A stretch of 64,000 bases of DNA from Vitis vinifera. Its lineage: Eukaryota; Streptophyta; Magnoliopsida; Vitales; Vitaceae. Below, in pieces: positions 1-64,000 of this stretch. A model generated the notes under the pieces. It had not been told where the DNA came from, made no database searches, and saw only the letters and a list, made by a program, of their open reading frames with translations. The stretch lies in NCBI RefSeq assembly GCF_030704535.1, contig NC_081821.1, forward strand, positions 1,379,001-1,443,000, given 5' to 3'. Both the position numbers and the translations under genes were made by a program. Within the stretch, counting starts at the first letter, position 1. Every line of letters begins with the position of its first letter.

Positions 1-1995
1 AATCTCTTCATCTTTTGAGAGGCGTTGGACCTGCTTCTTCACATTGCAGTCTTTATACGTGCACCGGTAGTAGCTTCTACAAACAACAAAAATGAAAGAA
101 ATAATCAATATATCATCTGTGAATATAAGATCATGTCTTTTTCCACTTCAATCCCAACACGAATGATAAAGTTAATAATTTGATTAATAAAGTTAGGTTA
201 TGTCTTATATAAGTCTATATGATTAATATTTCAACTAAATTTATCAAATTATTTAATTAAAAATAAATTTAAAATGAGTTAAATAGTTTAATGTTATAAT
301 TATATTAACTAACCGAATTATTAAATAAGTTAGCTCGAGTTGATAAAAAAACTATCTATTTACTGAATAGATGATACAAGTTCATACTAATTTAACCCAA
401 ACTTAATTATATTTAACCTAAACATGTGAAAAACATATTGGATTTGAATTATATTAATGAATCATATCAAACTTGACCACATGCATAAAGAACTACATGG
501 TAAAAAATTCTTAGACATGGAAACAAGTGAAGTTTGGGAAGGAAAGAGAAATTACTAAAGGGTATGAGAGCAATTTTAATGCTGTGGAAGGCTAAGCAGT
601 GGGCGAGGAGATGTAGGAAGTGGGTAAGGAGCTAAGGTGACGATGCTGGCAATAATGGAGATGGTGGTGATTGTGTCCATTTCTAAGCTAATGCTTGTGG
701 TGGCATTAGTGGTGTTGATGCATGGTGGTGACTTAGCTATATTGGCAATGCAGTGATCTGATGGCGATGGTGATGGTAGTGGCAAGAAAAAGAAGTGTAT
801 TTCTTTTATGTTATCTAAATGGAGCTTACCTAAGATCTATAACACTGTTTTGAAGAAATTTTTAATGAAATCCTATAACATATGGTTTTTTTCCAAGTGG
901 AAAGAGTCGCGTCCTAATATACTAATGGCAAAGTCTGTTTGATACCTAGGAATTGGAATGAGAATATGATGGAAAATAAATCAAAATTCTAATAAGAATG
1001 AGATTTGGTCTCATAATATATATATATAATTATAATTTTTTTTATTCTGAATCTTATTATAAAAACAATCCATACACATCAACAAATAAAAATGAGAATG
1101 GACTTGACTTTTGTTCTATTCCCATGCCCTATTCCAACATTCCAAACACGACAATAACCCGAGAAAGAGATGCTATGTGAAGAATACAAAGAATAATATG
1201 ATCTAAAATTTGATTAGAATCAAATCACCTACTTCAAAAAATGCAATGCAAAGACTTGTACTCAAGGCAAGTAATCAAGCTGCAGTTTGAGAGTATGTCA
1301 TATGAATACTAAACCACATATCATATAGGGCAAATCTGAATGGTCTCTTCCATATGCCTTGCAGTAAATTGCAAACATGATGGATCATGGACCGTACGTA
1401 TGGTCCTTTCCTGTATATACTAGTAGTATTCATGTGATAGAATCTGACTGCAGATCAGAACTCATCATACATGATGATGATCTCTCTGGGTCAATACATT
1501 CTTTGCATTTTCATGCAAAGATGCATGGTTGCAGGAGTATCATGCCAAACTGCAACTGGGATTTTGCTTTCTACTTGGTTATGCAGGCAGGCAGGCAATG
1601 GTACTACCAGGAATAATGGAGAAGACTGTTGAGATATTCTTGTATAAGAAATTTCCATGAAAACCCAAGATCAGAAAACCAAAAGAAATGACAAAATGAT
1701 GATGAGAGGTACTAACTGACCTGGGAAATTTGTTGTTCTTGACTGCTTTCTGCCCATATTTCCTCCATCGATACCCATCATCAAGGATATCAACATGGCT
1801 CCTCGTTTGAAACGCAAATCTGTGCTTTCTAATCTTCTTTTGACCTTCCTTTTTACCTGGTTTTTCCTTGGTCTCAGAGGCATCAAAACCAGCACTCTTA
1901 TAAATGTTCATAGCATGAAAATTTGCCATGTTTGGTGGAAAAGGATTTGCGGGTGATTTTGATGAACCGGGAAAAAGTATTTGGTGGCCTTCCAT
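1..1995 (-). CDS. WRKY transcription factor, group IIc (5' part, runs off the window)
   Basis: Sequence-specific nuclear transcription factor that would bind W-box promoter elements. Exon 1 is 1721-1995 (ATG at 1995) and exon 2 starts at 76 and runs off the left edge. Exon 1 ends inside an Arg codon (AG|A) with a GT donor at 1720-1719, and exon 2 follows a TTTGTAG acceptor, which is the conserved intron position of group IIc/III WRKY domains. The joined protein has a basic linker ([14 protein letters not shown]), [15 protein letters not shown], and after the intron [20 protein letters not shown]. The zinc-finger cysteines (C-x4-C) are present; the HxH half lies outside the window. The short N-terminus and linker resemble the AtWRKY75/45/43/24/56 class, but the exact orthologue cannot be fixed without the missing C-terminus. 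The 1.64-kb intron holds a short inverted-repeat element (about 933-1150). Confidence 0.93.
933..1150. mobile_element. MITE-like inverted-repeat element, family 2, copy 1
   Basis: A 218-bp AT-rich segment in the WRKY intron. It begins GTCTGTTTGATACCTAGGAA and ends with TATTCCAACATTCCAAACAC, which is an imperfect inverted repeat of the start (GTGTTTGGAATGTTGGAATA). There is no coding capacity; a 60-residue ORF inside it is incidental. A second element with similar ends lies at 48804-48975. No clear target-site duplication was seen, so the superfamily (hAT-like is a guess) is open. Confidence 0.45.
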
Positions 1996-3278
1996 TAGAG
2001 AGACTGAGAGAGATTGAGATTAAAACAGGCGGATTTCACGAAGAAGATGAATCAACAGGCTTGTGGTGGGAAAAGAGGGGATGGGAGGAAGAAGTTTATG
2101 CGATGGTAAAAGGCAGAACACAGAAAAAGAAGGGCGGCCTAATGGCTAGCGTCCAAATTCACTTTTCTCTGCAGAGAAAATTGAGTCCTGCAATATCACA
2201 CACCCGTCCCTTTCCTGCATAGTCAAAGGTGTCGTGGACGGCACGCAAACTGCAAATATATGTACAAGATTTGAAGTCCCACGATTACAATCACAAGAGA
2301 CGTCTTTGATGGGAAGAAGTTCCGATTCCGAACACAGTACATATAATAATAGGTGCTATCCATGTCAAAGCTCGATATGATTCCCACCAGCTTGTCTATA
2401 CGATTTAAATTCAGCATGCTGTTCAATAGTTTGGATGGAATATAATTGACTTTCATGTGACTTGTATTTTCTGTTTAATAAATAAATAATTTTTAAATGA
2501 ATTTTAACCTGATTAAGATATTAATCATATAAGCTTATATAAGATAATATCTAAATTTATATTTTTGATATAATTATTATTTGTGTTTTGGCACGACACG
2601 AATACGACTCTGACTCACCTACGTGAATTACCACCCATAATGCTATACATATACGAGACTTTCTATTATGAAGTTATAAAGATAATATCTATATATAAGA
2701 AAACGAATTATTACAAATAATATAAAAACCAATTTTTTGGATCGGGGGTAGGAGTTTATTTGTTTTATCATGTGAGAAATATTTATTTAACATTTGGTAT
2801 GACAATTTTATAAAATATGACCAGAATATAGGGTCTCCATGAAAATGATTGTGAATTTCTTTTTAACAAAATAGACACATATTAAATGTGAAAACTTTAG
2901 CAATATCTACATGGTGCGTTTGTGGTGTACCAACAAGAGGATCAGTATGGAAAAAATGTTTCCAGCTCATCCAGTCAAAGGACGTGAAGCTTATCACGAG
3001 TTACTCAATATGCGGATGATGAGTCAGACCTTGGCCCTCCATACAGATTGCAGAATCTCTTATTGAGTGCCTTTGAGAGCCATCACTTAGCTGCCTTCAA
3101 CTGTAAGCCACCTTGAAACCCTTCTAGCCCCACTTGCCTAATTCGTAGAAGGGTACAAACAAACATACAGCTGCTCACAGGAAATTCTTCCTTGTTTGGT
3201 GTCAAAGCAGTGACTTGACTTCCGCCGAGATACATGGGTAGACTAGCCCTAAACACACTCCATATGACTCATCTGAGC

Positions 3279-3605
3279 AAATGCTAAGGTATCATAGGCT
3301 ATTACCAAACAAGGCAATCGGATCATACCATGTCTAGTGAAATTTAAGTTATGGAAGGAAAGTATAAACGAATGAGACCAAGTATAAGGGTACAAATGAG
3401 GCTTGAAAATATCTGCATGGCTTCCTGTAATTTCAGTCTCACATAATGGAAAATGCTGTGTATCATAGTGCTACCCACCGAACAAGGAATCTGGATCGTA
3501 CAACATGTGTAATGAGATTTAAGTCATCCAGCCAAGTATGAACAAATTGGATTAGGGTATAAATGATAAAACTTGAAAAATATATGCATGTTTCCCATGA
3601 TTGGT
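3279..3605. repeat. Degenerate two-copy direct repeat, period about 171 bp
   Basis: Unit A (from 3279) and unit B (from 3450) share, in the same order, AAATGCT..TATCATAG, ACAAGGAATCTGGATCGTAC-like sequence, TGAATTTAAGT-like sequence, AAGTATAA/AAGTATGAACAAAT and CTTGAAAATAT.TGCATG. They differ at many positions and by small indels, so the duplication is old. No protein or RNA identity was recognised. Confidence 0.6.
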
Positions 3606-4078
3606 GGTACTATTTCGGTGAGACCCTTGAAGCCTCTCATCATGGATAAATATTTCCCCACATTTCCACAGTTTTCAATCAGGAAGGACCCCCTGTTCTT
3701 TCACAGCCTCTTTGACTATCATTCTACCTTCTCTTCTACCATGTGGCTGCCGACCAGCAAAAGAGGTGGAATGAATCATGACAGGTATCATCAAATCATC
3801 CATATATCCCTGATAAAGACATTTGGCTTTCATCATCCACTTTTTGAGTGGGAAGGAAGCTTTAGAATTGAAAGGGGGCTGGGGGAGTGTATGCAGCCAA
3901 GAAGTGGATGAATGATAGCAGCAGTATCCAAGTCTAGTGGTGGGCAGATGTACCTTGTACATGAACCATGTGAGAAACAAGAAGCAATCAAAGAAAAGAT
4001 TAGGCAACATGAAACATCTGACGAATATTATGATGTTGTTCACATCATAAAAGAAGTGGGATCAGCCAGTAGAGCAAG

Positions 4079-4180
4079 TTAGGCAGCCTGTTGTAATTTC
4101 CTGATGGCTTTCTTGAAAACTACATAGGCCTTCAAGCCAGAATCTAAATGAACCCAAGTAACCTCTGGTAATGTTTGGTT
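4079..4180 (-). other. Exon-like ORF segment, possible terminal exon of an unknown gene
   Basis: On the minus strand a pyrimidine-rich tract ending TTCTTCAG is followed by 33 codons and a TAA stop. The encoded peptide starts NQTLPEVTWVHLDSG and ends KAIRKLQQAA. Codon use and composition look more protein-like than the surroundings. Upstream on the same strand, about 4230-4550, there are further short open stretches and a TTTTTGCAG acceptor-like site, but no consistent set of exons could be assembled and no family was recognised. It may be a remnant or chance. Confidence 0.22.
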
Positions 4181-4785
4181 CTGAAGAATAAAAAGGAAAA
4201 AGGAAATCTTAAGTGGAAGTGCATAAAATCTCAGACATACAGGTACCTCTCTCGGTATAAACCCACCCAAATTGGTAGCTTCGCTAGAAATAAATCAAAT
4301 GGAAAAAGCTGAAAGTTGTAGATTTGGGACAGAAAAAACTGCTACAAGCATGAGAACAACCAAAAAAGGTTTATGGTTCTAAGAGCCGTAAAGCCACCGA
4401 CTCTGCAAAAAGAAAAGGAACTCGAAAAGTAGGAGATGTCACAAACAAGCCCATGGAGAAAACTCCATAAAAAGCTTCTCCCAACCAGAGGGAAAGGAGG
4501 GTGTTCCGCCATTAAAGTCTCCCTGCGTAAAAGGTATTACATCCAGAGAATGATCATTCACGTCTACTTCTCAAATTATTCAAGGCAAAATTTTGAGCAT
4601 TTTTTCAAATTTTATAAAGATTTCTTTAAGAAATAATTATAGAAATATATAGAATAATTTAAAATAAAACACTAGATTTAAAAAATAAAAAAATAAGTTA
4701 AAAATATTTTAAACTTTCAAACAAATTTTATTTTACAAAAATCAAAGAACAGTTTTCAAAATTATTTTCGGAAACAATTACCAAA

Positions 4786-5033
4786 CGGATCTTACCATCT
4801 TCACTAAAGAAAATAAATTTTTTATATTTTATTTTACTATGAAAGTTATGAAAGAATGTCAAATATAATTAAGATTAATTAAATAAAATTATATTTTTAA
4901 ATTATTTAATCTTTATATAAAAGAGTTAAATACATAAAATAAATTTAGAATAAGATATAAAAATAATTTATTAACTTTAATTTTATTTTTTATTTTTCTT
5001 TATCTTTTTCCCTTTCCGAACCAAACATAGTGT
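4786..5033. mobile_element. MITE-like AT-rich element, family 1, copy A
   Basis: This segment shares a long AT-rich core with a second copy at 48471-48799: TCAAATATAATTAA.ATTAAT, TTTTAAA.TATTTAATCTTTA, a TATAAAA.AGTTAAA block and AATTTATT.ACTTTAA in the same order. It ends TTTCCGAACCAAACATAG, matching the TTGGTTC-type terminus of the other copy. The left end is not well defined. It is non-coding. Confidence 0.5.
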
Positions 5034-5877
5034 CAAGTTAAGGTTCTATCATATGCACTTAACCTTAACTCCTTTTGCTTTCAATTTCTGTGTATACCAT
5101 TTGTCAAAAAGTCATAATGCCGGCAATGGAAACTAGTCATTTTGTCATCAAACTAATAAAATAAGAGCAACTTGTGACCTTAATCTTATACTTGAAATTT
5201 ACATAAAGAAGAGCATTAAGTATTCAGTAAATAGGTCACTTCAGCCTTGCATAAAAATACAGTGTTCAGCAACTGCCTGAACAGGGGTATGAGGATGGGC
5301 TGTTTGCTAGAAACAAAGCCTTGTTCAATTTTTTGGGCCTCAGTCTGCTAAAGGCAGAGGGGCCTGGGCTAACTATTGAAGCCCAATATGGGCATGAAAA
5401 CCCAACCCAAACTCAAAACCCCACCATAGAATTGACCAAACCCACAAACCTAAAATGAGGGAAAAAAGAAGAAAAAAAAGAAGACCAGCCTTCATTTGTG
5501 ATTTTAAGACACCCCTCCTTCTTCTAACTCCAATAAACTTGATTGTTGGAATGATCGAGTATTTTTTTAGTAGGCCTAGTCCAACTCCCAGGCAAAGTGT
5601 CACTCAAGAATCATATTTGTTTTGCTCATCATGCAAGGATAACATGAAGCTGATAATGCTTAAAATTGAATTAACATGAAGACTCAAGTCTATAACAATC
5701 ATCAGATCTTTATTATGATAAAAGCATGGAAAGTCCATTAAACTCAGAAACAGAAGCACAGGGGGCACAGAAGCTATAGAATTAAGCCAAGACATAAAGC
5801 AATTGAGAACTGGAGTCAATAAGAACCTAAGGAAAGCAAAATTCAACTAGTACAGTGAAACATAAATTGAAGGCTGT

Positions 5878-8419
5878 CTACTTGGGTTTGGGAGCCGGTG
5901 CATCCTTCTTAACACCATTGGGCTGAGCTGCAGGTGCTGCTTTTGTTGGAGGGTTTAGCTCCTCCCAGGCTTCAATCCACGTAACCATGGAATCTGCGAG
6001 TTTCTGGAAGTAAGGATCAACATGCCCCAGCTTCTCCTTGACCTGCTTAGAAAGCTCAATGTAGCATTGCTGCACAGTTATGCATTCTTTTGGGAAGACA
6101 ACAGATTGGAAGAATGGGATGATGTCTTCTTGCCAGTATATTCCTTTGTATTCTTTCTTCAAATTGACAAATGGGTTGCTCGCCTTACTGTGCCAAATGT
6201 ATGGCAGCCCAGTTTTCACACCAAGACTCATATGGTCACAGATCACCTAAAAACCAATATAATAGAATATTAAAGGATGTGATCTATTAAGGGTCAAAGA
6301 AAGCTAGACATGATAATTTTAGCTTTAACGAAAAGAGAGCAGATAAACATCTCCAATAAACTGAGCATATGCATTTCCATCCTAACACAGTTATTACTTC
6401 AAAGACGGGACAGAAGTTGAACCCAGTTATTCAGGGTTTAAGCAAGACATTCCAAATAACCAATCCTGCCTCCAAGAAATTGATGCAGATCAGTCCCCCA
6501 CCAAATCTATGGGACAGCGAAAGAACTGGTAAATATTATCCTAGCAATTAGTCTCTTTAGCAATTTTAAAGGTAGTGGACTAATCAAGGAGGATACATTG
6601 TCAATGATCATATGATTGAAACATTATATTTTGGCCATCAAATGGCATAGTCAATCAAGTCCCAAAACTCACATCTAGTCAACTTTAAGGCATTAAAAAG
6701 ATGAAAAGCACAAGAAAGAAAGACCCATGAGAAAGAAGATAAGATACCTTCGCACACCATCCAGCCCACATATCGTCGTATCTGCCAATTGGTTGGCCAT
6801 CACCCATAAGCCCAAAGTACATAGCAGGACCTATGAGTTCCCGGTCGAATCCAAGGTTCATGCCACACATTGGAAATAGAGTTCCTTTTGGGATGGTCAT
6901 AACAGCATCCACATACCTGAGTGAACTAAAATTAATGCATGTTTCAGGGAAAGATTAAGCTGAAGAGAGATTCTGTCTCCAACCCTATGTTTTAGATATG
7001 ACAGTCGACGTATTTTAGAGGGGAAAGAACTCAGGCCCACATTAATGGACAACAATACACACAAAGCAAAACAAGGTGTTTAAGTGACACATCATTGACA
7101 CCAACACTTAGAAAAATAGAAGTTAAGAGAGGAAATTCTAAAACATTAAGATGGGAAATGGTATTGAAGCAATGCAGCTGCAACAAGTTGGTTTGTGAAC
7201 CCCAAAACAGAGTATCAAAAGGCCAGACACTTGGGACAAGTAACTTAAAGGACTAAAATTTTCTCAGGAAAAATACAATGCTCTCTTAACAAGGGTTCTG
7301 GAAAAATAAATAAACTAATGAAAGCAACAAAATGGATATGTTCACAATCCACAATGAAGCCACCAACAAATAGAGTATAAGGGAAAAACCTGGTGTTGCG
7401 CTCGAGAGGCTTGACAAGCTGAGTTGGGGCATCATAATCAGGGATGTTGAGCCACAGCCCATGAGATATAGCAGTTGGGGCTCCTTCCCTCAAGCTAAAT
7501 GGGTATCCCCGAACAAAATCAGCTCCTTCCCTGAAAGGATCATACAGGGTGTTGAAGAAGAAGGGAGTCGACGGTGTCAGCAAGTTCTGTATGTGCTGCG
7601 CCAATGCATTTATCTCCTTCCCACTCGGATCCTTAGCCACCTTTTTCCACACAAACCCTCGTTACTCTCACCCAAAATTTTGAATTCATAATGCTGATTA
7701 GAAATTAGAATGAGACAGTCATACAAATTCCTTACACATAAACAATAATCAAACAGCATTTACTCCTCAGTTTCTCACAAAATTAAACCCCATTAGTTGC
7801 TTCTTCCAATTTAGCAATTTTCCATCGAAAGATTGAATTTACCATAAAGGAAAATGATTTGATCACAGAGAGCTTTTCCCGGAAACGCTTTTCTAGGAAA
7901 ATAATCCCAAAAAATAGTATTTATCAGTTAAAGTAAAACCGACAAATATAATGAATATATATATCTAAATTCCAAATGGAGAACTGAGAAAAAAAATGCC
8001 AATCAGGCCAAAATTCCCAGGAGTTTACGAAATATTTCTATATATAAAAAACAAATCCATTCTCAGTAGCATTTTTTGAGGTGAGAACTACTTACAAAGC
8101 AGTCATCATCAATGGTGAAGATGTACTTCTTCTTGGAAACGAGGAAGCCGAAGCAGCGACAAGCGGAGTCCTTGAAGGAGATACAGCTTGCCTTGGGTCC
8201 CAGGATCCGATTCACGTCGTTCCGGTTGTAGAGCTCGTAGTCGAACCCCTCCGGAACCCGAATCGTCTTCGTCGGATCTCCGTCCTGTACGATTATCAGA
8301 TGGTATGGCTGGAAAAATGGCCTCCACATCTCCAAGAAATCCAGGTTCCTGATGGTGGGAATCACTATGTCCAGATCGTCCTTCAACGCCGGTGTCACTG
8401 GAATCGCCGGTTGTGCCAT
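5878..8419 (-). CDS. RGP1: Reversibly glycosylated polypeptide / UDP-arabinopyranose mutase
   Basis: Interconverts UDP-arabinopyranose and UDP-arabinofuranose at the cytosolic face of the Golgi, supplying arabinofuranose for cell-wall arabinans and arabinoxylans. There are four exons: 8096-8419 (ATG at 8419), 7390-7640, 6748-6916 and 5878-6246 (stop TAG), all with GT-AG introns in phase, giving 370 residues against a usual 355-365. Exon 1 carries the family start [18 protein letters not shown] and the DXD-type IDDDCF motif at its 3' end. Exons 2 and 3 carry [20 protein letters not shown] and [15 protein letters not shown], and exon 4 carries [20 protein letters not shown]. The Pro/Ala/Lys-rich tail ([14 protein letters not shown]) is typical of class 1 RGPs. 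No transmembrane segment is seen, as expected for a peripheral protein. The reading frame looks intact. Confidence 0.96.
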
Positions 8420-11400
8420 GGTCTCAAGGTAGCTCTGGCCCGAAAATGAGAAGACGAGCGGTGGTGCTGGTCGGGAATGGTGGTGGTGGTGGGACTGGTT
8501 CAGGTGAGATTTATAGTGGGGGAAGAGGGCGGGGGGTTACGTTGTTTTGTAATGAAAAAAGGATTTGAGATTTTGGCGACGTGGCACTACTGGACTGGGC
8601 TACGCTGGAGCCGCCACGGACAACAACCGTTACAACCTACCATTTTAATGAATTACAATTGGGCAGGTTAAGAAAACGCAAACCTAAAAATTTTGGCATT
8701 GATTTGATTAAAATATGTAATCAATCTATACAAACTCCATGTACTGTAATTTTTTTTTTAATCAAAATTTTTAAAATTTTTTATATTACTTATTTTGTAA
8801 AATAAAAAATTTTAATTAAGAAATTAAAAAATTAAATTTGTGACTAAAAAAGCTGAATTAAAAAAATATTTATAAAAGATAATGTAAAATAATAATAATA
8901 TTTTTAATTATTTAAGATATATAAATTATTTTTACATATTAAATAATATAATATAAAAAATTATAAAATTTTAAATAATTTAATTATAAATATTATTAAA
9001 AGCAAGAGAATTTTTGTATTTTTTAATAGCAAATATTGAAATACAATATAATTTAAATTTAAATAAATATCAAACATTCAAAAATAATATATATTTCATT
9101 TAATTTTTCTTTTATTCTTTTTACGAATTAAATATAAATATAATATATCTTATTACATATATTATTTTAAGTTTTTATATTTATTAATTATGATATCCAA
9201 AATAATATATGACATTAAAAATAATATCTTAAGAGATTCATATTTTATCCAATCAAATATGATATTTTAGGATATAATATCTTATCATACCGACAAAAAA
9301 ACTTAGATATTGAAGCTATATTGGTCAAATTTCTAATGATTTATGTACTCAAATTTGGATGGAATTTGTGTACTCAAATTTTGTCCAAATATGTGTACTC
9401 AAATCTTGTCCGAATTTGAGTTGTGTATGGGTTTGTTTGGTAATGTTTTTAAAAAACTCTTTTAACCCAAAAATTATTATTATTTTTTTATCATTTTTTT
9501 AAATGAGATGTTTGATAAAATTTAAAAAACATTTCTAAAATTTTGAAAAATCACTTATAACGTTTTTCTAAAAAACATTTGATATATGATTTTCTTAAAA
9601 ACACTTTTAGATAAAATATTTTAATTAAAAATACTTTGAATAAAATATTATTGAATACATTTTTTAGAGTTTGTTTAATAATAATTTTAAGAAATAATTC
9701 TAAAATTTTTAATATTTAAAAATTTATATTATTTAAATATTAAAAATATTTTTTAAAATTACTATCAAACATACCCTCATTCATTTGTATTTAAGAGTAA
9801 TTGTGGAGTGTGATTTTGATTTAATGTGGAATTGGGTCCAACACAAGCGGGGTAGTATTGACTATTGACACTCGGGTTGGACGCAATTAGCCTTGTTATT
9901 GGTCAATCGATGGGATTGATTCATCCCAGGCAATTGGAGGTTGTAACTATTGCATTGCGTACGGATGCAGAGGAGCTGAACCCTTATTAATGAGTTCTTT
10001 TCTGTAGAGGAAGAGGAAGGTTCGTTAAAAGGGGCATAACGCTGCATTTAAAAGGGGCATAAGCAGCGCCATGGTCACGTGAAGGTGAAGCCAACCCAAA
10101 ACGCTGCGTTTACTTAATGGGTCTGACTCTTGGGTTTTGTGGAATCACGTGGTATGACTTTTGAGGAAAACGTGACTCCATCACCGCGCCCATAAGCGTT
10201 TTGGTACAATTTCACTTTCTCCCTTTTAACCCCATTCTTAGGATTTACACGTTTTCAACCACCCTTTGTGGAAATTAGGCATATTGGGATTTTAACCCAA
10301 AAATACCACCCCCACTAGTAGGTGGATCTTTTCCTAATAAAGTTACAACACTATCATAACTTTGCCTAATTTAAATTGATTTTTTCACATTAATATTAAT
10401 TTTAAAAAATTCAAAGATGTTTTAGGTAGCAGTTTTTCAAAACATTTTTTAAAAACGATTATTTAGTGTTTTTTTAAAACAAATATATGTTTGGAACCTA
10501 AAATGTTTTTAACATATTATTTATATTTTTAATAAAATCATAAAAAAAAAAGTTAAAACAACTTAAAATAACTAAAAGATATTTTTAATAATACTCTATT
10601 TTCTATTTTTAAAAATAAAAAATTATTTTTTATTTTATAGTTGTCAAACATTTTTTTTCTTCTAAAAAATGAAAAATTATTTTTGAAAACAATTACACCC
10701 TTAAGTTTTAATACCATCATTTAGATTTCAATATACACATGTCATTTTTTTTATTTTTTATCTTTAATCAATTTTTAATGTAAGCAGTCATGTTTCTTGT
10801 AATCTATCATATTTTTAATTTATATATGTATACATGAATTTAAATTTTGAATCATTAATTTAATTTTACTTACTACATGCATACTTTCAAAGAGTATTTA
10901 TTTTAAATTATGGTTGGATTAAAAAAAAATCAAAAGCCCCCTTTAAATCAAATAATAGCTAATTTGTTGAATAAATATAGATGTAAAAATGAGGGTTTTG
11001 TTCCCATTATTGACAAAAATGTTTCCTATTTAATAAGATCATTTGACATGGATTTTTGTTAAGATCCCATTTTCGGTATAGTTTAATTTCTATTTCTAAT
11101 GATAGAAATAAAAGAATAAACTTTACACTCCTTCGAAATATAAGTCACATCAAGAAATGCGAACGTGATTAACAGTTTTAGTATTTGAGAAATTCTTTTG
11201 AATAAGACATAAATACCCTTATTCGAAAATCATTTATCGAATGCTTCTTCGGGAATATTACAAGTTATTTTTCAAATTTTTCTAAATTTTGAAAAATATC
11301 TTATTTTAATATTTTCTAAAAACTAAACGTTTTCTAAATTCCACAATAGCTTCCACAACTCATATCATGGAAAGTGTACGAGGGACATGCACCATGTGAA

Positions 11401-13723
11401 TTAAGATGGAGTAAGCTTTAGAATAGGCAAAATTTTATTAAGCCTAGAAGACTGATAATGCTTAAGCCTTAAGCCTTAAGCCCGTAAAGCACATTGGGTG
11501 GGCGTACTTATCTATCACTCAAAGAAAGCAAAAGATTTGACTGAAGAGAAATATCAGCCCACTCTCAATGATCAACTTCTTGAAGGCTCAAGCAATTAAG
11601 TCTGATACAAGTAAATGCTCCAACTTGAAGAAGACTGAATACTGGCCGGCAATCTTTTATTGAGAGATCCACTAATGGCCTTTACTGCCCATTCACTTCT
11701 CCATTTTTAATGTCTTCCTTCCGTATAAGCTGTAGAATCTGCCCCCCTGCCTTCAACCTGAAAGTTCTATTCATTATGATTCACTCTTTCCTGTTCTTAA
11801 TTTATAAGCCCCTGCAAACAATTCAAAGCATTTCATAAACACAACTCAGAAACATTAGTAAATATTCAAGAAAACACTATATGCAGTGTTTTAATTATTA
11901 AATTATTTATTTTTTAAATATTTTATTTCTATTAAACATTAAAAAGTAAAGAAAAATTAATACAATGTTTTTTCTATTCAACAAAACAAAAAAACAAAAA
12001 AAAAACAAACAACTTAAAGTCTAAAACCAAATTGCTTTAAGCAAAAAACTAAAAAAAACAAACGACCCTCTTAGTTTTTCACTGAATGCTAAAAATAAAT
12101 TTTTGAAACAATAAAAATACAATCTCGACACAACCCTCACTTCATTAATATTTAATATTTAACAAAAATAAAATAATAATAAAATAAATAAGATAATACT
12201 TAGAGGCTGTTTGTTTTTTTTTAAAAGTAATTTGTTTTCAGAATTTAGGTAGTTTGTTTTTCTACTTTTTCATAATTTATTATAAACTTTTTATTGAATA
12301 GAAAAAATTAAAATATTTAACTTTTTCTAAATAAAAAAAATAGCATATTGGTTTTTCTTTACTACTTAATAGAAATAAAATACTATAAAAACAAATAATA
12401 TAATATTTAACATTATTAAACATTAAGATTCTATTTAGAATTAAGTAAAAAAATTAACATCAACTTAATATCATTTAGAATTAAATTAATTTCTATTAAG
12501 ATTTAAGAAAAAAAAAAATACAAACACCCATATTAAGTATTTGCAAACGTAAGTGTTATGATTACTGAAGGAAGTAATCATATATGACAAGCTGTCTATA
12601 ATTGACCAGTGATTGACATCATTGGAGTATCATAAGACTATTGCACTGACTGGGCATAAAGGTTTGTAAATATTCCCCACAAGAATGAATTAGTCATAGT
12701 ATTGATGGAAACCTCAAGATTTGATGTTGGATTGGTTCATATGTATCAATCTGAATCTAGCAATGATGGGATTTATATTCTGTTTACCGAATCGACCCCA
12801 CCGACACATTCAAAATATCAAACTATTTTCTAAGATAGGCATGCCTCAAATATATTAAAAATAAATATATCTTATAAATTAAGAAAATATTATTTGTTTT
12901 AATAATATATTTTATTAAAAAGTAATTCTTTTAAATATTTTGTGTGTGTTAAAAATGAAAAAATAAAATAAAATTATTTTTAAAATTAATTATATATATA
13001 ATCATTCATGCATGACATGATAAGAAATATTTGAAGTTTTTTTTAAAAAAAAAATCTCAAATTTACGCCATTTGCGACTTCTTTGATTCACCCCTCATCC
13101 GTTTCCTCTGTTTTTTAAAATTAAAATTTTGAGATTGATTCTTTAAAATTTGCTTTCAATAATAAAATTTTGTTTTATAATTCAAAAATAGAGAACAGTT
13201 TTCTCGATGTATTCTCCACAAAGATGCCACACACTTATGTAAAAATATAGAAGTTTATGAAATGTTATTTATATTTTTAATTATTATTCATAATATTATA
13301 TAAAAAAATAATTAAAAACACCTAAGATTTATTATAAAAAATAATTTATTTTTAAAATAAATTCTCAAAAAACTGTTTTCTATATGAAGTTGAGCAAGCT
13401 TGTATTTGCCCATCCTAAGAACAGAAAACCGGCCTAAGTCGCTATAGCTTTCAAACTTGTTTAACTCATTAATAAATAATAAATAGAGAACCAAAACACA
13501 CTGGGTAAATTTTCATTTTGGGCTTGGTACTCCGGTATATGTATGGGCCTTGGATGGACCCACGATTTATAAGTCACGTCCAGGCTAATTGGGCCCCAAG
13601 ACCAGGCCCAATCCAGGTCCATCGTTCACTTACACAAATCGGATTTAGAGTATCCAAAAATGGAATTAAAACATAGATGTCCAGGCAGCCAAACAGAAGT
13701 AAAACATATAGACGACGACAAAA
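8420..13723. other. AT-rich intergenic spacer with short repeats
   Basis: About 5.3 kb upstream of the RGP gene. The first 200 bp is GC-richer RGP 5' UTR and promoter. After that it is mostly A/T tracts with several AAAACATTT/TTTAAAAAA-rich units resembling short inverted-repeat elements (best case 9427-9780; a weaker relative near 10420-10712). A small tandem AAAAGGGGCATAA repeat lies near 10029-10063. The 11340-11820 stretch is less AT-rich but I could not identify it. No gene was recognised. Confidence 0.6.
9427..9780. mobile_element. MITE-like element with imperfect terminal inverted repeats
   Basis: It starts GGGTTTGTTTGGTAATGTTT and ends AATTACTATCAAACATACCC, whose reverse complement is GGGTATGTTTGATAGTAATT. 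The inverted ends therefore match over about 20 bp with several mismatches. The interior is almost pure A/T with no coding potential. Related TTGTTTGGTA-type and AAAACA-rich segments occur near 10420-10712, 12200-12540 and 63085-63300. No clear target-site duplication was seen. Confidence 0.4.
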
Positions 13724-15855
13724 GGACTTTTGGGCCAAAATGGGCTTCCGCTGAAACTTAGTGAGCTTCTTCCAAAACTAATGTTCAAAATAGCCCCATG
13801 AATCCACATAAGCATAAAACCCAGTTTTTTTATACTATTTTTATTTACTTTACCAACTTCCCTTCTCGTGTTGTTCTTTGTGTGATTTTTTCCTTCAAAA
13901 CCCTAACCCCACCGGTAGGTCACTGAGAGAGACATTGTTGGAGCTGCAAAGTATTAAGGTTGAGGTTAGTCCTAATATTCCTTTTAGCTTATTTTATGTA
14001 AAGTTTTTGGCACTTTCCCTTTTTTTTATTCATCTCAAAATCTCAGTTTTCAGAAAAATATATTTTTTCCATTGCTTTTGGTTTTCTTTTTTGTTTATGT
14101 CCTTCATGGCTATTTTAACATAAATGGTTTCTTATCATCCAAAGATTGAAGTCCTTTAAGATATAGACATTTGTTGAAGTTTATGGGGAAATTGAAAATT
14201 TATGAGGAAAATAAAATTTTATGGGGAAAGAAAAAATTTCTAGGGAAAAAGGACAGAACCATGATTTGTATATTGGATGATTAATGTCTTGAGGTTAACC
14301 TAGTTTCAGCTTCTGTGGAAAATAAAATTAATGTATATTGGTATTGGTTTTCTAGGTTGGTTTCAGGTTATATTATGATGATTAAAAATTAATATATATT
14401 GGTTTTTTGGGCTGGTTTCAACGGTTTTCTGGGTTGGTTTCAGGTTATATTGTGATGATTAAAAATTAATATATATTGGTTTTTTTGGTTGGTTTCAACT
14501 TATATTGTGATGATTAATGTCTTGAGGGTAACCCAGTTTCAGCTTGTGGGAAAAATAAAATTAATGTAAATTGGTTTTCTGTGCTGGTTACAACTTTGGT
14601 ATTGTTAGCTTAAAGCTACAGTTGAAAAGAATGGGTTTGTTTGAGAGTTTAGGTCTTTCACGTCATCTACATCAAAGACTTATTATTACTTATTAAAAAA
14701 TAAAAATAACTATATAATTGTAATATCTTTTACTATCCTAAACTCTCTTTTGGATTTTTCAAGGGTTTAATGTTAAGTTTTTAACTTTTGTGAATTTGAT
14801 AATATATAAAGGGACTTTGCTGATTGCTATGGGATGTGATGGTATCCAAATTTTAATTATTATATTCATTTATTCATTTAAATATCCAAATATATAAATA
14901 TTTTATAAATTTAGTAATGATATTATCAAATTCACAAAAGTTAAAAACTTAACATTAAACCCTTGAAAAATCCAAAAGAGAGTTTAGGATAGTAAAAGAT
15001 ATTACAATTATATAGTTATTTTTATTTTTTAATAAGTAATAATAAGTCTTTGATGTAGATGACGTGAAAGACCTAAACTCTCAAACAAACCCATTCTTTT
15101 CAACTGTAGCTTTAAGCTAACAATACCAAAGTTGTAACCAGCCCAAAAAACCAATATATATTAATTTTATTTTTCCCACAAGCTGAAACTAGGTTACCCT
15201 CAAGACATTAATCATCACAATATAAGTTGAAACCAACCTAAAAAACCAATATATATTAATTTTTAATCATCACAATATAACCTGAAACCAACCCAGAAAA
15301 CCAATACAAATATACATTAATTTTATTTTCCTTAAAAGCTCAAACTAGGTTAACCTCAAGACATTAATCATCAAATATACAAATCACGGATCTGTCCTTT
15401 TTCCTCATAAATTTTCAGGGCTTCAATCTTTGGATGATAAGAAACCATTTATGCTAAAATAGCCGTGAAGGATGTAAACAAAAGAGAAAACCAAAAGCAA
15501 TGGAAAAAAAAATATTTTTCTGAAAACCGAGATTCTGATATGGGAAAAAAATGGGAAAGTGCCAAAAATTTACATAAAATAATCTAAAAAGAAGATTAAG
15601 ACTAACCTTAACCTTGATACTTTGTAGCTCCAACAATGTCTCTCTCAATGGCCCAATGGCCCACTGGTGGGGCTAGGGTTTTGAAAGAAAAAATCACACA
15701 AGAGAAAGGGAAGTTGGTAAAGTAAAGAAAAATAGTATAAAAAACTGGGTTTTATATTTATGTGGATTCATGTGGGCTATTTTGAATATTAATTTTGGAA
15801 GAAGCCCACTTTTAATATTAAGTTTCAGCATAAGCCCATTTTGGCCCAAAAGTCC
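13724..15855. repeat. 2.1-kb foldback: long inverted repeat beside SEC61-gamma
   Basis: The left arm 13724-14805 and the right arm 14920-15855 are reverse complements around a 114-bp AT-rich loop. The inner 223 bp (14583-14805 against 14920-15142) looks identical base for base. Outward the arms differ by substitutions and indels, including extra sequence near 14155-14260 in the left arm. Both outer ends carry GGACTTTTGGGCC then AAAATGGGCTT, followed inward by ACTTTACCAACTTCCCTT, AAAACCCTA and GAGAGAGACATTGTTGGAGC. These resemble plant site II (TGGGCC/T) and telo-box promoter elements followed by 5' exon sequence, pointing inward on each arm. No transposase and no convincing target-site duplication were seen. 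A transcript across it would form a hairpin of almost 1 kb. Confidence 0.88.
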
Positions 15856-15955
15856 AAAATAGGAGCGTAAGTCTTTGAAACGCCGTCGTTTCGTCGTCGT
15901 CCTCCTCCTCCTCTACCCGATCTAGGGTTTCTGTGTGGTTGTCAAGCGGAGAGAA
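15841..15955 (+). promoter_or_regulatory. SEC61-gamma proximal promoter and 5' UTR abutting the foldback arm
   Basis: Only about 100 bp separate the right arm from the SEC61-gamma ATG. Within the arm edge is TTGGCCCAAAAG, with AAGCCCAT just before it at 15831-15838; both are site II-like motifs on the minus strand. The interval then has a GTCGTCGTCC-type CT-rich stretch and TCTAGGGTTTC, a telo-box-like motif (AAACCCTAGA on the other strand). Such motif pairs are common before translation and secretion genes. Promoter function is inferred. Confidence 0.45.
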
Positions 15956-16323
15956 ATGGATGCCATCGACTCGGCCGTTGATCCTCTGAGAGAGTTCTCC
16001 AAGGACAGTGTTCGTCTTGTCAAGCGTTGCCACAAGCCCGATCGCAAAGGTGCGTTTTGTTTTGTTTTTGTTTTTTTTTTTTTTGGGAAAATTTTTCCAG
16101 TTGAAACAAACAGAATTTGGATTTTATACATGGTGTTTCGGTTACGGATTATGTCGTTTTTGTGTGTGTATGTGTGTTGTACTGAGATCAGTGGCTTTGG
16201 TTTGTAGAGTATACGAAGGTGGCGTTCCGTACAGCTACTGGATTCGTCGTGATGGGATTCGTTGGGTTTTTCGTGAAGTTGATCTTCATTCCGATCAACA
16301 ACATCATCGTTGGGTCTGGTTAG
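15956..16323 (+). CDS. SEC61G: Protein transport protein SEC61 subunit gamma
   Basis: Small single-pass tail-anchored subunit of the ER Sec61 translocon, the channel for co-translational protein import. Exon 1 is 15956-16049 and exon 2 is 16208-16323, joined in phase (AAA G|AG), giving 69 residues, the usual family length. The N-terminal cytosolic helix ([19 protein letters not shown], then [20 protein letters not shown]) and the membrane segment ([19 protein letters not shown]) with the NNIIVGSG end match SecE/Sec61-gamma. The stop codon is directly followed by GTAATG, a plausible donor for a 3'-UTR intron; an acceptor at about 17399 before GCCTTGTGGAG would fit. That intron contains a short run of ATTCCAATTCC-type repeats near 16400. 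The promoter is squeezed against the foldback. Confidence 0.96.
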
Positions 16324-17965
16324 GTAATGCTTCATATTTGATTTACGCTTTTGGTTGCGTTTGGTTGGATTCAATTGTAGCATTGGAATTGGATAACCCT
16401 ATTCCAATTCCCATTCCAATTCCAAAGCTTGGTTGCTTTTTTGATATAATGTATGGACTTAAATTCCATAGAACTTAGAATGTAGGGGGGGTTCCATATT
16501 GAACGTAAGTTTCTGTTTTATTTTTTGTATTTTGTAGTATAGGAATTGGAAAAATTGGAAGATTAAGAACATAAAAGAAGGCATATAATAAGAAAGCAGC
16601 TGCATATATGACACATAATATGGTCTAAAAGTACATCAGACGACATAGGAGGGAGATTATTAAATCCAGAATGCAGGTTCATTTAGGTTCTCACTTTACC
16701 CTGTGGATGAGTTTTTTGATTGTTGTGATTGTCTAGACTGTTTAATGTTGAGATTTTTGGATTGTTAAGCTGTAGCATTGAAGAATCTATGTAAAATCTG
16801 AAATGAAGCAGTTGCATCCAGGCCATTCCTTGGTGAATAGCATCCAAAATTGAGAAAATCTAAGCAATTTCCCATAACTCTGAAGAAATTCAGAATTTTT
16901 TTATCAAAAAGGGTCGTAAATTGTTGCATTGCAAGGAAAGTTTTAATTGTATTTTCATGTAGACGATAATTTTGGTAGAAGTTCTTTTTTGAGAGGATCT
17001 TTATATAGCAAAAATTTTAAATTCCAATGTCACTTCTTTGAAGCTCCTCTTCCATTTTAAAGGGCTTTAGTTGGGACCAAACTTATTGTGAAACTCTTTA
17101 ACCTGGTTTTTAGAAATTTTAAAAGGTGCACCAAATGGGACCTTAATGTTGCATTACCTAGATGGTTGTAATTGACATCAACTAAGCTGTGTTGTGGCAC
17201 TGGTTTTTTTGACAAAAATTTTGGCACAATAGGTTTTACCTTTTTTACCATTGATCATCACCTCGTCAAAGAATGATGTGAATTTGACCGGACAGGCTTT
17301 TTAGAGTTTTTTGTGTGACTGGTTATGCAACATAGATCAACCACACCCTTACTCTTTGTGTAAAGCAGGGATTGACTCTATTTCTACATGTAATTGCAGG
17401 CCTTGTGGAGATCTGAGTCGAGTACAAGAGAATAGAGGCTATCCGGTTGAGCAGTGCTTTGTTACAAACAATGTTTAGGTTCTTTTTTGATGTGCACAAC
17501 TTAACTGAGTAAACTATAAAAACTAGAAGTTTTGGATTTCTTTCAAGCTCTCATGATGGGTACCATTTGTTCTTATTGGCCTTGCCTTTTCTGATTTTAT
17601 TTTGATGGATTTGTTAGCTAATTTCTAAATCTTTGGACAACCTCCTTGAGTCTTGAAGAGCATCTCTATCCTCTAGTTAAACAGTTTGCAGTGTGTTACT
17701 CTCTTCTGCTCCATGGGTAGGATTTCAGATTTGGTTGCATTTAAATAGCTTTAATCCGTATATTTTCTGGACAAACTGTGTCTTCATGCCTGTTACTTTG
17801 TACACTGCTGGGTTGAGACCCAAAAATGTTGTCAGTTAGGTCCAATTGTAGGAGCTGAAGCCATGATTAGCAGACTCTCTTTCTCTAGTGATTTTGTATG
17901 CTTTAAATTAGGGAGGTAGGAACATTAGTTCTTGAAATTGGTATGTTTCAAACTTTGAAATCAGT

Positions 17966-20005
17966 ATGCTTCCTCACCATTCACTTCACAGCTTGATAGA
18001 TCCATCTTTGCCTATTGAAAAGTTGCATCTTTCATATTTCACTTCCTTGCTAGCAACAACCCTCTCTGCCAATTGCCAATTGGCAGCCACTGATCAGAAC
18101 CCCTCCTTCATCAAGCCCTCCTTTTCCCCTTCATCCAAGATTCCAAAGCTCCATTCCAGAGGTACGATTCCTTTCTCCCCTTATTATTTTCCGGATCCAT
18201 CTCTCCACCACGGTTTCCACATCTGTTTCTCCCTCCCAAAACCTGATGCTGCCAACGGTGACACTACAATAACGCCTGAAACCTTTATTTCCCAATTCCT
18301 GCCCAATGAACCTAGAAAAGGCTCTGATGTCCTTGTGGAAGCTCTCAAACGCCAAGGTTTCACTACTTTCTTTGTTTACCTGGCGGTTTCTCTGTGGAAA
18401 CCCACCAAACTCTCAATTGCTTCTCCATAATCCGCATCGTCCTTCCTCTCCATGAACAAGGCGATAGCTTTGCTGCTGAGGGCTATGCACTAGCCCTCTG
18501 GCCATCTTGGCGCATGCATAACAACTTCTGGTCCTGGTGCCACCAGTCTGGTCAGTGGGTTGGCCAATGCTATGCTTGATAGTATCGCCATTATTGCCAT
18601 TACCGGCCAGGTCCCACAACAAATGATGGGTCTTAATTCATTTCAAGAAATCCCTACTGTTGATATCACTAAACCTATCACTAAGCGTAATTACCTTGTT
18701 CTTCAAGCAGAAGACATTCCCAGAATCATACATGAAGCCTTTTGTCTCACTACCTCAGGTCGACCAGGTTCTGTTTTGATTGATATTCCAAAAGACATTC
18801 GACAAAAGTTAGCAGTCCCAGACTTGAATGGCTCCATTGCTTTACCTGGATGCCTGTTGAGATTGCCCTAATCTCCTGATCGTACTTGTTTGGAAGAGAT
18901 TGTTAGGTTGATAATCAAATCAAAGAGACCAGTATTGTATGTGGATGGTGGGTGTTTGAATTCAAGGGATGAGTTGAGACATCTTCTGGAGCTAACTGGG
19001 ATTCCAGTAGCAAGTACATTGATGGGCCTTGGGGCATACCCGTGTACTGATGAGTTATCACTTCAAATGCTTGGAATGCGTGGAACTGTTTATGCCAATT
19101 ATGCTGTGGATGAATCTGATTTGTTTCTTGCTTTTGGAGCTGGGTTTGATGACCGTGTGACAGGCAAGCTCGAAACTTTTGCTAGGCATGCTAAAATTGT
19201 TCACATTGACATAGATTCGTCATTGGGAAGAATAAGCAACCCCATGTGTCAGTTTGCGCAGATTTGAAGGCGGCGCTAAAATAAACAGAGTATTGGAAGA
19301 TAAAAAGGCAAAGCTTAAACTTGATTTCTCAGCTTGGAGAGAGGAGTTAAGACAGCAAAAAATGAAGTACCCATTAGATTCAAGACTTCCGGAGAAGCCA
19401 TTCCTCAGTATGCAATTCAGCTTCTCTATGACTAGACCCAAGGGAATGCCATTGTAAATACTGGTTAGGCAGCACCAGATGTGGGCAGCTCAATGGTACA
19501 AGTATAGGAGGCCTCGGCAGTGGCCGATGTCAAGCTGTTTAGGGGCAGTGGGCTTTGAACTCCCTGCTGCCATTGGAGCCGCTGTTGCCAGACCTGAAGC
19601 TTTAGTCATCGACTTCAACAGTGATGGGAGTTTCATGATGAATGTTCAGGGGCTGGCAACAGTCCAGGTGGAGAACCTCCCTGTTAAGATGATGATACTG
19701 AACGATCAGTATCTGGGTATGGCTGCTCAGTGGGGGGATCTTTTCTATAAGGCTAATAGGGCTTACACAAACCTGGGAAACCCAGTAAAAAGGTCTGAAA
19801 TTTTCCCGACTATGATGAGGTTTGCTGAAGCTTGTGACATCCATGCAGCCCGGGTAGAGAAGAAGAGTGATATTAGGACAGCAATTCAGAAGATGTTATA
19901 CACACCCTGGACGTAATCGTGCCTGATCAAGACCATGTCCTGCCACGGTTCTGAGCAATGGGGGGTTTATGGATGTGATAACCGAGTAATGGGAGATCTG
20001 CTTAT
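17966..20005 (+). pseudogene. ALS: Acetolactate synthase (AHAS large subunit) pseudogene
   Basis: The parent enzyme is the TPP- and FAD-dependent plastid enzyme that starts branched-chain amino-acid synthesis. The copy covers almost the whole intronless gene: [18 protein letters not shown] near 18307, HEQG..FAAEGYA near 18453-18490, ITGQVPQQM near 18599, [14 protein letters not shown] near 18762, [16 protein letters not shown] near 18999, [14 protein letters not shown] near 19482, then [10 protein letters not shown] and [15 protein letters not shown]. The tail near 19915-20005 still shows VPDQDHVLP and GFMDVITE. The reading frame changes at least five times (near 18390, 18560, 19255, 19385 and 19450-19480, again near 19905), and there is an in-frame TAA near 18870. 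The ThDP motif GDGSF is altered to NSDGSF. It cannot make a full enzyme; a working copy must lie elsewhere. Its drift suggests an old duplicate. Confidence 0.95.
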
Positions 20006-21012
20006 TGATTTTAGCAGCCTAAAGGGCATTGTATGCATGTTGTTTGCAATTCTTAGGCGTCATAAAGGTGTTATCGTATGTGATATTAGGTGTAATCTTG
20101 TTGAAACAGGAAGCTGAAGCAGCTGAACAAATAAAAATTGGAAGAGAAAATGATTCCTACATATGACCACTTGAGAATATTTTCCTTTGTGCTTGCCAGT
20201 TTTTCTGGCATTAATTCTTTAGCCATTATTTTCCTGCGGGATTATTAACCTAAATTATTAGGACTAAGCACCACACAAATCTGGAAGAGAGAATAGGGAT
20301 GAGGAAGAATGAGGTCAAGATCATGCTAGAGTATAAGAGGCATATGGGGAAGCTAATGCTATTCTACATCTCACTATAACTTCTTCTTATGCATCTATGT
20401 CATGTTTTGGAAACCCAGCATACTCTGCTGACACTCCAAGTACCACAATTTGTTGAGCCCATCGAGGCACAGTTTGATTTGTAGTTAGAAGTGGCCTGCT
20501 GGAGGTGTTAAGTAAGTTTGCAATTTATCATGGCACTTTTCTCTGACTGCTATGGGATCTTACCATTACCTCAAATGCTGGAACGGCATCATTACCGTGT
20601 CCCATTGAATTGTAGGTTTAGACAGATTGACTCTCGCATGGGGGTCAAGGATCAACTCTAATGCTATTTATATCGAAGGTTCAGATAGATGGACTCTCAC
20701 ACTGATAGATTATTGACCTTAAAAAGTGTTGAGGGTCAGTCTATGAATCATCTTCCAAGACCTGATAGTTCTTCCCTGTAGAAAGTTACCATGTGGATAC
20801 TGGTCTAAAGAAGCCTACCAAAACTGAAATTAAAGAACAAGAAATTAAGGTCATGTATGATTCTGTGGGTCCATACATTCAGTTTTTCCATTTGACTAAT
20901 TATATCTTATGAAAACTCGTTCCTTGATTCAAATTCCCAAGCGAAAACAAGGTATATATATTGCTGAACCAATTTGAACATATTCTACATTTCTCAGATG
21001 AATTGTTCCCTG
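20006..21012. other. Spacer between the ALS pseudogene and the MOCOS-like gene
   Basis: About 1 kb, of ordinary composition, without a convincing ORF. It may include former 3' flank of the ALS copy and the 3' UTR of the convergent MOCOS-like gene. A repeated phrase AGA.AGA.TGACTCTC/GGACTCTC occurs near 20620-20700. Nothing else was recognised. Confidence 0.5.
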
Positions 21013-22327
21013 TCACTCATGGATCTGAGCTGAAGCTGTTGATGTATCAAAGGATTTCCTCCTGACCAAGAGGCAAGTGATCCTTGAAGGATGAGCGTGT
21101 GTGTTGTCCAGACTGCACAATACAAAGTCCGGCCGGTGCAGTGCAAGGTTCAACCTATCCTCCCCCACAACCAGCGCAGTGGCATCAAGCAGAACATGCC
21201 ATGAGTTCCGGTGAGCTTCTGAAACCCAGTGCATTGAGTATCGTGTACCATTCACATCCGCAGGGTAACAGAAGAGTCCCTTGGGACTGTGCTTACACTT
21301 CCTTCTGAAGTACTGGCTAAGCTGCGATCCCTTGATCCTCAAGTCCAGCCAAGTCTCTGGTGCTGAGATCACTTTTGAGTCCTTGTAACTTGCGAATTCC
21401 TTTATGTAATCCTCTTCTTCCCCAAGAATCGTCATGTAGAAGTTTCCCCTGAAGAAAGGATAGCTCTCTCCCACCATCATCATCGCTTCCTTGTAGTTAG
21501 ACGTGAAGAGGACTAGGTACTCATTGTCAGACAGACCACAGTGCTTTAGAACTTTGTTTTGAGCTTGGATTTCTGGGATTGAGATGAAACTGCCAGGAAA
21601 GGAGGATTTCTTGGTGAGGATATCAAGCAGTCTTGATGCCTCCAACTGGGTTCTGTCTAGATCAGGGAGATTGCTACCAAAGGAAGGTGTGGACTCTCTG
21701 AAACTGCCTCTAGGGGACTTCCTCCTATCGTCAGGTGTTGGATCTGAAGACTCCTCATTGATGCAAAGAGTGGAGAGATCGATCATTTCTCCTTCCTCAA
21801 CCAATCCATTGGCGTATTGTGGGTACTTGGCAAAGACATACTGCTCAACATACTGCATCTCAGTCGGCGTGATTGGACCTGACCATCTGAGGTCAAGACC
21901 ATGGAGCGTTGATATGGCTTCCGCAACTATGTGAGCAGGAATCACAGTATGTGCTTTCTGTTTTCATCCAAAATTTAGTCAAGCAATCAGAACATGAAAT
22001 TACATATATATTTATTTAGGAACTCATGAAACATGAAGAAAAAGGGAGTTTGAATTTGAATTTACCTTGACTACCATACTGCTTGCTTTGCTATTTTGTA
22101 AAGGTGATTTAGGCATAGAAGTGAAAGAGGATTCTTTAAGTTCATCATCCATTGTAGCCTAATTTGATATCAAACCTTCTGTTAGAGTCTTTGAATCTTT
22201 TTGCTTGAAACTTATAGGAAACAACAGATGTCTAGATGGAAAAAATAAGGAACATCAACTTCAATTATACAGTACTTACCTTAGAACCCACATGCGAAAC
22301 AATCTGTTCTTCAGTGTTCCTCCCCAT
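21013..22327 (-). CDS. MOCOS-like class V aminotransferase-fold protein
   Basis: Three exons: 22280-22327 (ATG at 22327), 22066-22158 and 21013-21957 (stop TGA), all in phase, giving 361 residues. Residues about 45-110 hold a conserved plant segment (KKAHTVIPAHIVAEA, LDLRWSGPITPTEMQYVEQY). The rest resembles the plant proteins annotated as molybdenum cofactor sulfurase-like (At4g22980/At5g51920 type), with EYLVLFTSNYKEAMMMVGES, an SWHVLLDATALV stretch and RPDFVLCSLDN. In true Moco sulfurases and related class V enzymes the last region reads SFYK(I)FG with the PLP-binding Lys; here it reads SLDNTHAHPSR, so a standard PLP Schiff base is unlikely. It is also shorter than MOCOS proper and has no MOSC domain. 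The start is supported by exon phase; an internal ATG at 22152 is an alternative. Function unknown. Confidence 0.82.
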
Positions 22328-25165
22328 GATGCCTATAGTTTTTGCCCCTCAAAAACATAGAGCAATTGGATCATGGACCAATAACGAAGAAAGAGTTAAG
22401 AGAACAGACAAAAAGTAGGAGAAAAAACAGAGGCAGCCAAAGCAACCCTCTAAACCTCTCTTTCTGTAGAGGTGAGCTTGTATGCTCAGAGGAACTAAAA
22501 GAGTTTGAAGGGAAGATGAAGGACAACAGAAGAATGGAGAGGAAAGGAAGATAAGAAGAGCACTAAACCCTCAAGAGCCTTTTGTTATAGAAAAAATCTG
22601 AATTCGGGGTCTAAATAAATTTATAGAAGCTGCTAGGACGAGGAAGAAAGCAAAGGAATGGAGGAGGAAACATAGGCAGGGGCGAAGAGAAGACCAAGCC
22701 AACCTCACCAAAACCTTTGTTGTAATAGAAGTAGTGATGAACTAGGGGTATTAAAGAAATCAAAAGAACACGCCCACGATGACAACAGCAATGTTAGGAA
22801 ACCATGAAACAGTAATGCCCACCATTACCATGGTTGGATTAACCTTGAGATTAGACTGATTCTTCAGGGTCTGACTCAAAAAGGAAATTTGGCGATAACT
22901 GCTAGTGATGTTAATCAAAAGGTTGCTCAGATCAAATTAGGGATTCGATAATTCTAGGCAGCATCTGCCTGGTTTTAGATTGAGTTTCAGAGGGTACTAA
23001 ACCTTGATCATAACCATAACCATTGATCTAGCCTAAGTTCCTTTCTCCATCATAAGAGGGATGGAATAAACTAGTATTCTCTCAATGAAATAATGAAATG
23101 GCAACAAGCCAAAAAAAATATATTCAATTGGTGATGATACATCATTTATGATTTAAAATTTGGAACTGAAAGAGACCCTTTGAAGACACCTGGAGGGAGT
23201 TAGGATGGGACCCATTTGCTGGTGTTTGGTTTCTAAGAAAATCGATGGGAATGGGAGTCTTTGGAGCTATGACTAGGCTTGGAGTCAGCCCTGATTATTT
23301 AGTCCAACAAAGAGTTTTTCAAAGTACCATTCCACACGTTTGAGACTATCAAAATTCACACAGAACATCCTGAAATGTGAAGATTTCTTATATATATTGT
23401 GAGTGTAACCATGATATCAAGATTGGTATCTGATTCTGGTTTGGGTTTAGAAGGAGATGTGCTGAACCCAGCCTTTGATTTTGAACAGAAACTGCAGTCT
23501 AATACTTCATCCGTATCCCACCAACCCAAAAGAGACTCCCATTTGCACACACAAGGACTTTCCATAAGAAATTCTATTTGAGAACTTAGTCATGGCAAAC
23601 AGTATTCATCTGGGCATGATCTCATTATGTACCTCACTAAAGAAAAAAACGAGAACATCTTTCACTTCGGTCAAAACAAAGTTGGTAGAAAAAGATTTCT
23701 GAGGTTGAAAGTGGTATTATAAGAATATGCCACCCAAGAGATGCCTCCAGTGGAGGCCCCATATGGACAAGGTCATAATAAAAACTTTAATTATGCAATT
23801 TGGCATTAAAATAGTATCTTTCCCTCTATGTTACGCATAAATTAATGAAGAAATTAGTTGGAAATGTTGAGTTTCCAGGCTAGAAACATCATGTCTGCCG
23901 TACACCCAGTATCATATACTGGTTAAACCTAACTGCTTGATCATAAACCATACGATCTATGGAGCTAACTGGAGGATACAGCTAAAAGGGTTACTGTACA
24001 GTATCCAAAAAAAAAAACTTGTTTCACTTCTTATAAATGATCACATTCTTTTGTGCCTAAATCTTCCTTCTCTAAATTAACTGTCATTTTATTTTATTTT
24101 TTAAATTAAATTATTAAAAACCCCATCTTGAATATGCAACTTTAGCATTTAGAAACTAAGATTTTTCAAGTTCTATAAAAACCACATTTTCAAAATACAG
24201 TTTCAGACTAATTTTAAAAACAGAAAATAAAAAAGCTTCCACCGAACAACAATTTTTTACAAACTACATTTTGTTTGGTAAAATGGTCATTTTTGACCCA
24301 ACATTTCAGATTTTATCACACTCAAACGGCATAGGTTGCGTTCAGTATGAAACCGATTCAGGACCATAGCATTTTCCTCTAGTTAATCATAGTATATGTT
24401 TAATTCTCTCATAGTCTTCACACAACATACCAGCCTTTTTCTGATGGTGACGTCTCGTTGAAGTGTTCAGGAGGAGGGACTTTCCTTGAAGCTCCATTTG
24501 AAAAGGACTAGGAAGGTTTAAAATATAAAAAATTCTAAAGCAGAGACGCGGATTGGTCAACTAATTCTCTTGTACTTCTTTTCCTTTCTTACTAAACCAC
24601 CGCCGCGGCGTGGATTACAGAAGGGTTGCGTAAAACATATCTTAAGAAAATGCCTACAATGGAAAGAAAGAAAATGACTAAAAGCTTTGATTTAAGGTTT
24701 AACAAGAGCTTCAAAATTTGTCATGACAAATTTTGAAGTACCTCACACTCCAAAAAGGAATATCAAGTATGGCATGCAGTGACTATGGGGAAATGCAATA
24801 GGCTTTGAGAAAGTCAAACTCATTGAAAGTGGCCTAGCAACTACTACGACTCATCACCCCACCACCTTCTTCATCACTCTTAGCTACCAACCATACAAAA
24901 GTCTTTGTTGAGGCCTTTAAGGGTAGCTTGACTTCTAGAATGCAGCATAGGAACTATAGCAATTAGGTGACAAGATGACAGATTTAATGAAAGAAAGAAA
25001 CACTTGAAAGAAAAGCAAAGGCATACCTTCTTCCTCACTCAAAGGGAAGTACAGAGGGGGCCCATCACAATAACAACCAATATGATCCAGAACCCCACCA
25101 TTCAACCTATGAAACAGATGTAATGGTGGCTGTGATGGTGCTGAAAGGAGAGACTAGAGAAGAAA
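22328..25165. other. Intergenic region between two divergent genes
   Basis: About 2.8 kb upstream of both the MOCOS-like gene (-) and the DUF579 gene (+). It contains purine-rich stretches near 22380-22700, likely 5' leader or promoter of the minus-strand gene, and otherwise ordinary AT-rich sequence. ORFs here are short, and I saw no exon-like series or RNA gene. Confidence 0.5.
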
Positions 25166-25291
25166 ATGCCACCAGATGCATTTGCTTGCCATCCTCTTGT
25201 TACTTGTCGACCACAGTTCCTTCATCCAGTCTCTCTGAAAAAGCAACTTGATCTACCTCTGAGCTGCAAATATTACAGGGGAGGTAAAAGA

Positions 25292-26146
25292 ATGAAATTC
25301 ATTGGAAAGAGGTCCATTACTGTATTAGTTTTCATTCTTTCAATTATCTCCATCCTCAGATTTCTCTGGATCACTGTTACTGCTTCATCTTCTTCACGTC
25401 CTCTTCCTGCTTTGCCTCCTACTTCTCTACACACATGTTCCTCTGCTTCTCCAACATGCAGGAAGACTCCATTGCGAGCTCCAGGAGCCAGGAGGAGTCA
25501 GCATAACAACTCTGCCAATGCGACTGCCCTTACAGAAAAGGAATTCCAGCTTTTGTCAAATCTTATTTCCCATAGAGCCCCATGCAACCTCCTTATTTTC
25601 GGGCTTGAACCTCAACATCTTGTTCTCGCATCAATGAATGCTGGTGGCACCACCATCCTTCTAGAGGATGACCCTGCCAAGCTAAGCACAGTCAGAAGAA
25701 GATCAAATAACACTCGAATATACAAGGTTGAGCACCACATACCTGCTGGAGAAGCATACAGGGTGCTTAAGCATGCAAGGGAAGATCCAGCTTGCGCACC
25801 TCACTCCAAGCCACTAGAAGAATCAACTTGCCAACTGGCATTAACAAAGCTACCACAGGAAGTGTATGAGCTCAAGTGGGATGTGGTGGTGGTGGATGGA
25901 CCAAGAGGGGATAGAGCAGAGGCACCAGGGCGGATGGCTGCAATCTACACTGCTAGCATGATAGCAAGGGCTGGGAACATGACCAATGTAGTGGTCCATG
26001 ATGTAGATCGAATGATTGAAAAGTGGTTTTCCTGGGAGTTCCTATGCGACGAAAACTTGGTTTCTTCTAAAGGGAAACTCTGGAATTTTAGGCTGGTCGG
26101 CAAATCAAACTCTACAAGATTTTGTCCCTCCGAAACAGTACAGTAA
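25292..26146 (+). CDS. DUF579 / IRX15-GXM family methyltransferase-like protein
   Basis: Golgi type II membrane protein of the plant DUF579 family, whose studied members methylate glucuronic acid on glucuronoxylan (GXM) or arabinogalactan (AGM) or affect xylan synthesis (IRX15). Single exon, 284 residues from the ATG at 25292. That start puts a basic MKFIGKRS and the signal anchor ([20 protein letters not shown]) at the N-terminus. An upstream in-frame ATG at 25166 would add 42 unlike residues and is probably leader. The Ser/Pro-rich stem is followed by the domain: [60 protein letters not shown] and the terminal RFCP. The VDGPRGD and APGRM motifs are intact. Which clade (and so which polysaccharide) it serves cannot be told by eye; from memory the neighbouring TITAN-LIKE points to the At4g24910 type. 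Confidence 0.9.
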
Positions 26147-27248
26147 AGTAGCAAGAACATTCTTTTTTACAGGCGATCCAACAAAAAGAAAGAGAAAAAA
26201 CAGCTCATTCAATGGAAAACATTCTTTATTACAAACATGTGCATGAATTAACATGTTTATATAGATGTCATGGCATTTTTGCATGTAGCGGCAAAGGGCA
26301 AACCACTCAAGGGTGGAAAAAATCCATGCAAGTTTGGGTCACTGCCATGAATAAGAGGCAGATAGCAATGGTATCCGATGCCAGACTGATACTTGGAAAC
26401 GCCTGACACACAAATGTGCGAACATATTGGTATAGAAATGAAAGGTGCAGATTCAAAGTCTGAAGGCATAGGCAGCTGTTGATGCACAGAGGCGAAACTC
26501 AGCTAGTTTTTCTATCATACATCAAATGGAAAACCAAATAATAGTGTACAGAAATAAATATGAAGAACTCACTAGTATTTCATTCCATTTAATCTGTGCA
26601 GCTGGGATGTCCTATGTAAATGCAAGATAAGTTATGCAAATATATCTAGATCTGCCAATATGTGCAACAGAACATGCAGGAAAATATGAGGGCAAATCTG
26701 TACAGAGTATGAAATGCCAGAGATGGGATGCCCCATCATGGCCCAGGCAATGAATTGAATTTTGATGAACCACATTTAATCCATTTCATACCCTTGGCAT
26801 TAGAATCATGACATGTCTAACCCGACTGATGGGGGCAGTTGAAACTCAGTCAAGGTACTCATTTAATCTAGTTGGATGAATCACCCTTCAGCATTACTTC
26901 AATAAGTTCTCAAAACAAATGACATGGGAAGAAAATTCTAAATGAATGCTTTAGAGAGAAACCAAATGCCCACTTGGTCATTATTAAAATACAGACATCA
27001 GTTGGCAGCAATCTTCCCAGCAAATGGCCTTACAAATGATGACTGATTGATTTTTGACACTATGATTACTCCCTGCTTCTGGACATGACTCCAAACTCAA
27101 CTTGGGGAAAATGCAGAAGAATGTACAGACTCAGGCATCACTGTTCAATCTGAAGGTTAAAGGACTCAGGTGGTTCTAATGGTTAGAGGACTTGGAGGAA
27201 CATACATATCCAAACAAAACTTCAGTGCAAAGGTGACACCAGTATCCA
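26147..27248. other. Convergent 3' intergenic region
   Basis: About 1.1 kb between the stop codons of the DUF579 gene (+) and the TITAN-LIKE gene (-). It probably holds both 3' UTRs. No ORF with family resemblance and no repeat was seen. Confidence 0.55.
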
Positions 27249-30200
27249 TCAGTCATTTACATCTCTTCGCTGCAAGGATAAAAGGGAAAAATGTAAGCTT
27301 TAGGAGGTCAATTCACATAAAACATCTTGTTCACAACTCCATTCACATAAACCAAAGTAATACACAAAAAGAAAGTCATTAGAGACAAGCTCTGTAGCTA
27401 CTTAAGTAGACATGGTTTCTCATTATTCAGTAGTAACATACTTTTATCTAAGCATACCAACTCACACTAATATGTTAATCAAATACTGAACATGCAGAAG
27501 GTTGGCAAAAGAAAGTTGGGAGTAATTCTAATGTGAGAGAAAACAAAAACTAAATAGTGCTGGACATGAAACATTCTTACTACTAAGTAAATAACAAACC
27601 GAAGTCAGTCCCAGGTTATTATTATCTAGCAACAACACAAAGGACTGTATTACTGAACCATCCAATAGAAGTAAATGCAACCATAAACGCAAGCATATAC
27701 ATTGGAGGACTGTGACAAAGACAACCTTTAAATTCCATAGAGAAACTCTATAACTGCACAACAGCATTCACATATCTATTCATAATTGAAAAGGTGTTAA
27801 ATATACACAGAAAAATCAGGTCAATATAAATGGTGTGACCTACAAGGCAAGCCACTTTGCTTTCCCAGAGGTGTGTGTCAATGGGTGCCTACAGAGTCAT
27901 TTTTTTCAGCCTATAAAAAGTTGGGAGAGTGGACTTATTGGAGAATTTCCTCTTGCATAGATGCATCACATGTGATAATGTGATCTGGACAACTCAGAAA
28001 TGGCAGTTGCATGAACTGCATCAGATAAATAATAGATTGCACAACAAAAGGCATCAGATCATACACAAACATGCAAACCATCTAAAAAATATGTAGAATT
28101 TCCATCCATCATTATGAGAAACTGCTCTGAAAAAAAATAAAGAAACTTGAAAACTCTTACAACACAGCATATGGGGGTGTAGAAATTACCATTCTTTTGC
28201 TGATATAAGGCTGAATCTTGATAGATAAATCAGACTGATTTTCAACCTTGGGTAATTTCTGCTTCTCCGTCTCAAATTCTTTCCTTGATTCCTTACGGCT
28301 GCCTGATTGCCAAACCCTACCAAAATTGGGAAGCCAGTTAACATCACAGTTACTGGTGACGATCTCCCCCCTCTTTTCCATCTCCAGCTCAATCTTTCTC
28401 CTTTCGGCCCAAGCAGCTCCCACTCGTTTGGGGTTCAATTTATGGGACTTTCCTGATTTGTTGATTGGAGAAGTGAGGCTACCAAATCCTGGTTTTTGCA
28501 GAACATTGATCTTGTTTCCTTCAGTTGCTTCAAACCAAGGAGGAGGTGCACCAGAATGCACATTTCCTTCAGCTTCTTCAGGAGACTTGGAACATATTTG
28601 CGTGAGATATTGCAAACCTGTTGGGGAAAAATCACAAGTAGAGGAATGCACATCAAAAGAACATCACTCTATCATCCACCCTTGCACTAGGCTACCCAGA
28701 CAACCATAAATGAGTTTACTGCAGACAATGTCCACAACTTCATTCATAAGGACATATGCCGCTCAAATGATGTATCATCTGGTATCAGGGTAATTAGTTT
28801 TGAGAAGAAGTGAAAATTAAGAAACAAAAAGTTAAATGAATTGGTTAAAGGTGAATACTCTGAGAACTGCTCCCTCCATTAGCCACTCTTTCATCCCGAC
28901 ACACCTGATACACCTGTACAAATTACACCATACGTTTGCCAATATTTGAACTACATTACATACATGAAGAAACAGAAACGCTTTGAGAGATCCTTAATGC
29001 CAAACAAGACAAACTTGAACATACAAACACACTGGTACCAAACAGAAGGCATATGATGCAAGAAGCAAGAGAGCACCTTGAACAGTACTAAAGCAAGTTA
29101 CTTTGATACCAACATACAACACAAATTACCAAAAAGGGAAAAGTAAAGCTATGTCTGAGCATAGAGCAATGCTGTACAAAATCACCCCAAATTTCTGTAT
29201 GCAGACGTTCAGCTATAAGAAGAGCTTAAGCCTAATACAAATGCTAGAAACCTGAACAGTTTGATTGGTACCAAAGTTTCATGGAGAATAGCAATTTCAA
29301 TTCTTTGACACTGAGAATAGACCATAATCATGAAAATTTTGACATCTGCAATCTATACATTCAACAAGGAAAAAGTGAAAGACTTACCCGCTCACCTTTG
29401 AATGATTAGCAGAGGTTACAGCAGGAAAACAAAATAAAGGTAAGTAAACAAACTAACTTGAATTAAAATGAAGACACTGAACCACAGAAGAAGACTAATT
29501 AAGCCACATATATTTTGTAGGTAGGTGGAGACTCCAATCTTTTTAAGGTCCATATTCTCAAACAAAATGACTGACCCGTAAGTAAATAATATATTTCATA
29601 TGAGAGGAGAATCTGCAATATTTTACAAACTGCAAAAAGAGGTTCCAAAAGTTTAAATTTAAATATCAATCCATTAGCAACAGAGTCCATTGAGAACAAA
29701 TGTGTGGATGAGCAAACTTACCCCTCCATTACTGAGATAGGAATCAGCTGATGATCTTTTACTGTTACATAGAGGAGGTTGGCTCTCCCTGTGAACTGGG
29801 TCAAAATATAAGCACAAGATGAATATTAGTATTCTCGTTCCATGGGAGGAACCTTCACCATAATATCAAAAAATCAAAAACTTTATTTGAGAAAAAAGAA
29901 ATAAAGCAAATCATAAGAACCTGTCAAATCCTTCAAGTTCCATAAATCTGTGCTAGAATGTGTCTCCGCAGGCCAAAAAGAGGTAACATCGTGTAGGAGA
30001 GAGCCAACCTTTGGAACTCCAAAGAATTCTGAATGAGATACCTGATATATCTCATTTGTATGATATTGTAAAGGCATAACACCATTTGAAAGACTTGATT
30101 CAAGAGAGTAGACTACATTTTTGTCAAAATTATTTATATTTTCATAGTTGAGTTCATTGTGGATATCATTTGAAGGGCCAAGTAAAGGCCTGCAAGATCC

Positions 30201-32483
30201 TTCACTAGATGATGCATCCGTGCTCTTCAACAGCTTACACTTTTTCTCCCACTACAATGACAAACAAATGACAGCTCATAAATAACTGAAAAGGAGTTAC
30301 ATATGGGAAAGAGAATTTCATGACAAGATACAATGAAGTGATAAAATTTGAATCATACAAGTACAAAACACACCCAAACACACGCACATATAGAGCAATA
30401 ATTATGATAAAGCATTGTTTAGAATAGCAATTAACTTGTATGTTTAGTAGTAAAAGAAGTAAAAGTAGAAGTAATTAGCATATATGTTTTTGGAAATCGC
30501 AAATCCAATCCTTGTCCATTAACACTCCCAATATGAGGGGAGGGAATTTCAAGTGGGGCTTACCACCAAGACACGTGGAAAGAAGGTGAGCTATTATTGG
30601 ACGGAACATGAGTACAAGAAGGTGGTCATTGGCAGTTGGAAGCTGGTGGTAGTGTCAACCCTAAGGGATTGGTGCGTACAGCGGCTACTGGGGAGCAAGG
30701 AACTTAAAAGGCGATTGTCGGTACATGGAAAACCCATCTGAAAGGATTTGGGGACTGGGTACCTGTAGTTCTACTACGATGCGAGCTCCATATGGGGGAA
30801 CAGGTTGTTAGGGTACATCAAGTCAGTAAAAGGGAAGCAAAGAAGGGGAGAAGACCTTTATTATATTCATTGGTATGAATAGCAGCCTTTGAGGGAGCAA
30901 TGGTTAAGTCCTTACTCTATTCCCATCAGAATAGCAGACTTAGGGGAGCAATGGTAAAATCCTTACTCTATTCCCGGCAGAATAGCGGACTTTGGAGACT
31001 GCATCAACAGTTAGGAGAAGGCCTAACTTTATTCCTTGTGGAAGAGAGGCCTTCATGGAAGCCCAAGAAAAGAAAAGGAAAAGGCCTTACTCTATTCCAT
31101 CGAGGAAAATCATGTTGAGAATTGTGAGGCCCATGGTTGAGAGTTCTGTCCAAATACTCCTAAAAATTGTGTTTAACCTTCAAATGCTACTTTTTAGGAT
31201 TTGATAAACTCTTCCAAACAAAGCTTACAAGTACTAAAGAAATGTGTTTCTTCAATAGCAGAAATAAAAGAGCACTACCATCCAATGCAAATGGATATTT
31301 ATATCAACATAATTGTCAAGAATTCACAATAATGTTATTTTAAAAACACATCACAAACATGTATCACACTGTTACTGTATTTAAATATTCACCTTAAGGG
31401 TAAACAGGTTTTCTCATCTCATAAAGAATATAACCTGAGCATTCAAATAAAAATCTCCCTCGGCAATGTTGGTCTTCCCAACTTAAATAGAACATAACCT
31501 AGGAAATTTTGACTACAAGTTTCTTTGATCAATGAAAAACATTATTTTCAGAGGCATTAGCAACCTAAGCTAGACAAATTATGATCTAAGAGAAGCAACC
31601 TGGAGCAATTATGACCATCTTTTACACAATCTTAGATATCATCGTTGATCATGTTGATTAGCTTGGAAAAACAACTCCAAGTGATCTCCAAGATGCTGCT
31701 TTGGTTTTAAAATACCATGGAAAAGTATTCAACAAGAAGTAACTGACCATAAATCTAAAAAAAAAAAAAACCTTTTAAGACTATATACCTTAGCAAGGTC
31801 TGCCTCGGAAACCCTAAAAGAATCCACCCGATCCATTCCACCTCCATGTTTCCACAGAAAACTCTTCAGATTCTTCAAATGATCCAAACTCGCCAAGTGA
31901 TTAATTGCATTGTTACTGATCACAGCATTCAAATCACAAATTGTGAGCAAAAGCCATAAACATAACCTTCTGTTTGGTAGCTAAGAAAATATAGGAAACA
32001 TAAACCAACCGAGATTTCCAGAAGCGCCACTTAACACAATCAAACATAAACAGTGCATCAGTGAACTGAATTATCTATCTATTTCTCTAAATCAATCCAC
32101 AAACACCTTCTCCTAGCAACCAAATCCAGAAAAACTAAAAAAGAACGAAGAATTCACTACCAAGCGAATGAGCTTCCGAGCTCGTCGATGTCGGCATCGC
32201 AGAAGATGCACCAGAGTCGGTTCCGAGAAGCGTGTTCGGGGCGAAGAGGGCTAGGGTCTTTCAGAGAGAAACGGACGTCGGAAAGTTTGGAGAGAAACCT
32301 GGAAAGGAAGGAGGAGAGAGACTTTGTGTGGTTTGGGAAGTAGTTGTGGCGCCGCCCTTGGTTGTGATTGAGATTGCAGACCTTGCAGAACTCGAACTCT
32401 CCATTATTACTCTTCTTCTTCTTCGCCATCTTCTTCGCAGTGTCGCTGTTGAGATTAGGTTTAGGGTTCCCGATTCCCGCCAT
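27249..32483 (-). CDS. TTL: TITAN-LIKE (TTL) C2H2-type zinc-finger protein
   Basis: Nuclear protein required in Arabidopsis (At4g24900) for embryo and endosperm nuclear division, and linked to RNA splicing. Seven exons: 32161-32483 (ATG at 32483), 31789-31915, 29921-30251, 29722-29795, 28859-28913, 28190-28617 and 27249-27269 (stop). All phases agree, giving about 452 residues. The fifth exon may instead start at 28904. Zinc-finger-like units are FCKVCNLNHNQGRRHNYFPN near residue 30 and CIFCDADIDELG..FACNNAINH spanning the exon 1/2 junction. DHLKNLKSFLWKHGGGMDRV and WEKKCKLLK follow, and the later GAPPPWFEA and KLNPKRVGAAWAERRK blocks end the protein. Intron 2 (30252-31788) holds a short tandem repeat. 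A MAKKKK run at residue 19 is an alternative start. Confidence 0.93.
30850..30993. repeat. Short tandem repeat in TITAN-LIKE intron 2
   Basis: Two close copies of a 50-51-bp unit (30893-30942 and 30943-30993) share GGGAGCAATGGT, TCCTTACTCTATTCCC and AGAATAGC.GACTT. A weaker third unit precedes them (GACCTTTATTATATTCATTG, GAATAGCAGCCTTTGA). The surrounding 30520-31140 is GC-richer than the rest of the intron and may be an inserted repeat fragment; no protein domain was recognised in it. Confidence 0.65.
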
Positions 32484-32724
32484 TGTTATACGGACAACAA
32501 GACCTTGCAAGGGGCTTCTCCTTTTCTCGTTTTTATGGCTCCAACTGCCAAAACGCGCCGTTTTGCACTGCAACGCAGCGTTCTGGTTTTTCCGTTTCTT
32601 ACCAGCCTGGGATTTTCTCCGTTTCTTATTGAGGATTAGAAATTAGAAGTTGGAACTAATTCATAAGTACCGTGAGAATTCTTAAGCGGTGGCGTGGAAT
32701 TGACTTTCTGTTTTTTTATTTACA

Positions 32725-32770
<46 letters not shown>

Positions 32771-33012
32771 AATTTTTATATAATAAATAAAAATGTATTT
32801 ATTTATTTTTAATTTTTAAAATTTGAGAAAGCGTCATTAAATTAGAAAAAAATTTAAAATATTTTCAATTTTCCATTTTTATCCTCATTCTCTATTCACA
32901 TTCCAACCGTCCAAAACATGACATTAATGTTAATTGCAGTGGTGGAAGTAAAAGAAACCAACCTCACCCTGGTTTCTCCGGTTGGCACATACTTTCTCCG
33001 TTTCTTAAGACG
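32484..33012. promoter_or_regulatory. Interval between TITAN-LIKE and a putative divergent gene
   Basis: 529 bp between the TITAN-LIKE ATG and the candidate ATG at 33013. It contains AAACCCTAAAC-type sequence (minus strand) at the TITAN-LIKE start, a (TA)n microsatellite at 32729-32769 and an AT-rich middle. A bidirectional promoter is an inference from layout only. Confidence 0.4.
32729..32769. repeat. (TA)n microsatellite
   Basis: About 20 uninterrupted TA units in the interval before TITAN-LIKE. It is likely to vary in length between individuals. Confidence 0.95.
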
Positions 33013-36000
33013 ATGTCGTTCGTTCTGCCTCCGACTCCGCCTTTGGATTTCGATCGTCTCTCCCAATTCCTTCTTTTTCCTGCTGAAGGAATCAAAACCC
33101 TAACGTCTTTCTCGCGAAAAATGGAAGCAAACCAATTCAAATTTCCCGAAGATTTCTGGTTCTAAGGGCATTGGTCAGGTCCAATCTCCAGCTTTCATAC
33201 TTTCTCTCATATTTTCTCGAGAAAATTATGACTGCCAAACTGAACTACATCAAAATGAGCATAGCAAGCCCTGTTCTTGCAACCTTTGGTCGCCTCAATA
33301 TTACCAAAGAAAACTCTGTTTTCCTCTGCTCTGGTTGTTTAGTTTTCATGAATTTCTCCACAAAATATCCATATGCTGGTAGATGTATATATATGTGTTT
33401 GACCTTTCTCTGGTCACTGTCCCTTCTTTGTAAACACCAATATTGAAATGTTATAGGATTTAAATTTTTATACATTAGGGGGCTATTCAATAAGAATCGA
33501 TCCTTGTTACTTGCCTGTCCCTTTGATAATTTGCTGAATTGAATCCTAACTGGGCTAAATGAAACCCTATAGTCTGTGTTATAATATGCAATACCAATTT
33601 AATGAAACCCTATATGTGATCACGTAAAGTTTTAACTTTAATACTAGTAAGGGAACTCGGTACTTTAGCTGGGAATTTCAGTTCATTGACTAAATTATGC
33701 TTTCCCTATGTAAATCATACCAAAAATGGATTTCAAATATTGCTTCACCAATTATTAGAGAATGGCATTGCTATTATTGTATATAAAAATTGTTAGAGAA
33801 TATGATATGCATCATGGGTCCAAATTCTAATGGCTTAAGCTTTTAGGAAAATCGGTTGTTCAACTTGGCATGAGAGCCTCATCTACAATTTATTGAGCCC
33901 GGATTCAAACTCAAAGGAAGTCATCCTTAATTTGTTTGCCTATGGACCAGTCCCCCTCACATGAGGGAGGGGCATGATATACAATGGTGGGTTAAACTTT
34001 TAGGAAATTATTTGGCTGTACTGATATTGCATCTATAGTGTTTCTATTATGCTGATTTTGTTGGAACATCAAATGTTAATATAACCATCCCAAGGATTTT
34101 GTTAGTCCAGATCTCGATTTAATCATCCAAATGTGTTTTACTCTTCATTCTTATGTTTTGAAGTGTCCGAAGAATTTGGATGAAATCAAATCACAATTAT
34201 GTTGATTTTTTTTCCTTTTTTTTTTTTTTTTTTTTTTGGAGGGTGGGGGTTGGTTTGTTGTGGGGTGGTGACTCAAGGTGGGTTCTGGTCTTTTTGTGAT
34301 GCTGATAATGGAATCCCTCTCAATAAGTCATATTCATCTCACCCTTCTTCACTGGCTTGCTGGAGTTCTCCATAAAAGTATTCTCATGGGTTGATCTGTA
34401 GTTACTGGTACAATCTTCTATTCTTGATTGTTACAGAATTGGAATCCATCAGAAGAAATGGTTGTCTTTTGACCAGTTTCATAAATCATGTTTTCCATAT
34501 ATTTTAAGGTGGTGTTCCCTGCTTTTATCTTCCATGTTGTTTATCATGCTTGTTTCTGAAACTGGTAGTTGTGGCTGAGCCTTTGCAAAGTTTTAGGTAT
34601 GTGATGGTATTAAAACATAATACCTCTACTTACTAAAACCACATAGGAATTGAGGGATTCTGAGAGGCCTTAAACACCTAGACTTGTTAAAATGTATTCT
34701 GAAGCAAATTTTTTTTCCTCATGATCTTGAAAATGAATATGTTGCCAGCGAATTGATCCACATTCACTATTCAGAAATTGATTATATTCTGTTTTTCTTT
34801 ACAAAAGTGACATGATTCCAGAAATGGGACTCTGGCATGGAATACCATGCTACTAAAGAAATGGTTACAGCCTGAAGCAGAGATAATGACCTTTGGTGTT
34901 AGGTTTTGTTGCAATCTATTCAAACTGGCCTTGATTGATTGCATGTAGCTAACTGATTAGACTGGGAAATAATGAAAGACATAGTTAACATACTCTCAGC
35001 CTTTTCATGTGATACGCACTAAATTCACCTTGGTAAAGAAGAGAACTGATAAGGATAAGAATATAGAAAGCATCTATTATATAAGACATCTTTTTAACAT
35101 TCCTGCATCTAAAAAAAAGATGTAAAGAAAAAATCAGATGAAAAGAATTCTTTTCTCACTCACTTTTAGGGGCAAAGCTGTTTTGTACCAGTACCAACTT
35201 CCATAAAAGGTCTGTCAATGGCAAAGTTCATTCTAACTGGTGGTATTGTACTCAAGGCTGGAGAACTGGGGGACGCTTCTATGATTAGTATGGCCTTCAA
35301 TCAGTTTTGTTGATTCCAGTTGTAGTTGAGAAACTTTAAAATATGTTATCCATGGTAGATCTCTTTATCCATTGCCTCTTTTTGTCAAGAGATATAAAAT
35401 ATCCTGTGGTTGATTGTTAGCCAAATCTACTAGTGCTGTGGTATGATTCACAATTCCACATGGTGTAAATGCAAGTCGAGTCCCACCATGAACTTCACTT
35501 CTCTACCGTCAAACATGACCTGTCGTTTCTATTGATTGGTTCAGAGACGCCTTAACTTTAAAATCTTGACCCTTCAATATCTTGCACTCTTCTCTCACCT
35601 AGAAATGGATGACTAGCAGTATAATTGTTTGTAGAAAATTTACCTTCCCCAGGCTCAGTGAGTAACATATACAATTGAAACTAAGTGAATCCTCACATGG
35701 CACAACAAACCCCACTACTTTTTGTCCCTCTTAGTTCTTCTAGTGCCCCACTGCTAATTCCAATTTCTAATCGCTAACTTTGAACTGTAAAGGAATGGCA
35801 CTATCCTCTAGATGATAACAGACCTCAGCTCCTAATATCTAAAGATAGAAAGATTATTGGGACTCAGCTGGCCTAGTTTATCCTTAACATGATGTAGAAA
35901 TAGACCGAGTTTGTGCTATCATATAATGCTTTTGCAGTGTAACTCATATTAGTCATCATATTTATGGATGCAATTTGCTCCTCCTTATCTATGTGATTTT

Positions 36001-38515
36001 GACAAGCACGTGACTTTAGGAAACTAATAAATATATGCTTCCATTCACTCTTACATGATAATTGGATAAGAGATATTCCTATCTACAGTTCATCTTAGTG
36101 TATGTTACATGGACTTGGGTTCATGTCTTGAGTGTGGACATGTCTCTAGGTGTTGGATTTGTCTAACCCTCGAATCTTAGGACACTGGTACGACAAAAGC
36201 ATCAAAGCACTTTTTTTTTGTCAAATTTATAGGGTGAAAAATGGAGATTCTATCTATGTGAGATTGCTAGTCATGGGGGTTTCACTCATTTTGAAATTTA
36301 ACTGTAAGTAAGAAACAGATTAAGGAAGTGAGAAACAGATTGAGAAGGCATACCAAGGATCTTTAGTGAACTAGGAATGTGTTCCCCGTTTCCCTTTGTC
36401 AGGGACTCCAAATTGTTTCATATCCAACAGTAGGTACCTCAGACTAGTGTCCCATATCCATCCCATGTCTCATTGTGTTTGACATGCGAGCTTCACTCAG
36501 TTGAAAGTGTTCATGTAGCATAGATCTTGGTGCAAGATATATGAATCTAACGCATCTACATCAAATGCAATTGGACATACAGTATCTCCAGACAATCGTA
36601 TGTGGACAATACGAAAAGACAAATGTTAAGGTTTTGTCATAATGACCTCTTTGATGATTACTCGGCAAGTATGTCCTACATCTTTATCTTGCTCTCCGAT
36701 TTTCTGAAAGAATTGATGGTTCTTGTATTTCTCTGCATGTATCCAAATAAAAGATTAAAACAAGGAATCTAGTGTGCAAGTGGTCACTTGCTGGAGTACA
36801 TTTTATCATCAATATGATTGTTAAGTCATGTTACAACTCAATCAAGATGCATTCAGTAAGCTTTTTTTGGGGTCAAGTTACCAGTCCAAAGGTGTGAATT
36901 TTCATCATTGGCATCTTACTTTTCAGCAGAGAGCACTGAATGTAAACACCCTTTTGGTTTCTTTAGGACAACTACACTCAGTATTGAAATATTGCAACTT
37001 TCCGCAGCTCCTTTTGAAGATACCTTTACAACAATTGGTGTAAAAAACTAGAAAGGACATCATCTGGTCACTATGTATCATAAACATTGCTTATTTGTGG
37101 ACTCTAGAGGAAAAACATTGTAGTTTTGCCAATTTGTAAAGGGTGGTTTTGACATCTTCTTGAAGCCATGACAGCATAGTTGGTGGCATTAGCAAGAACA
37201 TAAGTGGTTAGGAAGAAATAAAGGAAGTATTTGTTGGATCCTTAATTAGGTTTACCACCCCAGAAGATTCCTGCAATCAAATAATGGATTGGGCAATAAT
37301 AGTTTTCGTAATCAAGACATCTTTTTCTTCTCCATGCTTCCCTCACTGTTTGTATCTGTACTTATCAGGAGGGCCTAATTTTGAAACTTTATATTCATTT
37401 GCCCCCACTAGATTATGTCTTGACCTCATCAAAGAATCAAATCAGTGTATTATTGAAGCTACCCTTGAAAGATTACCTGTATTTGAGTAACGTGTGTGGA
37501 GGTCGCTGACAAATCAAGCAAATTCCATTCTTGCGACATCTTGAAAGGGGCACTATTCACTGCTCTGACTGATGCTTTTAGTAGAGTCATCCTATCTAAA
37601 AATGTTTCTTTTGTGTTGGATCCCAGACATGGATAGTGGGTGTTTGGTTTCTGATGAGCAAAAGTTAAGAAGTTGAATACAAGTGGATACAGCTATCTCG
37701 TCTTCTTGTTGGTGAACTGGTTGCTTTTTGTTCTGATTCATTTGCCTTTTCTATGGCATCAAGTTTCTGAACTTGACCCTGTTTCTGCAGGTTTGACTCA
37801 TTGAGGCGATGTTATGAGTGCGGAGCATCTACAGCAGATGAAAATAAAAACCCTCGGTAACTCTTCTTAAAATTGGATATTTGTGTCTTGTTTACTTCCT
37901 AACAATCTGAAGTTGAGAGGCCCCAAGAAAACTTAACAATACTATTTTGATCACCTGCTGGTTTTGTTCCAGCTAATTTCCCTGCTGTAGCACACAAAGG
38001 TTCTGAGTTGAAACCCCCAAGTTTGAGTTGTAGCCAGAGACTATGTTGATTCTGTATTCTGATTGGAATTGAAAGGCTATGCATGGCTGGCGGCCACCTT
38101 GCACAATTTTCCAGCCACCAAAAATTCTAGGAAATTGATAGGCTTCTAAATATAGATCTATGTATGTTTGTTTGTCAGTAGTTGATTCATGATCTTCAAT
38201 TAGGAGAATCATTTTTCAGAACTGGTTGATTTGGGGATCTTGCTTCAAGTCAACAGATAACATATGGGAGCTAGTCAACTTGGATTGCTTTTAATATTTC
38301 TTAAGAGTTCTTAGGAACCGATAAATTCCAAGTACCTGACATAAATGGATAATTGTTGTGATGGCATTTGATTGATAATAATCTACTCGGAGAATCTTTT
38401 CAGTGAACGGTTTGATTCTGGGCTCTCCGTGCTGAGTCAGCTAATCATGTACAGCAGTCAGGCAATTCAGTTGACTCGGGAGCTTCTGATTCCCTTCTGG
38501 GTCTACAAAATTTGA
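33013..38515 (+). CDS. Putative small three-exon gene of unknown function
   Basis: Candidate exons are 33013-33158, 37791-37856 and 38404-38515, giving 107 residues. Exon 1 opens MSFVLPPTPPLDFDRLSQFL and would be spliced at TG|GTTCTA, a weak donor, five codons short of a stop. Exon 2 follows TTTCTGCAG and ends at CG|GTAACT; it encodes SLRRCYECGASTADENKNP. Exon 3 follows ATCTTTTCAG and encodes RERFDSGLSVLSQLIMYSSQ through IPFWVYKI and stop. Exons 2 and 3 each have only one open frame, and all three join in phase. I do not recognise the family. Against it: a 4.6-kb intron, a weak first donor, and no check by transcript. A long non-coding transcript, or further unseen exons between 33159 and 37790, are alternatives. 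Confidence 0.4.
33159..37790 (+). other. Long putative intron, no coding exons seen
   Basis: 4.6 kb of moderately AT-rich, T-leaning plus-strand sequence with an oligo-T run at 34216-34237. ORFs on both strands are short and unlike known proteins. I saw no repeat proteins, RNA genes or transposase. Confidence 0.45.
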
Positions 38516-39127
38516 TCGAAAACAATGCTTGAAAGGAGAAAGGGAAACGGATTCCACTGCTGGAGACTCAGCAGTACCAAACTGTAATGAATGAAGACCT
38601 GGCTTTTGTGTCTTTCCCGTAAAGTATGTAAAACTGCTGTAACTTTAAGACCCCTAGATCGCAGAAATTAAGGTTGAATGAACAGAGGTTGATGGCTTTT
38701 GGGATGGATTCTTGTAGTGAATTTTGAAAAGGCCCGTGCTAACAGTCTGTATATTGAAATTTTTGCAGGACTGTTTGACAGAGATTCAGAGATATAATTG
38801 CTGAAGCTGGCTCCTAATTTCTGCCAAGGTGATAGTTGTTTTGTGGAATAATAGAAAGCTGCAGGCACCAGCTAATAGTAGTACAGACAAAGTCTCATTA
38901 TATGTTCTTCAGTTTTATTCGAAAATGAATTATTAGTTCATCCTCTCAACCCATAAATCATGCACTGGAAAAAACCGGGGCATCGCCACTTTATTGTGTC
39001 GTTTGTCTTTTCTTTTTCCTTTTGTTGAAATTGCAGGAATCCAATACTCAACCAGCAAACTCATCAACAAGTTGGATTCTGGAACCAAGTTCTGTTGAAG
39101 GGCCTTGTTGTTCACTTCTACTGAGCA
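38516..39127. other. Convergent 3' region
   Basis: About 600 bp between the putative small gene (+) and the SGR5-like gene (-). No feature was recognised beyond probable 3' UTR sequence. Confidence 0.4.
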
Positions 39128-39637
39128 TTAAGGCCGGAACCTTTGGCGGCAGGCCTGGCAGGTGATCTCCATGCACGTAGAATCTATCCGCCGCATCGCC
39201 TTCTCCTTCATTTTCTCGGCCTTCTCCACCTCCTCATGAGCTCTCTCCCACATGTGCCTCGCCCGGGCAAATTCAGACTGTGCTAACTCCATCTCCCGCC
39301 TGGTAAGCTCCCTCACACGCTCAGCATAGGCCTTCTCCATTGCTGCTAACCGAATTTGCTCTGCAGCCTGCCACTTCAACGCGTCGACACAGCTCGCCTC
39401 CTGCTTGACATCCCCATACTCACAAATCTGCCCTGCCAGGACATACTCCGGTGGGGGACGGATAGGCCTCAGACTGATGGACAACTGCAGGTCAAGTCCA
39501 GGCCCTTCAAAGGGATCGCCACCGATCCCCCGATACCTCAACGATGAATCGGATGGCCTGCCGGACATCCGGGAGGAAGAAGCCATGGAGTGTGGACTGG
39601 GCAGCAGCTGCAGCTCCTTCTGATCATCCTCCTCCAT
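39128..39637 (-). CDS. Fingerless SHOOT GRAVITROPISM 5 / IDD15-16 C-terminal-like protein
   Basis: Single-exon, 169-residue protein (ATG at 39637). It matches only the C-terminal part of the IDD14/15/16 (SGR5) transcription factors: ELQLLPSPHS near residue 9, an EAR-like LDLQLSISL near residue 49, then a long charged helix (EQIRLAAMEKAYAERVREL, RREMELAQSEFARARHMW, EEVEKAEKMKEKAMRRIDST) and the terminal CMEITCQACRQRF motif. The four C2H2/C2HC fingers of IDD proteins are absent, and no finger exon was seen upstream. It could act as a partner or competitor of full-length IDDs through the coiled-coil, or as a co-repressor adaptor through LxLxL; that is inference. The frame is intact and codon use is gene-like, so it looks functional rather than a remnant. 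Confidence 0.85.
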   Translation of the reverse strand: MEEDDQKELQLLPSPHSMASSSRMSGRPSDSSLRYRGIGGDPFEGPGLDLQLSISLRPIRPPPEYVLAGQICEYGDVKQEASCVDALKWQAAEQIRLAAMEKAYAERVRELTRREMELAQSEFARARHMWERAHEEVEKAEKMKEKAMRRIDSTCMEITCQACRQRFRP

Positions 39638-39744
39638 TCAGGGCTGATGAGTGGTAGTACTACAAACAAGGTGGTGAGGGCACTGCTGCCTGCCTATATA
39701 TAAAAACAACCCTGACATCCCCATTTACCAAACTACCCATTTTT

Positions 39745-40050
39745 TTCTCGAAATTGGTCAAATTACCAAAATAACCTTATCTTCTCCCTTCCAATCTAGG
39801 TAAATTCCACTACAGGGAAACTACCCATTTTTTGCAAAAATCATAAAATTACCAAAACATTCTCACCCCCTCCCGCCCCATGACTCCAAGCCCACATGGG
39901 CATTTCAATCAAGCGGGCAAATTCCTCTAGGTGAACCACCAATTTTCCAGCAAAAATACAAAATTACCAAAATACCCATGACATCTGCGACCCCTTGAAC
40001 CCGAACCCCACATGGGTATTTCAGTCAAAGTGGGCAAATTCCGTTATAGT
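39745..40050. repeat. Degenerate tandem repeat upstream of the SGR5-like gene
   Basis: Three units with a period near 116 bp start about 39745, 39845 and 39961. Shared parts are AAATTACCAAAA, a C-rich middle, CCCACATGGG.ATTTCA.TCAA and GGGCAAATTCC. The last two units are the closest. They lie 100-410 bp upstream of the ATG, so they could act in the promoter; that is inference. Confidence 0.65.
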
Positions 40051-40660
40051 GGAGCCAGGTATGGAAGTATAACGGATAGAGTTATTTGGGAATGAAGAGG
40101 TCTTTTTTGGGTGTTGTGATGTGAATGAAGTGATTATTTTAACAAAGGACTTTTTCTTTTTATGAAGATGAGGGGGAGGATGGTGTGTGTTTGTGTAATA
40201 ATTACACTCGCACGTGCGGAGGAGGGGGACTGTTTGGTTCAGGGGACCCTCTTTTTTTGAAGAGTGATTCACTTTATGGTAGGCCTAGTTTGTCGGCCCC
40301 AAGTCCAAAAAGCACTCCTCTTTCTATCTCAGCCCACGCTCTTGGGGCAGATTGGCACGTGGGAGAGGTACACTAGTGAGGGTGACCATAATTTTAATGG
40401 GGGGAGGGGGTTACTTCTTTCTCTTTGGGTGGGCCCTTGTCAAACCACCTTTCTTCATTTAACATCATGTGGGTGTGGTGCTCTCATCTTCTTACTTCAC
40501 AGGTTCTGGATTGGGGTTTGGCTCTCTCAATAATGTACATTGTGCATATCACACCATTTTGGGGTCACATTTGGACTGGGATTTGATGGATTGTTAAGAA
40601 AATTTTGGCTTTGATTTGATGGGTATTGGTCATTTCATGATTTATTCAATGATGTGAGGT

Positions 40661-40694
40661 TTATTATTTATTTATTTATTTATTTATTTATTAT
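40661..40694. repeat. (TTTA)n microsatellite
   Basis: About eight TTTA units in the spacer upstream of the SGR5-like gene. Confidence 0.9.
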
Positions 40695-41196
40695 ATTGGA
40701 CGAGATGCCCCTTGAGTAAATAAGAAGTTGTTTGGATTGATTTTTCATTTTTAAGAGCTTCCCTCACTGTTTGAATAATTTTGTTAAAATAATTTATGGT
40801 TTGAAAGAAAGTCACATTACATTTGATTTATGAAAATTTTGAAGGAAAATATGTGGAAAAAATAGAAATAAATAAATAATGTATTTATAATTAATAATTT
40901 TTTTTTATATTTTATTTATTTAATATAAAGATTAAATCATTTTAAAATATCTAATGTTTTAATTAATTTTGTTTTGTGTTTTCAATAATAAATGAGACAT
41001 AAATTTATTTTATTTTTTAACTTTTTTTTTTTCCTATTCTTAACACTTTCTAAAATCAAATATAATACAAGGAAATACTTTTTTTTGCAACCTTTATTTT
41101 TCATTTTGCATGAAATTTGAGGTTTAGTATGGTTGTGGTGGGTTTTCAATTTTTTCTTTAAACAAATAGAATCTCATAAAAACATGTAAACATGAT

Positions 41197-41236
41197 GTTG
41201 AGATGGCCGAGTTGGTCTAAGGCGCCAGATTAAGGT

Positions 41237-41269
<33 letters not shown>

Positions 41270-41277
41270 TCTCAACA
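41197..41277 (+). tRNA. tRNA-Leu (anticodon AAG)
   Basis: 81-nt gene. The acceptor stem GTTGAGA pairs with TCTCAAC (41270-41276), with discriminator A. The D-arm carries TGGCCGAGTTGGTCTAAGG (A box). The anticodon arm CCAGA-TTAAGGT-TCTGG places AAG at positions 34-36. A short extra arm (TCCGAAAGGGC region) marks it as class II, and the T-arm is GTGGGTTCAAATCCCAC (B box). No intron. Cytosolic decoding of CUU/CUC Leu codons follows from the anticodon. Confidence 0.97.
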
Positions 41278-41280
41278 TAC

Positions 41281-41299
41281 AAATTTTTTTTTTTTTTCC
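41281..41299 (+). terminator. Pol III oligo-T terminator of the tRNA gene
   Basis: A run of about 15 T residues begins a few bases after the tRNA 3' end, the usual Pol III stop signal. Confidence 0.85.
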
Positions 41300-44200
41300 T
41301 TATGTAATACTCATTAATATATAGTTTTTTTAATTTTTTTTTATACACAAATTTTTGGATTTGAAATTTTGATTGGTACAATGATGTATAGATGTCCCAT
41401 TTTCAATTAAAAAAAAAATTGAAAGATGTGGTAGCATAAGGTGATGATGAGATTATGTTACCAAGAAGGAAATAAAATGTAAAAAGAAAACGATAAACAG
41501 GGCAATGAGGAGGAGAGGGGGGAGACAGGGGAGACCCACAAGCACAGTGGGAAGAGGCCAAAGAGTAAGTTGTTGGTATCTATTTGTCAATAAGATGCTG
41601 CCATAAAAATCATGGGGGGAGGGGGGAAAGGTTGCCTTTAAGCATGTGAGAGGTTGGGAGAGGGAGGATTTGGGTGAATGAGAGTGGGTGTGCGTCCTAA
41701 ATCTACCAGCCAGCTTTAATCTTATGCTGCTGCTCCTCCTCCTCCTCCCTCATTCATAGGGGGGGTGATGGGGGTCGCTTTTGGACAATGATTTATTTAT
41801 CATGGCCTCCAACTAAGCCTTCCCCTCCCTCTCTTCTCTTTTGGGTCCCTACGTGTGATCCCAAAAGCACATTCCACCTATGGAGATTTGAGTCAAGGAT
41901 GGGGACTTGTGTGTTTTTTGATTCATTTGTATTGCTCCTTTGGGAATATGGGTTATGGGGATTGATTTGGAAATGGTTCTCCTCTTTGGAGACCCTCCTT
42001 GGAAACAAAATTTCTAATTGAGGACATGTTTGTTAAACTTTTGAAATAAATTAGGTTTTTTTTTCTATAATTTGTGAAGAAAAGATAGTACTTTTTACGA
42101 TAAATTTCATGTTTTTTCAATCACTTTTTACAAAGCATTTTTAGTAATGATTGAAACACGGAGAAATGCTTAGTAAATCATTATGTTATATGCAAATATT
42201 TAGCACTTTCATGGACGATAAATTATTCCGCATAATAACAATACTTAAAAACAATATGAAGTTTAATATGTTCTAGTAAAAAATGATTATATTTATGTTG
42301 TAATTGTATCGGTCCATATAATCTGTTTAATAAATGGGTCATGTTTGGATTGAACTCCTCAATCCCCTTGGCTTGTTTACATATTCATGTTAAATTTACC
42401 CATTTATTTAATCGTACAAAAAATGATTCATTTATGATTTTACATATACAAATTTATTAATTTTATATATTTTAAAATTATGCAAATTTAAAATATTTTT
42501 CTAAATATAAATATCATATGCTTAAATAAATTAAATAACTAACTTTTTAAAAAAAAAAATTATTAAATATTTAAAATATTTTATACTTAAAACATATTTA
42601 ACAAGTGTAAAATTAAACTTTAAATTTATATTCATATTATAAACATATTATAATTAAACTTTGTATAATTAAATTAATTTAAATTTTGAAAACTTAAAAG
42701 TTAAAAATTAAGCTAACTAACAAATATTTTAAAATGATATATTTATAAATTACATTTTTAAATGGATTAAATGAGTTAAAATTATGTTAACAATTTAATG
42801 GTCAATTTAACTTATTTATTAAAGGGAAGTGAGTTGTAAAAAATGATTGATTATGTTAGAAATCCAATTATATTCACTCTCCTTGAGTTTTTAATCGAAT
42901 GAGGATTTCACTATGACTAAAACTTGAAGGCTAAAGTCTTTAGCTTTCTTATCTTGAATTACTAGGTTTTAATGAACCTTCACAATTGCTTTGAGTGTAC
43001 AATTAACTTAAAGTTTTTTTCCCTCCAAACGAATAAGTATGGAATAAATTCAATCCTTCCAATCATAAAATAAATTTGGCTCACAATACAAGAAAAATTT
43101 AGATAGATTTGAAAGGTGTGCTAGATGAAGCTGCAATTTGAAAACTGAAGTATGTAAAAAAAGAGACTTGGATGTGAGAAAATAAAAAAAACTTCAATTG
43201 AATGCAATTGTTCTCTTGTACACAAATATAGTATGACTTTTCGATTTATAGAAAACAAACTCGGATACCTAGAAACATAAAGGGTACTCTCGATCAATTG
43301 AGTTTCAGTTTGACAAGTTAACTAACTATTGGGGCATTTAATATTTTGCGAGTGGCCATTGTGATTTTTAAGGTTTTGAACGTGAGAAAATAAAGAATTT
43401 TATTGAATGTAATTATTTTCTTTTACATAAATGTAGTAGGACTTTTCAATTTATAAAAAATAAATTCAAACACCAAAAAACATAAAGAATATCCTCGATT
43501 GGTTAAGCTCCAATTTGATAGGTAAACTAATTATTGGGGCATGTAATATTTTACAAGTGACCATTGGGGTTTTTAAAGCTTAACCAACACTCAACTATGT
43601 GTCAATCGAGTATACACATGCTACTATTGGAAGAGAGATAAATTTTTTGTGCATCATCAATTAGTTAAGCTAGTTCTTTAATTAGTTCAATTGGTTAAGC
43701 TCCCCCTCGCCAATTATCCTTAAAACTACAAAAGAACTTTCAATTTGAGGTTTAAACCTTCCAATAATATGTGTACCTCTCCTTAAAACTTTTTTAAGTA
43801 AAATTTGAAAAAAAAAATATATAGGTTAAGGTTTTGAATTGAAACACAAATTTATCCAAAACTATGATAGAAACAACATATTTAGGCTAAAATAATGATG
43901 AAATTTGTTTTTAAAGCGCATGGGAAAAGATTTAGTCCTAAGTGTATCAATAAATACCATTTTATACTTTTTCTTAGAAAAACTTGAAGACTTCACAAGA
44001 TCCAAATTTTCATATCATTGATTTTCTTTAATGGTTGCTGAAATTCTCCTAAATTTTTTTTAAACCTTAAAACTTTACTTGATTCAAATTATTAATTTAC
44101 TTAATCATGTTTGTAATAATCAAAATTTAATTAAGAGAACTTGGGTTAACACAAACCATTTTGTGTTATTCATATAATAAAACGTGTCATACTTCTGTCA

Positions 44201-44705
44201 CTATTATTAAACCGACCATATTTGGGTTGAGTAAAATTTCACTATTTTTTTTACCTTATATCATTATAACCTAACATCACATAAACAATTGCAACTCCTA
44301 AATAAAACTATTTTTCTTATTTAAAAATTTAAATATAAATTTGCTTTTGAAGACAATTGATTTTTAAAAAACTATAATATATATATAAGTGTGTACCTTT
44401 CTAGTTAAGCTCTTTTCAAAATTTATTGACATTCATTCCTTACCATTTCTCCATATTAATCCTAAATGCATGATTGAGCAAATTGATGAATGATTTTTCT
44501 TCTTCCTTTTTTTTTTTTTTTTTTTCCTAAATCTAAAAAAAAGAATAGCTTTAACTTCACTTTTTTCCTTTTCTTGAGAAAAGGATGGGTGAAGCTTTTT
44601 CCCGCTACTTTTTTTGTTTTTGGCGGTCCTCAACTGCAGAGCTCAACAATGCAGATTTTGACTTAACATAGCAAAACTCGGCGCTGATTCATCCGAAACT
44701 CGGCG
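41300..44705. other. AT-rich spacer between the tRNA and the dCMP deaminase gene
   Basis: 3.4 kb. It contains G-rich purine sequence near 41505-41660, very AT-rich sequence near 42030-42840, and a direct tandem duplication (43173-43578). The last 250 bp is the deaminase promoter and leader. No coding gene was seen. Confidence 0.5.
43173..43578. repeat. Diverged tandem duplication, period 209 bp
   Basis: Unit 1 (43173-43381) and unit 2 (43382 to about 43578) share GTGAGAAAATAAA, GAATG.AATT.TTTTCTT, ACTTTTC.ATTTATA, AACATAAAG, CTCGAT, ACTAA.TATTGGGGCAT and GTGACCATTG-type blocks in the same order. Many substitutions show it is old. It is non-coding. Confidence 0.75.
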
Positions 44706-47700
44706 ATGAATTCGCGAGAAGTCGCACTGGTCTCCGCAGCCACCATTTTCGGAGCCCTGGCCTCCACACTCGCGATTCGCTTCTTCTTCACCAACCCCAA
44801 AAACTACTTCTCTGGAAAGCACTCTTCTCAAAATGGTCAAAACGGCGTCGTTTCCACCAAGACCGCTCATTCTCAGAGCCCTTTCGACCCCTCAAAACGA
44901 AGAGGGTCAGATTGCTCAGTTTGATATTTGGTTTTAGGTTTTATTTTTTTATTTTTTACTTTCACCCTTTCCGCATTTGTGATTTTTTGTGTTGAATTTG
45001 AATTTTCAGGTACTTGTCTTGGGATGATTATTTCATGGCAATTGCGTTTCTTTCAGCTGAAAGATCTAAGGATCCTAACAGGCAGGTCATAATTGTGTGC
45101 CCTTATGCTTGATTTGCATTTAAAAATTTGAGCAAAAATCGAATAAAATTTTCTTTCCAAAACAATGAAAGTAATTCCCAAATGCCCACCAAGCAACGTC
45201 TTCCTGAGTTTGATGAAACGGATTTTTACAAGGGTTTTAGTGCAGGTGGTTTCTGTGTTTGTTGGTTGAGATTTGAGTTTTTTCCCTTTTTTTGTGGGGT
45301 TGTTTTTCAGGTTGGTGCATGGCTGCCCTAATGCGTGGTTGGCATTTCGAAAATTGAGCAAAAATCAAACTTTCAAAAGCAATGAGTCATTAACAATTGC
45401 CTACCATCAATGTCTCTCTGGCTTTGATAGTATCATTAATTAAATGCTTAATTGTCCTAAATAATTTCCTTTTTTTTTTTTTTTGTGGGTTTCACTGCAG
45501 GTGGTTTCTCGGTTTGTTCACTGATGTTGATTTTCTTTTTGGGTATCTTGTAGGTTGGTGCATGCTTGGTGAGTCAAAATGGGGTGATTCTTGGTAAGAT
45601 CATTTGGTGCAGATGGGAATATGCTGTGGTTATTGGGAAAATTTTATTCATCTTGTCCCTTACATTTGCTTTAGAATAGTCAAGATGAATAAAAAAGGGC
45701 AAAAGCAATATAAAGTATGCATTAGAAGTTGATTTAGAGCGCAGTATAAACTTTAAACCAAAATATGAGTGGCAAATCAAGATTCATTTGGACAAATCCT
45801 ATATTTGGGGTCAAGCAACTATTTATAGTTACTACTTCCGAGATCTCCTTATAAGGCTTGTTGGAAAACCCATTGTTAGATCTGATTAATCGCTCTTTAT
45901 TGTTCAAGATGAATGGTTTCATTTTTGTAATCTTATAATTGTTCCAAAGTCTTCTGAGTTGCAATAATCAAATTCAAATTTTCTTGCTTCAGTATAGTTT
46001 AAAAGACCCCTTTGATTGATGATCTCATAAATATCCATAGGTGAATTTCATTTCTTGATCTCATTTTTATGAAATCCACCATCCTCTGACTGTGAAAATA
46101 TGCAGAGCTCGGCAAATAATAATTAGGACAAGGTATGACAGTTGTGGAATAGCTGTTCTCTATGGGGGTGAATCTTGAAGGATTTTGTCATAATCTTCTC
46201 ATCTGAGATAGCTAATCTCTTTCTTCATTTTCTTCGTTTAATGCTGTTATATCTTATCTCCTTCAATGTCATTGAAAGAAATTGACTTTTAGGATGTAGG
46301 AACCTCTTCTATTTTCACCCTTTTCTTTTCATTTCCAGTACAAATCAATTCAACCATAGATTTGGTATGAAAAGAAAGTCTAGAACTCTTTGGGGAACTT
46401 CAGATAACATATCAATTGGCTGTAAATTTCTGATCATAGTTACTGAGCATCATTCAGATTGTAATGTGCTTTGAGTTTGATCGCCGTTATGATAGTTCTT
46501 ACACCATCATTCGGATTCTCTTCTTGGTCAGGCATTGGCTATAATGGGTTCCCAAGAGGCTGTTCAGATGACAAGCTCCCTTGGGCAAAGGTTGGTAGTT
46601 AAAGATCTAATAAGTTCCTAATATTATGAAGGAGTGACTAGTAGTAATCCTGTGCTCGTATATTTCAGAAATCCAAAACTGGGGATCCTTTGGAGACGAA
46701 GTATCCGTAAGTGTTGTGCTTTTATAAACTTCATTCTATATTTGAAGCTCCTTTGATCTAATAATCGGCTTATAACAATTATCATTTGTAATTTATGTAT
46801 AATTTCATATGTTATGCTCTGTTTCATCTCCAATTGCCTATTGCAGTTATGTTTGTCATGCTGAAGTCAACGCCATCCTAAACACAAACCATGCATCTGC
46901 TGCTGGACAGGTTATGTTATTTCTTTTATCTTCTTTCTGCAAACTTGATTTTACTTGATCTCTCACTTTTTCACACATACCCTGCATGCAAACCTTATGA
47001 TTTTTCATTGTACTAGCATTAGATGTAAAAGAGAATCCAAGCTCAGTAGAATCATCAACAATGTTTGCTGATTTTTCTGAGTTTTTATTTGAAGAGAACC
47101 TTGGGTGATTACTGGTACTAAAAGAATGTTTCTCTTATGTTTGATCTTTGCAGAGGCTTTATGTGACCATGTTTCCTTGCAACGAATGTGCCAAGATAAT
47201 CATTCAGGTTATCCAACTGTCTTCTCTGTAGTATATGCGACAGTATGATTATCTTTGATGCAGTAACTGCCCTTTGGAAATGCCATATACCTCATAGTAT
47301 CAAACCCATTCACTGACTGAGGCAAAGGTTTTGTTTGGAAATTGTTGTTGAAAACAGTTTCCTTTAGAACAAAAAACAATTTTTCAAAAGACTTGTTTGA
47401 CAATTTTGACTGAAAACATTTTTTTTTTGAGAATTTCTTTTGAAAACAAGTTTATTTTTAAGCACAAATTTGTGCTCTTTTTAGGTGCTTATAAATTGTT
47501 TTAAGAAACAATTGCAAATATGGAAAACACTTTGTAAACTTTTACATGCCCTAGAATGGTAGAATCCACTTGGCTTAGGTTCAACAGCATACTCTGCTAC
47601 TGTGTGAAAGTACCTAACCGATGCTCTTGGCCTTCTATATTGTAGAGTTTCCTTATATTTTAAAGTACCACTCCCACCATCATTTGGAGATGACAAATTG

Positions 47701-49143
47701 ATCTCCTGGTCCTTCTGATCATTTTCTTGTGCAATATAAGCTTTTGACTCGCAGAATTTCTCCTTTTGGGTTGAAAGAGTTCTCAGGAAGATTGAATCTT
47801 AATTTTATTTTAGTTTTTTTTTCTTTTTATTTTTCTTCTGTATTTCTTTTTTCTTTTTCCTTTGCATTGTTCCTTAAATTTTACAAGAACTAAACATAGA
47901 TTAAAACTTTGAGTACAATCAGTGGTAAAATTGAATCTTCAGCTTTGGAGATGGAGAGAGTTGGCAGGCTCAGTTGCTTGGGTTGCCTTTCCTTTAAGTC
48001 TTTCAAGTGATAGAGAATCACAAGAACCTTTTCTCAGATCAGGAAAGGAGTATATCTTTTTTTGTAGTGCCTTCATCCTACTATTCTATTCTATTCCGAT
48101 GTGAAAGAATCTCCTCTTTCTTCCTCGGGTGGTTCTTGCATCTAGTTCCAAGTATTTGACTCCTTAGATTCTCAATTTTTATTTGTATTCCCTGCTTTCT
48201 TGATTAATTGCTATATCAAGATCAAGATCTTGCATCTATTTTCTTGCAGTCAGGTGTCTCTGAAGTCATCTATTTTGTGGAGAAGAGGCTGAACAACTCA
48301 CAAGTTGCATATATCGCCTCTCACAAACTTCTATCAATGGCTGGCGTAAAAGTAAGTGTGATTCATTACTGGATTGAATTTGAATCTTTTCATTGCCTAA
48401 TCAAGCTATATAATAAATCTTGTAAAGCAAAGGCTTGACTTGATCCGCCCTAATATCTCAAGGCTATATTTGGTTCCTGAAAGTACTAAAGAAAGAAAAA
48501 GAAAAAAAAGAGGAAAATGATTCTTTTCATGTTTGATTATACCATGAAAAATACGAAAAAAAATAAAAAATCAAATATAATTAAAATTAATTAAAAACTT
48601 GTGTATTTTTAAACTATTTAATCTTTATATAAAAAAGTTAAAATAAGTAAAATGAATTTGAAATAACATATAAACATAATTTATTGACTTTAAACCTATT
48701 TTTATTTTCTTTTACTTTTTTCTTTTCTTCTATTTTTTTTTCTCTATTTTCTATTCTTTACATTCTTCCTCAAAATTTTCAAGAATCGAATAATAGCCTA
48801 ACAGGGTGTTCGGTATGCAAGAATATGAATAAAGTATAGACAGAATAATAACGAAAACAGAGGTGAATGACAATACTATATGAAAGAGTGGAATCAAAAT
48901 TCTTAATGAAAGTGGGTTTTGATATTCTGATTGTATTTTAAACATGGTAATCCCTATTCCGACATATCAAATGTGATTGAAGTGATTTAACATATCCGAG
49001 TTTTTCGTTAGTTGACGAGACTGTGTATGAAGTTTCGAATATTCCAAACTTTGTCAAAGGGAATGATCGCATTCTTTGCATTGCAGGTGAGGAAACATCA
49101 ACCACAGATGGATCAGATTTTGATCAAGTTTGAGGAGCTCTAG
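44706..49143 (+). CDS. Deoxycytidylate (dCMP) deaminase
   Basis: Zinc enzyme that deaminates dCMP to dUMP, feeding thymidylate synthesis. Nine exons in phase: 44706-44905, 45010-45085, 45554-45593, 46532-46590, 46669-46706, 46847-46910, 47154-47207, 48250-48351 and 49087-49143 (TAG), giving 229 residues. The catalytic zinc motif [11 protein letters not shown] (exon 6) supplies His and the proton-shuttling Glu, and [15 protein letters not shown] (exons 7-8) supplies the two Cys ligands. [20 protein letters not shown] and [17 protein letters not shown] are family blocks. An N-terminal hydrophobic segment ([20 protein letters not shown]) suggests a membrane anchor or targeting sequence; plant At3g48540-type proteins have one too. 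Intron 8 carries two MITE-like elements. The reading frame is intact. Confidence 0.95.
48471..48799. mobile_element. MITE-like AT-rich element, family 1, copy B
   Basis: Lies in intron 8 of the dCMP deaminase gene. The ends form an inverted repeat: AGGCTATATTTGGTTCCTGA at the left, and TCAAGAATCGAATAATAGCC with final T at the right, whose reverse complement starts AGGCTATTATTCGATTCTTG. The core matches the element at 4786-5033. Non-coding; no clear target-site duplication was seen. Confidence 0.6.
48804..48975. mobile_element. MITE-like element, family 2, copy 2
   Basis: Directly follows the family 1 element in the same intron. It starts GGGTGTTCGGTATGCAAGAA and ends TATTCCGACATATCAAATGT; the ends are imperfect inverted repeats and resemble those at 933-1150. 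It is non-coding. Boundaries are approximate. Confidence 0.4.
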
Positions 49144-50322
49144 TTTCAGTAGATGAAGAGTGTTGCTTTTACTGTAACATTAGTCATTTGTATTCTGAGA
49201 TCAAGAGGCCCATGGTGATACTCGGCGAGGTCATCATTGGGACAATCGATAACAGTTCTTCAAACTGAGATGCATTTGATGTAATTTGGACTGAAAATAT
49301 TTTTGGGGGTGATTCTGGGAACAAATTGTTTTGAAAACCATTCTTAGAAACTTTAAAAAGTAATATGTTTTAGCTTGAAAACTGTTTTTCAGAGTATTTT
49401 AAGAAACAAATAGAAACATGGATGCTAAGCTTGGAGCATCTCACCCAGTATACTTACATAATCCCTTCATGGAAACTAGGTTGAGAAAATTGTTTTTTGA
49501 AATTAAGCATTTTAAATGGAACCTTTAGAAAGAAAAATTGAAAATAACTGATTTTAAAAACATTGTCCTGAGTGTTTTCAATTGTTTCCTGTAGATTGTT
49601 CAGGGAAACACAAAAATCACTTATTAAGTAACCCTAATTCTAAACCATCTTTCATCTTCATAGTCTCCTCCCTTGGAATTGAGCTGTCAAACATAATTTT
49701 CATTTTTTTAAAATTATTTTTAGGTTTTATTAAAAAAAACTGATTTTTAAGAACTATTTTAAAAAATGCTCCGCTCCGAATAGACCCAAAATGATGTAAA
49801 TTCATAGCAGACGACTATTTGGACTTTGATCCATGAGGCTCCATTGATAGGACCACTAGAGCTTCCTGGGCTGGTTAAATCACTGCCCTCTAATCATCAA
49901 CTCGTTTCAATCTCCTTAACCAAAACTCAGATAACTGACATGCCTGGAAGATTCATATTGGCAATACACCATGGATTCAAGCATAAAATAAAAAAAATAA
50001 AAAAACACTCATTTCTCAAAGTACAACACTCGTCTTTTCTCAGCATGTATAAATGTGTAAGTTAATCACCCAATGGAAATGAAGCATTTTTTATGTATAA
50101 GTTTCTGGGTTGGGATTAAAAATGGGAGAAAGAATCCCAAATCATGTTAAAAGTAATAAAGCATGGTTTGGTTGGTAGCCAAGCTTGAAAAACTAAAGAA
50201 GCTTAGATCCAAACCTGCTTTATTTGCCTGTGAAGAACATGGTCTACGGATAATGAATTCTCGAGCTGTCTCTGATCTGCTAAAGAAAGTAGCTGTATTA
50301 GAACAAACCATAAAAACAGGGG
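49144..50322. other. Convergent 3' region of dCMP deaminase and UBA5
   Basis: 1.2 kb with probable 3' UTRs at each end and AT-rich, AAAACTGTTTT-type repeats near 49290-49790, similar in style to sequence near 47330-47520. No gene was recognised. Confidence 0.5.
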
Positions 50323-53300
50323 TTAATCAGCATTTAGAGCATCAAGTTGCCTCCGGAGATCATCAAGGTCATCTACAGAGTTAAAGGTCGTTTCAGGAGT
50401 GGGTTGTTTTTCAAACTCGTCTGCAGTTGGGAGCTCGTGAGTAAGACCTTCTGGAAGGGCATCTGAAGGAGAGAGTACATTAGAAAATGAACTTAGATAT
50501 AAACATGAATTTTCCATCTGGTTGCCAAGAAGATGGAAGAAATCAGAACTTTGAAAACAGGCAACAGTTTAAATTGGAATGACAGTTTCGCTCCATGATT
50601 TAATTTCTTTTCCACCATCTGTCTCAGCAACCAAACAAAGCAAATTCTAAACTGGAAACAATGATCAGGAAATACAAGAAGAGAATATTGATACATAGGG
50701 CTGATTTTCTTTTTCTTTTAATAATAGGCAAATGAGAAATACCATATATATATATATGTTCAAAAAAAAAAAAAAAGTGGGGGAGGGGGCAGGTAGATAC
50801 ACCAATGATCTAATTTGAATTTGTTGTTACTATTCTTATCTTCGATAGTTTGCTAAGTTCTTTCTGCTGTCTTAGGATGAGCCAGTGTCTATAGTCATGC
50901 TATCTGGTCTGTCAGCTGACAACTGGTTTCCCAACTAACATCCAAGTTTTTTCCCCAGAACTGGGGTTCCTCAAGCATCATGTTCGCTTCTACTAAATCA
51001 TTATGCTTTTGATAAAATTTCCAAGGGAGATAGGTATATGCTATTCATCTAACTCACTAAGTTCTGAAGCAACAGGTCTTGAGGAAGTGTATCCCTCAAA
51101 ACTTCTTCTACAATAATCAATTAATTCACTTTCCTTTCAGGAACCCAGTAAAGAAAATCAAGAACCATTCTTCTTGGAATACAAGGGAACATGACAGAAG
51201 TAACTTTCTGAAGAGAACATTATCCAAATTCAACAGCAAATCTGCGACTACAAACAGTCCATATAAAATGGATTCAGAGCATAAAATCAGAGGATTACCT
51301 GAGCTCCTGCCATCTGTCCTATCCAGTTCACTGTCATCAACAACACTGAAAAATAAAAACGAGAAAGTTACTAATGAAATCGACTGCTCAAGCTCCCAGG
51401 AAGCAATACTCAGTAATTAGTACCACAAAACCAAATCAATGCCATGCATTGCAGAAATAATCTGCATGGTGCCTCAAAACCAAACCAAATCATCTAGTAA
51501 TCAGCGTTGGATTATATCATTTACAAGTTCAATAATTCTAAAAGTTAGAATTTTGGATAGTCACACAAAACCAGTTAATTATCCATCTTCAAGATAAGTA
51601 CCTTATATTCCATTCATTATCAACATGAATTGGGCATTCTGCTACTACTAATGCTTCAGCCTCCATCTTTGCTTTAGCTGCAGCATCCCTAGCCGGCTTT
51701 GCTAGAAGGTATTCTTTCTGCACATGAGAAATTGTTTCTATCATAAAAAAGAAAAGCACACAATCTCAAACCAGTAAATATCATGAGATCAACTGCCGAT
51801 GAACCAAGGCCTTGTCTAAGTTACCTGTCGTTCCAGACAGGAAGCATTTGAACATTGAGGGTTTGGCCTCATTTCCATGGTTGGAAAGTAGTCTTTAAGA
51901 GCATTATATCCCTGCAAGCAAGCAATGTAAAGCCAAAACCTGTCAAAACTAAGCTGGGATAATCAGCATCCCTAGCAGAATATAATGCCTCCACAAATTC
52001 ATGAATCACTGCTGGATAGAAAGTTATATAGATACAGAGAGTCATAAAGGTTTACCAAGTATGGGGAGACATGTCCAAACTTTAGCAAGAATTTAAGTGT
52101 GTTTTGAACTAGAAGCCCAGCAACAACTCCCTACAAAGTCCATTCAAATCATCTGAAATAAAAATTATAGTACTAGGAAGAAAAGAATTCATGTGGACAG
52201 TACACTGACAATTTGAAAACCATATCTTCTATCACGATACCCATACTCAAATGGTTATATTCACATGGAGATAGCAAAGCTAGCAGCTGCTCAGTTTAAT
52301 TCCATAAAGTTCCTCTGGCTACTCTATATCTATTGTCTAGCAGAACATTATAGTAAAATATATAAACTCTTCTACAGAAACGAATTAAATCTTCCTCTAG
52401 AAAAAAAAAAAAGCAGAAAGAATTTGAGGAAAAATATATACTTACCATGGTGGTAGGTAAAGATGCAGCACAGACCCCTTCACGCTTGAGCGTGCGTTCA
52501 TCAACTCCAGATGCTACAACCTGAGAAGAAATAATATAAAATTTATATCCCATATTTACTGATTATACATTAGCTGACCATTTAGAACTAAAATAATTTA
52601 GTCATCACACAATTATATTGTTATTATTTACTTCCCAGAACCACCAAGATTTCCAAATTTAATAGAAATATTAAGACTATGCAATGTAGATTAAACTCCC
52701 ACAAGATCTTCCAAACTCAGATAAATGAGTGCACCTACCAAAGGAGGCGCACATGCAAAACAAGCAGTTTCTCCAGGAATCAACAATTGTATATGACCTG
52801 AAACAGCATCCTCAGATACACCTGTCCAAAAATTTGTATGAATACCTTCATAAATGATGCATGCACACACTAGTATCAAGACTTAAAAAGAGTAAAATTT
52901 GTCTTTTGCAGTTGCTTTAGGCAGATAAACATTCCTGAGGCACTTTTCTTTTTTTTTTGATAGGCAATACAAGATATTTTTTAACACAAGAATTGTGCAC
53001 AAGGGCTTCATTTCTTCTTTGTGAAAAAAAAGGCATGTTGAAGAGTTACAAAAGCCACTGTTTTCAGATAATTATGATTATTAATGTAATTCCAGCAGTA
53101 GATAATCAAGAACATATGGGGATATTTTTGTAGTGTTTCATCATATGAGGTTGATAAGTCCCTTTTAAAGAATATGACCCACATAAATTATAAAAATATC
53201 AGAGCAGCAAGTCTTTCTTCCATTTTTGACAAAGAAAAGGTGATTAGCATCATAGCTCCAATTCAAACCCATTACCAGATCATTTGCATATGAAAAACTT

Positions 53301-56300
53301 TAGTACTGTCAGTGTAAAACCCTTTCACACAATTGTGTTTTCTTTTGTTTTTTTCACAAAGAGTGCACCATAGCTCCAATTCAGACCTTTTTCATAGAAT
53401 CATGCTTATGGAAGTGAAAATTTTTAGTATTGCTAGTTTGCAAATTTTATCTAACATATGAGAAACACAACATGAGAATTATATTGCTTACCGGACTCCA
53501 TCCATGTCTGATTCAGCTCATTGCAAGCCTGTATAACCACAATAAGAATAAGATATCCATATGAAATTTATAAATACTAATTCCAAACAATAATATAGTG
53601 ATATTAAATCCTGGTTCTGGGTCAATTTTATGTTATGATCTCAAAATGAGATAATGGGGAAAAAAAAAAAAAGGTTTAACCACTGGTACAATAGAAATGC
53701 CTACCACTGCCGCAGTAAGTCTTACCTGGTTTACAACCATCCTTGCTTCATAGTTATCTACACAACTTAAAACAAGATCGACTCCGCTACCTTCTTTCTT
53801 TGGACGAAATGTTTTTTTTCTCAGGCTTGACATAAAAGTTTCAAAACCTTGCACTGTTGTGATGTTCAGTGTGTAGCTCTAAACAAGAAACGGATAGATC
53901 AGCATGGGAGAAATACTAACAAAATATGATCAATAGAAACCAAATTGAACTGTCTTCAACCATGCTACTAGTCATAATGCTAAAAGGTGAGCTGAATTTT
54001 ATAACATCATACCAGATTATGTATAAAAATTTGTTTAAAAGAGAAAATTTTAGACACCAGCAGGTCAAAGCTACACCACAAGGGCACTCTTATCTGTTGC
54101 CTTTTTTTTGCTATGTCAGGACTTTGAAATCCATGTTGGGCATGTAGATATTTCCACATACATAATCATATTGCATTCCAGTTCCTTGATACCAAGTTGG
54201 AGCCTGTTGTGTTAAGCACTGAACAAACAACCTGTCTATACCCTTGTTATTTAGAACAGCTGCCATGTGAAGGCAACTAATGCAAATGGCCTCAGACAAT
54301 GCACACATATAAGGGTTCCTGAAATGATACCTCAAGCACAACATCAGGATTTATATCCGAAAGAGTCTGAACAGCAGCATCAGTTTTCGTCATACCAACC
54401 TGGAAAGAGCAAAACAGATCATGAAAGTTAAATGAATGGTATAACCATTTCCTTCCTCATGAAGAACAATTTTAAGATTCCAATATTCTTTTTTTTTATA
54501 AGTATTCTTCTTCTTCTTCTTTTTTATTTTTTTTTGTTTTTTATTTTTTTATAACAAAAACCCACAAGTCCTGCTCAAGAGGATCTCAGGAAACAACAAC
54601 TACCACAACAGCCAATAGATCTGCCCGTGTGGCACAAGGTCCTGAAACTTTTATGCTATATCAATATAGCTACCAACAAACAAAATTCCTGGAATCAGTT
54701 AAAAGTTAGTTCTTTCGTTTTAATTTTTTAAGTATGCCTAGAGACAAGAATGATTCTAAGGTATACCTGCTCTGGACGAAAAAATAGCCTATTCATGTTA
54801 GCTAACTCCACTTTATCATAATCATACAACAGAAGGCGACCTATGCCACACCTTGTTAGCATCTCAGCTGCAACACTGCCTACACCACCTATTCCCTGTG
54901 ATCTCACAAGAATAATCAATAAGCAACATCAAAATGCATAATAATCGTAACAATCATGAGTATCCACCACTACAAAAGTACTTGAATAGTATTTGAATAC
55001 ATGCACACACACATATGCATGTATTGAAAACTATTCAAAAACAACAAGGAATACAAAAAGAGCAGATAAATACATACAACTATGGCAACCGAGAATTCTC
55101 GTATTCTTTCATAGTTTTCCACAATGCCCATCCTCTGAAGTGCCATAAGCCTACTGTAAGGATTGCTATCTACCACCTCAGCACTCATATCCTGACACCA
55201 ATTCAATTATGCATGCACCAATGCATCAGTAACATGATCACCAATTAGTTTCAGAATAATACAATCAACAGACAAAATAATAAGAACAAATCAGATGAAA
55301 ACCTTGACTTTTGAACGCCGAGCAGGAGCATACTGTGCAAGATTCGTAAGATGTTCAACATGCACTTGCAACTACAAAACAAAATGTAATAACCCATGTT
55401 ATATATTGCATTAGTTTGTTAAAAGACAAAATTTTCTGTCTTCATAATGCGTAATTTACTTGCTTACTGAGGAAACTGAGGAAAATAGGCTTGTTAGGTA
55501 GCAAAAATGAAAATGCCTTTCTCAGAAACTTTTTTATTTCAAGAATGAAAACAATGTGCATATTCAATATTGGATCATTTCAATGTATAAAATGCTTACA
55601 TTTTGTGAAATGCAGAAAACAATATTTTAACTTCTTCCTAAATATGATCTTTCAAAAATGTGTTACAAAACAATTTTTTTCTTCCTCTTTTGTGCTTCTT
55701 ATTTTTCCTGTTTTTGGAAACATGAGACTTTTTAGTCATCTATTCTCAAAAATAAAAAAACTTCAACTCCACTAACTGGAATTATTTTACTACCCTCGTC
55801 TAAACTGGATTTCACTTCCTCCAATCATAGATAATAAAAAATACATTATCATTCAAAATCTCTTTTTTTTTTTTTCTTTTTTTTGTCCTTTCCGACATTT
55901 TTTCAAGAACCAAACACGTCCTGCATTAGCGATTGTCCATGCCAAGATTTCCTACACCACAAAACACTGAAAAAACTAACCAACAAAGAATTCAATTAGG
56001 CATGAACCAGCATAAACCAGAAAAAACCAGCAAATTTTTCTGGCCACAGTTTCACAGTATATGCGATCTCAACATAGCACGATCCAAAAAGACATAATTA
56101 CACAGATCAAATACAACAACAGAAAAACGTAATCGCACAGACTCAAATCAGAAGATCCGAAGCTCCAAAACTAAAAAATTCACCCGCACAAATACAAATT
56201 CACGAATCTCACATACGAATGAGAAATACCTTGTCGATGGAAGCTTGATGAGAAGGATCAGGCAACGATCGTTTGAGAGCTTGGAGATCATCGAGCATCT

Positions 56301-56319
56301 CTTTGAGTTCAACATCCAT
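50323..56319 (-). CDS. UBA5: UBA5, UFM1-activating E1-like enzyme
   Basis: Activates the ubiquitin-like UFM1 with ATP and passes it to UFC1; in animals and plants the pathway marks ER-bound ribosomes and supports ER quality control. Fourteen exons in phase: 56230-56319, 55303-55371, 55078-55191, 54767-54895, 54331-54399, 53726-53878, 53492-53528, 52739-52821, 52446-52520, 52056-52130, 51825-51911, 51602-51717, 51299-51345 and 50323-50462, giving 427 residues. The nucleotide loop is [20 protein letters not shown], with [15 protein letters not shown] after it. Zinc pairs are CFACAPP and CSNASC. The catalytic Cys sits in [14 protein letters not shown]. Near residue 365, NEWNISVV fits the WxIxV UFM1/ATG8-interacting motif (human EWGIELV), and the end [14 protein letters not shown] resembles the UFC1-binding helix. 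It is intact. Confidence 0.96.
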
Positions 56320-57079
56320 TGTTGAGATTTTCTCTCTCTATACTCTCTCTTTCTGCGCCGGAATTTAGATATCCTCCCTCCGGCACCGCCGGGACTCTCT
56401 GTATATATATCTTCCCTTTAATTGCTCCTATTAGATTTCGGGATTTGTAACGCTGGGCTATGTTTGGGCCGTAAGGGAAAAAACAACGCGTTATGGGATT
56501 AAGAAACCCATAACGCATAACGATGGAAATGAAGCAAAATTTTTAAAAATAAAAATGCAAATTAAATTTTTTATAAAAATAAAATACAATCTTTATATTT
56601 ATATAATTATTTTTTAAAAAATTATAAAAGAATAAATAAAATAATTAAACAATAAAATATAGAATTAGAAAACGCTATATTTTATTTTTTAAGAATAAAA
56701 AACTGATTTATGTTTTTTAGTAATTAAAAATATTTTATTTTTTTGAAAGCAGATTCCAAAGATACCCTTAGTAGTCAGGCCCAACTAAAAAATTTTACCC
56801 TGGCCGGGTCCAATAAAGGACTAGCCGGACTGATTTTGGCCCATGTTTGAGGGGCGTTTCTTGAATGGAACCATACACGCCCTTAACTCCCTTAAACCCT
56901 AACTTGGAAACGAACTTCACCTCTCCAATTTTCTGGGGAAAAACTTTTCCCTGAGACGCATCCCGTCAAGGTCCAAGGCCTTCACGTCCCATTACTTGAA
57001 TCCGGAAAAAGCATCATTTTACGTATTCGGTTTTTTAATTTTATCGAGAAATCCTTTTCCCGGGATTTTGCTTAGAGAG
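56320..57079. promoter_or_regulatory. Divergent promoter interval between UBA5 and RIO1
   Basis: 760 bp between the two start codons. The UBA5 side has a CT/GA-rich leader (CTCTCTCTA type) near 56330-56350. The RIO1 side has GGCCCATG (56836 region) and CCCTTAAACCCTAAC near 56890, site II- and telo-box-like motifs common before ribosome-related genes. The middle is AT-rich. Function is inferred from layout. Confidence 0.5.
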
Positions 57080-60000
57080 ATGCCTATGACTGGAGAAAAA
57101 CCAGAGGAAGTAAAACCACTAGTGGTGGAAGGTGATGATGACGGAGAAGAAGAAGAGGAAGAGGATTCGTGGTCATCGGATTCCGAAATCGGAGAAGCCC
57201 TAGACTGGTTGGACACGAAAGATGGCAGTGAAGTTGGCGTGGATGGACCGATTAGTCTAAATTCGAGGCGTCCAAATGCTCATGGAGGGCTTCACTCTCG
57301 CATTAATGCATCGACGCTACAACCTCTCTCGAACCGGAACCAGAAGTTCTCCAATCACATCCATGCTTCACCATTGGAGGTGTGTATCTCCTTTTCGAGC
57401 GCTCTTTGTTTTCAAGAGAATGATATAGGAAATACTTTGAAGTTGAATTTATAAATCTTGAATTTTGAACATTCGAATTGTTCAGACCAATTGTAAAATC
57501 AAATCCAACTTCTTTTACTGGAGTGAAGAAGGATAAAAACACAATTCAATTCAAGAAAAGACTTAATCCGCAGTTACTTAGAAATCAAATAAAAGCTAGG
57601 ATTTTGGATGACTTGAAGAGCTGATTTTATTTGCAGAGGTAATATTTAAACCCGCAATTTAAAAGCAACCTGCTTATTTAGTATGAGGAGACAGTTCTAG
57701 TTTAGACGGATTTGGAGTAGTTGGATGGTGATATTCTATAGAAAATATTCTGTGTGGTTCAGTTTTTGTTAAAAGGTATATGTTGAAGTGTTGAATCGGC
57801 TTCTAGAAGCTATGCTGAGACTGTGGGACGTGTTATGAACACATGCTTTCAAACCATTTTTGGTTGCGGGATTGTTCTTTATCTGTTATCCTAATCAGTG
57901 AAGCATTCATATTGTTAGGAGTCTTAGGACTTTGTAGTCTGTATGTGGATGTTTATGTTTTGGTTGTCTTTACCTCATTTCACTGATTGTGCAGGAGTGG
58001 GAGGGGAGGTTGAATGTTGGCATGTCAAACTCTGTGACAACTGCCATTCGTGAAAGTGTTCGAGGGATGGCCATTGGTAAAACTAAAACCACCGAGAAAG
58101 CAGACCGTGCAACTGTTGAACAGGTGACTAGCAATTTAAATTGTTTAAACTTTTGTTCTAATGAAAAATTTTCTGTTATTTTTATCGTTATAATAAGTTC
58201 CTGTGCATTTCATATTTTAAAGAAGAAAGAGTTTACAATAGGGTGTTTATATTTGGTTGGGCATGTACAAGGAATTATTCAGATCAAACATGTAAATAAT
58301 TGTGTAATTTTTCAGGCTATTGATCCTAGAACTCGCATGGTTTTATTCAAAATGCTGAATCGAGGTGTGTTCCATGATATTAACGGCTGCATTTCAACTG
58401 GAAAAGAAGTACGTGGATCCTTACATCCTTCAATTTATTATCTATTATGATAGCTATAGCCTACAGCATGCTTCAATTTTGATGTTTATGAAGTCTGCAT
58501 TTGTGTATTTTCTGTCCTGATCATGTGATCATTTTCTTTGTTTTCATTATTATTGTTATTTTTTTTAACAGGCAAATGTTTATCATGCCACAAAATCCGA
58601 TGGTCACGAACTTGCAATTAAAGTGTACAAAACTTCTGTTCTAGTATTTAAGTAAGTTCTATGCACCTTTTAACTGGCTGTGATGGAAATTATAGTGTAT
58701 ACGGAGTGAATATAAGACAGTCATAAAAATACCAATGCATCCGTGTATTTTCTTGTAAACGGTTGGAAATCATGGGAACACATAACTGTCATCACCCTGT
58801 TGGGTAACATCATCATCATATAACCATCATAATTGTCATCATCATCCTCATAACCATCGTCCATCATAGTCGTCATCTCCTCCTCCTCCTCATGCTGTTG
58901 CAAAAACAAGGTGTGAACTGGAGATGTAAGCAAAAAGAATTTGTTTATAGCTGTAAAAAAATGTGTTTATATAGTTATTTTGATTGGTATTCTGGCAAGA
59001 TTTCACATCCTCCTCTGGGTAGTTAACCATTTAATTAAAGGACACAATCAAAAACCTGCAAACGACCATCACCATGCAAATATCTCAATGATGCTGATAT
59101 TGCAAATGATTTCCATTTTTCCAAGAGTATGTATTCTATAGCTTATAATGTGATTCGTCTTGTTTTCTAACAACTCCAGGGATAGAGATCGGTATGTACA
59201 AGGAGACTACCGTTTCAGACATGGATACTGCAAGCACAATCCTAGGAAAATGGTAAAGACATGGGCTGAGAAAGAAATGAGAAATCTTTTGAGGTAAGAC
59301 TGGAATCAAGTATTTTGGATTGCCAACTAGAAGAGGGTGAAGTGTTGAGAAACAATATGTGATATTTTTTTCTGTTGCTTCTTTGATGGAAGGTTTTGGG
59401 TTCATGCTATGTGTTGGGCATTTCCCATTTGCTCTTGAGATCCCTATAGATTAACAGTTAAATAAGTTTTTTTCTTGGGATCTGTGTCTCTTTTTCAGTC
59501 TTTTTTTAGCAGGGTTGCACAAAGTGGGAGGTTGGTTTATTTAATTTTTCTATATGTGCTTGTTTGATCTTTTGTCTGTGTTTATGATGGAAGCCTTGCT
59601 TTTCAACTAAATGTCAGTTTTCCCTCAGTGTATGGCAACTAAAATTTGCAATTTTTGTAATTATTGTTTTTGGTATTTTGGAAACTCTTGGAAGGCTATG
59701 AAAATCCATGGCAGGGAATGGCATTTGTTTCCACAAGCCTCAACTTCCAACAGAGGATGAAGTTTACCTTTTGAGCATATTCTTAAGCTGTTTAGTCATA
59801 CAATTGATATATATTGAGATTTAGTGCTGTAATTTGATAGTTGTCGTTGTGGGGAACTGCAGGCTAAAGGCAGCAGGAATCAGGTGCCCAACTCCGTACC
59901 TATTGAGGCTTCATGTTTTAGTCATGGAATTCATAGGTATCGAGTCTTTTTTTTTGTGCATATGTTTTTCAAGTTCTAAGATACTGCAACAGGATGGTCT

Positions 60001-62303
60001 TCTATGGTGGTTGGAGTCCAACCTCAAAGATCCAAGTCGTTCTGTTCTTTTGTCTTTTTTCCGAAATGCAGATTGTGATTATTCAATCAGGTTCCCACCT
60101 AGATTATCTTCTATGCAGACAAACTCAGTTGGGATCCTAATTCCCCAACTGTGCGCTAAATATATTTAAGTAGTTGTCTCAGAAGCCTTACAACTGCCTG
60201 CTATATCAATAATCTACATAGGCATTATAATTTTTCAACTTAAAACTCAGCTGAACAAAGTGCTACATGAATCCCAACTGCAGTTGTCCGCATTTCAGAA
60301 ACCTTCATTTTTTATGGCATTGTAACTTTTGGAGTTTATAAACCATTTTTTCCTTCATCTGGTTTCCATTAAAAAAGTATGGAATTTGGAATTTGGAATT
60401 TTAAAAAAATGTTTTTACATCTAATTGTTGGAGTTCTCTTGGTGATTGTATTTGTCACAGGAAAGGCAGGTTGGGCTGCACCTCGTCTTAAGGATGCTGC
60501 TTTATCTCTTGACAAATTGCGTGAAGGTTATGTGGAGGTGTGCTTGGATCTCTGTAGAATATGGCCTATGTTATAATTTAATAATCATAACAATAATTTT
60601 TGTAGAGGTAAATATAATAATAATAAGAATAACAATAATAATAATGATGATAATAATAATAATAAGTCAACAACAACTACTACAATTTAGGCATGTTAAG
60701 ATAGGTGCAGTGTACATAATAGTAATAGATGATTTATTGTCACTTTATTTTAGTCTATTTTAATTGTTTTAGTGATGCTTAGAAACCTTATACACACTTC
60801 TTTCCATCAGATGATTATGGCAATGCGGACGTTATATCAGAAGTGCAAACTGGTACATGGAGACCTCAGTGAATATAACATACTTTATTTTGAGGTATGC
60901 ATTTATCGTTTTTCACATTGAACTGACTACACATGTATTATGGACAATCATTTATAATCTTTCCTCCTATTTGACAGGGCCACTTACATGTTATTGATGT
61001 TTCTCAAGCAGTTGATCTTGACCATCCTCATGCCCTTGACTTTCTACGTGAAGATTGTGTCCATGTTTCTGTATGTTGTTTCTCTGAGATTTCTTGGCTG
61101 GTTTCAATGTTTTCTACAATTAAAACAGTGACTGTAACTATTAAATGTGACAATTATATTGGTCATTGAAGCATTTGGTGGCATGCAGGATTTTTTTAAA
61201 AAACATGGTGTAGCTGTTATGACAATTCGAGAACTGTTTGATTTCATAGTTGATCCAACCATTACTGATGAGTCAGTGGATGATTATCTGGAACAGGTTT
61301 GTTTGGTTGTTTATGCTGCAGAATTTTGCTAGAAAACGGAAGAGATCTCCATGATAACGGCTTTAATCTTTTCAGGTTCAACAAAAGATTTTGGCAAGAG
61401 AGATATCTCCAGAGGATGAGATTGCAGATTCTGTATTTGTACAGGTAATCCCTAAAGCAGTCTTGTTCTGTTCTTGAAGGGTTGTGTCTTTTCTGGTCCA
61501 AACATAGAAGCAATTGATCCTAAGGCATAAAAACCCTATCCTATCGCTAACTTAATGATTGGGCTTTGTCTTCATCCTGGCCTTGATCATATGATCGACC
61601 GAGTTTTCAGATAAGAGAAAATAAATAGTGTTGTTTTAGAAAATATCAAAATTTAGAGTGTAAGACCATGACATATATTATAAACTCAAATCCTAACAAC
61701 TTAAACTTTTAGGAAATTTGGTTATTCAATATCGTGTCAAAACAATTAGAGGTTTTGGGTTCAAGTTGTCCCTATCTGTGCTATCAAATATGTATAAATT
61801 GGGTTGCCGAAATTTTTGAAGATTTCCATAAATTTATTGTCATTTTCCCCCCATGTCTCCTCCAGTCTTTTATTCCCAAGGCACTAGAAGATGTGAAGAA
61901 TGCCGAGCAGGATGTAATCCGGCTAACAAGTGGCAAGGACACTACAGACATGTACTATAAAACTATTACAGGACTCAAACAAGCTCTTTCTCTATCTCAA
62001 CCTTCTCCTCCACAAACCGAGCCGCCCCTTAAAGAAAACTCCTCTCTGGATCCAACTGCTCATTCTAACTCAGGCGAAGACATAATAGAATCTGGGACAG
62101 ATGGGGATGAAGAGAACTCAAGTGACACAGACAGTGGTTCCTCGTCTGAAATCGAGACACAGACCCCCACCGATAAGAAAGCTGCCCGAAAAGAGAACAA
62201 GAAGAAGGTGAAAGAAGAGAAGAGGGAAGCCCGGAAGACCAAGGTGCCAAAGGCAGTGAAGAAACGAAAGAAGAAACTGGCCAAAGCTCACAAGACCAGG
62301 TAG
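57080..62303 (+). CDS. RIO1: RIO1 atypical serine/threonine kinase
   Basis: Atypical kinase/ATPase needed for late cytoplasmic maturation of the 40S ribosomal subunit. Twelve exons in phase: 57080-57379, 57995-58123, 58316-58408, 58572-58651, 59180-59293, 59863-59936, 60461-60537, 60811-60894, 60978-61070, 61189-61296, 61376-61444 and 61866-62303 (TAG), giving 552 residues. The acidic N-terminus ([15 protein letters not shown]) is followed by the RIO domain: P-loop ISTGKEANVYHA, catalytic Lys in LAIKVYKTS, the flexible-loop block [16 protein letters not shown], hinge VMEFIG, catalytic [12 protein letters not shown] and metal-binding HVIDVSQAV. The C-terminus is Ser/Asp-rich and then strongly basic ([14 protein letters not shown]). 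The start at 57080 is preferred; an in-frame upstream ATG at 56996 adds unrelated residues, and 57086 is also possible. Introns hold (CAT)n and (AAT)n tracts. Confidence 0.95.
58805..58893. repeat. Imperfect (CAT)n tract in RIO1 intron 4
   Basis: Interrupted CATCATCAT and CTCCTC runs. On the minus strand it reads as an acidic ORF, which is an artefact of the repeat. Confidence 0.85.
60609..60665. repeat. Imperfect (AAT)n tract in RIO1 intron 7
   Basis: Runs of AATAATAAT interrupted by GATGAT and AACAAT. Confidence 0.85.
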
Positions 62304-63435
62304 CCATTATCAACATCTGAGGAAAACAATTTTGCAGCAACGGATTTTACATTTTGTTTGAAGATTATATTTATAGGCTCAAAGTTATTAGAGTTTATTT
62401 ATATATGTTTGTTCTGTGAGGCTGTCTCAAAAGCTCTGAAGATAGCGAACTTTTTCTTCTTTATCTTTAGATACTTTTGATCAGGATCATAAATTACAAA
62501 CAAAAGAGTTTTTCATCGGATTGAAAACTCTGTATTATCAAAAGTAAGCATATTGCTTTTCTTTCAAATAGTCCAAAAGATGTATCATGGGGTAGCCATT
62601 TGCGAACTTTACCCATAAAAGATCCATGTCATCGAGGAAAGAAACCAATGCTCATTCTTAGAAGTTGAATGGTTGAGGCCTGTTTGGATTGAGTTTCAAA
62701 AGTTGAAACTCATTTTTAAGTTTAATAAGAGTTTTAAATAATTTTATTAATGGATTTATGGTTGAAAAAACCGCTTAATATGAACATCGGGATTATTTAA
62801 TTTCCAATTGGAGGTTTTTTTCACTCATATGGAAAGTAATTTTATATTTGATAAAAATTGCCCTTTTAAAAATTATATTAACAACTATGATTTTTGTAAC
62901 TAAATTTATAAATCAAATATTATCTCAAAATGGAAAAAGGTAAAAAGGTTTTGAAATTGAATTGTTGATTTTTAAAACATAATAGCTCTATTTTTATTTA
63001 TTTTTTAAGGTATATTAATAAGATGTTTATTGAATTAAAAGAAAGAGCTTTTAACCAAATAGAACATTGACAATTATACCCTAAAGACTAGGGATCGTTT
63101 GGACGCATTTCTTGTTTTTTATTTTTAAAAATAAAAAAATGATAGTAATTTCTATAAAAATGTGATAACTCTCAAATTAATCTTAAAAATATAAAATTTT
63201 GAAAAATAATTAAAAAAAATTAAAGCTTTAAAAAGGTTTTATTTATTTTAATTTTAAAATATTTTTTAATAATCCAAGATTAATTGTGATCCAAAACACA
63301 CTGTTATGATATCGACCGTTTCTCATCTAATCGACTCACCGTTCACTAAAACGACGCCGTTTCCCATATCGATATGTCTCTAGAAATCAAATCAGCGGGG
63401 GGCCGAAAATTTCCCGAGTGACATCCGTTGCGACA
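62304..63435. other. Spacer between RIO1 and the next gene
   Basis: 1.1 kb: RIO1 3' UTR, then AT-rich sequence with a GATCGTTTGGACGCATTTCT-type repeat start near 63092. Close to the next gene is AAAACGACGCCGTTTCCCAT, a common plant promoter palindrome-like motif. No gene was seen. Confidence 0.5.
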
Positions 63436-63915
63436 ATGTCAGATTCCATGTCTCCCTCGCAAAATCAAAACCCTAATCACAAAGACTCGGAAGCAGTGGC
63501 TCGAGCTTGGCTCGCCACCATTCCTGAGGAGGTCAAAACCCTAACCATGGCGGAGTTCGAATCTTGGGTTCACTCCAACAACGCCTCTTTACCCCACGAA
63601 ATCAGATCAATGCCTCCATCACAGCTCTATGAAATCCTTACTCAGAACTCTATGCCAACTCAGGTTTCCCCTTTGTTTCAATCTCCCTTCATAAATTGCC
63701 TTCTACTTTGCTTAGTTTGTGTTTGAAGTTGTGAAGTTTATACCTTTGGATTCCAAAAGATCTCGCTTTTATTGTGGGGGTTAATATAGGCATCCGTTTT
63801 GCGATCGGACGTGGAATTGAACTCATTAAATGCAGCTTACCACTCCATTTGGAGCCAAATCCTCGAGAATGAGGAATTTAACCAGTGGAAAGGAAGGAAG
63901 TTTTTATTCCCGTAA
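63436..63915 (+). CDS. Uncharacterised small acidic protein, possibly continuing past the window
   Basis: Exon 1 is 63436-63663 (76 codons; ends CAG|GTTTCC) and exon 2 starts at 63790 after TTAATATAG. Read in phase, it runs 41 codons to a TAA at 63913-63915, giving 117 residues. The protein has a polar start (MSDSMSPSQNQNPNHKDSEA), then AVARAWLATIPEEVKTLTMA, FESWVHSNNASLPHEIRSMP, SQLYEILTQ and, in exon 2, NAAYHSIWSQILENEEFNQW. It is soluble, mostly helical in appearance, with no motif I recognise. A GTAATC directly at the putative end (CCC|GTAATC) could instead be a splice donor, so the gene may extend beyond 64000. Strong composition bias and phase agreement argue it is real; function unknown. 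Confidence 0.7.
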
Positions 63916-64000
63916 TCTTAGCCAAGAAAACGAGGGTAAAACAAGAATGTAAATTTTGATTGTTAAGATTGAAATTCCCTTCAAATTGAGCCTGTATGGG

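Follow-up and report, generated by a model that had tools for sequence, protein, structure and literature searches.

A foldback of two opposed MULE 5′ ends beside a grapevine SEC61-gamma gene, with a possible role in transposon silencing

A kilobase-scale inverted repeat lies just upstream of a SEC61-gamma gene in Vitis vinifera. What is this foldback made of, could it serve as a source of silencing RNA and, if so, against which sequences? The window analysed was a 64,000 bp stretch of DNA (C17:1379001-1443000) and the genome searched comprised 495.6 Mb in 21 contigs. The foldback structure itself is firm. A left arm (13724-14805, 1082 bp) and a right arm (14920-15855, 936 bp) face each other across a loop of 114 bp (14806-14919). 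Self-alignment reproduced to the base the coordinates given by an initial annotation, together with its arm lengths of about 1.08 and 0.94 kb and its loop of 114 bp. The right end had been placed about 100 bp from the SEC61-gamma start codon, and exactly 100 bp separate 15855 from the ATG. Aligned with one another, the arms were identical in 868 of 916 columns (94.8%) and differed by 48 mismatches, 33 of which were transitions, and by 12 indel events. The outer parts alone (13724-14155 against 15417-15855) matched in BLAST with an E value of 5.8e-143. Elsewhere in the window, inverted self-matches reaching 120 columns or more were confined to lengths of 122-123 columns and 73-76% identity.

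The capacity of a transcript of this DNA to form a long double-stranded hairpin, claimed by the same annotation, was confirmed as very strong by the predicted fold. For the 2132-nt strand the minimum free energy was -1348.3 kcal/mol, compared with -448.3 +/- 11.6 in 20 dinucleotide shuffles. The predicted fold held 884 arm-to-arm base pairs, and its longest unbroken helix measured 223 bp, running from 14583 in the left arm and pairing with 14920-15142. The long, near-perfect self-complementary stem of a hairpin siRNA locus is present. Plant endogenous inverted-repeat siRNA loci have kilobase arms and a short loop, and are substrates of DCL enzymes if they are transcribed. Judged by its arms and loop, the foldback resembles such loci. 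An Rfam search of the whole window at gathering thresholds returned one tRNA and no match at the foldback.

The left arm had at least 76 matches in the genome (40 of 89 candidates scored). Many of these began at query base 1 or 2, so position 13724 is a transposon terminus to within a base, and this terminus is common to a dispersed family. From it the left arm reads inward on the plus strand, containing the terminus sequence GACTTTTGGGCC from 13725, TGGGCC/TGGGCT and AAACCCTA motifs, and a leader. Alignment to the left arm and to the family identified the right arm, on the minus strand, as a second 5′ end in the opposite orientation. The retrieved family copies carried the arm-like end in a single orientation only, and several were mutually collinear over 3 kb and more. 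In all four loci where both an arm-like end and a transposase were inspected (L012, L025, L026 and L030), the transposase lay downstream of the end and in the same orientation. Pfam detected a MULE domain in L026, and MuDR DBD, MULE and SWIM domains spread across L029, L030 and L033, as in a mudrA-like transposase. The transposase frames of L012 and L025 had no Pfam match; the former was assigned through 91% DNA identity to L029, the latter through the likeness of its reading. Since a transposase follows the arm-like end in the same orientation and carries domains of the MuDR type, we identify both arms, on sequence relationships, as the mudrA-proximal 5′ end of a family of MuDR-type Mutator-like elements (MULEs). 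The initial annotation was correct about the inverted repeat, but it had missed that the arms are transposon ends and that the loop contains a transposase fragment, both of which emerged from the family and loop matches. Two further arrangements were seen among the relatives. Seven MULE 5′ ends follow one another head to tail at a spacing of about 1.1-1.3 kb in L009 (1457-9573, C6:9295956-9304072), and a gene with a plant mobile domain (PMD; Pfam) lies downstream of the mudrA-like transposase in L033 (1519-3221, minus strand) and L034 (1663-2250, minus strand). PMD proteins are treated in PMC8616336 and a barley MULE in PMC9168764.

The family at first gave the impression of an element without terminal inverted repeats, since the search with the 5′-end pattern found no partner ends. 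That classification was rejected. A 3′ terminus was located on C13, and its last 20 bp differ from the inverted 5′ end at 2 positions, from which it follows that the family does possess terminal inverted repeats; over about 80 bp the two family ends show a weak similarity of 73-75%.

The loop proved to be composite. Its first part (14806-14844, plus strand, sense with the left arm) derives from the mudrA-like transposase gene of the family, a scrap of 39 bp that is identical in at least nine other places in the genome (40 of 79 candidates scored). It lies within the transposase frame of L026, L029 and L033, and the frame is broken there in L030. The transposase homology of the scrap overlaps the left arm by 2 bp. 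By our reading of the alignment, 2 bp of filler (14845-14846) follow at the second junction, and then 73 bp (14847-14919, minus strand) over which the right MULE copy extends further inward than the left. The 2-bp overlap at the left junction and the 2-bp filler at the right one resemble the products of end joining. The segment 14847-15063, read on the minus strand, had at least 13 further matches in the genome, each 214 bp or longer and 92-99% identical (40 of 79 candidates scored). This AT-rich segment of 217 bp is better conserved among the copies than its surroundings. In nine copies, A/T sites departed from the majority at 1.3%, compared with 0.9-5.4% elsewhere, and C/G sites at 4.1%, compared with 8.0-14.2% upstream and 4.6-6.9% downstream. 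Low C/G content would account for much, though only part, of this conservation, which at first suggested a function; the C/G sites are slow too.

The SEC61-gamma gene is the neighbour of the foldback and lies outside it. It is intact, encodes 69 aa in two exons on the plus strand (15956-16049 and 16208-16323) and matched the Pfam SecE/Sec61-gamma family with an E value of 3.1e-13. When 15856-16330 was searched against the genome, the region returned itself, two exon matches on C14 (79% and 82%) and one 45-bp match on C17. The C14 matches mark a second, diverged SEC61-gamma copy (L037, C14:25511616) with exons 79-82% identical. No match to the foldback was found in the 1.5 kb upstream of this copy, where, of the motifs sought, only a single TGGGCC/T site (at about -975) was present. 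The paralog was considered as an empty-site control and rejected, as its upstream DNA fails to align usefully. These searches limit the suggestion that silencing signals could affect an essential gene. Small RNAs from the arms would find no match in SEC61-gamma, which leaves spreading or displacement of its promoter as the only ways of reaching it, and the argument from essentiality is weakened by a second copy with no foldback upstream. Four TGGGCC/TGGGCT/GGCCCA motifs (at 13519, 13544, 13590 and 13605) occupy the single-copy DNA at 13519-13610, which had one genome match. The next gene found leftwards is an RGP gene on the minus strand that begins near 8.5 kb, and the motif cluster may therefore be what was once the SEC61-gamma promoter, now moved 2.13 kb further from the gene. 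Elsewhere in the window, 43168-43576 is a tandem duplication with a unit of about 205 bp and 78% identity.

A silencing role of the foldback is plausible from its sequence, with the MULE family itself as the likely target. Among the arm 24-mers, 596 of 1972 were found exactly in the other family loci compared, as were 731 of the 1978 21-mers. By locus, the number of 24-mers in common with the arms varied widely, from 210 in L013, 155 in L021 and 140 in L023 to 10 in L028, 6 in L016 and 1 in L024. Three 2-kb control stretches had no 24-mer in common with the family loci, although this control is weak, since the compared loci had been retrieved for arm likeness and the control stretches were single-copy. 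Because arm k-mers recur exactly in dispersed MULE copies, any silencing could act on the family in trans. Each arm would bring an inward-facing mudrA end that is promoter-like, as we take the TGGGCC/TGGGCT and AAACCCTA motifs to be. Transcription might start in either arm end or in the cluster at 13519-13610, and each of these would read across both arms. The read-through transcript would form a hairpin of about 1 kb and then be diced, and its products would guide methylation onto family members elsewhere in the genome, at their 5′ ends and leaders; SEC61-gamma would be reached only by spreading or by the displacement of its upstream promoter. We suggest, at roughly even odds, that the locus derives from a MuDR-type element and is non-autonomous and similar to Mu killer, with opposed 5′ ends around the 39-bp scrap, which arose by inverted duplication and whose hairpin acts in trans.

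Silencing is known to originate from transposon loci with inverted repeats, maize Mu killer among them, and to this extent the initial annotation was right to treat inverted repeats as a source of siRNA. The idea of a read-through hairpin at Mu killer was itself challenged later, in favour of short antisense transcripts (PMC3440606). The same paper describes two partial mudrA copies in inverted orientation, with both TIRs derived from the mudrA-adjacent end. The foldback likewise has both outer ends from the mudrA-adjacent end, and the two loci have in common an internal deletion and a position between host genes. They differ in what is duplicated. The arms of the foldback consist of terminus, promoter-like and leader DNA, and its mudrA coding sequence amounts to the single 39-bp scrap in the loop, with no inverted duplication, whereas the halves of Mu killer run 1.298 kb into mudrA. 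Silencing in trans has been reported for Mu killer and is a prediction for the foldback. The foldback is thus a Mu killer-like MULE variant; the variant is new and its ingredients are ordinary. The Mutavine families of grapevine (Benjak et al. 2008, PMC2528002) would be the same set of MULEs, with 9-nt target duplications where these were found and 40% of families without TIRs, and the accessible part of that paper describes no 5′-5′ foldback. Among open-access titles and abstracts on Mu killer and grapevine, on foldback MULEs and on Vitis hairpin siRNA, none reports this locus.

The most serious alternative is that the locus is an inert relic: the MULE pair was rearranged, its ability to form a hairpin has no effect, and it is silent like many old copies. 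We regard this as a reasonable though somewhat less probable account. The divergence between the arms bears on it in two ways. Outside 14423 the arms carry 42 mismatches in 533 columns and 12 indel events, an indication of age. Inside it, the inner left arm (14423-14805, plus strand) is identical to its partner in the right arm (14920-15302, minus strand) at 377 of 383 positions, with 6 mismatches and no indels (Fisher p 8.5e-6 compared with outside). The inner 223 bp form a perfect helix, and this and the many exact 24-mers common to other copies tell against a relic. The arms also had no special footprint of decay, as might be expected of an inert locus. No excess of C-to-T decay (CHH) was found in them, their values (0.091 and 0.081) falling within the range of ten other copies (0.033-0.109). 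Changes at A/T sites numbered 20 in each arm, compared with 1-10 in the same ten copies. As an indirect proxy for small-RNA-directed methylation, C-to-T decay lends no support to a silencing role. Foldback structure by itself also implies no role, since at least ten foldback pairs of 3′ ends occur in the same family (40 scored places). Against inertness, a housekeeping gene as neighbour probably makes some transcription likely.

Other explanations concern the origin of the foldback. Two MULEs may have inserted independently at a preferred target, the 5′ region of a gene, in tail-to-tail orientation, the intervening DNA being deleted except for the transposase scrap. This is possible but rather doubtful, and it is compatible with either functional reading, active or inert. 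Genome ends were counted with a 26-base 5′-end pattern allowing up to 3 mismatches, for which a reversed-pattern control gave no hits. The pattern occurred at 42 places (24 forward, 18 reverse), and the two ends of this locus were the only ones facing each other within 100 kb. Under random placement 0.002 facing pairs within 2.2 kb are expected among the 42 ends, a figure that favours one inverted duplication over two insertions and that insertion preferences would raise. The flanks carry no common 9-bp target-site duplication of the kind typical of MuDR-type MULEs: none was found at the foldback, where the flanks agree at 5 of 9 positions at the terminus and at best at 7 of 9 after one terminus is shifted by 3 bp. 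This absence and the junctions resembling end joining are as two insertions would leave them. A tree of 27 outer 5′ ends also fits them, as it grouped both arms within a single 12-row subfamily (100/100) and did not support them as sisters (79/0). In the outer bins the arms were 88-94% alike, much as each was to other copies. One 150-bp bin of the right arm was 93-95% identical to the L009, L011, L012, L013, L017 and L019 copies and 88% identical to the left arm. The inner arms point the other way. In the two inner bins (242 columns) they were 99% and 96% alike, compared with 87-92% to the three other copies that align there, apart from one value of 95% over 55 columns. In the innermost 144 columns the arms were identical, in a stretch that is 91-99% alike in nearly all copies holding it. 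We infer that a single insertion underwent inverted duplication, internal deletion and end joining, rather than two chance insertions having met. Gene conversion near the loop is the simplest reading of the gradient along the arms, and would have later homogenised their loop-proximal third.

An ordinary foldback MULE could also have transposed here as a unit, like the 3′-3′ foldbacks of the same family. A 264-bp query of the MULE 3′ end identified 40 main places (40 of 239 candidates scored, so that the counts are lower bounds). Twenty of the 40 places pair up convergently, giving at least ten foldbacks with widths from about 1.0 to 4.6 kb. Two more 3′ ends face each other at C17:11114506 and C17:11127002, forming an eleventh pair 12.8 kb wide. 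Six of the ten foldbacks were inspected (L042-L047, on C15, C4, C16, C19, C9 and C13, respectively). Target duplications matched at 9 of 9 positions in L042, L044, L046 and L047 and at 8 of 9 in L043, which shows that foldbacks of this type can move; no right terminus was identified in L045. In L043 and L046 the arms were about 1.0-1.4 kb long, 93-97% identical and partly made of tandem units, and they enclosed a transposase fragment. Foldbacks are therefore frequent in this MULE family. Like them, the foldback at 13724-15855 consists of two copies of one end in opposite orientation; it is an exception by the end it uses and by its missing duplication, and it stands alone where they form at least ten pairs. 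Transposition as a unit is accordingly unlikely: the flanks match no better than stated above, and the genome-wide search for 5′ ends found no second 5′-5′ pair. An assembly artefact, by which a chimeric foldback read would have been built into the contig, is hardly credible, as no point in its favour was found and it is made unlikely by the 48 substitutions and 12 indel events between the arms, by their unequal lengths and by foldback ends that coincide with a terminus repeated elsewhere in the genome.

The foldback thus bears on how MULE families are kept silent. Mu killer, a single, newly arisen factor in maize, is the known example of a rearranged copy silencing the transposon it came from. 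A structure like it in grapevine, in a family that also has many 3′-3′ foldbacks, raises the question of whether rearrangements of this kind form regularly and help to keep MULE families silent. With only 100 bp between a kilobase hairpin and the start codon of a secretion gene, the locus would also show cleanly whether such a gene can escape silencing by a neighbour of this kind. A bolder possibility, to which we give little credence at present, is that a woody perennial here has a natural counterpart of Mu killer under the control of a displaced housekeeping promoter. Since its arms consist of terminus and leader and not transposase coding DNA, it would work at the level of chromatin and so vary the Mu killer principle. 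If this were true, hairpin RNA directed at the promoters and leaders of an entire MULE family would be produced in the cells expressing SEC61-gamma.
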